Assembly: GCA_949285275.1 (NCBI GenBank)
Contig: CASEBP010000039.1
Span: 1 to 46,014, forward strand
Reading direction: 5' to 3'
Length of the DNA: 46,014 bases
From: an uncultured Oscillospiraceae bacterium
GTDB taxonomy: Bacteria; Bacillota; Clostridia; Oscillospirales; Ruminococcaceae
Each line of letters starts with the position of its first letter. The first letter of the stretch is position 1. A program made the position numbers and the translations under genes. The notes under the pieces were generated by a model. The model was not told the DNA's origin and did no database searches. It saw only the letters and a program-made list of their open reading frames with translations. Below are positions 1 to 46,014 of the stretch, piece after piece.

Positions 1-91
1 CGATCTCCTCATTGGTCAGCGGACGGAACACATCGGTGCGCTCGATCTCGATCTCATAGGTCCTTCCGTTGAGGGTAGCGGTATACTTCAT
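1..91 (-). CDS. Biotin carboxyl carrier-type subunit of a membrane decarboxylase (N-terminus only)
   Basis: Only the first 30 codons are inside the window; the gene runs off the left edge. The start ATG at 91 follows an AGAAGGAG ribosome site by 7 bases. The N-terminus MKYTATLNGRTYEIEIER has the pattern typical of the small biotin carrier subunits of sodium-pumping decarboxylases (oxaloacetate, glutaconyl-CoA or methylmalonyl-CoA decarboxylase gamma/biotin subunit): a beta-strand, a GR/GK-x-Y-E turn and a second strand. The biotinylation motif (MKM) would lie outside the window, so the assignment is tentative. It is divergent from the AraC-type regulator at 552 and has a likely promoter at 294-299. 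Confidence 0.5.
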   Translation of the reverse strand, partial: MKYTATLNGRTYEIEIERTDVFRPLTNEEI

Positions 92-293
92 AACCATTCT
101 CCTTCTGTGCATCCTGTTATCAGCATCGGGCGAGAACGCAGGAACGGCGGCATTCGGAATACTGCGGTCCGGTCGGCCCGGTCCCCAGCTCCGGGAACAG
201 AAAGCCGGCACAAGCCGCACTCCGGATCCAATCCCCCGGCGGTTTCGGATGTTGAAATGCCGCTTCCGGGCGCTCTTGTCCATGATCGCTTTC

Positions 294-326
294 AGTATAT
301 CACACAATTCCGATTAATAATTAACC
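294..326 (-). promoter_or_regulatory. Extended -10 promoter and near-palindrome upstream of the biotin-carrier gene
   Basis: Read on the minus strand, TGA-TATACT (-10 at 299-294) forms an extended -10 element without a clear -35. Just upstream (312-326) lies a 15-base near-palindrome, GATTAATAATTAACC, with 12 of 14 symmetric positions, placed where an operator would be. The leader to the start codon would be about 195 bases, GC-rich, with no riboswitch family that I recognise. Nothing else was recognised in the 92-551 gap besides this and the AraC-gene promoter. Confidence 0.4.
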
Positions 327-484
327 CTAATTGGCAAAAATCTTGCGTATCTTGTCTTTCGGATTGAGAAATCGCTTTTCACAACCTGACCGGCGGCCAG
401 CGGGCTGCCAATACGGTATTTCTTCCCGCTGCGACCGTCTTCGACAGGACATCACACCACCGCAAACCTCCTTCTCATCGGTGT

Positions 485-513
485 TTGCATCCACCGGGAA
501 AATGTGGTATTCT
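485..513 (+). promoter_or_regulatory. Sigma-A promoter of the AraC-type regulator gene
   Basis: TTGCAT (485-490), a 17-base spacer and TATTCT (508-513), ending 38 bases before the GTG start at 552. The spacing is canonical and each hexamer has four of six consensus bases. Confidence 0.55.
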
Positions 514-551
514 CTAGAAAAATAACCCCACTGCAACTCGGAGGTTAAACC

Positions 552-1370
552 GTGAAGCTTCCCAAATATCAGGTCAAACTCAGCCGGGATGACAACTGGC
601 ATATGGACCGCCCTCATTTTCATGAGGACGTCGAGATCCTGCTGTCCCTTTCGGACGGCGGAGATTTCTTCATTGAAAACGAGCTCTACCCTCTCTCCTG
701 GGGGGAGCTGTTTCTGATCGGAGACGCCACCCTGCACAAGAGCTTCTCCCGTCAATCCTACCGGCGGTATGTGCTGCATATCGCCCCCTCCGCCCTTGAG
801 GAGCTTTCGATGCCGCGGATCGACTTTCTGGCCTGCCTGCACCGGTCGGTCCACCGGGTGCAGCTCGACCGCAGCCAGGCCGGTGAGCTTGCCGCCCTCT
901 TCGGCCAGCTTGAGCAGGCTCGGAGCAATGAGGGCTTCGGCAGCGACATGAAGGCGATGATTGTGCTGATGAGCCTGCTGCTGCAGGTTTTCTCCTACTT
1001 CCAGACGGCCGACCGGGACACGGTCAGCTATAACCCCGACTTTGTCCGGATCACTCCGATCCTCGATTATATTGAAGAGAACATCGCTGAACCGCTGACC
1101 CTCGACCGGATCGCCACCCGGTTTTTTATGAACAAGTACCACCTCTGCCACTCCTTCAAGGCGGTAACCGGTTTTTCGGTGATGGAGTATGTCATTCACT
1201 GCCGGGTACTCAAGGCCCGTGAGCTGCTGCGTACCGGCATGCGGGTGCAGGAGGTCAGCGAGGCGGTAGGGTTCCGCAGCAACGAGCATTTCATCCGCAC
1301 CTTCGGCGCGCTGACCGGAACCTCCCCCAAGCGCTATGCCAAGGAATATCTCGCCGGCGACCAGATCTGA
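552..1370 (+). CDS. AraC/XylS-family transcriptional regulator
   Basis: A 272-residue DNA-binding regulator. Residues about 15-90 look like the cupin-type effector domain of AraC proteins (HFHEDVEIL, then a glycine-rich turn). The last ~100 residues (from about DYIEENIAEPLTLDRIATRF) carry the two helix-turn-helix motifs, with the typical second-motif signature VQEVSEAVGFRSNEHFIRTF and the P-KRYA ending. The GTG start is chosen because GGAGG lies 7 bases upstream. The gene stands alone: it is divergent from the biotin-carrier gene and ends at a bidirectional terminator facing the hydrogenase operon. Its target is unknown; the divergent decarboxylase operon is the obvious candidate, by inference. 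Confidence 0.9.
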   Translation: MKLPKYQVKLSRDDNWHMDRPHFHEDVEILLSLSDGGDFFIENELYPLSWGELFLIGDATLHKSFSRQSYRRYVLHIAPSALEELSMPRIDFLACLHRSVHRVQLDRSQAGELAALFGQLEQARSNEGFGSDMKAMIVLMSLLLQVFSYFQTADRDTVSYNPDFVRITPILDYIEENIAEPLTLDRIATRFFMNKYHLCHSFKAVTGFSVMEYVIHCRVLKARELLRTGMRVQEVSEAVGFRSNEHFIRTFGALTGTSPKRYAKEYLAGDQI

Positions 1371-1385
1371 CCCACCCCGCCCAGC

Positions 1386-1428
1386 AAAAGAGCGCACAAG
1401 CCTGAAACCGGCTTGCGCGCTCTTTTTT
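1386..1428. terminator. Bidirectional rho-independent terminator
   Basis: A 14-base stem (AGAGCGCACAAGCC pairing with GGCTTGCGCGCTCT, one mismatch) is flanked by AAAA on the left and TTTTTT on the right. It serves the AraC gene on the plus strand and hydA on the minus strand. Confidence 0.85.
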
Positions 1429-1450
1429 CGTTTATCTGCCGAAAGCGAAA

Positions 1451-3166
1451 TCAGCTGTCGCTGCAATCCTCATAGTGGGTGTGCAGCAGGTCGTGGGACT
1501 GTGCCTCCTCCGAAAGCAGCCCGTTATACAGATAGGTAATGACCGGGTTCTGTTCGGAGCTCTTGATCTGGGCGACCTTGTCAGCCCGGTAAAGGCCGCG
1601 GGCCCGCAAATTCTTCTCGGGCGAGAGGCCAAACGGCTGGCCGGCGCCGCCGATGCAGCCGCCCGGACAGGCCATGACCTCCACCAGATGATAGGATACC
1701 TCGCCCCGCTCGATCTTTTTAAGCAGCTCCTGGGCATTTTTCAGGCCGTGAACTACCGCAATGCGGATTTCGTCCCCTTCGATCTGGATCGTAGCCTCCT
1801 TGACCGACCGGTCCATTCCACGCACCCCGCTGTACTTGATCTCACGCAGCAGGTTATAGGTTTTTTTGCCCGAGACCCGGCGAATCACCGCTTCCGCCAC
1901 GCCGCCGGTGGTACCAAAGATGACCGCCGCGCCGCTTCCCATGCCGAGCGGCAGGTCGGGCGCATCGTCATCCAGCTCGTCAAACCGGATACCCATCTCC
2001 TTGATCATTGTGCTCAGGCCGCGGGTAGTCAGGACATAGTCGACATCCGGCACACCATTGCGGCGGAATTCCGGACGGGCGGCCTCGGCCTTTTTCGCAA
2101 CGCAGGGCATAATCGAAACGACCACCGTCTCCCGCGGGTCGGGGGTGGAAAGCTGACGCTGCGACTCCTTGATGACCGCGCCGAACATCTGCTGCGGGGA
2201 CTTGCAGCTCGACAGATGCGGGATGTACTTCGGGTTGGAGTTCTCGACATACCGCACCCACGCCGGGCAGCAGGAGGTGAACATCGGGAAGGGCCCGCCC
2301 TTCTTGAACCGCTCGATAAACTCGTGGGACTCCTCCATCACCGTCAGGTCGGCGCCCAGCGTCGTATCATAGACCTCGTCAAAGCCCAGACGGCGCATCG
2401 CTGCCACCAGTTTTCCCATCTCATTTTCTCCCGGCGCGAAGCCAAACGCCTCGCCGATCGCAACCCGCACCGCCGGAGCGATCTGGGCGACGACCCGCTT
2501 GCCGGGATCCTGCAATGCCTGCCAGACCTCGCCGATGTTATTGCGAACCGTAATGGCGCCGGTCGGGCAGACTGCCGCGCACTGGCCGCAGCTGATACAT
2601 TTGGTCTCAGAGATCTTGCGGTCGAAGGCGGGCATAACCCGCAGCTTGGAGCCGCGGTGGGCAAAATCAATGATACCCATCCCCTGGATCTCATCGCAAA
2701 CCCGCACACAGTCGCCGCACAGGATGCACTTGTTGGGATCGCGGATGATCGAACGGCTGCTCTCATCCTTCTCCATCGGCTCGCGGGTGTCGGGGAAGCG
2801 GATCCGCCGGATGCCAAACTGCTTGGCCAATTGCTGGAGCTTGCAATCGCCGTTCTTTTCACAGGTAGTGCAGTCACGGCAATGGGCGGCAAGCAGCAAT
2901 TCCAGAATCATCTTGCGGTAGCGCAGCGTCTTCTGGGTATTGGTGTAAATCCGCAGGCCGTTCTTGGGCTCCATCGAGCAGGACGCCTCGATCTTGCCCT
3001 GATCGGTTTCAACGACGCACATCCGGCAGGCGCCATAGGTCGAAAGCTCGGAGTAGTAGCAGAAGGTCGGAACCGAGATACCCGCCTTGCGGATGACCGA
3101 GAGCACGTTCTTTTCGCCGTCAAACTCGACGCGGCGATCGTCGACATACATAATTCCCTTGGCCAT
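1451..3166 (-). CDS. hydA: [FeFe] hydrogenase catalytic subunit of a bifurcating HydABC-type complex
   Basis: A 571-residue cytoplasmic hydrogenase that reduces protons with electrons from NADH and ferredoxin, or the reverse. It has an N-terminal [2Fe-2S] domain (Cys36, 47, 50, 63), a His-Cys3 cluster region (HCRDCTTCEKNGDC, about 95-108) and two [4Fe-4S] motifs (CILCGDCVRVC, CISCGQCAAVCP). All three H-cluster signatures are intact: TSCCPAW (297-303), MPCVAKKAE (353-361) and EVMACPGGCIGGAGQP (496-511). The start at 3166 is preferred over longer in-frame starts because GGAGGG lies 8 bases upstream and the N-terminus then matches the family. It is last in the hydC-hydB-hydA operon, 4 bases after hydB. 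Maturases HydEFG are not in the window. Confidence 0.95.
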   Translation of the reverse strand: MAKGIMYVDDRRVEFDGEKNVLSVIRKAGISVPTFCYYSELSTYGACRMCVVETDQGKIEASCSMEPKNGLRIYTNTQKTLRYRKMILELLLAAHCRDCTTCEKNGDCKLQQLAKQFGIRRIRFPDTREPMEKDESSRSIIRDPNKCILCGDCVRVCDEIQGMGIIDFAHRGSKLRVMPAFDRKISETKCISCGQCAAVCPTGAITVRNNIGEVWQALQDPGKRVVAQIAPAVRVAIGEAFGFAPGENEMGKLVAAMRRLGFDEVYDTTLGADLTVMEESHEFIERFKKGGPFPMFTSCCPAWVRYVENSNPKYIPHLSSCKSPQQMFGAVIKESQRQLSTPDPRETVVVSIMPCVAKKAEAARPEFRRNGVPDVDYVLTTRGLSTMIKEMGIRFDELDDDAPDLPLGMGSGAAVIFGTTGGVAEAVIRRVSGKKTYNLLREIKYSGVRGMDRSVKEATIQIEGDEIRIAVVHGLKNAQELLKKIERGEVSYHLVEVMACPGGCIGGAGQPFGLSPEKNLRARGLYRADKVAQIKSSEQNPVITYLYNGLLSEEAQSHDLLHTHYEDCSDS

Positions 3167-3170
3167 CGGG

Positions 3171-5051
3171 TCAGCCCTCCTTGATCGCGCCGAACGGGCA
3201 AGCCGCCTTACACGCGCCGCATTTGATACATTTGAGATTATCGATGACAAACGGCTTTTTGATCTCTCCGCTGATCGCCCCCACCGGGCAACCGCGTGCA
3301 CACTTGCTGCAGCCCTTGCAGATGGCGGGATCGATCGTGTACCGCTTGAGCCCCTGGCACTGGCCGGCGGGACAGCGCTTGTCGACGACATGGGCGAGAT
3401 ATTCGTCGCGGAAGTACTTCAGGGTGCTGGCTACCGGGGAGGCAGCGGTCTTGCCGAGACCACACAATGCGGTATCGGAGATCATGCCGGCAAGATCCTC
3501 GAGCATCGTGAGATCCTCCAACGTTCCCTCACCCGCAACGATCCGCTCAAGGATCTCGAGCATCCGGCGGGTGCCCTCCCGGCAGGGGACGCACTTGCCG
3601 CAGGACTCATTCTGGGTGAAGTGCATGAAGAACCGCGCCACCTCAACCATACAGGTATCTTCATCCATGACGACCAGGCCGCCCGAGCCAATCATCGCGC
3701 CAACCTTTTTGAGCGAATCAAAGTCAAGCGAAATATTCAGGTCGGAGGTGATCAGGCAGCCGCCCGACGGTCCGCCGATCTGCACCGCCTTAAACTTTTT
3801 GCCGTTTTTGATGCCGCCGCCGATGTCCATGATGACTTCGCGCAGCGTACTGCCCATCGGCACCTCGATCAGGCCGGTATTGTTGACGTTGCCGGTCAGG
3901 GCAAAGGCCTTTGTGCCGGGGCTCTTCTCGGGACCGATCGAGCGGTACCAGGCGGCTCCGTTCTGGATGATAAGCGGAACATTGGCAAAGGTCTCGACGT
4001 TGTTGAGAACGGTCGGCTTGCCGAACAGCCCCTGTTCCACGGTACGGGGCGGTTTGACCCGGGGCATGCCCCGGTTGCCCTCGATCGAAGCGGTCAGCGC
4101 GCTGCCCTCGCCGCAGACGAAGGCGCCCGCGCCGCGGTTGATATGCAGCCGGAACGAAAAGTTCGAACCGAGGATATTGTCCCCGAGCAGCCCCCACTCC
4201 TGGGCTTTGGCGATGGCGGTCTGCAGCCGGCGGATTGCCAGCGGGTACTCGGCGCGGACATAGATATAGCCCTCCTGGGCGCCGCAGGCATAGCCCGCGA
4301 TCATCATTCCCTCGAGCATCTTGTGGGGGTCGCCCTCCATGATGCTGCGGTCCATAAAAGCGCCGGGATCCCCCTCGTCGCCGTTGCAGACGACATAGTG
4401 AACCGGCTCGGGCTGACGGCGCACCTGTTCCCACTTTCTGCCGGCCGGGAAGCCGCCGCCGCCTCTGCCGCGCAGGTTGGATTCCAGGATGGTCTGGCAG
4501 ACCTCTGCCGGATTCATCTCAAAGAGCACCTTGGACAGCGCACTGTAGCCGCCCTTGGCGATGTACTCCAGGACGTCCTCTGCGTTGGTCTGGCCACAGT
4601 TGGACAGGACGATCCGGGTCTGCTTCTGATAGAAGGGGATCTCCTCCTGGTGCTGGTAGCGCTTGCCGTTCTGGGTATAGAGCAGACGTTCAATCACCTC
4701 ATCGCCGAGGATTGACCGCTCGATGATCTCATCACAGTCCTCGAGCTTGACCTTGATATAGAGCACGCCGAGCGGCTCGATTTTGAGCAGCGGCCCCATC
4801 TCGCAGAAGCCGTGGCAGCCCGACGCCTTAAGTCCGATATTCTCCCCGTGCGGCTCGTGGCGCAGCTCGACGCAGACGTCGATTCCCCGGGCACGGCAGG
4901 TTTCCTTGATCCGGTCATAGATCAGCAGCGAACCGCCCGCAATACAGCCGGTGCCACAGCAGACCAGCACCTTCTTCTGCTGCATCGAGAGGGAGTGCTG
5001 CGCCTGACAGCGGATCGATTCCAGTTCAGCCAGATTCTGAATCTTAGGCAT
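3171..5051 (-). CDS. hydB: NADH-binding flavoprotein subunit of [FeFe] hydrogenase (NuoF-like)
   Basis: 626 residues. The N-terminal ~100 residues form a thioredoxin-like [2Fe-2S] domain (CCGTGC at 31-36, CHGFC at 79-83). The NuoF core follows, with the glycine-rich NADH loop GRGGGGFPAG (195-204), the FMN loop NGDEGDPGAFMDR, an SLBB region, and a [4Fe-4S] site SCGKCVPCREG. The C-terminus adds two ferredoxin motifs (CKGCSKCARGCP, CIKCGACKAACP). This layout is that of HydB/HndC of multimeric hydrogenases, where NADH electrons enter and are split. It overlaps hydC by 8 bases. The AGGAG site for the ATG at 5051 sits inside the hydC end, suggesting translational coupling. Confidence 0.95.
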   Translation of the reverse strand: MPKIQNLAELESIRCQAQHSLSMQQKKVLVCCGTGCIAGGSLLIYDRIKETCRARGIDVCVELRHEPHGENIGLKASGCHGFCEMGPLLKIEPLGVLYIKVKLEDCDEIIERSILGDEVIERLLYTQNGKRYQHQEEIPFYQKQTRIVLSNCGQTNAEDVLEYIAKGGYSALSKVLFEMNPAEVCQTILESNLRGRGGGGFPAGRKWEQVRRQPEPVHYVVCNGDEGDPGAFMDRSIMEGDPHKMLEGMMIAGYACGAQEGYIYVRAEYPLAIRRLQTAIAKAQEWGLLGDNILGSNFSFRLHINRGAGAFVCGEGSALTASIEGNRGMPRVKPPRTVEQGLFGKPTVLNNVETFANVPLIIQNGAAWYRSIGPEKSPGTKAFALTGNVNNTGLIEVPMGSTLREVIMDIGGGIKNGKKFKAVQIGGPSGGCLITSDLNISLDFDSLKKVGAMIGSGGLVVMDEDTCMVEVARFFMHFTQNESCGKCVPCREGTRRMLEILERIVAGEGTLEDLTMLEDLAGMISDTALCGLGKTAASPVASTLKYFRDEYLAHVVDKRCPAGQCQGLKRYTIDPAICKGCSKCARGCPVGAISGEIKKPFVIDNLKCIKCGACKAACPFGAIKEG

Positions 5052-5532
5052 CGGCCAGCTCCTCCTTTCGAATCTCGGCGATCAGGGCGAGCGCCTTCTC
5101 GGGAGTCATCGCCGGATGGACCTTGTCGTCGATGGTCATAACCGGTGCAAGGCCGCAGGCTCCCAGGCAGGAGACCGTTTCGACGGTGAACAGCATGTCA
5201 TCGGTCGTCTTTTTCTTGCCCGAAACCCCCAGTTCCCGGTAGAGCGCCTCCAGGATCGGGATCGAATGCCGGACATGGCAGGCGGTCCCGTCGCAGATCC
5301 GGATGATATGTTTGCCCTTGGCTTCAAGCGAGAAGTTCTCGTAGAAGGTCGCGACGCTGTAGGCCTTCGCGGTGCTGATGCCCAGCCCCTCGGCAATCTG
5401 TTCGATCGCCGCCGCGGGCAGGTAGCGGTACTGCGCCTGCACATCCTGCATCACTGCAATCAGCGCCGACGGCTGATGCTCATAGCGGGCCAGAATCTGG
5501 TCCACCACTGCATCCCGGTTCTCTTTCTTCAT
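5044..5532 (-). CDS. hydC: [2Fe-2S] subunit of [FeFe] hydrogenase (NuoE-like)
   Basis: 162 residues of the thioredoxin-like ferredoxin (NuoE) family. An N-terminal helical part (ILARYEHQPSALIAVMQDVQ) precedes the four-cysteine cluster site: CDGTACHV around residue 90 and SCLGACGLAP around residue 130. It relays electrons within the HydABC complex. The ATG at 5532 has a strong GGAGGAG site. It is first in the operon, about 56 bases downstream of the predicted transcription start. Confidence 0.93.
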   Translation of the reverse strand: MKKENRDAVVDQILARYEHQPSALIAVMQDVQAQYRYLPAAAIEQIAEGLGISTAKAYSVATFYENFSLEAKGKHIIRICDGTACHVRHSIPILEALYRELGVSGKKKTTDDMLFTVETVSCLGACGLAPVMTIDDKVHPAMTPEKALALIAEIRKEELADA

Positions 5533-5594
5533 TCTGTCTCCTCCATTTGGCTGCCTTTCCGGCGTGGGACCGGAAAATTCCAGCGTTCAGTAAC

Positions 5595-5634
5595 AGTGTA
5601 AACAGCGACGGTACGCATGTCAATATATTAACAA
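5595..5634 (-). promoter_or_regulatory. Promoter of hydCBA with overlapping Rex-type operator
   Basis: On the minus strand TTGACA (5623-5618), a 17-base spacer and TACACT (5600-5595) form a near-consensus sigma-A promoter. The 18-base element TTGTTAATATATTGACAT (5634-5617) overlaps the -35. It matches the Rex consensus TTGTTAA-N4-TTAACAA at 12 of 14 fixed positions. Rex is the NADH/NAD redox repressor of Gram-positive fermenters, so it would release when NADH is high, a fitting control for an NADH-linked hydrogenase. The rest of the gap, 5635-5813, is AT-rich with nothing else recognised. Confidence 0.7.
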
Positions 5635-5813
5635 AATATTTCATATTCCCTGTCAAAAACCAGCATAGTTCATAAAATTCTTTCTGAATCCTCGTTAAAA
5701 TCGCAGAATATCCGCCTTATCCTGAAGGAAATCCTGCTTTTTCCCGTTCCGGCCACTTGACCAGATCCTGATTCGGCGGACAACGCAGTATCCCCTTTTG
5801 TCCGCCGTACAAA

Positions 5814-5847
5814 AAAGGCATACGCCGCTTAGCGGCGTATGCCTTTC
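5814..5847 (-). terminator. Rho-independent terminator of the tct operon
   Basis: A perfect 13-base stem (AGGCATACGCCGC with its complement, loop TTA) is followed on the minus strand by TTTTTT. It lies just past the tctA stop codon. Confidence 0.9.
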
Positions 5848-5864
5848 ATGCTCCCGCAGGGGGA

Positions 5865-7358
5865 TTAGCTCAGTTTTTTGGCCCGTCTGTTACGCAGCAG
5901 CGGAGCGACCAGCGTCGCCACCGCGATCAGCAGGAAGATAGCGGAAACCGGGCGGGTCAGGAAGGTGATGAAGCCCTCCGAGGTATAGGTCAGACCCTTG
6001 CGGAGATTCTGCTCGAGCATCGAGCCCAGGATGTAGGCCAGCAGCAGGGGGCTGATCGGCAGCCGGAAGTAATCCATCAGCATACCCAATGCCGCCATCA
6101 CCAGCATAACACCGCAGTTGAAGAGGGTGTTGGTGCTGGTGAAGGAACCAATAAACGCGATCACCAGCAGTGCCGGATAGAGATAGTGGTACGGAATGGT
6201 CAGCACCTTGGGATAGAACCGCATGGTCAGCAGCTCGATGATCAGCACCATAATGGCCGACAGCAGAATGGCGATAAAGACCATGTAAACAAAGGTGCCA
6301 TGCTGGTCAAAAAGCAGCGGGCCAGGTTCGATGCCATGAATAACCAGTCCGCCGAGCAGGATGGCCGTCGTGCTGTCCCCCGGGATACCGAGTGCAACCA
6401 TCGGAATAACCGCGCCGCCCACCGAGGCGTTATTGGAAACCTCCGACGCGAAGACGCCATCGATGCAGCCCTGTCCAAACCGTTCCGGATGTTTCGAGCT
6501 GCTCTTGGCCTGAGCGTAGGCAACCATGTTGGACAGGCCCGAGCCCATGCCGGGCAAAAAGCCGATCCACAGGCCAATAAAGAAGGATCGGATGATGTTG
6601 ACCAGGTTATCCTTCCATTCCTGCAGGGTGATACCCGCGCCCCGGATATCGACCTTCTCCATCTCCGGAGGCTTGAGTCCGCCTTTGGAGAAGTCGGAGG
6701 CGATCAGACGGATCGCAAACATGCCCAACACCAGGGCGATGGTATCGATACCACCCAGAAGGTTGTAGTTGTCGAAGGTAAACCGCCGGTAGGCGTCGAT
6801 CGGCGAGAAGCCGACCGAGCAGAGCAGCAGCCCGATGAAGGCAGAGGCCAGCCCCCGGACGGTATCGCCCTGGGAAAGTCCGACGACCAGGACGATCGCA
6901 CAGGTACACAGCGAGAAGTATTCCCACGGGCCGAGCTTGACGGCGAGGTGGGCAATGGGCGGGCTGAGGAAAGTTGCAATGATAACGCTGAAAAAGGTTC
7001 CGATAAACGATCCCAGAATGCCCGCTTTCAGGGCTTTGACAACCTGGCCTTTGCGGCACATCGGGTAGGCGTCATAACAGGTTGCGATAGACGAGGTGGA
7101 GCCGGGAATCCCCAGCAGCGTCGCCGAAATGAAGGCGCCCGACACGCCGCCGACCCAGACGCTCAGCAGCAGGGCAAAGCCGTTGGCCTCGGTCATGCCG
7201 AAGGTGACCGGCAGCAGCAGCGCCACCCCGAGCATTCCCGAAAGTCCCGGGATCGCCCCGAAGATGATGCCAACCACGCAGCCAAACAGCATCAGTCCGA
7301 TTGCGACGGGGGTCATCAGGCTCATAAAAGCCGTTCCAATTGTACTCATAATGCCCAT
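5865..7358 (-). CDS. tctA: Tripartite tricarboxylate transporter, large membrane subunit
   Basis: 497 residues, very hydrophobic, with about a dozen membrane segments. It matches the TctA family: the glycine/proline-rich signature GAIPGLSGMLGVALLLPVTFGM near the N-terminus, and the repeated-half features GFLPGMGSGLSNMVAYAQAK and GIPGDSTTAILLGGLVIHG. Together with the small subunit TctB and the binding protein it imports a carboxylated solute by secondary transport. The ATG at 7358 has a GGGGGG site and lies 12 bases after tctB. It is the last gene of a minus-strand operon headed by the D-threonine aldolase-like gene, so its solute probably feeds that pathway (inference). Confidence 0.93.
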   Translation of the reverse strand: MGIMSTIGTAFMSLMTPVAIGLMLFGCVVGIIFGAIPGLSGMLGVALLLPVTFGMTEANGFALLLSVWVGGVSGAFISATLLGIPGSTSSIATCYDAYPMCRKGQVVKALKAGILGSFIGTFFSVIIATFLSPPIAHLAVKLGPWEYFSLCTCAIVLVVGLSQGDTVRGLASAFIGLLLCSVGFSPIDAYRRFTFDNYNLLGGIDTIALVLGMFAIRLIASDFSKGGLKPPEMEKVDIRGAGITLQEWKDNLVNIIRSFFIGLWIGFLPGMGSGLSNMVAYAQAKSSSKHPERFGQGCIDGVFASEVSNNASVGGAVIPMVALGIPGDSTTAILLGGLVIHGIEPGPLLFDQHGTFVYMVFIAILLSAIMVLIIELLTMRFYPKVLTIPYHYLYPALLVIAFIGSFTSTNTLFNCGVMLVMAALGMLMDYFRLPISPLLLAYILGSMLEQNLRKGLTYTSEGFITFLTRPVSAIFLLIAVATLVAPLLRNRRAKKLS

Positions 7359-7370
7359 AGACGTCCCCCC

Positions 7371-7835
7371 TCAGAACAGTACGCCACGCGGCAGCATGAC
7401 CGACAGAATCTCAACGAACACATAATAGAGCGCGCCGGTAACACAAACGGTATACAGCAGGTGTTTCCAGAGCGCCATCGGCTTGCCGAAGGTGAACATA
7501 TAGGAGAGGACCAACAGTACAATCGGCGTGATAACCAGGAAGCCGAGGTACTTGAGTCCCAGCATATACACAACCAGCAGCACAGCCAACTTGGCAATGG
7601 CGCTCAGCTCATCGCGGGAAAGCTGCGGCTCATTCTCCCGATCCTTCTGGAAAAAGATCAGAATGCCGCAGATCAGAAGCCCCGTCCCTCCGATGATCGG
7701 GAAAAGAGAGGGTCCTGGATCGGTATTGAGCAGACCGGCCGGGGTGTAGCGGGAAGCCGCCAATGTGGCGGCTCCCCCCAGTAATGCACATAAAATCCCG
7801 CACAGCCTGCTTCTGGTCAAAAAGGCCCTGTTCAA
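7371..7835 (-). CDS. tctB: Tripartite tricarboxylate transporter, small membrane subunit
   Basis: 154 residues with four predicted membrane segments, the size and topology of TctB. The family is poorly conserved, so the call rests mainly on position between the binding protein and TctA. The start is TTG at 7835: GGAGGG lies 7 bases upstream and no ATG gives a better N-terminus. The first segment (LCGILCALLGGAATLAA) is followed by a periplasm-facing-type loop. Confidence 0.85.
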   Translation of the reverse strand: MNRAFLTRSRLCGILCALLGGAATLAASRYTPAGLLNTDPGPSLFPIIGGTGLLICGILIFFQKDRENEPQLSRDELSAIAKLAVLLVVYMLGLKYLGFLVITPIVLLVLSYMFTFGKPMALWKHLLYTVCVTGALYYVFVEILSVMLPRGVLF

Positions 7836-7856
7836 ACAAATCCCTCCAACCGGATA

Positions 7857-8900
7857 TTACTTCATGAGGCCGATCGCCTGCGCGACCTTGAAAATCGAAT
7901 CCTGTGTCTCGGTCATCCGGGTGATGCTGTCCTCGACATTGAGCCATTCCACCGGCATGTTGATGGTGTTGTGGACATCGATGACCGACTGCACGTTGAC
8001 AGCCTCGCCGATAGCGGCATTGATCTTTTCCACCGTCGCCTCGTCGATTCCCTTCGGTCCAAGGATGTAGAAATCGGTGCCATACAGGCAGTCCTCATAG
8101 CCCAGCTCATAGAGCGACGGGATGTCGGGGAGGTTGGGATCGCGGTCGGGGCTGCCGGCGATGGTGGCCAGAATCTTCAGGTCGCCCGACTCGGTATAGG
8201 GCTTGGCATTCTTGCTGTTGAGGAAGCAGAAGGTCATATGACCGCCCTGCATTGCGGCCAGCTTCTCCTGGTCGGAGCCCGCCTCGATCATTTTGAAGTC
8301 AGCGCCGGTGTCATAGATCAGCATACCGGTCATGATATGGGACGAAGAGCCATTCTGGATGCCGGCCGTGATCTTGCCGGGGTTGGCCTTGGCATCGTTG
8401 ATCAGATCCTCCATCGTGTTGTAGGGGGAATCGGCCGCCACGACGACCGAATAGGAACCGCCGGCCGGCAGGTTGGAAATAACGGTGAAGTCCTCGAGCG
8501 GGTTCTTGTCATAAAGTCCGGTCGCGATGCTGACAAAAATACCGGAATGGTAGTAGAGCAGCGTCGTTGCGTCGGTGGGGGCGTTTCTGGTGTTCTCAAA
8601 CGCCACAACGCCCGAGCCGTCGGTCTGGTTGACCACGACGAAGTCGCTGGAGAAATCGCTCTGCAGTACACTGGCGAAGGCACGTGCGCTCAGATCGGTG
8701 GCGCCGCCGGCAGCAGCCGGGACAAGCAGCTGGACCGTCGAAGTCGGCCAGTCGGACTCAGCGGGTTGAGCCTCAGCCTCGGATCCGCCCGAAGCCGCAG
8801 GTGCAGCCGGCGCGGACGAAGAACTCGTCTGCGAAGAGCCGCAGCCCACCAGAGCAAGCAGCAGGCACAGGACCAACACGAATGCGGTACACTTTTTCAT
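7857..8900 (-). CDS. tctC: Tripartite tricarboxylate transporter substrate-binding lipoprotein (Bug/TctC family)
   Basis: 347 residues. A lipoprotein signal peptide ends in the lipobox LVGC (Cys about residue 20), followed by a Ser/Ala/Pro-rich linker (about 21-48). The two-lobed Bug domain begins at WPTSTVQLLVPAAAGGATDLSARAFA, the family region that binds the carboxylate of the ligand. The ATG at 8900 is chosen. A further in-frame ATG at 8918 lies within the AAGGAGAG ribosome site and is unlikely to be used. It is first of the three transporter genes, 67 bases after the D-threonine aldolase-like gene with no terminator between. Confidence 0.92.
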   Translation of the reverse strand: MKKCTAFVLVLCLLLALVGCGSSQTSSSSAPAAPAASGGSEAEAQPAESDWPTSTVQLLVPAAAGGATDLSARAFASVLQSDFSSDFVVVNQTDGSGVVAFENTRNAPTDATTLLYYHSGIFVSIATGLYDKNPLEDFTVISNLPAGGSYSVVVAADSPYNTMEDLINDAKANPGKITAGIQNGSSSHIMTGMLIYDTGADFKMIEAGSDQEKLAAMQGGHMTFCFLNSKNAKPYTESGDLKILATIAGSPDRDPNLPDIPSLYELGYEDCLYGTDFYILGPKGIDEATVEKINAAIGEAVNVQSVIDVHNTINMPVEWLNVEDSITRMTETQDSIFKVAQAIGLMK

Positions 8901-8967
8901 AGGGACACTCTCCTTCACGATTCACTGATATTCTTTCCTTTGCCGGAGCAAAGGTCCTTCGACGATG

Positions 8968-10071
8968 TCAAACCGACCGGCCGCGGGCGACAACTGGCGT
9001 CCGGGTGTAGGACCCATCCCGCTCACGGATGTAGATTTCGTTGAGCAGGTTGACACAGGTGCAGATATGATTGGGGATAATTGAGAGAACCTGCCCGACA
9101 TGCAGTCCCGTCTCGCCGTCGCAGATGATCATGCCGTGCTCCTCGTTCATCCGCTCGAGGATCAGATCGTCCCGCCCGACGATCCGCCCGTACCCGTTGA
9201 GGTACATCGGTTCGGCGTGCAGCTTGGAATCTCCCGCCAGCACCTTAGTACCGGCATCAATGACGGCGCGGTTCTTCTCGGGGGTGCTGACCACCGTCAC
9301 CTTAATGACTCCGCAGCATTCCTGAGCAGACGCAGCCTGTTGAACGATCCGCTGGGCATCCTGGAAAACATAGGTGCCGGGACGGATCTCGGTCACTCCT
9401 TCGACCGCCGCCACATAAGGGGCAGTGGGAGTTGATCCGGCGCTGACATCCCGGATCGGAACGCCGGCTTCCCGCAGCGCCTGAGCCGTCTCCACCAGCA
9501 GCTCTCCTTCCTCCCGACCGGCCGCCTTGGGATCAAGGGTCGGCTTCTCCTGATAGATCATTGCCTTATAGGTGAAGATCCCGCTCAGGTTGATGTGAGG
9601 CAGTGCGGCGATCCGCTTGCCCAGTTCGACCGCCTCGGAGCGGATGACGCCGGTGCGGTGTGCGCCGGTATCGATCTCCAGCCGGACCTCGGCAGTGATT
9701 CCCCTGCGCTGTGCCGCCTGGGAGATTGCGCTGGCGCCCTCCATACTGTCGACACCGCAGATCATCCGGATCCGCTCGCTCAGATCGAGAAAGCGCTCGA
9801 CCTTCTGTTCTCCGATGACGGGATAGGCCATGAAGATATCATCAAAGCCGTGATCCGCCATGACCTCCGCTTCGCCCAGTTTCGCACAGGTGAGGCCGAC
9901 CGCACCGTACTCGATCTGGAGCCGTGCCAGACGGGGGATCTTGTGGGTCTTGATGTGCGGCCGCAGCGCGCAGCCGTTCTGATCCGCATATCCCTGGAAC
10001 TTCCTCATATTGTGTTCGATGACCGACAGATCTGCGATAAGCGCCGGGGTCTGAATTTCTGAATACTCCAT
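8968..10071 (-). CDS. D-threonine aldolase / D-serine dehydratase-like PLP enzyme
   Basis: 367 residues. It has an N-terminal alanine-racemase-type PLP barrel with the signature RPHIKTHK (Lys41 the probable PLP lysine), and a C-terminal D-serine dehydratase-like domain with the metal pair His335/Cys337 in PNHICTC. Known members split D-threonine into glycine and acetaldehyde, or deaminate D-serine to pyruvate via 2-aminoacrylate. I cannot decide between them from sequence. A RidA protein in the divergent operon, which removes 2-aminoacrylate, slightly favours the dehydratase. The ATG at 10071 is preferred because longer reading frames upstream run through the promoter. It heads a minus-strand operon with tctCBA, behind a perfect sigma-54 promoter. 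Confidence 0.88.
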   Translation of the reverse strand: MEYSEIQTPALIADLSVIEHNMRKFQGYADQNGCALRPHIKTHKIPRLARLQIEYGAVGLTCAKLGEAEVMADHGFDDIFMAYPVIGEQKVERFLDLSERIRMICGVDSMEGASAISQAAQRRGITAEVRLEIDTGAHRTGVIRSEAVELGKRIAALPHINLSGIFTYKAMIYQEKPTLDPKAAGREEGELLVETAQALREAGVPIRDVSAGSTPTAPYVAAVEGVTEIRPGTYVFQDAQRIVQQAASAQECCGVIKVTVVSTPEKNRAVIDAGTKVLAGDSKLHAEPMYLNGYGRIVGRDDLILERMNEEHGMIICDGETGLHVGQVLSIIPNHICTCVNLLNEIYIRERDGSYTRTPVVARGRSV

Positions 10072-10166
10072 ATTTCCTGACCATCTCCTCTGTCTGTTGT
10101 TGCGCCGGATCCGATTGGAAACGGCTGTCCGAATTGGTGCTTTCGTACATTTCACGTCCATTTTTG

Positions 10167-10182
10167 AGCAATTCCTGTGCCA
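10167..10182 (-). promoter_or_regulatory. Sigma-54 promoter of the aldolase-tctCBA operon
   Basis: On the minus strand TGGCAC-AGGAA-TTGCT, with GG (10181-10180) and GC (10169-10168) separated by exactly 10 bases. It matches the -24/-12 consensus TGGCAC-N5-TTGCW throughout. The predicted transcription start is near 10156, about 85 bases before the ATG at 10071. Confidence 0.85.
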
Positions 10183-10286
10183 AATCCCCATAATCCGCCT
10201 GTACAGCCTCTTACTGCCGCCGTAATCGACGTCTTGCGCCTCCCCTGCTCTGGTCGTATAATGAGGTGGGCGTTTCGATTTGCGAC

Positions 10287-10330
10287 GCTTCGTTTCAAAT
10301 TGAATAATTCGTGCTATTTTGAAACAAAGC
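10287..10330. promoter_or_regulatory. Inverted-repeat activator site between divergent sigma-54 promoters
   Basis: Left arm GCTTCGTTTCAAA (10287-10299) and right arm TTTGAAACAAAGC (10318-10330) are inverted repeats matching at 12 of 13 positions, with an 18-base AT-rich spacer. The centre lies about 126 bases from the -24 of the minus promoter and about 107 from that of the plus promoter, the usual distance for upstream activating sequences of sigma-54 activators. The likely ligand is the activator encoded at 11642 (inference). Confidence 0.7.
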
Positions 10331-10415
10331 AGTTGCGGATGCTCCGGCCACTTCCCCGTACGCCGGTCCTCCCCGCTTTGCCGCGGTCGGGTACGCGCCT
10401 CCCCCGGAGGCTTCA

Positions 10416-10431
10416 TGGCATGTTTTTTGCT
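10416..10431 (+). promoter_or_regulatory. Sigma-54 promoter of the amidohydrolase-activator-ridA operon
   Basis: TGGCAT-GTTTT-TTGCT, with GG (10417-10418) and GC (10429-10430) separated by exactly 10 bases. There is one mismatch to consensus (T for C at the end of the -24 element). Transcription would start near 10442, about 50 bases before the ATG at 10493. Confidence 0.8.
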
Positions 10432-10492
10432 TTCCAATGATCATGGTGCTTTCGTCGGCTGGAACCACATTTTCTTGGGAGGTAAATGAACC

Positions 10493-11596
10493 ATGCATTT
10501 TCCGCAAAAAGTAAACGCCTATGATCCGCAGAACCGACGCTTTATCGGCGGGGTGCTGACGCAGGAGGAGGGCCGGGTTGTCTTTTGCCAGCAGCAGGAT
10601 CATCCGGCCGACACCGATCTGTACATCGCCCCCGGCTTCGTCGATATGCATGTCCATCTCTTTGACGGCTATGGCATCTTTGGGATGCATGCGTCCAAAT
10701 TTGGCCACGCATGGGGGGTCCATGTCATGTCGGACGCCGGATCCTGCGGAATCGACAACATCGACGCCTTCTGCCGGTACGTCCTGCCCACCTACCAGGG
10801 GATCATCATCCCCAAGCTGTGGATGAACGTCTGCCGGTTCGGCCTGCCCAGCAATCACGAGTGCATCGATTTTTCGATGCTCGCCCCGCAGGAGACTGCA
10901 TCGACGGCCCTCCAGTACCCTGGCCTGGTGGTAGGCATCAAGGTGCGCCTCAACTGCGATATCCCCGAAAAGGACTGCCTGGTTCCGCTCGAGCGGGCGC
11001 TGGAAGCCGCCGAGCTGGCCAATATGCCGCTGATGGTCCATATCAGCCAGGGTCCTCCCGCCGGCCGGGATATTCTGCCCCGCCTGCGTAAGGGGGATGT
11101 CGTCACCCATATCTTTAACGGGAAGCCCGGCAGCCCCTGGACCGAGGACGGTGCTCCCATTCCCGAGCTGCTCGATGCTCAGGAGCGCGGCGTTCTCTTC
11201 GACGTGGCGCACGGCTACTCCAGCTTCAACTTCCAGACCTGTACCCGGGCGATCGCCCACGGCTTTACCGATGTCAGCGTCAGCACCGACATGCACAAGC
11301 GCTGCCTGCTCGGCAAGCCCTTCACCTTTACCGATGTAATGACCAAGGTTCACGCCTGCGGCCTGTCGCTTGAGAAGATTCTCTATGGCGTCACTCGCAA
11401 GCCGGCTGAGATGCTGGGGATGTACGATTGGGCGACGCTGGAGAACATGAAGGAAAATGCCACCATCTTCTCCTACGCCGACAATACGGCGGGCCGGGAG
11501 TTCTTCGACGCCTTCGGCAACAGCGCCATCCCCGAAAAGGTCTTCACTCCCAAAGCGGTGATCGTCAACGGAAGGTGGAATGAGCTGACAAACTGA
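10493..11596 (+). CDS. COG3964-type amidohydrolase, putative N-acyl amino acid or acyl-hydroxyacid hydrolase
   Basis: 367 residues of the amidohydrolase superfamily, often mislabelled dihydroorotase. The binuclear metal site is complete: His53 and His55 (DMHVH), Lys150 (GIKVRLN, the carbamylated lysine), His183 (MVHIS), His206 (VTHIFNG) and catalytic Asp266 (STDMH). Characterised COG3964 members remove acetyl groups from acetyl-(R)-mandelate and N-acetyl-D-amino acids. A similar deacylation here would release a substrate for the divergently encoded PLP enzyme (inference). The ATG at 10493 has GGGAGG upstream. It is first gene of the plus-strand sigma-54 operon. Confidence 0.85.
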   Translation: MHFPQKVNAYDPQNRRFIGGVLTQEEGRVVFCQQQDHPADTDLYIAPGFVDMHVHLFDGYGIFGMHASKFGHAWGVHVMSDAGSCGIDNIDAFCRYVLPTYQGIIIPKLWMNVCRFGLPSNHECIDFSMLAPQETASTALQYPGLVVGIKVRLNCDIPEKDCLVPLERALEAAELANMPLMVHISQGPPAGRDILPRLRKGDVVTHIFNGKPGSPWTEDGAPIPELLDAQERGVLFDVAHGYSSFNFQTCTRAIAHGFTDVSVSTDMHKRCLLGKPFTFTDVMTKVHACGLSLEKILYGVTRKPAEMLGMYDWATLENMKENATIFSYADNTAGREFFDAFGNSAIPEKVFTPKAVIVNGRWNELTN

Positions 11597-11641
11597 CGCC
11601 GGCCTTGCCCATCGGGGAGGCTGGGCGAAGGGAGGCTTCCC

Positions 11642-13630
11642 ATGATCAAAATCACGCTGGTTAACCTCAAAGGACCGCTCAAACAGGCCTTCTGCGAGGT
11701 ATTCGAGAGTCACAGTATGCCCAAGGAGGAGATCTGGGCCAATCGTGAATCCTTTGAGCTGGAATCGCTGGTGGCCGACGTTGAGGACCCCGATTTCTGG
11801 AAAACGGTTCAGAGCGACTGCTTCATCTCACGGGGGTATTCCTATCTGTGCTTGTCCAACATGCACCTCGATATCCCGGTGGTCGAGCCCCCTTTTTTCA
11901 TCTTCGACGCCATCAATGCGATGCAGGAATGCAAGCGGCTATACCCGGATAAGAAGATCGCGATGATTGCCAGCCGGCGTTCGCTGTTTGGCACCCAGGA
12001 CGTCGCCCGGCTGCTCGGACTGGACATCCACTTCTACTATGTCCCTATCCAGGCACACCTGGTGGAATCGGAAAAATGTATCCGGCGCGCCATCGCCGAC
12101 GGATGCGAGGTCATCGTCGCCGGCGCGCAGATCATCGAACAGGTTCCTTTCTCTCCCGACCTCAAGTGTGTCATTATCACCGTCTGTGAGGAGTCGGTCT
12201 ATAACGCGCTGACCGAAGCCAAGCGGCTGGCGATCATCTACCGCCATGAACGCGAGCAGAGTCAGAACATCCAGACTATCCTCGATGCGGTCCATGACGG
12301 AATTCTTGCCGTCAACCAGGAGCATCGGGTCCTGATCTGCAATCAGATTGCGGCCCAGCACTTGGGATTGAAGAAGGAATCTCTCGCCGGGCAGGACATC
12401 CGGGATCTGTCCCGTATTCAGCCCTTTGCCGAGCTGCTCAGCAGCGGTACCGCCGCCTCCGGCAGTCTGCTGGACTTCCGCGGCAAGACCTTCGCGGTCA
12501 ATAAGGCTGATTCGGTTCTCGACGGGCGGTGCATCGGCTCCATTCTCACCTTCCGGGACATCACCGAGGTCCAGGAACTGGAGCGAAAGATCCGCAACAA
12601 GATCAAACAGGAGGGCCATCTGGCCAAACACACCTTTGACGACATTATCGGAAACAGCCCCGCGCTTCGGGACGCCGTACACAAAGCCAGGGAGTTCGCC
12701 CATTCGGAATCGAACCTGCTGATCGTCGGGGAAACGGGGGTAGGCAAGGAGATCTTCGCCCAGAGCATCCACAACGACAGCGCCCGGCGCAATGGCGCCT
12801 TTGTGGCTGTCAACTGCGCCGCGCTGGCTGAAAACCTGCTGGAGAGCGAACTGTTCGGCTATGTCGACGGCGCCTTCACCGGTGCAGTCAAGGGCGGACA
12901 TCCCGGGCTTTTCGAACTGGCGCAGGGCGGAACCATCTTCCTTGACGAGATCTCGGAGATCTCCCCCAACCTCCAGGCCAAGCTGCTGCGGGTTCTGCAG
13001 GAACGGGAGGTCCGGCGGGTCGGCTCAAACTATGTGATTCCGGTCAACATCCGGGTCATCTGCGCCACCAACCGGGATCTGCTGCAGGAGGTACAGGAAA
13101 AGCGGTTCCGCAACGACCTGTACTACCGTCTCAACGTCCTGCAGCTCTTTATTCCGCCGCTGCGGCAGCGCGGGGAGGACTGCATCCTGCTGATGGAACA
13201 TGCGATTCAGCAGCAGTGTTTGCAGCTGGGCCGGGAACCGGTTCAACTGACCCCTGGGGCCTGCCGGCGGCTGCTCGCCTACCCGTGGCCCGGCAACGTC
13301 CGGGAGCTGGTCAATGCCTCCGAACGGATCTGTGTGCTGGAGAAGGGCCCTGAGATCGGAGAGGAAAAACTCGACGACATTCTCCGGGACCACCCGCTTG
13401 CCCACCCGGACAGCCTGTCGCAGCCTGACAGTTCCTGTGACGTACAGCCCGACAGCCCCCCCAGCCTTCAACCGGAGCGGCAGCGGATTGAAATCGCGCT
13501 GCGCCTGTCGGGAAACAACCGTGAAAAAGCCGCACAGATGCTGGGAATCAGCCGCAGTACCCTGTGGCGGAAAATCCGGCACTATCGGCTGGAATTCATT
13601 GAAAAAAGGAGCGTTTCAGATGAAGATTGA
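11642..13630 (+). CDS. Sigma-54-dependent transcriptional activator, PrpR-N type
   Basis: A 662-residue enhancer-binding protein. It has an N-terminal PrpR-like sensor domain (about 40-200; FFIFDAINAMQE, VIVAGAQIIEQV) and a PAS domain (about 208-320; ILDAVHDGILAVNQEHRVL). The AAA+ domain (about 335-560) has Walker A GETGVGKE (about 362), the sigma-54 contact loop GAFTGA (about 410) and FLDEISE. A Fis-type helix-turn-helix closes it (ALRLSGNNREKAAQMLGISRSTLWRKI). The ATG follows GGGAGG. It sits between the amidohydrolase and ridA, downstream of one of two sigma-54 promoters that it probably controls. A positive feedback loop is therefore likely. The effector is probably the pathway substrate or intermediate. 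Confidence 0.95.
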   Translation: MIKITLVNLKGPLKQAFCEVFESHSMPKEEIWANRESFELESLVADVEDPDFWKTVQSDCFISRGYSYLCLSNMHLDIPVVEPPFFIFDAINAMQECKRLYPDKKIAMIASRRSLFGTQDVARLLGLDIHFYYVPIQAHLVESEKCIRRAIADGCEVIVAGAQIIEQVPFSPDLKCVIITVCEESVYNALTEAKRLAIIYRHEREQSQNIQTILDAVHDGILAVNQEHRVLICNQIAAQHLGLKKESLAGQDIRDLSRIQPFAELLSSGTAASGSLLDFRGKTFAVNKADSVLDGRCIGSILTFRDITEVQELERKIRNKIKQEGHLAKHTFDDIIGNSPALRDAVHKAREFAHSESNLLIVGETGVGKEIFAQSIHNDSARRNGAFVAVNCAALAENLLESELFGYVDGAFTGAVKGGHPGLFELAQGGTIFLDEISEISPNLQAKLLRVLQEREVRRVGSNYVIPVNIRVICATNRDLLQEVQEKRFRNDLYYRLNVLQLFIPPLRQRGEDCILLMEHAIQQQCLQLGREPVQLTPGACRRLLAYPWPGNVRELVNASERICVLEKGPEIGEEKLDDILRDHPLAHPDSLSQPDSSCDVQPDSPPSLQPERQRIEIALRLSGNNREKAAQMLGISRSTLWRKIRHYRLEFIEKRSVSDED

Positions 13631-14081
13631 ACAACGGATTGAAGAACTCGGCTATCAGCTTCCGCCGGTGTCGGTTCCCGCCCATCCCTACCGCCCCGTC
13701 GTGGTCTTCAACCGGACCGCCTACATCAGCGGCCAGGTCGCCAAGCAGAACGGCGCGGTCATGATGTCGGGCCGGGTTCCCGATGAGATCTCGGTTGAGG
13801 AGGCACAGAAGTGTGCCGTCCAGTCGACACTGCAGGCGCTGGCCTACCTCAAGCAGGAAATCGGCGATCTGGATCGGGTCGAGCGGTTTTTGAAGGTGAC
13901 CGGCTTTGTCTATTCCCAGCCCGGCTTCGGCGAGCAGCCGCAGGTCATCAACGCCTGCTCACGGCTGCTGCAGGAGATCTTCGGCGAAGCGGGCCAACAC
14001 GCCCGTTCGGCGATCGGGATGGCGGCACTGCCGACCAGCACTCCGGTGGAAATCGAAATGATCGTCGCGCTGCGCGACTGA
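13620..14081 (+). CDS. RidA/YjgF-family enamine/imine deaminase
   Basis: 153 residues. The YjgF fold is recognisable from NRTAYISGQVAKQNG through the C-terminal HARSAIGMAALPTSTPVEIEM, which holds the conserved arginine and the EIE segment of active RidA proteins. RidA hydrolyses 2-aminoacrylate and related imines released by PLP enzymes. The ATG at 13620 overlaps the activator gene by 11 bases and uses an AGGAG site inside it. Its place in this operon suggests it clears the reactive product of the D-threonine aldolase/D-serine dehydratase-like enzyme. A bidirectional terminator follows. Confidence 0.92.
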   Translation: MKIEQRIEELGYQLPPVSVPAHPYRPVVVFNRTAYISGQVAKQNGAVMMSGRVPDEISVEEAQKCAVQSTLQALAYLKQEIGDLDRVERFLKVTGFVYSQPGFGEQPQVINACSRLLQEIFGEAGQHARSAIGMAALPTSTPVEIEMIVALRD

Positions 14082-14090
14082 TAACAAAAA

Positions 14091-14121
14091 AACAGAGGCC
14101 TTTACGGCCTCTGTTTTTTAT
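14091..14121. terminator. Bidirectional rho-independent terminator
   Basis: Stem AACAGAGGCC / GGCCTCTGTT with loop TTTAC, preceded by A-run and followed by TTTT. It ends ridA (plus) and the NhaC-type gene (minus). Confidence 0.9.
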
Positions 14122-14138
14122 TGTCCAGATGAGGCGAA

Positions 14139-15665
14139 TCAGTTGTCCTTTTCCCCGCCGAATGCGCGGTGCAGCGCCACCATGATGCCAATAAGCAGCA
14201 GGAAGGAGGTGCCCAGGGTCAGCAGCAGGTTTCCGTTGGTAAAGCCCGCAACCAGGTACCCGAAGAAGCAGCAGAACGCCACCACAATACAGTAGGGCAG
14301 CTGGGTCGAAACATGCTCGATATGGTCGCAGCCGGCACCAGCCGAAGCCATGATGGTGGTATCGGAGATCGGCGAGCAGTGGTCACCGAAGACCGAGCCA
14401 GCCAGCGAAGCGGCAAGCGCGGGAACGATCAGCGCGGGGGCGACCGTCTCACAGATGGCGAAGACGATCGGGATCAGAATGCCAAAGGTGCCCCAGGAGG
14501 TACCCATCGAGAAGGAGAGGCCGGCCGCGATCAGGAAGGTCACGGCGGGCAGGACCTGCACGGGAATATTGCTGCTCTGCACCACCTGGCTGACAAAGTC
14601 GCCCGTCATCAGCAGATCACGGCAGACCCCCGAGATAGTCCAGGCCAGCACCAGGATGATATCAGCGGGAACCATCGACTTGATGCCCTCGGTAATCCCG
14701 TTCATGAATTCCCGTGCGGTCATCAGCTGGCGGGGCACAAACTGCACAAAGGCGAAGACCAGCGCCACAAAGGAACCAATGACCAGCGCCGGACCGGACG
14801 AGCAGTTGCCAAACGCTTCAGCCAGCGTCATACCGCCCGCAAAGTAGCCGCCATTTTCCAGCATGGCCAGCGCCGACACCACAATCAGCACGATAACCGG
14901 CAGGATCAGATCCCAGACACTGCCGCGGTCCGAAACCTCCAGTTTGGTCTCGCTGCTCACATCCACCGCACCGAGGTCTCCCTTTTTGGCACGGGCTTCA
15001 GCGCGGGCCATCGGCCCAAAGTCCACATTGGTCAGCGAAAGCAGTATAATCAGCACAATGGACAGCAGCGCATAGAGGTTATAAGGGACGGTCGCGACCA
15101 TCGCATGGATACCGCTGTCAAACAGATGGCTGTCCTCGGGCAGCGACGAGATAACCGCCGCACCCCAGCTCGAGATCGGCGCAATGATACAGATCGGGGC
15201 AGCGGTGGCATCGATCAGATAGGCCAGCTTGGCCCGCGAAATAGCGTACCGGTCGGTGACCGGCTTCATGACGGTACCAACGGTCAGGCAGTTGCAGTAG
15301 TCGTCGATGAAGATCAGCGCGCCGAGCCCGCCGGTAGCCAGCATCGCGCTGCCCCGGCTTTTAAGCTTGCGGTTCATCAGAGCACCGTACGCCTTTGACC
15401 CGCCGGCGCGGGTGATCAGCTCGACCAGGGCGCCGACCAGCGCCAGGAAGAGGATGATGTTCAGATCAAACCGGCTTCCCATCAGGTCAAAGGTATTTTT
15501 CAGGGTATCGACGACCAGATTCTGACCCATCGCAGCGGTATAGATCAGGGTTCCGGACAGGATACCGATCATCAGCGAGGAAATAACCTCCTTGGTGATC
15601 AGCGCCAGTCCGATGGCGATGATGGGGGGCAGGATCGAAAGCCAGCCCACATTGACAGCTTCCAT
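14139..15665 (-). CDS. NhaC-family transporter under lysine riboswitch, probable lysine transporter
   Basis: 508 residues with about 11-12 membrane segments and NhaC-superfamily motifs (GALIFIDDYCNCLTVGTVMKPV, APISSWGAAV, FGDHCSPISDTTIMASAG). Sequence alone would say Na+/H+ antiporter. The gene lies directly behind a lysine riboswitch, and NhaC-type proteins under such control have been proposed as lysine transporters, so lysine import is the better reading. The ATG at 15665 is chosen because AGGAAGG lies 7 bases upstream. An in-frame ATG 30 bases earlier precedes this ribosome site. Single-gene operon. Confidence 0.88.
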   Translation of the reverse strand: MEAVNVGWLSILPPIIAIGLALITKEVISSLMIGILSGTLIYTAAMGQNLVVDTLKNTFDLMGSRFDLNIILFLALVGALVELITRAGGSKAYGALMNRKLKSRGSAMLATGGLGALIFIDDYCNCLTVGTVMKPVTDRYAISRAKLAYLIDATAAPICIIAPISSWGAAVISSLPEDSHLFDSGIHAMVATVPYNLYALLSIVLIILLSLTNVDFGPMARAEARAKKGDLGAVDVSSETKLEVSDRGSVWDLILPVIVLIVVSALAMLENGGYFAGGMTLAEAFGNCSSGPALVIGSFVALVFAFVQFVPRQLMTAREFMNGITEGIKSMVPADIILVLAWTISGVCRDLLMTGDFVSQVVQSSNIPVQVLPAVTFLIAAGLSFSMGTSWGTFGILIPIVFAICETVAPALIVPALAASLAGSVFGDHCSPISDTTIMASAGAGCDHIEHVSTQLPYCIVVAFCCFFGYLVAGFTNGNLLLTLGTSFLLLIGIMVALHRAFGGEKDN

Positions 15666-15732
15666 AGTGATACCTTCCTTTTCTTTCTCATTCACGACAT
15701 TATCTCAACGGCGCCGTCCGGCGCCGGCCTGC

Positions 15733-15772
15733 AAAAAAAGAACCGCGGTGCGGCATTCCCGCGGCACCACGG
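15733..15772 (-). terminator. Riboswitch-associated rho-independent terminator
   Basis: On the minus strand the stem CCGTGGTGC / GCACCGCGG (one G-U pair) is followed by TTCTTTTTTT. It lies 34 bases after the lysine aptamer and upstream of the transporter ribosome site, so lysine binding probably controls termination. Confidence 0.75.
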
Positions 15773-15806
15773 CACAGCAGAGGGAACTTCCCCTCCGGCA
15801 ACAGGA

Positions 15807-15967
15807 ATGATAGCGCTTCACCTGATGTGACAGTCCGCCGCATCTTCTGCGGCGGCCCAGCCTGACGTTCCCCGGCAGGAAAACGCCCGCTTCGGCGGCG
15901 ACCCCTTTCCCTGCCCCGGCTGCCGCCTTGTTCGGACAGGTACTGTTGACCTCCGCGCCTCTACCAT
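15807..15967 (-). ncRNA. Lysine riboswitch (L-box) aptamer
   Basis: The conserved core of the lysine aptamer is present in order on the minus strand: AGAGGCGCGGAGGTCAACAG, then AAAGGGGTCGCCGCCGAAGC, GGCTGGGC, GGACTGTCACA and GCGCTATC. The closing P1 helix pairs ATGGTAG (15967-15961) with CTATCAT (15813-15807). The length of 161 bases is normal for the class. A terminator follows, indicating control by attenuation with lysine as the off signal. Confidence 0.93.
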
Positions 15968-15971
15968 GCTG

Positions 15972-16000
15972 GTTATAAATTGTACAAAGTTTCGTTGCAA
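15972..16000 (-). promoter_or_regulatory. Sigma-A promoter of the lysine riboswitch transcript
   Basis: On the minus strand TTGCAA (16000-15995), a 17-base spacer and TATAAC (15977-15972). Transcription would begin almost at the first base of the aptamer P1 helix. Confidence 0.7.
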
Positions 16001-16064
16001 TCTGCTGATTGTCCCGATCATAGCATACCCTTCCCGGGGTGTCAACCGTTTCGGGCGAAAAGAA

Positions 16065-16098
16065 GCGCCTTTTTCGGAGATTTCTCCAAAAAAGGCGC
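16065..16098 (-). terminator. Rho-independent terminator after the degV gene
   Basis: A long imperfect stem on the minus strand, from GCGCCTTTTTTGGAG to CTCCGAAAAAGGCGC, is followed by TTCTTTT. It lies 24 bases past the degV stop codon and before the riboswitch promoter. Confidence 0.75.
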
Positions 16099-16121
16099 AA
16101 ATTCCTCCATTCCGGCGGCGC

Positions 16122-17000
16122 TCAGGCCTGGCTGTCCCGGCGCAGGAAACCGATGCCCAGCATCCGCGGGCCGGCATTGATCGCGACACAGGGACCGATT
16201 GGCCCGATGAAAACCGGCGCTCTGCCGCTGAGCTTTTTGATAGCGGCAGCCAGCTCCTTCCCCTGCTCGGGATTATTGCCGTAGGCGATGATATAGTCCC
16301 CTTTGACGTCCTGTGCCATCTCGATATAGAGCTGTGCCATCTTGGGAATCAGGTTGCGGTCCCCCCGCACCTTGGCCACCATCTTGTTCTCCCCGGCAAT
16401 CGAGAGGACCGGCTTGAGGCCGAGCACCTCGCCGACCAGCGCCGCGCAGGCGTTGAGCCGGCCGGATTTTTTGGCGTACTGCAGGCTGTACAGTCCCACC
16501 AGCGTGACAGAATGCCGGTACCAGTCCTGCAGCCAGGCCGCCACATCGGCGGGAGCCTCCCCCTTGCGGAGCCGCTCCACCGCCATTACCGCCGGCATCG
16601 CGATGACATAGGAGTAGGTTGTCGAATCAACGACATGGACCTTGAGCCGGCCGCGCAGCGCGGGATACTCCTCCGGCAACAATTCAACGGCCTGCAGCGC
16701 CGCCGCATAGGTGCCGGAACCCCGGGCATTCATCGTGATACAGATCACATCGGTATAGCCCTCCTTGGCCGCCTGCAGGTACTCCTCAACAAACTGCAGC
16801 GCCGTCACCTGGGAGGTGTGAGGCAGTTGGCCGGTCCGCTCCACCTCGGCATAGATCCGCGCCGAATCCACCTCCACCCGATCGACATAGGGCAGTCCCC
16901 CCATCTCGACCCCGCAGTTAACCACCCGGATGCCGAATTTCTTTTCCTGCTCAAAGCTCATATCGCAGACCGAATCGCAAAGTACCAGCGTTTTATACAT
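16122..17000 (-). CDS. DegV family fatty-acid-binding protein
   Basis: 292 residues of the DegV family, whose members (FakB type) bind a fatty acid and present it to a fatty acid kinase. Family features: the N-terminal CDSVCDMS serine motif, LPHTSQVT, MNARGSGTYAAA, HVVDSTTYSY, the AKKSGRLNACAALVGEVLGLKPVL segment and the C-terminal GPIGPCVAINAGPRMLGIGFL. The ATG at 17000 has GGGAGG 6 bases upstream and overlaps the end of trmL by 8 bases, so the two are probably translated together. No fatty acid kinase gene is nearby. Confidence 0.92.
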   Translation of the reverse strand: MYKTLVLCDSVCDMSFEQEKKFGIRVVNCGVEMGGLPYVDRVEVDSARIYAEVERTGQLPHTSQVTALQFVEEYLQAAKEGYTDVICITMNARGSGTYAAALQAVELLPEEYPALRGRLKVHVVDSTTYSYVIAMPAVMAVERLRKGEAPADVAAWLQDWYRHSVTLVGLYSLQYAKKSGRLNACAALVGEVLGLKPVLSIAGENKMVAKVRGDRNLIPKMAQLYIEMAQDVKGDYIIAYGNNPEQGKELAAAIKKLSGRAPVFIGPIGPCVAINAGPRMLGIGFLRRDSQA

Positions 17001-17502
17001 CGGAATCCTCCCAGCGGTAGTTTCTCAGCCTTCCCTCGCCCGAGAGCCCGGGGTAGCCCCACTGGCGCAGCGTCTCAAAAACCGCCACCGCGACGGTATT
17101 CGAAAGGTTGAGGCTGCGCGCCTCGGCGAGCATCGGAATTCGCACGCAACAATCGGGATGGGCAAACAACAGCTCCTCCGGAAGCCCCGCATCCTCCCGG
17201 CCAAAAACCAGGTAGGCTCCATCCGGATAGCTCCGGTCACTGTAGACGCTGCGCGCCTTGGTTGTGAAATAGAAGAAGGGGCCGGTGTTTTTGGCAAAAA
17301 AATCGGCCGAATCGGGGTAGACCGTGATGTCAAGCAGATGCCAGTAGTCCAACCCCGCCCGTTTGAGCTTCTTATCGTCAATCGCAAACCCCATCGGGCC
17401 CACCAAATGCAGTCTCGCACCGGTCGCCGCACAGGTGCGGGCGACATTCCCGGTATTCTGCGGGATCTGCGGCTCAATCAACACAATATTGAGCGTCTTC
17501 AA
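16993..17502 (-). CDS. trmL: tRNA (cytidine(34)-2'-O)-methyltransferase
   Basis: 169 residues, the size of TrmL, a SPOUT methyltransferase that 2'-O-methylates the wobble base of leucine tRNAs. Visible motifs are IEPQIPQNTGNVARTCAATG near the N-terminus, LVFGREDAGLP in the middle, and the knot-forming C-terminal region with RIPMLAEARSLNLSNTVAVAVFE. The start is TTG at 17502, 6 bases after GGAGGG; no ATG is available. First gene of a two-gene operon with degV. Confidence 0.94.
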   Translation of the reverse strand: MKTLNIVLIEPQIPQNTGNVARTCAATGARLHLVGPMGFAIDDKKLKRAGLDYWHLLDITVYPDSADFFAKNTGPFFYFTTKARSVYSDRSYPDGAYLVFGREDAGLPEELLFAHPDCCVRIPMLAEARSLNLSNTVAVAVFETLRQWGYPGLSGEGRLRNYRWEDSDV

Positions 17503-17547
17503 TGGTGTCCCTCCTTCCCGGGCGTCCTGCCGCCCGTTTGTCCGACC

Positions 17548-17576
17548 ATTGTACCATGAACCGCCGCCTTTCGCAA
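17548..17576 (-). promoter_or_regulatory. Sigma-A promoter of trmL-degV
   Basis: On the minus strand TTGCGA (17576-17571), a 17-base spacer and TACAAT (17553-17548), 46 bases before the TTG start. Confidence 0.65.
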
Positions 17577-17616
17577 GTATCGCCTGTTACATCTTTTTGC
17601 CAGCCGTCTGACGCGC

Positions 17617-17652
17617 AAAAAAAACGGCCCTCCAGCGCCGCTGGGGGACCGC
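17617..17652 (-). terminator. Rho-independent terminator of the twin XRE genes
   Basis: On the minus strand CGGTCCCCCAGC pairs with GCTGGAGGGCCG (loop GGC, one mismatch or bulge), followed by TTTTTTTT. Confidence 0.8.
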
Positions 17653-17672
17653 CTTTAGGTCATACAGGCGAG

Positions 17673-17897
17673 CTATTTGAATTCAAACAGCTTGTGCGGT
17701 GGGATGCCCAGCGTCTCGGCGACGTCGAGCAGCAGCGCGACACTTGGAACGGCGCAGGCCGTTTCCACCTGCTGAACGTGATTTTTGCTGTAGTGAAGGC
17801 GTTCGGCCAATTCTTGCTGGGTCATTCCGCACGCCTTGCGATAGTACAGGATGTTGAGGCCGATCTGAACCATAACCTGGCGATGCTTTCTGTTCAC
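17673..17897 (-). CDS. Small XRE-family regulator, copy B
   Basis: 74 residues, essentially one helix-turn-helix domain of the XRE/Cro type (IGLNILYYRKACGMTQQELAERL through VPSVALLLDVAETLGIPPHKLF). It aligns end to end without gaps with the preceding 74-residue gene at 17944-18168, and both end in PPHKLFEFK. A GTG start at 17897 is chosen because it gives this exact alignment and follows a GAGGGG site. A longer reading frame runs back into the other copy and is unlikely. Both copies sit in tandem on the minus strand, 46 bases apart, and probably share one transcript. Confidence 0.8.
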   Translation of the reverse strand: MNRKHRQVMVQIGLNILYYRKACGMTQQELAERLHYSKNHVQQVETACAVPSVALLLDVAETLGIPPHKLFEFK

Positions 17898-17943
17898 AAG
17901 CTCACCCCTCGCTGCAACTGGTTCCTCTGGCAAAAAGAGCGGG

Positions 17944-18168
17944 TTATTTGAATTCAAACAGCTTGTGCGGCGGGATACCCAGCGCCTCGGCAATGTCGAG
18001 CAGCAGCGCGACACTCGGAACCGAATGGGCGGTTTCCACCCGCTGCAGATGATTTTGGCTGTATCCCGTCATCTCTGCCAACTGTTCCTGCGTGATTCCC
18101 CGTTCCTTTCTATAATAAAGGATGTTCAATCCAATTTTCGTGTAGGCCTTGTAGTGCTTGATATCCAT
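17944..18168 (-). CDS. Small XRE-family regulator, copy A
   Basis: 74 residues, a single XRE-type helix-turn-helix domain (IGLNILYYRKERGITQEQLAEMTGYSQNHLQRVETA). The ATG at 18168 is preceded by AGGAGGGG. It is the promoter-proximal member of a tandem pair with the copy at 17673. The two share most residues and the same C-terminus, while the recognition helix differs slightly (TGYSQNHLQRVE against LHYSKNHVQQVE), as after gene duplication. Its 131-base upstream region carries a palindrome (18238-18260) that may be its operator. Confidence 0.88.
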   Translation of the reverse strand: MDIKHYKAYTKIGLNILYYRKERGITQEQLAEMTGYSQNHLQRVETAHSVPSVALLLDIAEALGIPPHKLFEFK

Positions 18169-18237
18169 AGGGAGTCCCCTCCTATGGAATAAGTGTACCG
18201 TGAATTTTGAAATTTATTTACTGCCTATAATATCTTA

Positions 18238-18260
18238 AATACAACATAATATATTGTATT
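18238..18260. promoter_or_regulatory. AT-rich palindrome, candidate XRE operator
   Basis: A 23-base near-perfect palindrome with arms AATACAA and TTGTATT. In all, 20 of 22 non-central positions are symmetric. It lies in the AT-rich gap between the XRE genes (minus) and the small gene at 18300 (plus). The location and symmetry suggest a binding site for one or both XRE proteins. Confidence 0.55.
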
Positions 18261-18299
18261 TTCCACCTTATAGTGTTAGAATTCCACCGAGGTGATACG

Positions 18300-18491
18300 A
18301 TGCAGACCGATGATTTTGAAAAAGCCTTCTCCGACTTTCTCGACCGGCAGGAATGCGATCAACTGGCACAGCTGCTGTTTTCCTTCGCACGCATCTCCTT
18401 TCTGGCAGGGTGGCGGGCGGCAGGCGGCGAAGTACCTCAGCCAAAGCCGCCTCTGGTTCTGTACCGGCAACAGGAGCCGTCCCCTCATTGA
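18300..18491 (+). CDS. Small hypothetical protein divergent from XRE genes
   Basis: 63 residues, no family firmly recognised. The first half is helical and acidic (DDFEKAFSDFLDRQECDQLAQLLF), then comes a hydrophobic stretch with a glycine-arginine turn (SFARISFLAGWRAAGG), then a proline-rich tail. The ATG at 18300 follows GAGGTGAT closely. Small proteins of this shape next to XRE regulators are common in Clostridia, but I assign no function. It is separated from iorA by that gene's own promoter. Confidence 0.6.
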   Translation: MQTDDFEKAFSDFLDRQECDQLAQLLFSFARISFLAGWRAAGGEVPQPKPPLVLYRQQEPSPH

Positions 18492-18530
18492 CAGCACTTT
18501 TGCACTTCGCAGCGGTTATGCAGAGAATCA

Positions 18531-18560
18531 TTGACTTCCCCTCTTTTTGTGTTATATAAT
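18531..18560 (+). promoter_or_regulatory. Sigma-A promoter of iorAB
   Basis: TTGACT (18531-18536), an 18-base spacer and a perfect TATAAT (18555-18560), 46 bases before the iorA start. Confidence 0.75.
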
Positions 18561-18606
18561 GAGTTTATACGCCGTTTCGGCGCGGAATCTGAAGAGGAGA
18601 ATGGTC

Positions 18607-20382
18607 ATGAAGCAGTTGATGACAGGAAACGAGGCGCTCGCCCGCGGCGCCTGGGAAGCCGGTGTTCATTTTGCCGCGGCTTACCCCGGAACCCCGAGCA
18701 CCGAAATCATGGAAAGTATCTCAACCTATCCCGAGATCACCAGCGAGTGGTCCCCAAACGAAAAGGTTGCCTATGAGGCGGCCTACGGCGCAGCGCTCGC
18801 CGGCGGACGGGCTCTCGCTTCGATGAAACATGTCGGTCTCAACGTCGCGGCCGACCCGCTCTTTACCAGCGTTTACATGGGGGTCAACGGCGGCATGGTC
18901 GTCATTTCGGCCGATGAGCCGGGCCAGCACTCCTCACAGAATGAGCAGGATAACCGCAACTATGCCAAGGCGGCCCGGCTGCCGATGCTCGAGCCATCCG
19001 ACAGCCAGGAGTGCCTTGAGATGATGAAGGCGGCCTTCCCGCTCTCTGAGACGCTCGATCTGCCGGTTATGCTGCGGCTGACCACCCGGGTCTGCCATTC
19101 CAAGAGCATCGTCGAAACTGCCAACCGGGCCGAAGTCGAGGTGCGCCCCTACCAGAAGAATGTCGCCAAGACGGTGACCGTTCCGGCGCTGGCCCGTGGC
19201 ATGCGCCTGACCCTTGAGAAGCGGGTTGCCAAGGCCGCTGAGGCTGCTGAGCACTCCCCTTTCAACCGGGTGGAAAAGGGAACAGGCAAAATCGGGGTCA
19301 TCGCCTCTGGCATCTGCTACTGCTATGCGAAGGAGGTCTTCGGTGAGGAGGCTTCCTACCTCAAGCTCGGCATGACCAATCCGCTGCCCGACCAGCTGAT
19401 CGAAGCATTCTGCCGGTCGGTCGAGACGATCTACATCGTCGAGGAAAACGACCCGTACATCGAGGAGGAGGTCCGCCGGCTCGGCTTTGCGCCGCACGGA
19501 CGGGACACCTTCCCCTTCTGTGGCGAGCTGATGCCTGATGTGCTGCGCCGCTCGCTGCATGGGGAAAGCCACCCGGTTATCGAATATGACCGCAGCAAGG
19601 TGCTCGGCCGTCCGCCGATGCTCTGCGCCGGCTGTCCGCACCGCGGTCTCTTCTATGAGCTGGGCCGCCGCAAAGATGTTGTCGTCGCCGGCGACATCGG
19701 CTGCTACACCCTCGGTTTCTCGGCGCCCTACAATGCGATGGACTGGAACATCTGCATGGGCGGCGCCTTCTCCTCCGGTCACGGCGCTCAGAAGATGTTT
19801 GCACGCCGCGGGGTTAAGACCCGGGTCGTCTCGGTAATGGGAGACTCGACCTTCTTCCACACCGGCGTTAACTCGCTCATCGATGTGGCCTATAACCGCT
19901 CGAACACCGTCAATATCATTCTTGACAACCGGATCACCGGCATGACCGGCCACCAGGAGAATCCCGGCAGCGGCCGCAACATCAAGGGCGAACCCGCGTC
20001 GGCCATCTCGGTTGAGCAGATGGTCCGTACGATCGGCATCCAGAACGTCCGGGTTATCGACCCCAACGACCTCAAGGCGGTGCGCGAAGCGCTCGACTGG
20101 GCTCTGTCCCTCGACGAGCCGTCGGTCATCATCACCCGCTGGCCCTGCGTGCTCAAGCGGTTCTCCCAGCAGGACAAGGAGGAGTTCTCCACCGCCTTCA
20201 CCAAAAAGATGAAGGTCGGTGACAACTGCATCGGCTGCAAGAGCTGCCTGAAATGCGGATGTCCCGCCCTCTCGCCGGTGCACGGCGAAAAGAAGGTCCA
20301 TATCGACCGCGACATGTGCGTCGGCTGCACCGTCTGCGCGCAGATCTGCCCGGTCAACGCGATCAGCATGGAGGAACGGTAA
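18607..20382 (+). CDS. iorA: Indolepyruvate:ferredoxin oxidoreductase, alpha subunit
   Basis: 591 residues. It oxidatively decarboxylates aryl pyruvates from aromatic amino acids to acyl-CoA, passing electrons to ferredoxin. The pyrimidine-binding domain comes first (AAYPGTPSTEIMESI, SPNEKVAYEAAYGAALAGGR). The thiamine diphosphate domain follows (GDIGCYTLG, MGGAFSSGHGAQK, MGDSTFFHTGVNSLIDVAYN). The C-terminal ferredoxin part has CIGCKSCLKCGCPALS and CVGCTVCAQICPVNAI. The ATG at 18607 is chosen over the in-frame ATG at 18601 because the GAGGAG site abuts the latter. It is followed after one base by iorB. Confidence 0.95.
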   Translation: MKQLMTGNEALARGAWEAGVHFAAAYPGTPSTEIMESISTYPEITSEWSPNEKVAYEAAYGAALAGGRALASMKHVGLNVAADPLFTSVYMGVNGGMVVISADEPGQHSSQNEQDNRNYAKAARLPMLEPSDSQECLEMMKAAFPLSETLDLPVMLRLTTRVCHSKSIVETANRAEVEVRPYQKNVAKTVTVPALARGMRLTLEKRVAKAAEAAEHSPFNRVEKGTGKIGVIASGICYCYAKEVFGEEASYLKLGMTNPLPDQLIEAFCRSVETIYIVEENDPYIEEEVRRLGFAPHGRDTFPFCGELMPDVLRRSLHGESHPVIEYDRSKVLGRPPMLCAGCPHRGLFYELGRRKDVVVAGDIGCYTLGFSAPYNAMDWNICMGGAFSSGHGAQKMFARRGVKTRVVSVMGDSTFFHTGVNSLIDVAYNRSNTVNIILDNRITGMTGHQENPGSGRNIKGEPASAISVEQMVRTIGIQNVRVIDPNDLKAVREALDWALSLDEPSVIITRWPCVLKRFSQQDKEEFSTAFTKKMKVGDNCIGCKSCLKCGCPALSPVHGEKKVHIDRDMCVGCTVCAQICPVNAISMEER

Positions 20383-20383
20383 G

Positions 20384-20962
20384 ATGGAAAATGTCAAAAG
20401 CGTGCTGCTCGTCGGCGTCGGCGGGCAGGGAACGATCCTGGCGGCCAAGCTGCTGACTCTCGGCCTGATGGAGGCCGGCTACGACGTCAAGATGAGCGAG
20501 ATTCACGGGATGAGTCAGCGGGGCGGCAGCGTATCGTCGCAGGTCCGCTTCGGCAAGAAGGTTCTCTCCCCTGTCATCGAGCTCGGTGGCGCCGACCTGC
20601 TGGTCTCGTTTGAGAAGATGGAGGCACTGCGCTGGCTCGAATACCTCAAGCCCGACGGCCGGGTGGTGGTCAACGACTATGAGATTCCGTCAGCCCCGGT
20701 TCTCTCCGGCGCGGCCGAATACCCCGAAGGGATCCTTGAGGAGCTCTGCTCACACGCCAAGGCGATCGTCGTCGACGCCGCGGCGGAGGCCGAACGGCTC
20801 GGCGGCGCCAAAGCGATGAATGTGCTGCTGCTCGGAGCGACAATCAAGCTGATGGGACTGGAGTCGCTCGACTGGGAGAAGATCATCCGCGACAACGTCA
20901 AGCCGCAGTTTATCGATCTCAATCTGCGGGCGCTCGCCTTCGGCCAGACATTGGTCGGGTAA
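20384..20962 (+). CDS. iorB: Indolepyruvate:ferredoxin oxidoreductase, beta subunit
   Basis: 192 residues, the gamma-domain subunit of the 2-oxoacid:ferredoxin oxidoreductase family. It has the N-terminal glycine motif LLVGVGGQGTILAAKLL and the typical SEIHGMSQRGGSVSSQVRFG segment. It pairs with IorA to form the active enzyme. It is translationally coupled to iorA (one base between stop and start) and ends at a strong terminator. Confidence 0.95.
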   Translation: MENVKSVLLVGVGGQGTILAAKLLTLGLMEAGYDVKMSEIHGMSQRGGSVSSQVRFGKKVLSPVIELGGADLLVSFEKMEALRWLEYLKPDGRVVVNDYEIPSAPVLSGAAEYPEGILEELCSHAKAIVVDAAAEAERLGGAKAMNVLLLGATIKLMGLESLDWEKIIRDNVKPQFIDLNLRALAFGQTLVG

Positions 20963-20971
20963 CGCCGCGTC

Positions 20972-21007
20972 ACAGCCGCCGTATTTGTCAACGGCGGCTG
21001 TTTTTTT
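20972..21007 (+). terminator. Rho-independent terminator of iorAB
   Basis: Stem ACAGCCGCCGT / ACGGCGGCTGT with an 8-base loop, followed by TTTTTTT. Confidence 0.9.
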
Positions 21008-21047
21008 GAGAGAATTTTGCAAACGGGCTGCCGTTTTTGCGGTTCTT

Positions 21048-21057
21048 ATGCTATAAT
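21048..21057 (+). promoter_or_regulatory. Extended -10 promoter of the HisRS-like gene
   Basis: TATGC-TATAAT: a perfect -10 (21052-21057) with the upstream TGn extension. The -35 region is poor. The leader to the ATG at 21115 is about 50 bases, too short for a T-box. Confidence 0.6.
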
Positions 21058-21114
21058 ACCCTCATCCGGCTGCGCCGACGGCGTTGCGCGGCCAGGTTCC
21101 GAAGGAGGAAGGAC

Positions 21115-22362
21115 ATGCAGTATATCAAGACCCCGATGAAGGGGATGCCTGAGCAGCTCCCGGCCGACATGCAGCTGCGGGAGTACCTGCTGGGCAAGAT
21201 CAAAACCACCTACAGCGGCTACGGCTTTTCGCTCATCGAGACCCCCGCGATTGAGCATATCGAGAACCTCACCAGCAAGCAGGGCGGCGAGAACGAAAAG
21301 CTGATCTTCAAGATCCTCAAGCGCGGCGAAAAGCTGGCAAAGGCCGACAGCACCGACGAACTTTGCGACTGCGGCCTGCGCTATGACCTGACCGTCCCGC
21401 TCGCCCGCTTCTACGCCAACAACATGGCTCAGCTTCCCACCCCCTTCAAGGCGATGCAGATCGGCAGCGTCTGGCGCGCCGACCGGCCGCAGCGGGGTCG
21501 GTTCCGTCAGTTCACCCAGTGCGACATCGACATCCTGGGGGAGGGCTCCTGCCTCGCTGAAATCGAGCTGATCGCCGCCACCGCCTCGATGCTCGCCCAG
21601 CTCGACTTTTCCCACTTCAAGGTCAAGGTCAACGACCGCCGGATTCTCAAGGCGATGGCCGCCTGCTGCGGCTTTGCCGAGGCGGACTATGACGAGATCT
21701 TCATTATTCTCGACAAGATCGACAAGATCGGCCTTGACGGCGTCAAGCATGAGCTGCTTGAAGCCGGTTACGACACCGGAGCGGTCGAACGCTACTGCGC
21801 CTTTTTCGAAAACCTCGGCAAAGGGATGCGCTGCACCGAATTCTGTGCCGGCCGGCTCGACGGATTCCTCGATCCCGCCGTTCTGACCGACCTGGAGTAT
21901 ATCATCGACTGTGCCCGCGCCACTGCGACCGGCGAGATGGAGATCCTCTTCGATCCCACCCTGGTGCGGGGGATGTCCTACTACACCGGCCCGATCTTCG
22001 AGATCGAGCTGCCCGACTTCGGCTCCTCTGTGGCCGGCGGCGGGCGCTACGACGAGATGATCGGCAAGTACACCAACGTCCGGGTGCCGGCCTGCGGCTT
22101 CTCGATCGGGTTCGAACGGATCATCACCCTGCTCAAGGAGCGCGGCTACCGCATCCCCGACCAGAAAAAGCGCACCGCCCTGCTCGTCGATAAGGCGATC
22201 GGCCGGGAGGAGCTGCTGGCCGTGCTGCAGCGGGCGGCCGCCATCCGCGCCGCCGGGGAGACTGCCCTGGTCGTCTACCGCGCCAAAAACGTCCGCCATC
22301 AGAAAGAGACCCTTGAGAAGGAAGGCTATACCGACTTTCTCGAGCTGCCCGAGCGACGCTGA
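21115..22362 (+). CDS. Histidyl-tRNA synthetase family protein with short C-terminal domain
   Basis: 415 residues with the class II synthetase core of HisRS: RYDLTVPLARF (89-99), motif 2 region RADRPQRGRFRQFTQCDID (121-139), the histidine-A motif LVRGMSYYTGPIFEIE (283-298, with Ser where the usual GLDYY has Asp), and GGGRYDEMIG with GFSIGFERI (motif 3). After residue 352 only about 63 residues remain, shorter than the normal anticodon-binding domain of roughly 95. It may be the true HisRS, a paralogue, or a HisZ-type regulatory subunit. Hence no gene symbol. The ATG follows an AGGAGG site. Confidence 0.82.
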   Translation: MQYIKTPMKGMPEQLPADMQLREYLLGKIKTTYSGYGFSLIETPAIEHIENLTSKQGGENEKLIFKILKRGEKLAKADSTDELCDCGLRYDLTVPLARFYANNMAQLPTPFKAMQIGSVWRADRPQRGRFRQFTQCDIDILGEGSCLAEIELIAATASMLAQLDFSHFKVKVNDRRILKAMAACCGFAEADYDEIFIILDKIDKIGLDGVKHELLEAGYDTGAVERYCAFFENLGKGMRCTEFCAGRLDGFLDPAVLTDLEYIIDCARATATGEMEILFDPTLVRGMSYYTGPIFEIELPDFGSSVAGGGRYDEMIGKYTNVRVPACGFSIGFERIITLLKERGYRIPDQKKRTALLVDKAIGREELLAVLQRAAAIRAAGETALVVYRAKNVRHQKETLEKEGYTDFLELPERR

Positions 22363-22401
22363 ACCGGCTTCACCGCCGTATTACGCGTAGGGGGAAACGG
22401 T

Positions 22402-22650
22402 ATGAAGCTGAAAGCCGCAAAACATCTGCTGCTTTTCTTTGCCGGGCTGACGGTGGTTTTTCTGTTACTCTGCTCCCAAACCAAAAATCTCGTCTTCGGC
22501 TACCTCGCAATCGCCTGCGCTTTCACCGGTGCAGCAATATGGCTTGTGTTCGGGCGCTGCCCGGCCTGCGGCGGCTTTCTTGGCCGCCTGTACGGGAAAT
22601 ACTGTCCTCACTGCGGGGAACCCATCGATGAATCATCGCCGCCGGAGTAA
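22402..22650 (+). CDS. Small membrane protein with C-terminal zinc ribbon
   Basis: 82 residues. Two hydrophobic segments (LLLFFAGLTVVFLLLC and VFGYLAIACAFTGAAIWLVF) are followed by a CPACGG-x13-CPHCGE zinc ribbon on the cytoplasmic side. No named family recognised. It follows the HisRS-like gene by 39 bases, with a GGGGGAAA ribosome site, and ends at a bidirectional terminator, so it may share that transcript. Confidence 0.75.
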   Translation: MKLKAAKHLLLFFAGLTVVFLLLCSQTKNLVFGYLAIACAFTGAAIWLVFGRCPACGGFLGRLYGKYCPHCGEPIDESSPPE

Positions 22651-22659
22651 TCTGATAGC

Positions 22660-22694
22660 AAAAAGCAGGAAGCCAATAGCTTCCTGCTTTTTTC
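22660..22694. terminator. Bidirectional rho-independent terminator
   Basis: Stem AAAAAGCAGGAAGC / GCTTCCTGCTTTTT with loop CAATA. It lies between the plus-strand zinc-ribbon gene and the minus-strand CGGC gene. Confidence 0.9.
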
Positions 22695-22709
22695 ACAAAT
22701 CCCTGATAG

Positions 22710-23039
22710 TCAGTGGGTATAATCGAGAATCCGGACCCCTTCCCCTACTGCGGCAGCAACCCGTTCCTTCATCTGGGCAGCAAAGGGGCAGGGATAACCG
22801 ATCGGCGTTCCCTTGCCGATGCAGGAGGCAAACGCAATCGTATCCGCCCCCAGCCGCACCATTTTTTTGGCGCGGAAAACCGCCTTCTTTCCTGGGCAGC
22901 CGCCGCAGGAGTTGAAACCGATGATCTCTATCTCTTCCTCCCCGGCGAACGCACCGGTTTTCTCCCGGACCGCACGAAAATCCGCCACCCCCGGGCAGGT
23001 ATCCATCGTCTGCATGCAGCGGATAATTCCAACCTTCAC
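22710..23039 (-). CDS. CGGC domain protein
   Basis: 109 residues, the family named for the motif seen here as FNSCGGCPGKKA. Further conserved cysteines are in IIRCMQTMDTCPG near the start, FASCIGKG and YPCPFAAQM, which suggests a metal or cluster site. Its function is not established. The start is GTG at 23039, about 10 bases after an AAGGAT site. It is separated from the aminotransferase gene upstream by a strong hairpin, so it may have its own or a read-through transcript. Confidence 0.85.
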   Translation of the reverse strand: MKVGIIRCMQTMDTCPGVADFRAVREKTGAFAGEEEIEIIGFNSCGGCPGKKAVFRAKKMVRLGADTIAFASCIGKGTPIGYPCPFAAQMKERVAAAVGEGVRILDYTH

Positions 23040-23086
23040 GTTTATCGCATCCTTTTCTTATTTTCTTCCACCCTCGGGATGGGAAA

Positions 23087-23119
23087 GGGCCATTCCCGGC
23101 TTTCCGCCGGGAATGGCCC
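23087..23119 (-). terminator. Hairpin between aspartate aminotransferase and CGGC genes
   Basis: A perfect 14-base stem, GGGCCATTCCCGGC with its complement, loop of 5. The following minus-strand sequence is only TTTCCC, so termination may be partial. Confidence 0.55.
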
Positions 23120-23141
23120 GCCTGTTCTCCGGTATCTTCGC

Positions 23142-24419
23142 TTAGGCGCCGAGCAGTTTTTCGACCGTCGCAATCCGGGCGCTCAGGCAGAAGATCTCCA
23201 TCGCGAGCGCCAGCTCCTCAGGGGAGGGGAAGCTCGGCGCGATACGGATGTAGCTGTCGTCGGGATCCTTGCCATAGGGGTGGGTAGCGCCGGCATTGGT
23301 CAGCACAACGCCCGCCTCCTTGCAGAGGGCGACAATCCGCTTGGCGCAGCCCTTCTCGGCGATGAAGGTGACGAAGTATCCGCCGTCCGGCTTAACCCAG
23401 CTTCCGGTTCCGCGGCCGGCCAGCTCGGTCTCGAGCGAGTGGAGCACCGCGTCAAACTTCGGGCGCAGCACCGCCGCATGCCGGTCCATCTGGGCGCGCA
23501 GCCCGTCGGCGTTCTTGAAGTAACGCACATGGCGCAGCATATTCATCTTATCCCAGCTGATCGCCTGGGCGCCGAGCTGCTTGAGGGTGAACTCGATGTT
23601 CTCCCGGCTCATCGCCATATAACCGACACCGGCACCGGGGAAGGTGATCTTGGAGGTCGAACCGAACATGTAGACCATGTTGGGATTGCCGGCCTTCTTG
23701 CACTCGTCAAGAATATTGAGCAGCTGGGTGTCTTTGTAGATGTAATGGACCGCGTAGGCGTTATCCCAGAAGATCCGGAAATCCTTGGCCGCGGGCTTGA
23801 GGGCTGCGATCCGCCGAACCGCCTCATCGGAATAGGTTCCGCCGAGCGGATTGGTATACTTCGGCACGCACCACATGCCCTTAACCGTCTCATCCTCGGC
23901 GACCAGCTTCTCGACGAGGTCCATGTCGGGGCCCCACTCGGTCAGCGGGACGTTGATCATCTCAATGCCGAGGAACTCACAGATGGTAAAATGCCGGTCA
24001 TACCCAGGGACAGGGCAGAGGAACTTCACCTTATCATACTTGCACCACGGCTTTTCCGAGCCGAGCACCCCTTTGAGCATCGCACGGGACATGCAATCGT
24101 ACATCATGGTCAGCGACGAGGAACCTCCGATGATGATCTCATCAGGCGAAACCCCCATCACCTCGCCAAACAGCCGTCTCGCCTCGGGAATGCCGGCCAA
24201 TTCGCCATAGTTGCGGCAATCAATCCCGTCGCTCTTGCAGTCGGAGCCGGAATTGAGAACATCAAGCATCGGCATCGACAAAGCCAGCTGCTCGGCGCCC
24301 GGCTTGCCGCGGGCCATATTGAGCTTGAGGCCCTTGGCCTTGTAGCCGTCAAACGCCTGGGCGAGGGCGGCCCGCTCGGCAGTTAATTCTTCGCGGTTCA
24401 TCTCCTGATACGCTTTCAT
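23142..24419 (-). CDS. Aspartate aminotransferase, MocR-like (PF12897) subgroup
   Basis: 425 residues of fold-type I PLP aminotransferases. The sequence belongs to the less common bacterial group (Aminotran_MocR) whose studied members transaminate aspartate with 2-oxoglutarate. Key sites: NMARGKPGAEQL at the N-terminus, NYGELAGIPEAR, IIGGSSSLTMMYD (phosphate loop), YTNPLGG, FWDNAY (Asp that binds the pyridine nitrogen) and GSTSKITFPGAG with the PLP lysine at 257. The C-terminal arginine region is SYIRIAPSFPS. The ATG at 24419 has GGGAGA upstream. An extended -10 promoter (minus strand, TGC-TATGAT, 24475-24470) lies close by. Confidence 0.93.
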   Translation of the reverse strand: MKAYQEMNREELTAERAALAQAFDGYKAKGLKLNMARGKPGAEQLALSMPMLDVLNSGSDCKSDGIDCRNYGELAGIPEARRLFGEVMGVSPDEIIIGGSSSLTMMYDCMSRAMLKGVLGSEKPWCKYDKVKFLCPVPGYDRHFTICEFLGIEMINVPLTEWGPDMDLVEKLVAEDETVKGMWCVPKYTNPLGGTYSDEAVRRIAALKPAAKDFRIFWDNAYAVHYIYKDTQLLNILDECKKAGNPNMVYMFGSTSKITFPGAGVGYMAMSRENIEFTLKQLGAQAISWDKMNMLRHVRYFKNADGLRAQMDRHAAVLRPKFDAVLHSLETELAGRGTGSWVKPDGGYFVTFIAEKGCAKRIVALCKEAGVVLTNAGATHPYGKDPDDSYIRIAPSFPSPEELALAMEIFCLSARIATVEKLLGA

Positions 24420-24469
24420 CAGATCGTCTCCCTTTCTGGATGGTTCCCGTTGTTCGTTTTCTGGGAAAC

Positions 24470-24478
24470 ATCATAGCA
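24470..24478 (-). promoter_or_regulatory. Extended -10 promoter of the aspartate aminotransferase gene
   Basis: Minus strand TGC-TATGAT with the -10 at 24475-24470 and no clear -35, about 50 bases before the ATG at 24419. Confidence 0.5.
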
Positions 24479-24556
24479 CATTTCCCGTACGATGGCTAGT
24501 GCCAAGAAAGAAAAATTGCATTTTATTTCTTTGTGCAATTTTTCCTTCATTCTCTG

Positions 24557-25255
24557 CTATCCGCGGCACTTCTCGACAAACCAGGCAAAGAGCGGCGCGG
24601 TATCCGGCCCGTGGTGCTCGAACCGCTCCTTGCCGGTCATCCGCTCGGGATGGAACTGCACCGCCGAAATCGGCAGTTTGGTGTGTTCAATCGCCTCGAT
24701 GATGTTGCCGCTGCGGGCGGTGACGACAAAGCCATCCGCCACCTGGTCGATCGACTGATGGTGGTAACTGTTCGAAATGCTCTCACGTCCATAGAGCGAA
24801 TGAAGAACCGAGCCCTCCTCATAGACGACCGGATGAACCACCCCAGCACTGTGATTGACCCCGAAGAGGCTGGGGATATCCTGGTAGAGGGTGCCGCCGA
24901 AATAGGCGTTGAGGACCTGGATGCCGCGGCAGATGCCAAACATCGGCTTCCCCTCCTTGAGGAATGCCTCAATCAGTTTCCACTCCTCGGCGTCCCGTTC
25001 GCTGTCGATCGGACCGCACAGCGGGCTCTTCTCCTGGTGGTAGAGGGCCGGGTCGATATCCGGTCCGCCGGTCAGCAGCATGCCGTCGCAAACCGCCGCA
25101 TTCTCGGCCGCCCGCACCCCGCCGTCGAGCGGCAGGATCGGGATGCCGCCGGCTTCACGGATGGCATCGGCATAGTTCTGATAGAGATAACGCTGACGGG
25201 TTCCATTGGCGGCAATCTGGTAGCCAGCCGAGATCAGGATCAACGGTTGTTTCAT
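24557..25255 (-). CDS. Class I glutamine amidotransferase-like hydrolase (PuuD type)
   Basis: 232 residues, peptidase C26 family, related to gamma-glutamyl-GABA hydrolase. The triad is visible: Cys109 in FGICRGIQ, His202 and Glu204 in QFHPE. LLTGGPDIDPALY is the typical N-terminal signature. Such enzymes cleave gamma-glutamyl amides; no putrescine pathway genes are nearby, so the substrate is open. The ATG overlaps the trmB stop by 4 bases, so the two are co-translated. No convincing terminator follows it. Confidence 0.9.
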   Translation of the reverse strand: MKQPLILISAGYQIAANGTRQRYLYQNYADAIREAGGIPILPLDGGVRAAENAAVCDGMLLTGGPDIDPALYHQEKSPLCGPIDSERDAEEWKLIEAFLKEGKPMFGICRGIQVLNAYFGGTLYQDIPSLFGVNHSAGVVHPVVYEEGSVLHSLYGRESISNSYHHQSIDQVADGFVVTARSGNIIEAIEHTKLPISAVQFHPERMTGKERFEHHGPDTAPLFAWFVEKCRG

Positions 25256-25962
25256 ACAGATTCCTCCTTACATTTGTCTGAATCCTCCGGTGGCAGCGCC
25301 TGGTCCTCCCTGGGGGTAGCGACCAGGTAGTGAATCGAAAGGCCCATCTCCCGGAACATCCGCTCATGCTCGGTCATGATGTGGGAGGCAGGGTGCCCAG
25401 CGGGAAGGTTATCGGTCCGCTCGAGGATCTCAAAACCGCACTCCTCCAGATAGCCAAGACTCGCTTCATACAGCTCGGCATCATCGGTCTTGAGCGACAG
25501 CGGGCTGCCCGGGCGCAGAAACCGCCGGTACTGAACCAGTTGGCGCGGATGGGTCAGGCGGTGCTTGTAATCCCGTTTCTTGGGCCAGGGATTGCAGAAA
25601 TTGATGATGATCCGCTCGACCTGGTCCTTCTCATCGAGAATGTTGGTCAGCCATTCGATATTCTGGGCGGTGAGCAGCAGGTTGTCGACCGGACGCCCCC
25701 CCGCCGCAAAGACCCGCTCGGCATTGCGTTTGGCCAGTCCCAGCACCTCGCTCTTGAGATCAACCCCGAGAAAGTTTTTCTCCGGCTGCTCAAATGCGGT
25801 CTGAGCCAAAAAGCCGCCCTTGCCGCAGCCGAGTTCGAGTACAAACGGTCCCGGCCGGACAAATGCCTCGTTCCAGCGCCCCCGCAGCTCCTCGGGGCGG
25901 CTGACAAAAAACGGGCAGACCGCCAGCTCGGGGCGCGCCCACTGTTTCCTTCTGATTCGCAT
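25252..25962 (-). CDS. trmB: tRNA (guanosine(46)-N7)-methyltransferase
   Basis: 236 residues. It has a Rossmann methyltransferase fold with the SAM loop VLELGCGKGGFL, the acidic FLGVDLKSE strand and the TrmB signature INFCNPWPKKRDYKHRLTHP, which holds the catalytic and tRNA-binding residues. It methylates G46 in the variable loop of tRNAs. First gene of a two-gene operon, with its own promoter at 26004-26032. The GGAGG site is 11 bases before the ATG. Confidence 0.95.
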   Translation of the reverse strand: MRIRRKQWARPELAVCPFFVSRPEELRGRWNEAFVRPGPFVLELGCGKGGFLAQTAFEQPEKNFLGVDLKSEVLGLAKRNAERVFAAGGRPVDNLLLTAQNIEWLTNILDEKDQVERIIINFCNPWPKKRDYKHRLTHPRQLVQYRRFLRPGSPLSLKTDDAELYEASLGYLEECGFEILERTDNLPAGHPASHIMTEHERMFREMGLSIHYLVATPREDQALPPEDSDKCKEESV

Positions 25963-26003
25963 TGGATGGGTTTCCTCCCGTTTGTGGTTGCGTTGCTTCT
26001 GTT

Positions 26004-26032
26004 ATTATAGTGGATCCTCCTGTTTTTCGCAA
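26004..26032 (-). promoter_or_regulatory. Sigma-A promoter of trmB
   Basis: Minus strand TTGCGA (26032-26027), a 17-base spacer and a perfect TATAAT (26009-26004). Confidence 0.75.
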
Positions 26033-26115
26033 GGTGAACCGGAAATTTCCCCCTGTTGTGCCGCTGTAGGGAAAATTTTTTTGGAAAAGGGGATGTTCTT
26101 GTCGCCGCGATTCGT

Positions 26116-26121
26116 TATAAT
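26116..26121 (+). promoter_or_regulatory. Probable -10 element of the DUF1576 gene
   Basis: A perfect TATAAT (26116-26121), 80 bases before the ATG at 26201. No convincing -35 at the right distance, so only the -10 is reported. Confidence 0.4.
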
Positions 26122-26200
26122 AGTACAGTACGGTTTCGTTTGGGATCCCTCTGGCATCCCGGACCGCTCCGCTCCGACACCCATCCTGAAAGGAGACCCT

Positions 26201-27478
26201 ATGACGACCCACCATCCCATCGCCCCGCCTCCCAACAACGCTGTCATTGCCAAAGCCATGTGCGTCGCCTTCGGCCTTTCGCTGATTCTGATGGGCTTCG
26301 CCTGCGACACCCCCCGCAATATCCTGATCGGTCTGCGGGAGTACATTCTTTGCGAGGACATCCTGCTGACCGACTACTTTGTTATCGGTTCGGTCGGCGC
26401 CGCCTTTGTCAACGCCGGCCTGGTCACACTAATCTCGATCGGGCTGACCCTGTGGATCCGCACCCCTTATACCGGCAGTACCCTGGCGATGATCTTTTTG
26501 ATGGGGGGCTTTGCCCTCTTCGGGAAAAACCCGGTCAATATCCTGCCCTTTTTCCTCGGTGTCTGGGCCTATGCCAAAATCAAAAGGCACCCGATGGCCC
26601 GCTATACCAACGCCGCCCTGTTTTCGACCACGCTGGCCCCGATCGTCAGCGACCTGATGCTGCACGGCTCGCTTCCCTTCCCCATCCGGATGGCGGCCGC
26701 GACGCTGGGTGGCGCGCTGATTGGCTATCTGATCATCCCGCTGGCCGAGCACTCCTTCTCCACCCACATGGGCTATACCCTCTTCAACTACGGCTTTGCC
26801 GGGGGACTGATGGCGTTGATCATCGCCTCCTGCATCCAGGCAATGGGCGGTTCGATCGAAACCCAGCTGATCTGGCGCAACGGCATTCCCGTCCCGGTGC
26901 TGATTTACCTGGTACTGCTGATCCTGGCACTGACCCTCGCCGGGCTCTATTTCTGCGGCTGGAACCCGCTGGCCTACCTGCGGATCATGCGTCACTCGGG
27001 CCGTGCCCCGACTGATTTCGTCATGACCGACGGCATTGGCGCCTCGATGGTCAACATGGGCGCGATGGGCATCGTCTCGCTGATCTATATTCTGCTGATC
27101 GGCGGGGATCTCAACGGGCCGGTTGTTGGCGCGATTCTGACCTCGATCGGCTTTGGCGCAGCAGGTGAACATCCGAAAAATACCATCCCGGTGATTGCCG
27201 GCGTCTTCATCGCCTCGCACATTATGATCCCCTCCAACACCGACCCCGGCATGCAGCTGGCTGCCCTCTTCGGCACTGCTCTTGCCCCCATCTCCGGGCA
27301 ATTCGGCGCCCACTACGGGATACTGGCCGGACTGCTGCACGCCGCCGTCGTGCTGGCGGTCGCCGCCCCCTGCGGCGGATACAACCTCTACAACAACGGC
27401 TTTGCAGCCGGCCTGGTCGCACTGGTTATGGTTTCGATGATCCAGGGCGTCTCCAAGCGTTGGCGCTCCGCCGACTGA
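26201..27478 (+). CDS. DUF1576 polytopic membrane protein with internal duplication
   Basis: 425 residues with about 10-12 membrane segments, recognised as DUF1576, a family of unknown function. The two halves are visibly homologous. AFVNAGLVTLIS (68-79) matches SMVNMGAMGIVS (282-293). GKNPVNILPFFLGV (108-121) matches HPKNTIPVIAGV (324-335). AALFSTTLAPI (138-148) matches AALFGTALAPI (354-364). YTLFNYGFAGGLMAL (192-206) matches YNLYNNGFAAGLVAL (394-408). This is a transporter-like architecture. The ATG at 26201 follows AAGGAGA. It begins a co-directional run of five genes to 30167. Confidence 0.85.
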   Translation: MTTHHPIAPPPNNAVIAKAMCVAFGLSLILMGFACDTPRNILIGLREYILCEDILLTDYFVIGSVGAAFVNAGLVTLISIGLTLWIRTPYTGSTLAMIFLMGGFALFGKNPVNILPFFLGVWAYAKIKRHPMARYTNAALFSTTLAPIVSDLMLHGSLPFPIRMAAATLGGALIGYLIIPLAEHSFSTHMGYTLFNYGFAGGLMALIIASCIQAMGGSIETQLIWRNGIPVPVLIYLVLLILALTLAGLYFCGWNPLAYLRIMRHSGRAPTDFVMTDGIGASMVNMGAMGIVSLIYILLIGGDLNGPVVGAILTSIGFGAAGEHPKNTIPVIAGVFIASHIMIPSNTDPGMQLAALFGTALAPISGQFGAHYGILAGLLHAAVVLAVAAPCGGYNLYNNGFAAGLVALVMVSMIQGVSKRWRSAD

Positions 27479-27503
27479 CTTTCCAAAAAGGAGTGGTTCT
27501 TCG

Positions 27504-27701
27504 ATGATGGCCATCAACCTCCCGATGAGCGCGCTGCTGCTTGCGCTGAGCATCGCGGGCTTCATCCTCCTGTCGATCGCCGACCGCCGGTCGGGCGAGG
27601 ACCGCTACCGGATGTACACCGCTCTGTGCGGGGTTGCGGGTATGCTGTTCCTGTTCTACTTTCTCGCCAACCTGCTGATCGCCACCGGCGTCTGGAAGTG
27701 A
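27504..27701 (+). CDS. Small two-helix membrane protein
   Basis: 65 residues, two hydrophobic segments (about 8-25 and 40-60) joined by a charged loop (ADRRSGEDRYR). No family recognised. An AAGGAG site is 10 bases before the ATG. It lies between the DUF1576 gene and the YqeG gene with gaps of 25 and 5 bases, so co-transcription is likely and it may be an accessory of the DUF1576 protein (inference). Confidence 0.7.
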   Translation: MMAINLPMSALLLALSIAGFILLSIADRRSGEDRYRMYTALCGVAGMLFLFYFLANLLIATGVWK

Positions 27702-27706
27702 CGGCG

Positions 27707-28210
27707 ATGAGACAATCCTTTTATCCTGACCGGCGCTACCACCGAATCACCGACATCGATCCCGCCGCCCTCTCGCAGGAGGGGATCCAGGGGATTATCC
27801 TCGACGTCGACAACACCCTGACCACCCACAACAACCCCCGTCCCGCCGATGGGGTAATCTCATGGCTCGACCAGGCGCGCGCCTGCGGCCTGCGGCTGAT
27901 TATCCTGTCAAACAACCGTCCTCAACGGGTTGAGCCGTTTGCCCGGATGCTCGGGCTGGAGTTTGAAGCCAACGGCAAAAAGCCGATGGCCGGCGGATTC
28001 CTGCGGGCCTGCGCCCATATGGGAACCGTTCCTGAAGCTACCGCCGCTATCGGAGATCAGATCTTTACCGATGTGATGGGGGCCCGGCGCGCCGGTGTCC
28101 TCTGCCTGATGGTCGACCCCATCGAACCGGAGCCGGGATGGTTTTTCCGGCTCAAACGCCGGCTTGAACGGCCGCTTCTGCGCGCCTGGGAACGGAGGTG
28201 CTCGCGATGA
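27707..28210 (+). CDS. YqeG-type HAD phosphatase (IIIA)
   Basis: 167 residues of the YqeG family of HAD phosphatases; some relatives dephosphorylate phosphatidylglycerophosphate. HAD motif I is LDVDNTLT (nucleophile Asp). Motif II serine is in IILSNN, motif III lysine in NGKKP and motif IV in IGDQIFTDVMGARRAG. The ATG at 27707 is taken because upstream in-frame sequence overlaps the previous gene. It overlaps the next gene by 4 bases. Confidence 0.88.
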   Translation: MRQSFYPDRRYHRITDIDPAALSQEGIQGIILDVDNTLTTHNNPRPADGVISWLDQARACGLRLIILSNNRPQRVEPFARMLGLEFEANGKKPMAGGFLRACAHMGTVPEATAAIGDQIFTDVMGARRAGVLCLMVDPIEPEPGWFFRLKRRLERPLLRAWERRCSR

Positions 28211-29091
28211 CCGTTGCGCGTTTTGGCCCCGCCGGCCAGGCGGAGAGCTTTACAGCGATGGGCTACAAAAAAACCGAACAGATTCCCGAATATCTGGCGG
28301 GTTTTGGGCTCAACGCCTTTGAGTACCAGTGTGGGCGTGGGGTCCGGATCAGTGAGGCGGCCGCCGCCCGGTTGGGGGAACTGGCTGCACAGCGGGACAT
28401 CGTCCTGTCGCTGCACGCCCCCTACTATATCTCCCTTTCCTCTCTCGAGGAGGAGAAGCGCCGCCATTCGGTGGAATATATTCTGCAGTCAGCACGGGCG
28501 GTGCGGGCAATGGGCGGCGACCGGATCGTCGTACACACCGGTTCCTGTGCCAAACTTTCCCGGGAGCAGGCGCTCGCGCTGGCCTGCGAATCGATGCGCT
28601 GGGCACTCGACGCGCTGGATGCCGAAGGGCTGGAGGGCGTGCGAATCTGCCCCGAGGTCATGGGGAAGGTCAACCAGCTTGGGACGGTCGACGAGGTGCT
28701 GACCCTCTGCGCCCTCGACGAGCGGATGATTCCCTGTATCGATTTCGGGCATCTCAACGCCCGGACCTTCGGCGGATTGAAAACCCACGCCGATTTCGAG
28801 GCGGTTTTTGACGCGATAGAAAACCGCCTGGGCCTCTCGCGGCTGCGGGAGTACCATGCCCATTTCTCGAAGATCCAGTACACCCAAAACGGCGGGGAGA
28901 AATGTCATCTCACCTTTGCCGACACCTGCTACGGCCCCGACTTCGAGCCGGTGGCCGAACTGACCGTCAAAAAGGGCTGCCACCCTGTCATCATCTGCGA
29001 ATCGGCTGGCACCCAGACCGAGGACGCCCGGACAATGCGGCAGATCTATCAGACTTTTCTGTCATCTGAATCAAAGGGGGATCTGTTATGA
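28207..29091 (+). CDS. Endonuclease IV-like TIM-barrel protein
   Basis: 294 residues of the AP endonuclease 2 / xylose isomerase-like TIM-barrel family. A probable metal site is formed by His and acidic residues in LSLHAPYY, VVHTGS, ICPEVMGK, CIDFGHLNA, YHAHFSK and IICESAG, the pattern of Nfo (endonuclease IV). It could be an abasic-site nuclease or a sugar isomerase relative; the CPEVMGK and HFSKIQYT segments favour the Nfo-like side. The ATG at 28207 overlaps the YqeG gene and has GGAGG 8 bases upstream, better placed than the GTG at 28198. Confidence 0.82.
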   Translation: MTVARFGPAGQAESFTAMGYKKTEQIPEYLAGFGLNAFEYQCGRGVRISEAAAARLGELAAQRDIVLSLHAPYYISLSSLEEEKRRHSVEYILQSARAVRAMGGDRIVVHTGSCAKLSREQALALACESMRWALDALDAEGLEGVRICPEVMGKVNQLGTVDEVLTLCALDERMIPCIDFGHLNARTFGGLKTHADFEAVFDAIENRLGLSRLREYHAHFSKIQYTQNGGEKCHLTFADTCYGPDFEPVAELTVKKGCHPVIICESAGTQTEDARTMRQIYQTFLSSESKGDLL

Positions 29092-30167
29092 ACCGTTCTC
29101 TTGCGCTTGAAACACTGCAGCGCAATTTTCCCGCCGGAGCCGATGCTGCGCTGATTATCTCGCCGGTCAACCGCCGATACTATACCGGAATGCCATCGAC
29201 CGATGGGGCGCTGCTCGTCACCCCGACCGACGCGGTACTGTTGGTAGACTTCCGCTATATTGAACGTGCCCGGCAGGTCGCCGCCGGCTGTGAGGTAGTG
29301 CTGCGCGACCGGCTGTTTCCTCAGCTGCGCGCCCTGCTCGAGGCGCGGGGCGCCCGCACGCTCGCCGTCGAGACCGAGCGGATGACCGTGGCGGAGTTCT
29401 CCCGGCTGCGCGCCGGATTGCCCGGTATTATGCTGCGGGAAAGCGGAGAGCTCGACCGGGAGATTACCCGGCAGCGGGCTGTCAAGACCCCCGGGGAGAT
29501 CGAATCGGTTCGCGCCGCCCAGCGGATCACCGACCGCAGCTTCACCGAGCTGCTCAACTTTCTGCGTCCCGGCATCACCGAGCGGCAGGCCGCCTGTGAG
29601 CTGGTCCGGCTGATGCGGGAGTTCGGAAGCGAGGGGGAGGCGTTTGATACAATCGCCGTCGCGGGGCCCAACAGCTCGATGCCTCACGGCGTTCCGACCG
29701 ACCGGCCGCTCGCTGCAGGAGACTTCTTCACCCTGGACTTTGGCGCCAAAAAGGATGGATACTGCTCCGATATGACCCGTACCGTTGCGATCGGCTACGC
29801 CACGGATGAGATGCGCCAGGTCTATGACACGGTGCTGCGTGCCCAGCGCGCTGCCCTCGCTGTCATCTGCCCCGGCGTCTCCTGCCGGGAGATCGACGGG
29901 ACCGCAAGACAGATCATTGAGGAGGAGGCGGGCTACCGCGGCTGCTTCGGCCATTCGCTCGGTCACTCACTCGGACTGGAAATCCACGAGAGCCCCGTTT
30001 TTTCGCCGCTGTCTCAGGACACCACCCAGGCCGGAAACCTGCTAAGCGTCGAACCGGGCATCTATCTTGAGGGCCGCTTCGGGGTACGGATCGAGGATAT
30101 TGTCTGGATCACCGAATCGGGCTGCGAAAACCTGACCGGCTCGGCCAAGGAGCTGCTGGTCCTCTGA
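29088..30167 (+). CDS. M24 family aminopeptidase (Xaa-Pro type)
   Basis: 359 residues. An N-terminal creatinase-like domain (about 1-125) precedes the pita-bread M24 domain. Metal ligands are visible in LDFGAKKDGYCSDMTRT (two Asp), the HSLGHSLGLEIHE His, SVEPGIYLEG (Glu) and GVRIEDIV (Glu). The family removes N-terminal residues before proline. It overlaps the preceding gene by 4 bases and ends the run that began at 26201. Elongation factor P follows, as often seen in Firmicutes: both proteins relate to proline-containing sequences. Confidence 0.93.
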   Translation: MNRSLALETLQRNFPAGADAALIISPVNRRYYTGMPSTDGALLVTPTDAVLLVDFRYIERARQVAAGCEVVLRDRLFPQLRALLEARGARTLAVETERMTVAEFSRLRAGLPGIMLRESGELDREITRQRAVKTPGEIESVRAAQRITDRSFTELLNFLRPGITERQAACELVRLMREFGSEGEAFDTIAVAGPNSSMPHGVPTDRPLAAGDFFTLDFGAKKDGYCSDMTRTVAIGYATDEMRQVYDTVLRAQRAALAVICPGVSCREIDGTARQIIEEEAGYRGCFGHSLGHSLGLEIHESPVFSPLSQDTTQAGNLLSVEPGIYLEGRFGVRIEDIVWITESGCENLTGSAKELLVL

Positions 30168-30215
30168 AAGCGGGCCAAAATTGCAAAAAATTTCCCGAAT
30201 CTTTGGCCTGTGTAC

Positions 30216-30244
30216 TTGCAAATATGGCGATTTTCGGCTATCAT
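30216..30244 (+). promoter_or_regulatory. Sigma-A promoter of efp
   Basis: TTGCAA (30216-30221), a 17-base spacer and TATCAT (30239-30244), 42 bases before the efp start. Confidence 0.7.
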
Positions 30245-30286
30245 AAATTGTATATGTAGAGACTATTCTCAAGGAGGAGCAATCAT

Positions 30287-30844
30287 ATGATTTCTGCAGG
30301 AGATTTCCGCAACGGCGTAACCTTCGACATGGACGGCAACGTCTTTCAGATCATTGAGTTCCAGCATGTGAAGCCCGGTAAGGGCGCCGCCTTTGTCCGC
30401 ACCAAGATCCGCAATGTCATTTCCGGCGCTGTGGTCGAGCGTACCTTCAGCCCCACCGAAAAGTTCCCGACCGCCTACATCGAGCGCAAGGATATGCAGT
30501 ATCTTTACAACGACGGCGACCTGTACTATTTCATGGACAATGAAACCTACGAGAGCGTCCCGATCAACGCCGACAAGCTCAGCGACAACTTCAAGTTCGT
30601 CAAGGAGAATGTCGACTGCAAGATCCTTTCCTACAAGGGGGTCGTTTTCGGGGTGGAGCCGCCGACCTTCCTCGAGCTGCAGGTCGTCAAAACCGACCCC
30701 GGCTTCAAGGGGGACACCGCCACCAACACCCTCAAGCCCGCCACCCTCGAGACCGGCGCCGAGATCAAGGTGCCTCTCTTCATCAACGAGGGCGAGATGA
30801 TCCGGGTCGACACCCGGACCGGCGAATATCTCGAGCGCGCCTGA
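30287..30844 (+). CDS. efp: Elongation factor P
   Basis: 185 residues, full length. EF-P rescues ribosomes stalled on polyproline. The first KOW-like domain carries the exposed loop PGKGAAF with Lys32, the position modified in Bacillus. The two OB domains follow ([15 protein letters not shown] and the C-terminal [14 protein letters not shown]). The ATG has an AAGGAGGAG site. It is followed after 47 bases by the acidic zinc-ribbon gene, with no terminator between. Confidence 0.97.
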
Positions 30845-30891
30845 CGGTTTGAGGATTCCGTTTTGATATTTCAACCAAGGAGGATGCTACC

Positions 30892-31317
30892 ATGACCGTT
30901 ACCGAAAGAGTCGCCTATCTCAAGGGCCTGGCCGCCGGACTGGAAATCGATCCGTCCAGCAAGGAGGGCAAGCTGTTCCAGGGAATCATCGAGGCGCTCG
31001 ACGACATCGCGTTCGAGGTCTCCGATCTGCAGGAGGTCGTCAGCGAGCTCGGCGAGCAGGTCGACATGATTGACGAGGATCTCGACGGCCTCGAGGAGAT
31101 CGTCTATGACGAGGACGACGAGGACGAATGCGATGATGACGACGAGTGCGAATGCGACGGCGATCTCTATGAGATTGTCTGCCCGAGCTGCGGCGACAGC
31201 ATCTACCTCGACGAGGGAATGATCGAGGAGGGCGAGATGGACTGCCCGAACTGCGGCGAGCATCTCGAGTTCGACCTCGACGACGAGGACGAGGAAGAAG
31301 AAGGGGACAAGGAATAA
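30892..31317 (+). CDS. CD1247-type acidic zinc-ribbon protein
   Basis: 141 residues. The N-terminal helical part (about 1-65; MTVTERVAYLKGLAAGLEID, then a coiled-coil-like acidic helix) matches what is called the CD1247 N-terminal domain in Clostridia. An acidic tract (DDEDECDDDDECECD) follows, then a zinc ribbon CPSCGD-x17-CPNCGE and an acidic tail. Function unknown. Its charge and conserved place after efp suggest a cytoplasmic role tied to translation, but that is inference. The ATG follows AAGGAGG. Confidence 0.85.
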   Translation: MTVTERVAYLKGLAAGLEIDPSSKEGKLFQGIIEALDDIAFEVSDLQEVVSELGEQVDMIDEDLDGLEEIVYDEDDEDECDDDDECECDGDLYEIVCPSCGDSIYLDEGMIEEGEMDCPNCGEHLEFDLDDEDEEEEGDKE

Positions 31318-31340
31318 TCCCCCCACCCGGTATATTAAAA

Positions 31341-31372
31341 AAAGGCGGAACCGAAATGGTTCCGCCTTTTTG
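31341..31372. terminator. Bidirectional rho-independent terminator
   Basis: Stem AAAGGCGGAACC / GGTTCCGCCTTT with loop GAAAT and flanking A and T runs. It ends the efp transcript and the PAP2 gene on the minus strand. Confidence 0.9.
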
Positions 31373-31377
31373 TTTGT

Positions 31378-32037
31378 TCAGAGCCAGCGCCGCGCCGGCG
31401 TCCTCGCCAGCACCCCGCGCCAATTGCAGCAGTAGGTCACCCAGGTCAGCGCCCCGGTCACCACCGCACCCCAGAAGACGTCGATGATCGAATGCTGTTT
31501 GATCAGCACGGTGGACGCACAGATCAGCAGCATCCACCCCCAGATCAGCAGACGCAGGCCCCACCGGCCGCGGGCATTGGGATCAAGCTGGACCGCCGCA
31601 GCGATTGCAAGACTCGAGCTGACATGGATCGATGGGCAGACGTTGCGGGGGGAATCAAAGCCCTGCAGCAGCATCACGGCCCGCTCGAGCAGCCCGTTCC
31701 CCGCCAGCGGCACCCGCACATCGATCGAGATCGGATATACAATATAGACGACGATCGCGACGGTCATCCCGGAGAACATCAGAAAGCACAGGTTTTGGAA
31801 GCCGACCCGGTCATAAAACAGGTACCACCCCAGCGAGAGGGCCAGCGCCGGAAACCAGGAGAAATAGGGAATCGCAAACCACACACAGAACGGGATCTGC
31901 TCGTCAAGGCTGCAGACCAGCGGATGCTGCGGCAGCTCCACCACCTCCAGCGTGGCGAAGGCAGCGAGATAAACGATCCAGTAAAGCAGAAATCCTGCTT
32001 CATTGTGCTGTTTGAGCCATTGCCTGATCCTCCGCAT
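31378..32037 (-). CDS. PAP2-family membrane phosphatase
   Basis: 219 residues with about six membrane segments. PAP2 phosphatase motifs: CPSIHVSSSL (PSxH, motif 2) and STVLIKQHSIIDV (motif 3, catalytic His and Asp). The arrangement resembles the inositolphosphotransferase/AUR1-like branch. The substrate is probably a lipid phosphate such as undecaprenyl or phosphatidyl phosphates, not determined here. No strong ribosome site was seen upstream of the ATG at 32037. Alone between two terminators. Confidence 0.85.
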   Translation of the reverse strand: MRRIRQWLKQHNEAGFLLYWIVYLAAFATLEVVELPQHPLVCSLDEQIPFCVWFAIPYFSWFPALALSLGWYLFYDRVGFQNLCFLMFSGMTVAIVVYIVYPISIDVRVPLAGNGLLERAVMLLQGFDSPRNVCPSIHVSSSLAIAAAVQLDPNARGRWGLRLLIWGWMLLICASTVLIKQHSIIDVFWGAVVTGALTWVTYCCNWRGVLARTPARRWL

Positions 32038-32104
32038 TCTCTTCCTCCGATCGTGTCATATCCCTATGATACCGGCCGGGACGGCCGGTTGTCAAGGGCC
32101 GTCG

Positions 32105-32135
32105 AAAAAAGGAGCCCTCATGGGCTCCTTTTTTA
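32105..32135 (-). terminator. Rho-independent terminator of the secreted acidic protein gene
   Basis: Stem AAAAAAGGAGCCC / GGGCTCCTTTTTT, loop TCAT, with T run in both directions; it lies 22 bases past the stop codon at 32157. Confidence 0.85.
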
Positions 32136-32156
32136 CAGGGGATTCTTCGCCGGCGG

Positions 32157-33155
32157 TCAGGGCTGTGCCCCGGTCGACGGATTGACCGGCACCACATAGG
32201 CGGGCTGGTTGTAATCCACATCATCGTCGTCATCGTCGTCGTCCTCATCATAAGAGGCCGAGCCGGCGGTCAGCCGGGTATCCGAGACGATGTACTTACC
32301 CAGCGTATTGCTCGAGAGGACAAAACCGCCCTCATCTTCGTCGTAGGAACTGGTCCGATTAGTCAGCGTATTCGAGCCGGTGACCTCATAGAGGTAGTCA
32401 TCCTCATCCGCCTCGATGTAAATCTTGGGGCTGCGAAGCGCAGTCAGCGACGCGCCGTTGCCATAATAGAAGCGCAGCGAAGCATTGGGATAGCGCCGGG
32501 TGATCGACGAATCATCATCGGTCGACATGCCGGCAACAATGGCGCCATCCTTCTTGGCAGTCCCATAGAAGTAACCGTCCCCGTCGGGAAACTCGATCTC
32601 AACGTCGTCGTCCTTATCAAAGGAGAAGCTCAGCGGATCCTCCTCCAGCGCGTCATCTCCCTCCTCAAAGCCGATCCGCTCGAGTTTGGGGGTCACGTCA
32701 AAAATATCCCCGTTTTCCCGGGTAACCCGGATGATTCCCGGAAAGACGTCATAGCCGTCGGCCGGCGGATCGTCAGCCTCTTCGATCTCCAGCACCGCAA
32801 AATAATAGTACTCCCCGTCGGAAATCTCCCGGCGGACGATGTCGAGCTGCTGCCCGCCGGTCCCCTTCTCACTGTAAGACTTGTTAGCCCGGCTGCCGAA
32901 CAGCTCATCATCCTCCCCGGTATCGGAGTTGATCGTCTCCGCCTCGAAGAGATAGGCCTTCTCCGGGTCGTCGCGGCTCGACGAAGGATCGCTGCAGATC
33001 CCCACATAGACCGTCTGTCCCGGCTGTGCCACCGTAATTTCATCGTCGTAATATTCGTCCCGGACCACCACCGTGCCCCGCGTCATCGCGAAGGACGTAA
33101 CGGTCAGCGATACAGCCAGCGTCATGGAACCCGCCAGGGTCATCCATCGTTTCAT
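32157..33155 (-). CDS. Secreted acidic protein of unknown function
   Basis: 332 residues. The signal peptide MKRWMTLAGSMTLAVSLTVT is probably cleaved after SFA. The mature part is rich in Asp, Glu and Tyr, and beta-strand-like (RGTVVVRDEYYDDEITVAQPG, KIYIEADEDDYLYEVTG). Near the C-terminus is an eight-Asp run (EDDDDDDDD), then NQPAYVVPVNPSTGAQP. No domain recognised. The acidity suggests cation binding or surface exposure. The ATG at 33155 has GGAGGG upstream and restores a clean signal peptide, unlike the longer frame. It has its own promoter (33194-33222), divergent from pstS. Confidence 0.8.
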   Translation of the reverse strand: MKRWMTLAGSMTLAVSLTVTSFAMTRGTVVVRDEYYDDEITVAQPGQTVYVGICSDPSSSRDDPEKAYLFEAETINSDTGEDDELFGSRANKSYSEKGTGGQQLDIVRREISDGEYYYFAVLEIEEADDPPADGYDVFPGIIRVTRENGDIFDVTPKLERIGFEEGDDALEEDPLSFSFDKDDDVEIEFPDGDGYFYGTAKKDGAIVAGMSTDDDSSITRRYPNASLRFYYGNGASLTALRSPKIYIEADEDDYLYEVTGSNTLTNRTSSYDEDEGGFVLSSNTLGKYIVSDTRLTAGSASYDEDDDDDDDDVDYNQPAYVVPVNPSTGAQP

Positions 33156-33193
33156 TTCGGTTCCCTCCAGCTTCTGTTTGAGTATTTTGAGAT

Positions 33194-33222
33194 ATTGTAG
33201 CATGTTTTGCCGGGGATTACAA
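33194..33222 (-). promoter_or_regulatory. Sigma-A promoter of the secreted acidic protein gene
   Basis: Minus strand TTGTAA (33222-33217), a 17-base spacer ending in TGC, and TACAAT (33199-33194). Confidence 0.7.
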
Positions 33223-33255
33223 CCGTCGGGCGAATCGCGTCGAATCCGACACGAC

Positions 33256-33310
33256 TTTACTCGGATTTTACATTGCCCGCGGCGTCAACTTTACAAACCC
33301 GCCGTAAGAT
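33256..33310 (+). promoter_or_regulatory. PhoP-box-like repeats and -10 of the pst operon
   Basis: Direct repeats TTTACT (33256-33261), TTTACA (33267-33272) and TTTACA (33290-33295) are phased at 11 and 23 bases, close to one and two helical turns, as in the Gram-positive PhoP box (TTAACA-like repeats every 11). A candidate -10 TAAGAT follows at 33305-33310 with no -35, as expected for an activator-dependent promoter. The response regulator is encoded at the end of the same cluster. Confidence 0.6.
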
Positions 33311-33361
33311 AGGAGCTGTTCTAATGAATGGAAAATGAGAAACAAAGGAGATTCTGTCACC

Positions 33362-34252
33362 ATGAAAAAGATGCTTTCGATTCTGATGGCCGCTTCGCTG
33401 GCCGTCTCGCTGGCTGCCTGCGCTGGCAATTCCAGCAGTGCCCCCGCTTCCTCCGCTGCCCCCGCTTCCTCTGCTGCCCCTGTTTCCTCCGCCGCCTCTG
33501 AGAGCGCTTCCTCTGAAGCGACCCTGTCCGGCAAAGTTTCGACCAACGGTTCGACCTCGATGGAGAAGGTCATCGCTTCCCTTTCGGAAGCCTTTATGGC
33601 CAAATACCCCGATGTGACCATCACCTATGACCCCACCGGTTCGGGTGCTGGCATCACCGCCGCTACCGATGGCACCGCCGATATCGGGCTGGCCAGCCGC
33701 GACCTCAAGGAGTCTGAGACCGGACTTGACGCCACCGTCGTGGCAATCGACGGCATTGCGATCATCGTCAACAACGCCAACCCCGTCTCCGACCTGTCGA
33801 TCGAGCAGATTGCGGGCCTCTACACCGGAGAAATCGCCAACTGGAAAGACGTTGGCGGCAACGATGCCCCGGTGGTTATCGTCGGACGGGAAGCCGGCTC
33901 CGGCACCCGCGACGGCTTTGAGTCGATCACCGGCGTCGAGGAGATCGCCAAGTATGACCAGGAGCTGACCTCGACCGGCGCGGTTATCGCCGCGGTTGCC
34001 GCCAATGAAAACGCGATTGGTTACGCCTCGCTGTCGTCGGTCGGCGACGAGACCAAGACCCTGACGGTCGCCGGAGTCCCCTGCACCGAGGAGACGGTCC
34101 TTGACGGCAGCTACGCGATCCAGAGAAACTTCAACATGATCACCAAGCAGGGCGCTGAAATCTCCCCTGCAGCCCAGGCGTTCATCGACTTCGCGCTCTC
34201 TCCCGAGGCGGCCGACATCATCGCCCAGGCGGGAGCCGTCCAGGCCAAGTAA
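33362..34252 (+). CDS. pstS: Phosphate ABC transporter substrate-binding lipoprotein
   Basis: 296 residues. Lipoprotein signal with lipobox LAAC (Cys about 20), then a low-complexity Ser/Ala/Pro linker of repeated SSAAPA units (about 24-52), then the periplasmic-binding fold. Phosphate-binding segments: SGKVSTNGSTSMEKVI, DPTGSGAGI, IGLASRDLK and VGREAGSGTRDGFE. It captures inorganic phosphate outside the cell. The ATG at 33362 follows AAAGGAG. A partial terminator follows, which would give excess of this binding protein over the membrane parts. Confidence 0.95.
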   Translation: MKKMLSILMAASLAVSLAACAGNSSSAPASSAAPASSAAPVSSAASESASSEATLSGKVSTNGSTSMEKVIASLSEAFMAKYPDVTITYDPTGSGAGITAATDGTADIGLASRDLKESETGLDATVVAIDGIAIIVNNANPVSDLSIEQIAGLYTGEIANWKDVGGNDAPVVIVGREAGSGTRDGFESITGVEEIAKYDQELTSTGAVIAAVAANENAIGYASLSSVGDETKTLTVAGVPCTEETVLDGSYAIQRNFNMITKQGAEISPAAQAFIDFALSPEAADIIAQAGAVQAK

Positions 34253-34273
34253 AACGGCAGGTTCTGCGAAAAG

Positions 34274-34304
34274 GGGCTTTCATGACAATGAGAGCCCTTT
34301 TTTT
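34274..34304 (+). terminator. Intercistronic partial terminator between pstS and pstC
   Basis: Stem GGGCTTTCAT / ATGAGAGCCC (one G-U pair), loop GACA, followed by TTTTTTT. The downstream pst genes have no other obvious promoter, so read-through is expected and gives stoichiometric control. Confidence 0.8.
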
Positions 34305-34324
34305 CGCTCGAATGAGGAGTTATA

Positions 34325-35194
34325 ATGATGAAAGCACGAAATGCTCTCGAACGGGTCATGCAGTCCCTGTTCTTTTGCTGCGGCGCTGTCTCGGTTGCCG
34401 CTGTCGTACTGATTACCCTTTATATGATCATCAGCGGCCTGCCCGCCATCCGTCAGATCGGCCTGACCGACTTCCTCTTCGGACAGGTGTGGAAGAGCAC
34501 CGCGAAGGAACCGCTGTTCGGTATCCTTCCATTCCTGCTGACCTCGCTGTACGGAACGCTGGGCGCTATCATCATCGGCGTCCCGATCGGGCTGATGATG
34601 GCTGTCTTTCTGTCAAAGATCGCCTCGCCGCGTGTAGCTGCCGCGGTCCGTCCGGCGGTTGAGCTGCTCGCCGGAATCCCGTCGGTCGTCTACGGCTTTG
34701 TGGGGATGATCGTGCTGGTTCCGGCCGTCATGGACCTGTTCGGGCTCAAAAGCGGCACCACCCTCTTCACCGCCATTCTGGTGCTGGCAGTCATGATCCT
34801 GCCGAGTATCGTCAGTGTCAGTGAAACCGCCCTCTCCGCCGTTCCCCGCGAATATGAGGAGGCCAGCATCGCAATGGGCGCCACCTGGATCGAGACGATC
34901 TTCAAGGTGAGCATCCCCGCCGCCCGCAGCGGTATCGCCGCCGGGGTTGTGCTTGGAGTAGGCCGTGCAATCGGCGAAGCGATGGCGGTCATGATGGTCT
35001 CCGGCAACGTGGCCAATATGCCCGAGTTGTTTACCAGCGTGCGGTTTCTGACCACCGCAATCGCCTCCGAGATGTCCTATGCCAGCGGGCTACAGAAGCA
35101 GGCCCTCTTTTCAATCGGACTGGTCCTCTTCGTCTTCATCATGATCATCAACCTGATCCTCAACGCCTTTCTGAAGAGGGGGGACCGCAAATGA
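34325..35194 (+). CDS. pstC: Phosphate ABC transporter permease
   Basis: 289 residues, six membrane segments. The permease loop that contacts the ATPase is EEASIAMGATWIETIFKVSIPAA..G. Other typical segments are LAGIPSVVYGFVGM and GVGRAIGEAMAVMMVSGN. With PstA it forms the channel for phosphate. The first segment pattern and size fit PstC. The ATG follows GAGGAG. It overlaps pstA by 4 bases. Confidence 0.93.
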   Translation: MMKARNALERVMQSLFFCCGAVSVAAVVLITLYMIISGLPAIRQIGLTDFLFGQVWKSTAKEPLFGILPFLLTSLYGTLGAIIIGVPIGLMMAVFLSKIASPRVAAAVRPAVELLAGIPSVVYGFVGMIVLVPAVMDLFGLKSGTTLFTAILVLAVMILPSIVSVSETALSAVPREYEEASIAMGATWIETIFKVSIPAARSGIAAGVVLGVGRAIGEAMAVMMVSGNVANMPELFTSVRFLTTAIASEMSYASGLQKQALFSIGLVLFVFIMIINLILNAFLKRGDRK

Positions 35195-36048
35195 ACCAAA
35201 AGCTGCCCGCCCGCCGGGAATGCTATAACATCGCCGCCCGTCTGTTGATTTATGGCTGCGCCGCTATCACTGTGCTGTTGCTGGTCGCGCTGATCGCCTA
35301 CATCTTTGCGCGGGGACTGGGCCATGTGACCTGGCAGCTGCTCTCCACCCAGCGCAGCGTCCTCAAAGGAACCATTGGCATTCTTCCCAACATTCTGTTC
35401 ACCCTCTACACCGTCTTCACGGCGCTGGCCGTCGTGCTGCCGCTGGGAATCGGTGCGGCGATCTATCTCAACGAATACGCCTCCAGCCGCCGGCTGGTCC
35501 GGCTGATCGAGGGCGCCACCGAGACCCTCACCGCCATCCCGTCCATCATCTACGGCCTGGTCGGTATGCTGTTCTTCTGTCAGAAGCTCGGGCTGCAGTC
35601 GAGCGTCCTGGCCGGCTCGCTGACCCTGGCAGTCATGATCCTGCCAACCATCATGCGGACCACCCAGGAGGCGCTCAAAACCGTCCCTGACTCCTACCGG
35701 GAAGCAGCGATCGGACTCGGAGCAACCAAATGGTACACCATCCGGACCATCGTGATGCCCTGCACCCTCGACGGAATCGTCGGCGGGGCCATCCTCGCGA
35801 TCGGACGGATCGTCGGTGAAAGTGCCGCGCTGCTCTTCACCGCGGGAACCGGCTATGTGCTAGTGACCAACTACCTCGAGGCGCTGCAGACCAGCGGCGG
35901 TACCTTGAGCGTCATGCTGTACGTCTATGTATCGGAAAACGGAGAATTCGACATCGGGTTCGCCATCGCCGCGATCCTGATGATCCTGGTGCTCGTCATC
36001 AACCTGGCCGCCAGGCTGGCAAAGAAAACGCTCAAAAGAATAGGGTGA
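35191..36048 (+). CDS. pstA: Phosphate ABC transporter permease
   Basis: 285 residues, six membrane segments. The ATPase-contact loop is [36 protein letters not shown] and [15 protein letters not shown] match PstA. It partners PstC in the membrane. The ATG overlaps the pstC stop (ATGA), so translation is coupled. The pstB start follows within a few bases. Confidence 0.93.
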
Positions 36049-36053
36049 GGCGC

Positions 36054-36809
36054 ATGAACAGTATCATTACCACCAAACATTTTGATTTATACTACGGCAA
36101 TTTCCAGGCGCTTCGGTCGATCGACATCGAGATCCCCGAAAAGGAGATCACTGCCCTGATCGGACCGTCGGGCTGCGGCAAAAGTACCTTCCTCAAAACC
36201 CTCAACCGGATGAACGACCTGGTGCCCGGCGTCCGGATCACCGGAGAAATCCGTTTTCGGGGGGAGGACATCTTTGCCAAGGAGATGAACGTCAACCTTC
36301 TGAGAAAGCGAATCGGGATGGTCTTTCAGAAGCCCAATCCCTTCCCGATGAGTATCTATGACAATATCGCCTATGGTCCGCGGCTGCACGGCAAACCTCG
36401 GCGCGGCGAGCTCGACGAGATCGTCGAACGTTCGCTGCGCGGCGCAGCCCTCTGGGACGAGGTCAAGGACCGGCTGAAGAAATCGGCGCTCGGCCTCTCG
36501 GGCGGACAGCAGCAGCGGCTTTGTATCGCGCGGGCCCTCTCGGTTGAGCCGGAGGTGTTGCTGATGGACGAGCCAACCAGCGCGCTGGATCCGGGCAGTA
36601 CGATCCGCATCGAAAATCTGATGGCCGAGCTGCGAAAGAACTACACGGTGGTTATCGTCACCCACAACATGCAGCAGGCGGTGCGGATCTCGGATAAAAC
36701 CGCCTTCTTCCTGCTCGGAGAGATGGTCGAGTTCGGACAAACCGAGCAGGTCTTCGCCCGCCCGGCCGATCGGCGCACCGAAGATTATATCACGGGGAGG
36801 TTCGGATGA
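36054..36809 (+). CDS. pstB: Phosphate ABC transporter ATP-binding protein
   Basis: 251 residues, a complete ABC ATPase: Walker [11 protein letters not shown]-loop [14 protein letters not shown], signature LSGGQQQR, Walker [14 protein letters not shown] and switch histidine IVTHNMQQA. The [14 protein letters not shown] stretch is characteristic of PstB. It powers phosphate uptake. The ATG at 36054 is preferred to an in-frame GTG nine bases earlier that overlaps pstA. It overlaps phoU by 4 bases. Confidence 0.96.
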
Positions 36810-37462
36810 TGAGGAACCGTTTTGACGAACAACTCGAATCGCTCAACAACAGCCTGATCCGGATGGGAGCACTCTGCGAGGGCGCCATCGCCAACGCCAC
36901 CAAGGCGCTGCTCGACGGCGACCACTCCCTCGCCCGCCGCGCTATCGAGATCGACACCGAGATCGACCAGGCCGAGCGGGAGGTCGAATCCCTCTGCCTG
37001 AAGCTGCTGCTCCAGCAGCAGCCGGTGGCCCGCGACCTGCGGCAGATCTCGTCGGCGCTCAAGATGATCACCGACATGGAGCGGATTGGTGACCAGGCGT
37101 CGGACATCTCGGAGATGGTACTGGGATTTGAACTCCGTCCCGCTGCCCATGCCGCCCACATTGGGGATATGGCACGGGCCACCATCGGAATGGTCACCGA
37201 TTCGATCGACGCCTACGTCCGGCGGGATCTCGACCTGGCCCGCCGGGTCATCGAGGAGGATGACACGGTCGACCGGCTCTTTCTGACCGTCAAGCGGGAA
37301 CTGTTGGCCGGACTGACTTCCGGCCCGGCCGGCGGGGAGGCCGCCCTCGATCTGCTGATGATTGCCAAATACTATGAACGGATCGGTGACCACGCCACCA
37401 ACATCGCCGAATGGGTGGAGTTTTCGATCACCGGCCTGCACAAGGGGGAACTGCTCGGATGA
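36806..37462 (+). CDS. phoU: Phosphate signalling regulator PhoU
   Basis: 218 residues, two repeats of the three-helix PhoU bundle, each with the metal-binding E/DxxxD motif ([13 protein letters not shown] and [14 protein letters not shown]) and RIGDQASDI / RIGDHATNI. It links transporter state to the sensor kinase and damps phosphate-starvation signalling. Operon position between pstB and phoP, with 4-base overlaps on both sides. Confidence 0.94.
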
Positions 37463-38139
37463 TCTACTGTGTGGAGGACGACGCCTCGATCCGCGAGCTG
37501 GTCGTCTACGCCCTGCAAAACAGCGGCTTTGAGGCAAAGGGATTCGCCGATTCCACCAGCTTCTTCCCCGCGCTGCTGAAGAACCCGCCTGAGCTGGTGC
37601 TGCTTGATATCATGCTTCCCGGCGAGGACGGTCTGTCCATCCTGCGGACGATGAAGCAGAGCGCCCAGACTCGCAAAATTCCGGTCATCATGCTCACTGC
37701 CCGGGGCAGCGAGTATGACCGGGTGTACGGCCTCGACCTGGGGGCGGACGACTATATCGCCAAACCGTTCGGGGTCATCGAGATGGTCTCACGGGTGCGG
37801 GCGGTACTGCGCCGCTGCGCCCCGGATGAGACGGCCGGCAAGCGTCTGACCCTTGGGCCGGTCTGTCTCGACACCGAACGCCACCGGGTCTCGGTCGGCG
37901 AAGAGGAGGTCACACTGACCTTCAAGGAATTTTCCCTGCTCCAACTGTTGATGGAAAACTGCGGCCGGGTACTGACCCGGGACCGAATCCTTGAGCGGGT
38001 TTGGGGCTATGACTTTGAGGGAGAGACCCGCACCGTCGATATGCACATCAAGACGCTGCGTCAAAAGCTGGGCGCAGCCGGTGGAATGATCGAGACGGTG
38101 CGCGGGGTCGGCTACCGCATGGAGGGACCGGAGGAATGA
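37459..38139 (+). CDS. phoP: Phosphate response regulator, OmpR/PhoB family
   Basis: 226 residues. The receiver domain has the acidic pocket VEDD, phosphoacceptor Asp50 (LLDIMLPGEDG), switch Thr in MLTARG and Lys in YIAKPF. The C-terminal winged helix is recognised by LTFKEFSLLQLLMEN and VDMHIKTLRQKLG..ETVRGVGYRM. When phosphorylated by the adjacent kinase it should activate the pst promoter. The start is the ATG overlapping the phoU stop. The gene name is assigned by context with PstSCAB-PhoU. Confidence 0.92.
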   Translation: MIYCVEDDASIRELVVYALQNSGFEAKGFADSTSFFPALLKNPPELVLLDIMLPGEDGLSILRTMKQSAQTRKIPVIMLTARGSEYDRVYGLDLGADDYIAKPFGVIEMVSRVRAVLRRCAPDETAGKRLTLGPVCLDTERHRVSVGEEEVTLTFKEFSLLQLLMENCGRVLTRDRILERVWGYDFEGETRTVDMHIKTLRQKLGAAGGMIETVRGVGYRMEGPEE

Positions 38140-39815
38140 GAAACCGGATTTTCCGTTCGATGCTGTTGCTCGCCGTCGTCACCATTTTGATCGGCTCGCT
38201 GCTCTCGGGCGCGGTGACCCACGCTGCCCTGACGGAACGGGTCCATGCCGAGGTGCGAAGCGAAGCTAAAATCCTTTCGCTGCTGCTGCCCGAGGGCGGC
38301 ACACAGACCCTCTTTGAACAGGCTAGCCAGGCCAATCCCGCCACCCGCCTGACCCTCATCGACACCGATGGAACGGTGCTGTTCGACAGTATGGCCGATC
38401 CCGCCACAATGGAAAACCACGCCGACCGGCTGGAGGTACGGCTTGCCATGCAGGTCGGAACCGGAGAAGAATCAAGAAATTCCGGCACACTGGGCGAAAA
38501 GACCTACTACTACGCCCTGCGGCTGGAAAACGGCCAGATCCTGCGGATGGCCGCTGCCAGCGACGGTATCTGGGAAATCTTCCTGCGGCAGGCCGGCTGG
38601 CTGCTTGCCGCGATGATCCCGGTGCTGCTTTTTGCCGCCTGGCTGGCCAACCGGCAGACCCGCGCCATCGTCGCCCCGCTGCTGACCCTCGACCTCGACC
38701 GGCCGATGAACAACGACGTCTATGACGAGCTGTCTCCGCTTCTGGTGCGGATGGAGCGGCAGCGCACCGAAATTGCCCGGCAGATCGATGCGCTGGATAA
38801 ACAGCAGCAGGAATTTGCCGCTATCACCGGGCAGATGCAGGAGGGCCTGGCCGTCCTCGATGCCAAGCTGCAGGTACTGTCGCTCAACCGCAGTGCTGCC
38901 GCTCTGTTCGGGGTTGACGCCGATACGGTGCGGGGCCGCTCCTTCCTGACCCTGAGCCGGAATAGATCGCTCTCGCAGGTGCTTTCCCGGGCGGTTTCGG
39001 CAGGGGAGAGCGGTTCGGCTGAGCTGTCGCTGGGTGGACGCTGTTACCAGCTGATTGCCACCCCCGTCCGCCCCGGAGCCGGCGGAATCGGCGGCGTGGT
39101 GCTGCTCTCACTCGACATCACCGAACAAAAGCAGGCCGAGCAGCTGCGTCGGGAGTTTACCGCCAACGTCTCACACGAGCTAAAAACCCCGCTGACCTCC
39201 ATTTCAGGCTACGCCGAGATGATTGAATCCGGTATTGTCCGGCAGGAGGATCTTGTTCCCTTCGCCGCCCGGATCCATAGCGAGGCATCACGGATGATCC
39301 AGCTGGTCGAAGACCTGCTCGCACTGTCCCGGCTCGACGAGCAGGCTGTTCTGCCCGACAGCCGGCCGGTCGGACTCCTCGCGGTGTCCAAGCGGGTTGC
39401 AGACCGCCTCTCAGAGCTGGCCCGCACACAGAAGGTGACCATCTCGGTCGAGGGGACGGATCAAACGGTACAGGGGGACCCCGCCCTGCTTGAGGAACTG
39501 GTCGCCAACCTTTGCGAAAACGCCATCAAGTACAACCGCCCCGGCGGTTCGGTGACCGTCTCCCTCTCCTGTGAGGACCGGCGCCCCTGCCTGCGAGTGT
39601 CGGACACCGGCGTCGGGATCGCCAAGGAGCACCAAAGCCGGGTCTTTGAGCGGTTCTACCGGGTGGACAAGAGCCGTTCAAAGGAAACCGGAGGCACCGG
39701 ACTGGGCCTGTCAATCGTCAAACATATCGCCCAGCTGCATCGCGCCACCCTGTCGCTGACCAGCGAGGACGGCCAGGGAACGACGGTGCAGGTGCTCTTC
39801 CCCGCGCAGGAATAA
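38136..39815 (+). CDS. phoR: Phosphate sensor histidine kinase
   Basis: 559 residues. A membrane segment (about 8-28), an extracytoplasmic domain (about 30-150) and a second membrane segment (about 153-170) are followed by a linker and a PAS domain (about 225-330). The HisKA box is FTANVSHELKTPLTSISGY with His347. The ATPase domain has N-box NLCENAIKYN, DTGVGIAKEH and GGTGLGLSIVKHI. It phosphorylates the regulator encoded upstream, with which it overlaps by 4 bases. It ends at a terminator-like hairpin. Confidence 0.93.
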   Translation: MRNRIFRSMLLLAVVTILIGSLLSGAVTHAALTERVHAEVRSEAKILSLLLPEGGTQTLFEQASQANPATRLTLIDTDGTVLFDSMADPATMENHADRLEVRLAMQVGTGEESRNSGTLGEKTYYYALRLENGQILRMAAASDGIWEIFLRQAGWLLAAMIPVLLFAAWLANRQTRAIVAPLLTLDLDRPMNNDVYDELSPLLVRMERQRTEIARQIDALDKQQQEFAAITGQMQEGLAVLDAKLQVLSLNRSAAALFGVDADTVRGRSFLTLSRNRSLSQVLSRAVSAGESGSAELSLGGRCYQLIATPVRPGAGGIGGVVLLSLDITEQKQAEQLRREFTANVSHELKTPLTSISGYAEMIESGIVRQEDLVPFAARIHSEASRMIQLVEDLLALSRLDEQAVLPDSRPVGLLAVSKRVADRLSELARTQKVTISVEGTDQTVQGDPALLEELVANLCENAIKYNRPGGSVTVSLSCEDRRPCLRVSDTGVGIAKEHQSRVFERFYRVDKSRSKETGGTGLGLSIVKHIAQLHRATLSLTSEDGQGTTVQVLFPAQE

Positions 39816-39837
39816 TCCCCTTTTACGACAAAGCGCG

Positions 39838-39863
39838 CCCCCCTTTCTGGGGGCGCGCTTGTT
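39838..39863. terminator. GC-rich hairpin between phoR and trkH
   Basis: Stem AGCGCGCCCCC / GGGGGCGCGCT with a 5-6 base loop, bounded by AAAGC and GCTTGTTG. Probably a bidirectional terminator with weak T tracts. Confidence 0.65.
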
Positions 39864-39878
39864 GTCTGTTGCAAGAAA

Positions 39879-41324
39879 TTACCGCCGCCGCCAGACCGAC
39901 GGGGCAAAGATCAGCAGCATCGGGAAAACCTCCAGCCGGCCGAAGAGCATCACAAAACTCAGCAGGATCTTGGAGAAGTCGGAGAAGGCCGAGAAATTCC
40001 CGGTCGGTCCGACCATTCCCAACCCCGGCCCGATATTATTCAGGCAGGCCGCCATCGCAGTGAAGTTGGTCTCGAAATCAAAGCCGTCGATTGAAAGCAA
40101 CAGCACACAGAAGCAGGCGATCGTACTATACATCAGAAAGAAGCTGTTGGCGCCGTTGAGGGTCTCCTCCGAGACCGGCTTGCCGTCGAGCATGATCGCC
40201 TCGACCGAGTGAGGATGCAGCATCCGCTTGAGATCCCGGCGCATCGAACGGAAGTAAAGCAACAACCGGGAAGTTTTGAGGCCGCCGCCGGTCGAGCCGG
40301 CGCAGGCTCCGAAGAACATCAGCATCACCAGGATGGTGCGGGACAGCTGCGGCCACTCGTTGAAGTCCGCTGTCGCGTAGCCGGTGGTGGTGATAATTGA
40401 CGACACCTGGAAGAAGGCATGGCGCAGTGAGGTTCCCACCTCGCGGTAGATAGAAAAGATGTTGGCGGCAATGATGAGGGTAGAGGCCAGAATAATGCCA
40501 AGATAGCAGCGCAGCTCCTCGCTCTGCAGCACCGAGCGCAGCTTTCCGAGTAACAGGAAGAAATAGAGGTTGAAATTGATGCCAAACAGCACCATGAAGG
40601 TTCCGACAACCCATTCGATATAGGGGCTTTGGTAGGCGCCAATGCTGGCATTCTTGACCGAGAATCCGCCGGTACCAGCAGTGCCGAAGGAATGAACCAG
40701 GCTGTCATAGAGATCCATCCCGCCGAAGAGCAGCAGCACCACCTCAATGGCAGTCAGCAGGATATAGATCCCATAAAGGATTTTGGCGGTGCTTTTGAGC
40801 CGCGGCACCAGCTTGCCAACAATCGGCCCCGGCACCTCAGCCCGCATAATATGCATCGACCGGCTGTCCCCAAGCGGGATAACGGTCATAACAAAAACCA
40901 GTACTCCCATTCCGCCGACCCAGTGGGTGAAACTGCGCCAGAACAGAATCCCCCGCGAAAGCGACTCGACCTCGGTCAGAATGCTTGCGCCGGTCGTCGT
41001 GAAGCCGCTGACCGTCTCGAAGAAACAGTCGATATAGGATGGGATCTCCCCGCTGATCCAGAACGGCAGCGCCCCAAAGATGGAGAGCACCAGCCAGGAC
41101 AGCGCCACCACTGCGAATCCTTCCCGCGCATAGATCACCCGGTCGGTCGGCTTACGGAAGGTGCAGAGGAATCCCGCCGCCAGCGCAGCCAGGATCGTCA
41201 GGAGAAAGGAAACGGCAATATCCGTCTCCCGATAGAGCAGCGAGACGACGGTCGGCAGCAGCAGCAGCAGCGCCTCAGCGTTGAGCATCTGCCCCAGGAT
41301 ATAGATGACCATGCGTCGGTTCAT
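39879..41324 (-). CDS. trkH: Potassium uptake membrane protein TrkH/KtrB family
   Basis: 481 residues, about ten membrane segments arranged as four pore repeats. Selectivity-filter segments are TVSGFTTTGASIL (repeat 1), SFGTAGTGGFSVKNAS (repeat 2), ITTTGYATADFNEWP (repeat 3) and LNNIGPGLGMVGP (repeat 4). It forms the potassium channel-like translocon whose gating is set by the TrkA ring. It is second in the trkA-trkH operon, 34 bases after trkA. Confidence 0.94.
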   Translation of the reverse strand: MNRRMVIYILGQMLNAEALLLLLPTVVSLLYRETDIAVSFLLTILAALAAGFLCTFRKPTDRVIYAREGFAVVALSWLVLSIFGALPFWISGEIPSYIDCFFETVSGFTTTGASILTEVESLSRGILFWRSFTHWVGGMGVLVFVMTVIPLGDSRSMHIMRAEVPGPIVGKLVPRLKSTAKILYGIYILLTAIEVVLLLFGGMDLYDSLVHSFGTAGTGGFSVKNASIGAYQSPYIEWVVGTFMVLFGINFNLYFFLLLGKLRSVLQSEELRCYLGIILASTLIIAANIFSIYREVGTSLRHAFFQVSSIITTTGYATADFNEWPQLSRTILVMLMFFGACAGSTGGGLKTSRLLLYFRSMRRDLKRMLHPHSVEAIMLDGKPVSEETLNGANSFFLMYSTIACFCVLLLSIDGFDFETNFTAMAACLNNIGPGLGMVGPTGNFSAFSDFSKILLSFVMLFGRLEVFPMLLIFAPSVWRRR

Positions 41325-41358
41325 CGAAACAACGCTCCTTTGTCTGTGATCAAACCGC

Positions 41359-42714
41359 CTAAAGCAGGATATCCGAAAGATCCCGCAGCTGTTGGTTGGT
41401 AGTCACGATAATCACCCGATCGTTGGCAACAATGCTGTCGTTGCCGCCCGGGATGATCGCCTTGCCGTCACGGGTAATACAGGCGAGCAGCAGATTGGGC
41501 TTGAGGGTCAGGTCCCGCAGCGGGACGCCAATGTGAGAAAACTCCGGACTGACCCGGAACTCCAGCGCTTCGACCCGGCCGCCGACCAGTTTGTAAAGGG
41601 TTTCAACGTTGCTGCCCAGCGAGTTCTGCATCGCCCGGACATATCGGATGATCTGGTTGGCGGTGATCTCCTTCGGAGAGATGACGCTTTCCAGCCCGGC
41701 GCTCTCGACCAGGGAGAGCAACGAGGTCCGGCTGACCTTGGTGATGACCTTGCTGACCCCGCGAGAAGCCGCAAACATCGAAAGGATCGCGTTCTGTTCA
41801 TCCAGCCCCGTCAGGGATACAAAGGCGTCAACCCTCTCGAGGCCCTCCTCAAACAGCAGCTCCTGCTTGGTGCCGTCCCCGCAGATGATCATCGCACGGG
41901 GCATCTGCTCACAGAGCTGGCGGCAGCGCTGGGGATTCGAGTCGATGATCTTGACCGACACGCCAATTCCCAACAGCTTTCGCCCGAGGTAATGGGCAAT
42001 CCGCCCGCCCCCGACGATCATAACACTGTGAGCCTGTTCCTTCATCAGGCCGGCAGCCCGGAAAAATTGTTCGATTTCGGACGGCCCGGCAGCGATGCTG
42101 ATCTTATCACCGGCAGCCATGCGGAAGTCGCCGGTCGGGATAAAGACCTCCTCGCCGCGCTGCACGATGCAGACCAGCACCTTGACCTGGAACTTGCGAG
42201 AAAATTCATGCAGGTACAACCCGTCGAGGCTGCCGCCCTCCCGCAGGCGAACCTCAGCCATCTCAACCCGGCCACGGGAAAAGGTTTCAATCTTGAGCGC
42301 CGAAGGAAAGCGCAGCATCCGAAACAGTTCTCCAGCTGCGGCCGCCTCCGGATTGATGGACATTGAAAGGCCCAGCTCGTCCCGCAGAAAGACCAGCTGG
42401 TCGCTGTATTCCGGGTTGCGTACCCGGGCAATGGTATGCCTGGCGCCCAGCTTCTTGGCCACTAGGCAGCACAGAATATTGAGTTCATCCGAACTGGTCG
42501 CAGCGATCAGCAGATCGGCCCGGGGCACCCCTGCCTCCATCTGCACCTGATGGGAGGCGCCGTTGCCGTAGACTCCCATGACGTCGAGCCGGTTTTCGGT
42601 CTCGTCGATGACTCGCTGCTGGTTGTCGATCAGGACCAGGTCATGTCCTTCTCGGGCGAGTTGCTCGACGAGGGTTTCGCCGATCTTTCCGCCACCCACC
42701 ACTATTATCTTCAT
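41359..42714 (-). CDS. trkA: Trk potassium system regulatory subunit TrkA
   Basis: 451 residues built of two RCK_N-RCK_C units. Nucleotide-binding loops are IIVVGGGKIGETLVEQL (residues 2-18) and MIVGGGRIAHYLGRKL (about 232-247), each followed by an acidic strand end (LVLID, VKIID). It binds NAD(H)/ATP and gates TrkH from the cytoplasm. The ATG at 42714 is preferred to a longer frame because GGGAGAG lies upstream and the Rossmann fold then starts at residue 2. First gene of the operon, with a promoter at 42775-42803. Confidence 0.94.
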   Translation of the reverse strand: MKIIVVGGGKIGETLVEQLAREGHDLVLIDNQQRVIDETENRLDVMGVYGNGASHQVQMEAGVPRADLLIAATSSDELNILCCLVAKKLGARHTIARVRNPEYSDQLVFLRDELGLSMSINPEAAAAGELFRMLRFPSALKIETFSRGRVEMAEVRLREGGSLDGLYLHEFSRKFQVKVLVCIVQRGEEVFIPTGDFRMAAGDKISIAAGPSEIEQFFRAAGLMKEQAHSVMIVGGGRIAHYLGRKLLGIGVSVKIIDSNPQRCRQLCEQMPRAMIICGDGTKQELLFEEGLERVDAFVSLTGLDEQNAILSMFAASRGVSKVITKVSRTSLLSLVESAGLESVISPKEITANQIIRYVRAMQNSLGSNVETLYKLVGGRVEALEFRVSPEFSHIGVPLRDLTLKPNLLLACITRDGKAIIPGGNDSIVANDRVIIVTTNQQLRDLSDILL

Positions 42715-42774
42715 CGTACACTCTCCCGGGACGGGTCCGTCGGAACCCATCGGTAATGTCAGTTTCTATTGCCT

Positions 42775-42803
42775 ATGATAACCCACCGCACCGCAAAAGG
42801 CAA
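42775..42803 (-). promoter_or_regulatory. Sigma-A promoter of trkA-trkH
   Basis: Minus strand TTGCCT (42803-42798), a 17-base spacer and TATCAT (42780-42775). Confidence 0.6.
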
Positions 42804-42850
42804 TGCCCGCCAGGCAAAAATGGCGGTTTCTTTACTCCGCCTTTTTTCGA

Positions 42851-42879
42851 TTGACACCGGACCTGCAGGCCGCTACAAT
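42851..42879 (+). promoter_or_regulatory. Sigma-A promoter of the transglutaminase-like gene
   Basis: A perfect TTGACA (42851-42856), a 17-base spacer and TACAAT (42874-42879). It gives a leader of about 100 bases to the TTG start at 42986. Confidence 0.8.
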
Positions 42880-42985
42880 GAAAACGGTATGAAAAAGCTG
42901 GAATCTCCGCAGGAATTCCGGTATTTTTTTGCACTGGAAAGAAAAGATCACAATGCTCCCCCATGGGAGATGGGAGGTATTTATT

Positions 42986-44410
42986 TTGTTAAAACGTCCG
43001 TTTAGTTCGCTGTGCGCCCTGATTCTGGCTGTTCTGCTCTGTACTATCGGAGTGCTGGCTGCCGACGCCCCGCTCTCCCCTCAGCAGTTGGCCCAGCAGC
43101 AGGCCGCCGATGAAGCCCAGGCCCAGCAGGCCACCCTTTCTGCCCTCTCGGGGCGGTGGGAGGCGGTACTGCCGATCTTCTATTCGGACAAGGCGAACAC
43201 CTTCTTCAGCGACCCCTGCATCCTGGATTTTGACCGTACCCGCGGTAATCCGCTGCTGATCAGCTTTGATTCGCTCGATCCCAATGTCTTTCTTCCCCCA
43301 TCCGACTGGGAGGTGGGGAACGGCACCCTCTCCTTCTCGTATTACGACGATCCGTGGATCATCCGGCTTGAGCTTGTTCTGGCTCAGGACGGCAACTCGA
43401 TGACCGGTACGCTGACCCAGTACAACCGTCAGACCACCCTGACCTTCACCCGGACCGCCTCGGCGCCCGCTCCGCTCGATCAGATTCAAACCGAGTTTAC
43501 CTTTGAGGGACTCACCGAAACCCAGTGGCGGGAGCAGCTGCAGCAGAATCGCACCTACACCCCCTCCGCCAATCCGATCCCCTTCACCTACTCCCTCTAC
43601 CGGTGGGATAAGGTGCTGCCGATGATCAATATCTACGGGCTGGATACCGTTATGGACGGACGCAGCGACCTGGAGATCATGGAATCCCTGCTCGCTATTG
43701 TCGGACAGAATTTCACCCACAACGGTTCGGTCCTCTTCCCCGCCCAGACCGACGCGCTGTCGGTCATCGCCTGGCATAACCAGAATGAAGGGGTTGAGTG
43801 CCGCGGCCTGTCGGTCATCCTCGCTGAAATGCTGCGTACCTGTGGCATCGAGGCCAAAGCGATCATGTGCATCCCGTCGAGCGAGCCCTGTGAGGAATGC
43901 CATGTCGTCGTCCACGCCTGGTCGGACTCGCTCAATCAGTGGGTGATGCTCGATCCCACCTACCGGCTGATCCTCCGCAACCAGAACGGCCAGCCGATGA
44001 GCCTGCCGATGCTGCGCGAGGCGCTCGCCAACCAGGAGCCCCTCTATCCCAACAGCTCGGCCGGACGCAACGGCCAGCCCTTCTCGATGGATTACTACCG
44101 CGCCTATATGACCAAGAACACCTTCCGGTTCGCCTGTGCGACCGACTTCTACGCCGGCGGAGACCGGTTCGCCGATACCGACCAGCAGGTCGAGGAAAGC
44201 GTCTCAGCTGCCGACGTCTTCGGTTCGGGCAACGTCTCCAACCTCATCGGCGATACGGCCAGCGGAACGGACAGCACCGACCAGCTCAAGCAGCTGCAGG
44301 CACAGAACCCTCAGCATATGCTGGTTCCCACCGAATATGAGGTGCCCTATCGCTGGTCCCGCAGCGAGATCATCACCACCTCGGCCGAGGACTTCTGGGC
44401 AGCGCCCTGA
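42986..44410 (+). CDS. Secreted transglutaminase-like protein
   Basis: 474 residues. A signal peptide (RPFSSLCALILAVLLCTIGVLAADA) precedes a Gln/Ala-rich segment (PQQLAQQQAADEAQAQQ), a beta-rich region (about 45-170) and a transglutaminase/protease-like domain. The Cys-His-Asp triad is visible: Cys272 (GVECRGLSVILAEMLRTCGI), His310 (VVVHAWSD) and Asp323 (VMLDPTYR). Function unknown; a surface cysteine protease or a cross-linking role are both possible. The start is taken as TTG at 42986, 8 bases after GGGAGG. An in-frame ATG at 42953 has a poorer ribosome site. Stand-alone gene. Confidence 0.82.
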   Translation: MLKRPFSSLCALILAVLLCTIGVLAADAPLSPQQLAQQQAADEAQAQQATLSALSGRWEAVLPIFYSDKANTFFSDPCILDFDRTRGNPLLISFDSLDPNVFLPPSDWEVGNGTLSFSYYDDPWIIRLELVLAQDGNSMTGTLTQYNRQTTLTFTRTASAPAPLDQIQTEFTFEGLTETQWREQLQQNRTYTPSANPIPFTYSLYRWDKVLPMINIYGLDTVMDGRSDLEIMESLLAIVGQNFTHNGSVLFPAQTDALSVIAWHNQNEGVECRGLSVILAEMLRTCGIEAKAIMCIPSSEPCEECHVVVHAWSDSLNQWVMLDPTYRLILRNQNGQPMSLPMLREALANQEPLYPNSSAGRNGQPFSMDYYRAYMTKNTFRFACATDFYAGGDRFADTDQQVEESVSAADVFGSGNVSNLIGDTASGTDSTDQLKQLQAQNPQHMLVPTEYEVPYRWSRSEIITTSAEDFWAAP

Positions 44411-44430
44411 GCCTCTTTCCTGACTGGCAA

Positions 44431-44464
44431 AGGCAGCCGTGCTTATTGGCACGGCTGCCTTTTT
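44431..44464. terminator. Rho-independent terminator
   Basis: Stem AGGCAGCCGTGC / GCACGGCTGCCT (inner loop TTATTG region) followed by TTTTT. It serves the transglutaminase-like gene and probably cinA on the other strand. Confidence 0.85.
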
Positions 44465-44493
44465 CTGTCTGCTTCCGGGTGATTATGCCGCGG

Positions 44494-45759
44494 TCAGCAC
44501 TTTTGTCCGCGCAGCGCGCGAAGGGCCAGATCGAAAGCGTGAGAGGACGCCATAAACCGGATATGCTCGCGGTCGTCCGCCCGGCCCCGCGCAAGGTGCA
44601 GCTCCCGCACCTCCTCAAAGCCGTCTCCCACTGCCGCCACATAGACCAGGCCGACCGGCTCTCCGTCCGCCCCCTGCGGCCCAGCGTAGCCGGTGGTTGA
44701 GACGGCGACATCGGCCTTGGAAAGGCGGCGAATTCCCCGCGCCATCTCGAGCGCGCATTCGCGGGAGACGGCGCCCGGCCCTGCGAGGGTTTCTTCCCTC
44801 ACTCCAAGCAGTTCCCGCTTGGCCTGGTTGGCATAGGCCACCACGCCGCAGTGAAGCACTGCGGACGCCCCGGCGATCTCAACCAGCCGCGCCGCCACCA
44901 GCCCGCCGGTACAGCTCTCGGCACAGGCGAGGGTCTTGCCCGCCTCGGTGTACCGCCGGACCACCGCCTCATTGATCGAGTGAAAATCCATCCCATAGAC
45001 ATATTCCGGGAAGGCCGCCGTAATCTCCTGCACGACCGGTTCAATCAGACGGTTTCCCTCTGCCTCGTCGGACGCCCGAGCGGTTACCCGCAGCTGGACC
45101 TCCGAGGTCTTGGCATAGGGAGCGATGGTTGGATTGGTCGACGCAATCATCCGCTCGCGCAGCTGATCCTCCAGCGCCGACTCCCCGATGCCAAAGAAGT
45201 TGATCGTCCGGGAGACCAATATCCCGTCGTGGGTCCGCCGCATCAGGTAATCGGTGACCGGCCCGTCGAACATCGGCCGCATCTCCCGCGGCGGCCCGGG
45301 CATCAGGATCGCCGTTTTCCCGTCCTCCCCCTCGAGGATGCAGCCGGGCGCAGTACCGTTGGGATTGGGCAAAATTCGGCAGCCCCGCGGCATCATCGCC
45401 TGCTTGCGGTTGTTGTCGGTCATCCGGCGGCCGGTCCGGGCGTAGTAACCCTCGATCGCCTGCAGGCTCTCCTCGTCCAGCACCAGTTCCCGGCCGAAGT
45501 GGGCCGCTACCGTCTCCTTGGTCAGATCATCATAGGTCGGGCCAAGCCCGCCGGTCAGCAGCACCAGATCGCTGCGGGACAGGCTCTCCCGCAGGCAGTC
45601 AGCCAGGCGGCCGGGGTTATCCCCCACCACCGCCTGATGATAGACGTTGATTCCCAGGTGCGCCAGCCCCCGGGCAATATCGGAGGCGTTGGTGTTGACA
45701 ACGTCCCCGAGCAGCAGTTCGGTGCCGACACAGAGAATTTCAGCGTTCAATACAATCAT
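44494..45759 (-). CDS. cinA: CinA family protein (nicotinamide mononucleotide deamidase / ADP-ribose pyrophosphatase type)
   Basis: 421 residues. An N-terminal molybdopterin-binding-like COG1058 domain (NAEILCVGTELLLGDVVNTNA, LTGGLGPTYDDLTKETVA, LMPGPPREM) is followed by the C-terminal CinA amidase domain (LACAESCTGGLVAARLVEIAG, VSTTGYAGPQGADGEPVGLVYVA). It recycles nicotinamide mononucleotide in NAD metabolism and is often linked to competence and recA in Firmicutes; recA is not in the window. Start uncertain: the ATG at 45759 has GGGAGG 5 bases upstream. A TTG at 45750 would give the usual N-terminus and has AAGGA 8 bases upstream. Confidence 0.93.
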   Translation of the reverse strand: MIVLNAEILCVGTELLLGDVVNTNASDIARGLAHLGINVYHQAVVGDNPGRLADCLRESLSRSDLVLLTGGLGPTYDDLTKETVAAHFGRELVLDEESLQAIEGYYARTGRRMTDNNRKQAMMPRGCRILPNPNGTAPGCILEGEDGKTAILMPGPPREMRPMFDGPVTDYLMRRTHDGILVSRTINFFGIGESALEDQLRERMIASTNPTIAPYAKTSEVQLRVTARASDEAEGNRLIEPVVQEITAAFPEYVYGMDFHSINEAVVRRYTEAGKTLACAESCTGGLVAARLVEIAGASAVLHCGVVAYANQAKRELLGVREETLAGPGAVSRECALEMARGIRRLSKADVAVSTTGYAGPQGADGEPVGLVYVAAVGDGFEEVRELHLARGRADDREHIRFMASSHAFDLALRALRGQKC

Positions 45760-45839
45760 CCTTTCCTCCCGGCGGCCCTGCCGACAGGGTCCGCCCGGGG
45801 CTTATGCTGTGGCGCAGCCGTCCCGCGCCGACAAAATGG

Positions 45840-45873
45840 CCCGCGACCGATCCGTCCGGGATTCGGCCGCGGG
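45840..45873 (-). terminator. Hairpin after the proline-rich gene
   Basis: Minus strand CCCGCGGCCGA pairs with TCGGTCGCGGG (one G-U pair) and is followed by CCATTTTG. A probable, weak terminator for the gene entering from the right edge. Confidence 0.5.
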
Positions 45874-45887
45874 TTTCACCGTCTGTT

Positions 45888-46014
45888 TCAAAACGGCCGG
45901 GGCAGTTCGGCCGGCGCTTTGACCGGAATCGGGGCTTCAACCGATGGATCCGGGAGCGTCTTTTCAGGGCAGGGGGGCTCAGGCAGTGGCTCATCCGGAC
46001 AGGGCGGCTCGGGC
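45888..46014 (-). CDS. Proline-rich C-terminus of a protein continuing past the right edge
   Basis: The last 42 codons of a minus-strand frame are open to the edge and end at TGA (45890-45888). The residues are strongly biased: a unit PEPPCPDEPLPEPPCPEK with two PEPPCP repeats, then PSVEAPIPVKAPAELPRPF. This looks like an extended, possibly surface-exposed tail. The cysteines in PCP are unusual in such tails. A hairpin follows the stop codon, which supports a real gene end. The family cannot be named from this part. Confidence 0.5.
   Translation of the reverse strand, partial: PEPPCPDEPLPEPPCPEKTLPDPSVEAPIPVKAPAELPRPF

Follow-up and report, generated by a model that had tools for sequence, protein, structure and literature searches.

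Divergent -24/-12 promoters around a cluster of repeats beside a gene for a PrpR-type sigma-54 activator: a candidate one-activator switch for two operons

How might a single activator protein control two operons that are read away from each other? The question is posed by an intergenic gap of 421 bp, between a minus-strand gene start at 10071 and a plus-strand gene start at 10493, in a DNA stretch of 46,014 nucleotides from an uncultured Oscillospiraceae bacterium (this whole analysed stretch is referred to here as the window). Two outward-facing sequences of the sigma-54 type lie in this gap:

10167..10183, minus strand: -24/-12 promoter sequence TTGGCACAGGAATTGCT of the minus operon, 12/12 to consensus, predicted start 10156
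10415..10431, plus strand: -24/-12 promoter sequence ATGGCATGTTTTTTGCT of the plus operon, 11/12 to consensus, predicted start 10442

The minus promoter reads TTGGCAC-N5-TTGCT (10183-10167) and the plus promoter ATGGCAT-N5-TTGCT (10415-10431); in both, the GG-N10-GC spacing is exact. Their -24 elements are 234 bp apart, and each predicted start was placed 12 bases past the C of the -12 element. Scored by matches out of 12 to the consensus TTGGCAYN5TTGCT, they rank first and second in the 46-kb window with 12/12 and 11/12, and the next in rank are four sites at 10. Dinucleotide shuffling of the window (200 shuffles) gave 0.21 sites of at least 11/12 per shuffled window, and a divergent pair no more than 500 bp apart was absent from all 200. 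In the 2.01-Mb assembly the pattern TGGCA-N6-TTGCW occurs eight times, and two of the eight are this pair; the reversed-pattern control occurs three times. The original prediction had called for two outward promoters with exact spacing at this place, and both are there as the two best-scoring sites of the window. At the level of sequence, a divergent -24/-12 pair around a cluster of repeats is therefore confirmed as an observation.

The assembly (2.01 Mb, about 92% complete, 175 contigs) also carries an rpoN gene, whose absence had been named as grounds for abandoning the prediction; a profile search of the assembly found it as a PF04552 match (E 1.9e-55) in a 470-aa open frame on contig C45. 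Six strong Sigma54_activat genes are present in the genome: the one next to the promoters, and five others.

11642..13630, plus strand: sigma-54 activator of the form PrpR_N-PAS-AAA+(GAFTGA)-HTH_8, by Pfam match; second gene of the predicted plus operon

This protein scores 70.5 bits to PF06506 (PrpR_N), 231.8 to PF00158 (sigma-54 AAA+) and 46.7 to PF02954 (Fis-type HTH), and its recognition helix is ISRSTLWRK. With a PrpR_N domain, an AAA+ domain that contains the GAFTGA motif and a Fis-type HTH, its predicted architecture is that of a PrpR-type sigma-54 activator, and the cognate-looking activator that had been ascribed to the plus operon is indeed a member of the PrpR_N class, encoded by the second plus-strand gene. 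Two narrower assignments were tried and rejected: the score to the propionate regulator PrpR proper (TIGR02329) is 335.8 bits, below the equivalog cut-off of 499.2, and that to PrdR (NF041552) is 400.4 bits, below a cut-off of 795.

If this activator acts on both promoters, its binding sites should be sought between them. The repeats there can be described in two ways:

10271..10287, no strand assigned: predicted activator site 1, CGTTTCG-ATT-TGCGACG; 11/14 to CGTTTCA-N3-TGAAACG, self-symmetry 4/7
10291..10307, no strand assigned: predicted activator site 2, CGTTTCA-AAT-TGAATAA; 11/14, self-symmetry 4/7, centre 10299
10310..10326, no strand assigned: predicted activator site 3, CGTGCTA-TTT-TGAAACA; 10/14, self-symmetry 3/7
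10287..10330, no strand assigned: inverted repeat of the original prediction; arms 12/13, carrying the strong left half of site 2 and the strong right half of site 3

A single inverted repeat with 13-base arms, 12 of 13 matching, had been proposed as the activator site. The repeat is present as described, and its distances of 126 and 107 bases to the -24 elements are right if taken from its centre; what does not stand is the word single, as three tandem 17-bp sites describe the element better. An inverted repeat of this grade (arm gap 3-40) arises in 11 of 2000 shuffles of the 421-bp gap. Repeats of equal grade are found at eleven other places in the window, so that the inverted repeat alone is not special.

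The description as three sites starts from the half-site of Salmonella PrpR, CGTTTCA, two of which abut in the published palindrome (PMC4987338); the enhancer is listed there as CGTTTCATGAAACG (Table 1). This half-site is found exactly in the left arm of the inverted repeat. We scanned for CGTTTCA-Nn-TGAAACG with n from 0 to 14 and a cut-off of 10/14, which, like the 11/12 used below for the promoters of relatives, was set after the window had been viewed. Among these spacers, n=3 alone yields more than one gap site of at least 10/14; such sites number 11 in the 46 kb, and three of the 11 stand in tandem in the gap. With the other 14 spacers, three non-overlapping sites within 60 bp occur nowhere in the window, and spacer 0, the abutting form of Salmonella PrpR, gives no gap site of at least 10/14. 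A triple built on the CGTTTCA half-site with any spacer from 0 to 14 appeared in none of 20000 gap shuffles. The 3-bp spacer was fitted by eye after viewing the sequence, so the fair figure is the one from 300 gap shuffles in which the half-site was freely chosen: 11 reach 30, one reaches 32 and none reaches the observed 33.

The sites themselves are imperfect. All three fall below a cut of 5/7 for self-symmetry, sites 2 and 3 each depend on a single good half, and a self-symmetry of at least 4/7 is found in 23 of the 405 17-mers of the gap. Because of this poor self-symmetry, we regard the three-site array predicted between the promoters as likely, not certain, and the inverted repeat as a serious rival. 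Genome-wide, sites of this kind with at most two mismatches give 53 strand-hits against 28 for the reversed control; of the three predicted sites, site 2 alone is among these hits. The gap contains no exact TGT-N6..15-ACA; set against TGT-N10..12-ACA, sites 1, 2 and 3 read CGT-N11-ACG, CGT-N11-TAA and CGT-N11-ACA. Rfam at gathering score reports nothing in 9900-10700.

The placement of the array bears on whether it could serve both sides. The centre of site 2 stands 143 bp away from each predicted start, and the three centres lie at -163, -143 and -124 relative to the plus start and at -123, -143 and -162 relative to the minus start, mirror-symmetric within 1 bp. To the TGG of the -24 elements the distances are 137, 117 and 98 bp on the plus side and 97, 117 and 136 bp on the minus side, near the lower limit of the 100-250 bp range that PMC6615313 gives for activator sites in Clostridiales. 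The inverted repeat is off centre, with the predicted starts 133.5 and 152.5 bp away. The symmetric design that had been proposed fits the predicted three-site array, which is centred midway between the promoters, better than the 44-bp repeat to which it had been attached. The mirror layout rests on predicted starts and may be partly luck.

We assign a probability of roughly 0.6 to the following reading: the PrpR-like activator binds the three repeats as three dimers that make up one hexamer, and activates both sigma-54 promoters by looping of the DNA. The parts of it that we infer are the binding of the activator to the predicted sites, the use of these sites by both promoters, and a signal in the form of a small ligand bound by the PrpR_N domain. 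In outline, basal transcription, perhaps from a sigma-A-like site at 10280-10308, would supply the first activator; a small ligand would then signal through the PrpR_N domain; three dimers on the three predicted sites would form one hexamer; and this hexamer would remodel sigma-54 polymerase at either promoter through a DNA loop. The activator's gene is itself transcribed, by this reading, from the plus sigma-54 promoter; once switched on, that operon would raise the level of activator, and the circuit would be a self-amplifying switch whose first activator comes from weak basal transcription. A further proposal is that a lone hexamer, equidistant from both promoters, loops to one at a time, so that the two halves of the pathway alternate and keep a fixed ratio and the switch as a whole is bistable; we consider this unlikely.

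Other explanations keep parts of this reading and change the rest. The two sigma-54 promoters could share the activator and yet use the 44-bp inverted repeat as its site, with one unit per arm, about three helical turns apart. The arms, matching at 12 of 13 positions as in 11 of 2000 shuffles, agree far better than do the halves of the three 17-bp sites (4, 4 and 3 of 7), and in one relative (L146) two neighbouring sites jointly make one long inverted repeat. However, this arrangement omits the site at 10271-10287, which matches a PrpR-type site at 11/14, it takes as its element a repeat that is off centre between the predicted starts, and the TGT-Nn-ACA sites of relatives are 15-18 bp long; we find it tentative and on the whole doubtful. 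Alternatively, the array could serve one side only, the promoters either answering to different activators or not both being used, with the minus promoter under another activator of the genome. Six strong Sigma54_activat genes would provide candidates, but the gap holds no second triple, the array lies equally far from the two promoters and the activator encoded next to them is the most natural partner, which makes such a division improbable.

It is also conceivable that the repeats are a sigma-A promoter with a repressor operator and that the -24/-12 matches are unused. A sigma-70-like site, TTGCGA-17-AATAAT (9/12), does overlap the repeats, at 10280-10308; against this, sites of that grade number two in the 1.3 kb scanned where 0.7 are expected by chance, and the -24/-12 pair is far beyond chance. 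We hold this explanation to be very improbable, and the sigma-A-like site may have a part as the source of basal activator.

What would be controlled is suggested by the genes on either side of the gap:

8968..10071, minus strand: PLP enzyme resembling D-threonine aldolase and D-3-hydroxyaspartate aldolase; heads the predicted minus operon
7857..8918, minus strand: TctC-type solute-binding protein, by family match
7371..7835, minus strand: TctB, by family match
5865..7358, minus strand: TctA, by family match
5813..5847, no strand assigned: strong hairpin after TctA with 13-base perfect arms, likely end of the minus operon
10493..11596, plus strand: metallohydrolase of amidohydrolase/deacetylase-like type; heads the predicted plus operon
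13620..14081, plus strand: Rid/YjgF-family protein, by family match, in the predicted plus operon
14086..14120, no strand assigned: hairpin flanked by A and T tracts, from an inverted-repeat scan, likely terminator of the plus operon

The PLP enzyme matches Pfam Ala_racemase_N and D-ser_dehydrat and has PDB sequence relatives 7dib, 4v15 and 6qkb; among solved structures, the closest to it in sequence are D-threonine aldolases and a D-3-hydroxyaspartate aldolase. The metallohydrolase, of the PRK09237/EF_0837 kind, scores 25.7 bits to Amidohydro_1 against a cut-off of 25, and its matches to NF006689 and TIGR03583 are both under their cut-offs. Under the shared-activator model, the minus operon would supply TctABC uptake and the D-threonine-aldolase-like enzyme, and the plus operon the amidohydrolase and the Rid protein. 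Judged by gene family, the two operons would suit a pathway that degrades a D- or hydroxy-amino acid in N-acylated or cyclic form. A minus-strand gene at 14139-15695, which converges on the plus operon, encodes a transporter of the Na+/H+ antiporter family; elsewhere in Clostridiales, nhaC is listed as a predicted sigma-54 target (PMC6615313). Farther off, three adjacent minus-strand genes at 1451-5532 resemble, by eye, an electron-bifurcating [FeFe] hydrogenase with HydA-, NuoF- and NuoE-like subunits.

Is such a design new? It had been called unusual, a claim that gives way before published cases (zraP/zraSR, hyc/hyp-fhlA and orp1/orp2) in which divergent sigma-54 operons answer to one activator. 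In Salmonella and E. coli, zraP and zraSR have divergent sigma-54 promoters under one activator, ZraR, whose gene belongs to one of the two operons (PMC4987338; the spacer is also listed in PMC8743547). To judge by its sequence, the window likewise has outward -24/-12 promoters in one gap and an activator gene in one operon, but ZraR is a two-component response regulator, whereas the window's activator is of the PrpR_N-PAS type and both arms look catabolic. FhlA differs too, as it senses formate through domains other than those of the window's activator. Its gene stands at the end of one operon of the divergent sigma-54 pair hycA/hypABCDE-fhlA of enterobacteria (PMC8743547, PMC3844500), and the distance between the -24 elements is 114 bp at hycA/hyp of Salmonella (PMC3844500) against 234 bp here. 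At orp1/orp2 of Desulfovibrio vulgaris, DVU2106 acts at palindromic sites to keep two divergent sigma-54 operons in step; unlike the activator proposed here, it has its own sigma-70 promoter, which it represses, and IHF is needed (PMC3897727).

Other loci share single traits. At norR-norVW of E. coli, three NorR sites seed one hexamer, as we propose for the window (PMC2941729). Those sites, in contrast to the ones predicted here, serve one sigma-54 promoter. The norR gene itself is not known to be sigma-54-driven. At the sox locus of Bacillus thuringiensis, a Firmicute amino-acid locus, two sigma-54 promoters use one UAS under SoxR, but the layout differs, and SoxR's own promoter has no -24/-12 sequence (PMC4941409). 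Titles describing divergent sigma-54 loci of this sort in Firmicutes were not found among open papers, a source so limited that the result says little. The window's locus is best seen as a neat new case of an arrangement that other bacteria are already known to have. Its mirror layout would suit it well to a mechanistic question: when a single hexamer on an enhancer faces two promoters, does it act on both at once, alternate between them, or make them compete? The locus also extends the list of sigma-54 loci in this Clostridia genome by one that is predicted to be catabolic, with TctABC for uptake and a D-threonine-aldolase-like enzyme.

To place the locus among its relatives, we examined activators at several distances. 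The nearest orthologues (P0001, P0002 and P0003; 66, 60 and 59% identity, from the best 120 of 6982 matches) are proteins from short contigs. In a family sample of 396 genomes, with at most three candidates scored per genome and an activator E of 1e-110 or better, nine related genes were found in four genomes besides the window's own, at 37-41% identity. All nine have a -24/-12 site of at least 11/12 no more than 400 bp from the stretch that matched the activator, ten promoters altogether: six on the activator's strand and 3' of it, and four diverging from the activator start. From these positions it follows that, in the stretches read, none reads into the activator gene from upstream, unlike in the window.

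The 260 bp upstream of these ten promoters contain 12 TGT-N9..12-ACA sites, at six of the ten; the shuffle control has a mean of 1.8 and reaches 12 in none of 2000. The TGT-Nn-ACA sites of the relatives are 15-18 bp long, and TGT-N10..12-ACA motifs are reported for 15 Clostridiales activator groups (PMC6615313). An adaptive site search, run without a shuffle control, gave several A+T-rich relatives scores equal to or above the window's; for these reasons the TGT-Nn-ACA count, which has such a control, is the only site result used from that set. Recognition helices could be compared for six of the nine (those of L147, L148 and L151 were not recovered). Two relatives with helices resembling the window's have sites of similar letters: L152 (ISRTTLWRK), with TGTTTCAATTGTGAACA picked out by eye, and L153 (ISQSTLWRR), with TGTGTCAAATTGAAATA. 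In L145 (MDRSTLWRK) and L149 (IDRTTLWRK), whose helices are also similar, sites with window-like letters were not found.

More distantly, 84 activator loci were found and 80 kept. In these 80, GTTTCA/TGAAAC pairs are not enriched (two matches at spacer 3; 0, 0 and 2 for scrambled controls) in a scan that demanded exact core bases in the first half. One locus (L027) has another of the window's genes in its neighbourhood, a weak NhaC match. A divergent -24/-12 pair 60-600 bp apart, both of at least 11/12, occurs at none of 89 loci (the 80 distant and the nine from the family).

The enzymes were followed in the same way, in order, class and family sets that are samples of those groups. Besides the window's own, amidohydrolase relatives were found in none of four same-genus genomes (E 1e-20), in none of 393 order genomes (1e-70) and in two of 390 class genomes (1e-60), both without an activator match in the stretches read. 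Aldolase relatives occur in seven of 296 family genomes besides its own (1e-60); none has an activator match in the DNA read around it, which for one of them amounts to just 3.2 kb, and an 11/12 -24/-12 site stands elsewhere in the stretch at two of the seven loci and is missing from the other five.

A similar cassette is seen in a genome of the same genus (G004, locus L116), where TctABC, an aldolase relative (34-36%), Rid and an Amidohydro_3 enzyme lie at 1687-9142 beside an IclR regulator. The 14 kb read there contain no -24/-12 site of at least 11/12, and control of the cassette may therefore have been swapped. An aldolase relative and a Rid gene are close together in L113, L114, L115 and L116, and an Amidohydro_3 enzyme adjoins the aldolase in L113 and L116, the two scanned; this suggests a recurring cassette of the D-amino-acid type in L113-L116.

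Three smaller observations concern repeats. Just downstream of both predicted starts in the window, at 10135-10146 and 10444-10455, is an exact 12-base direct repeat, TGGTGCTTTCGT; a repeat of this kind occurs in 37 of 5000 shuffled gaps, and it is possibly the site of a second regulator. An RNA switch in which the two leaders pair through it was considered and rejected, as shuffling of the leaders gave a duplex of equal or greater stability in 829 of 1000 pairs. Among the activator's relatives, L148 has a perfect 18-bp dyad, TGTTGCA-TCGT-TGCAACA, 202 bases upstream of a minus-strand -24/-12 site at 6824, and L146 has neighbouring dyads, TGTTGCTATTTAGGAACC and TGTTCCTAAATAGCAACA, that form one long inverted repeat 131-95 bases upstream of the site at 9514.
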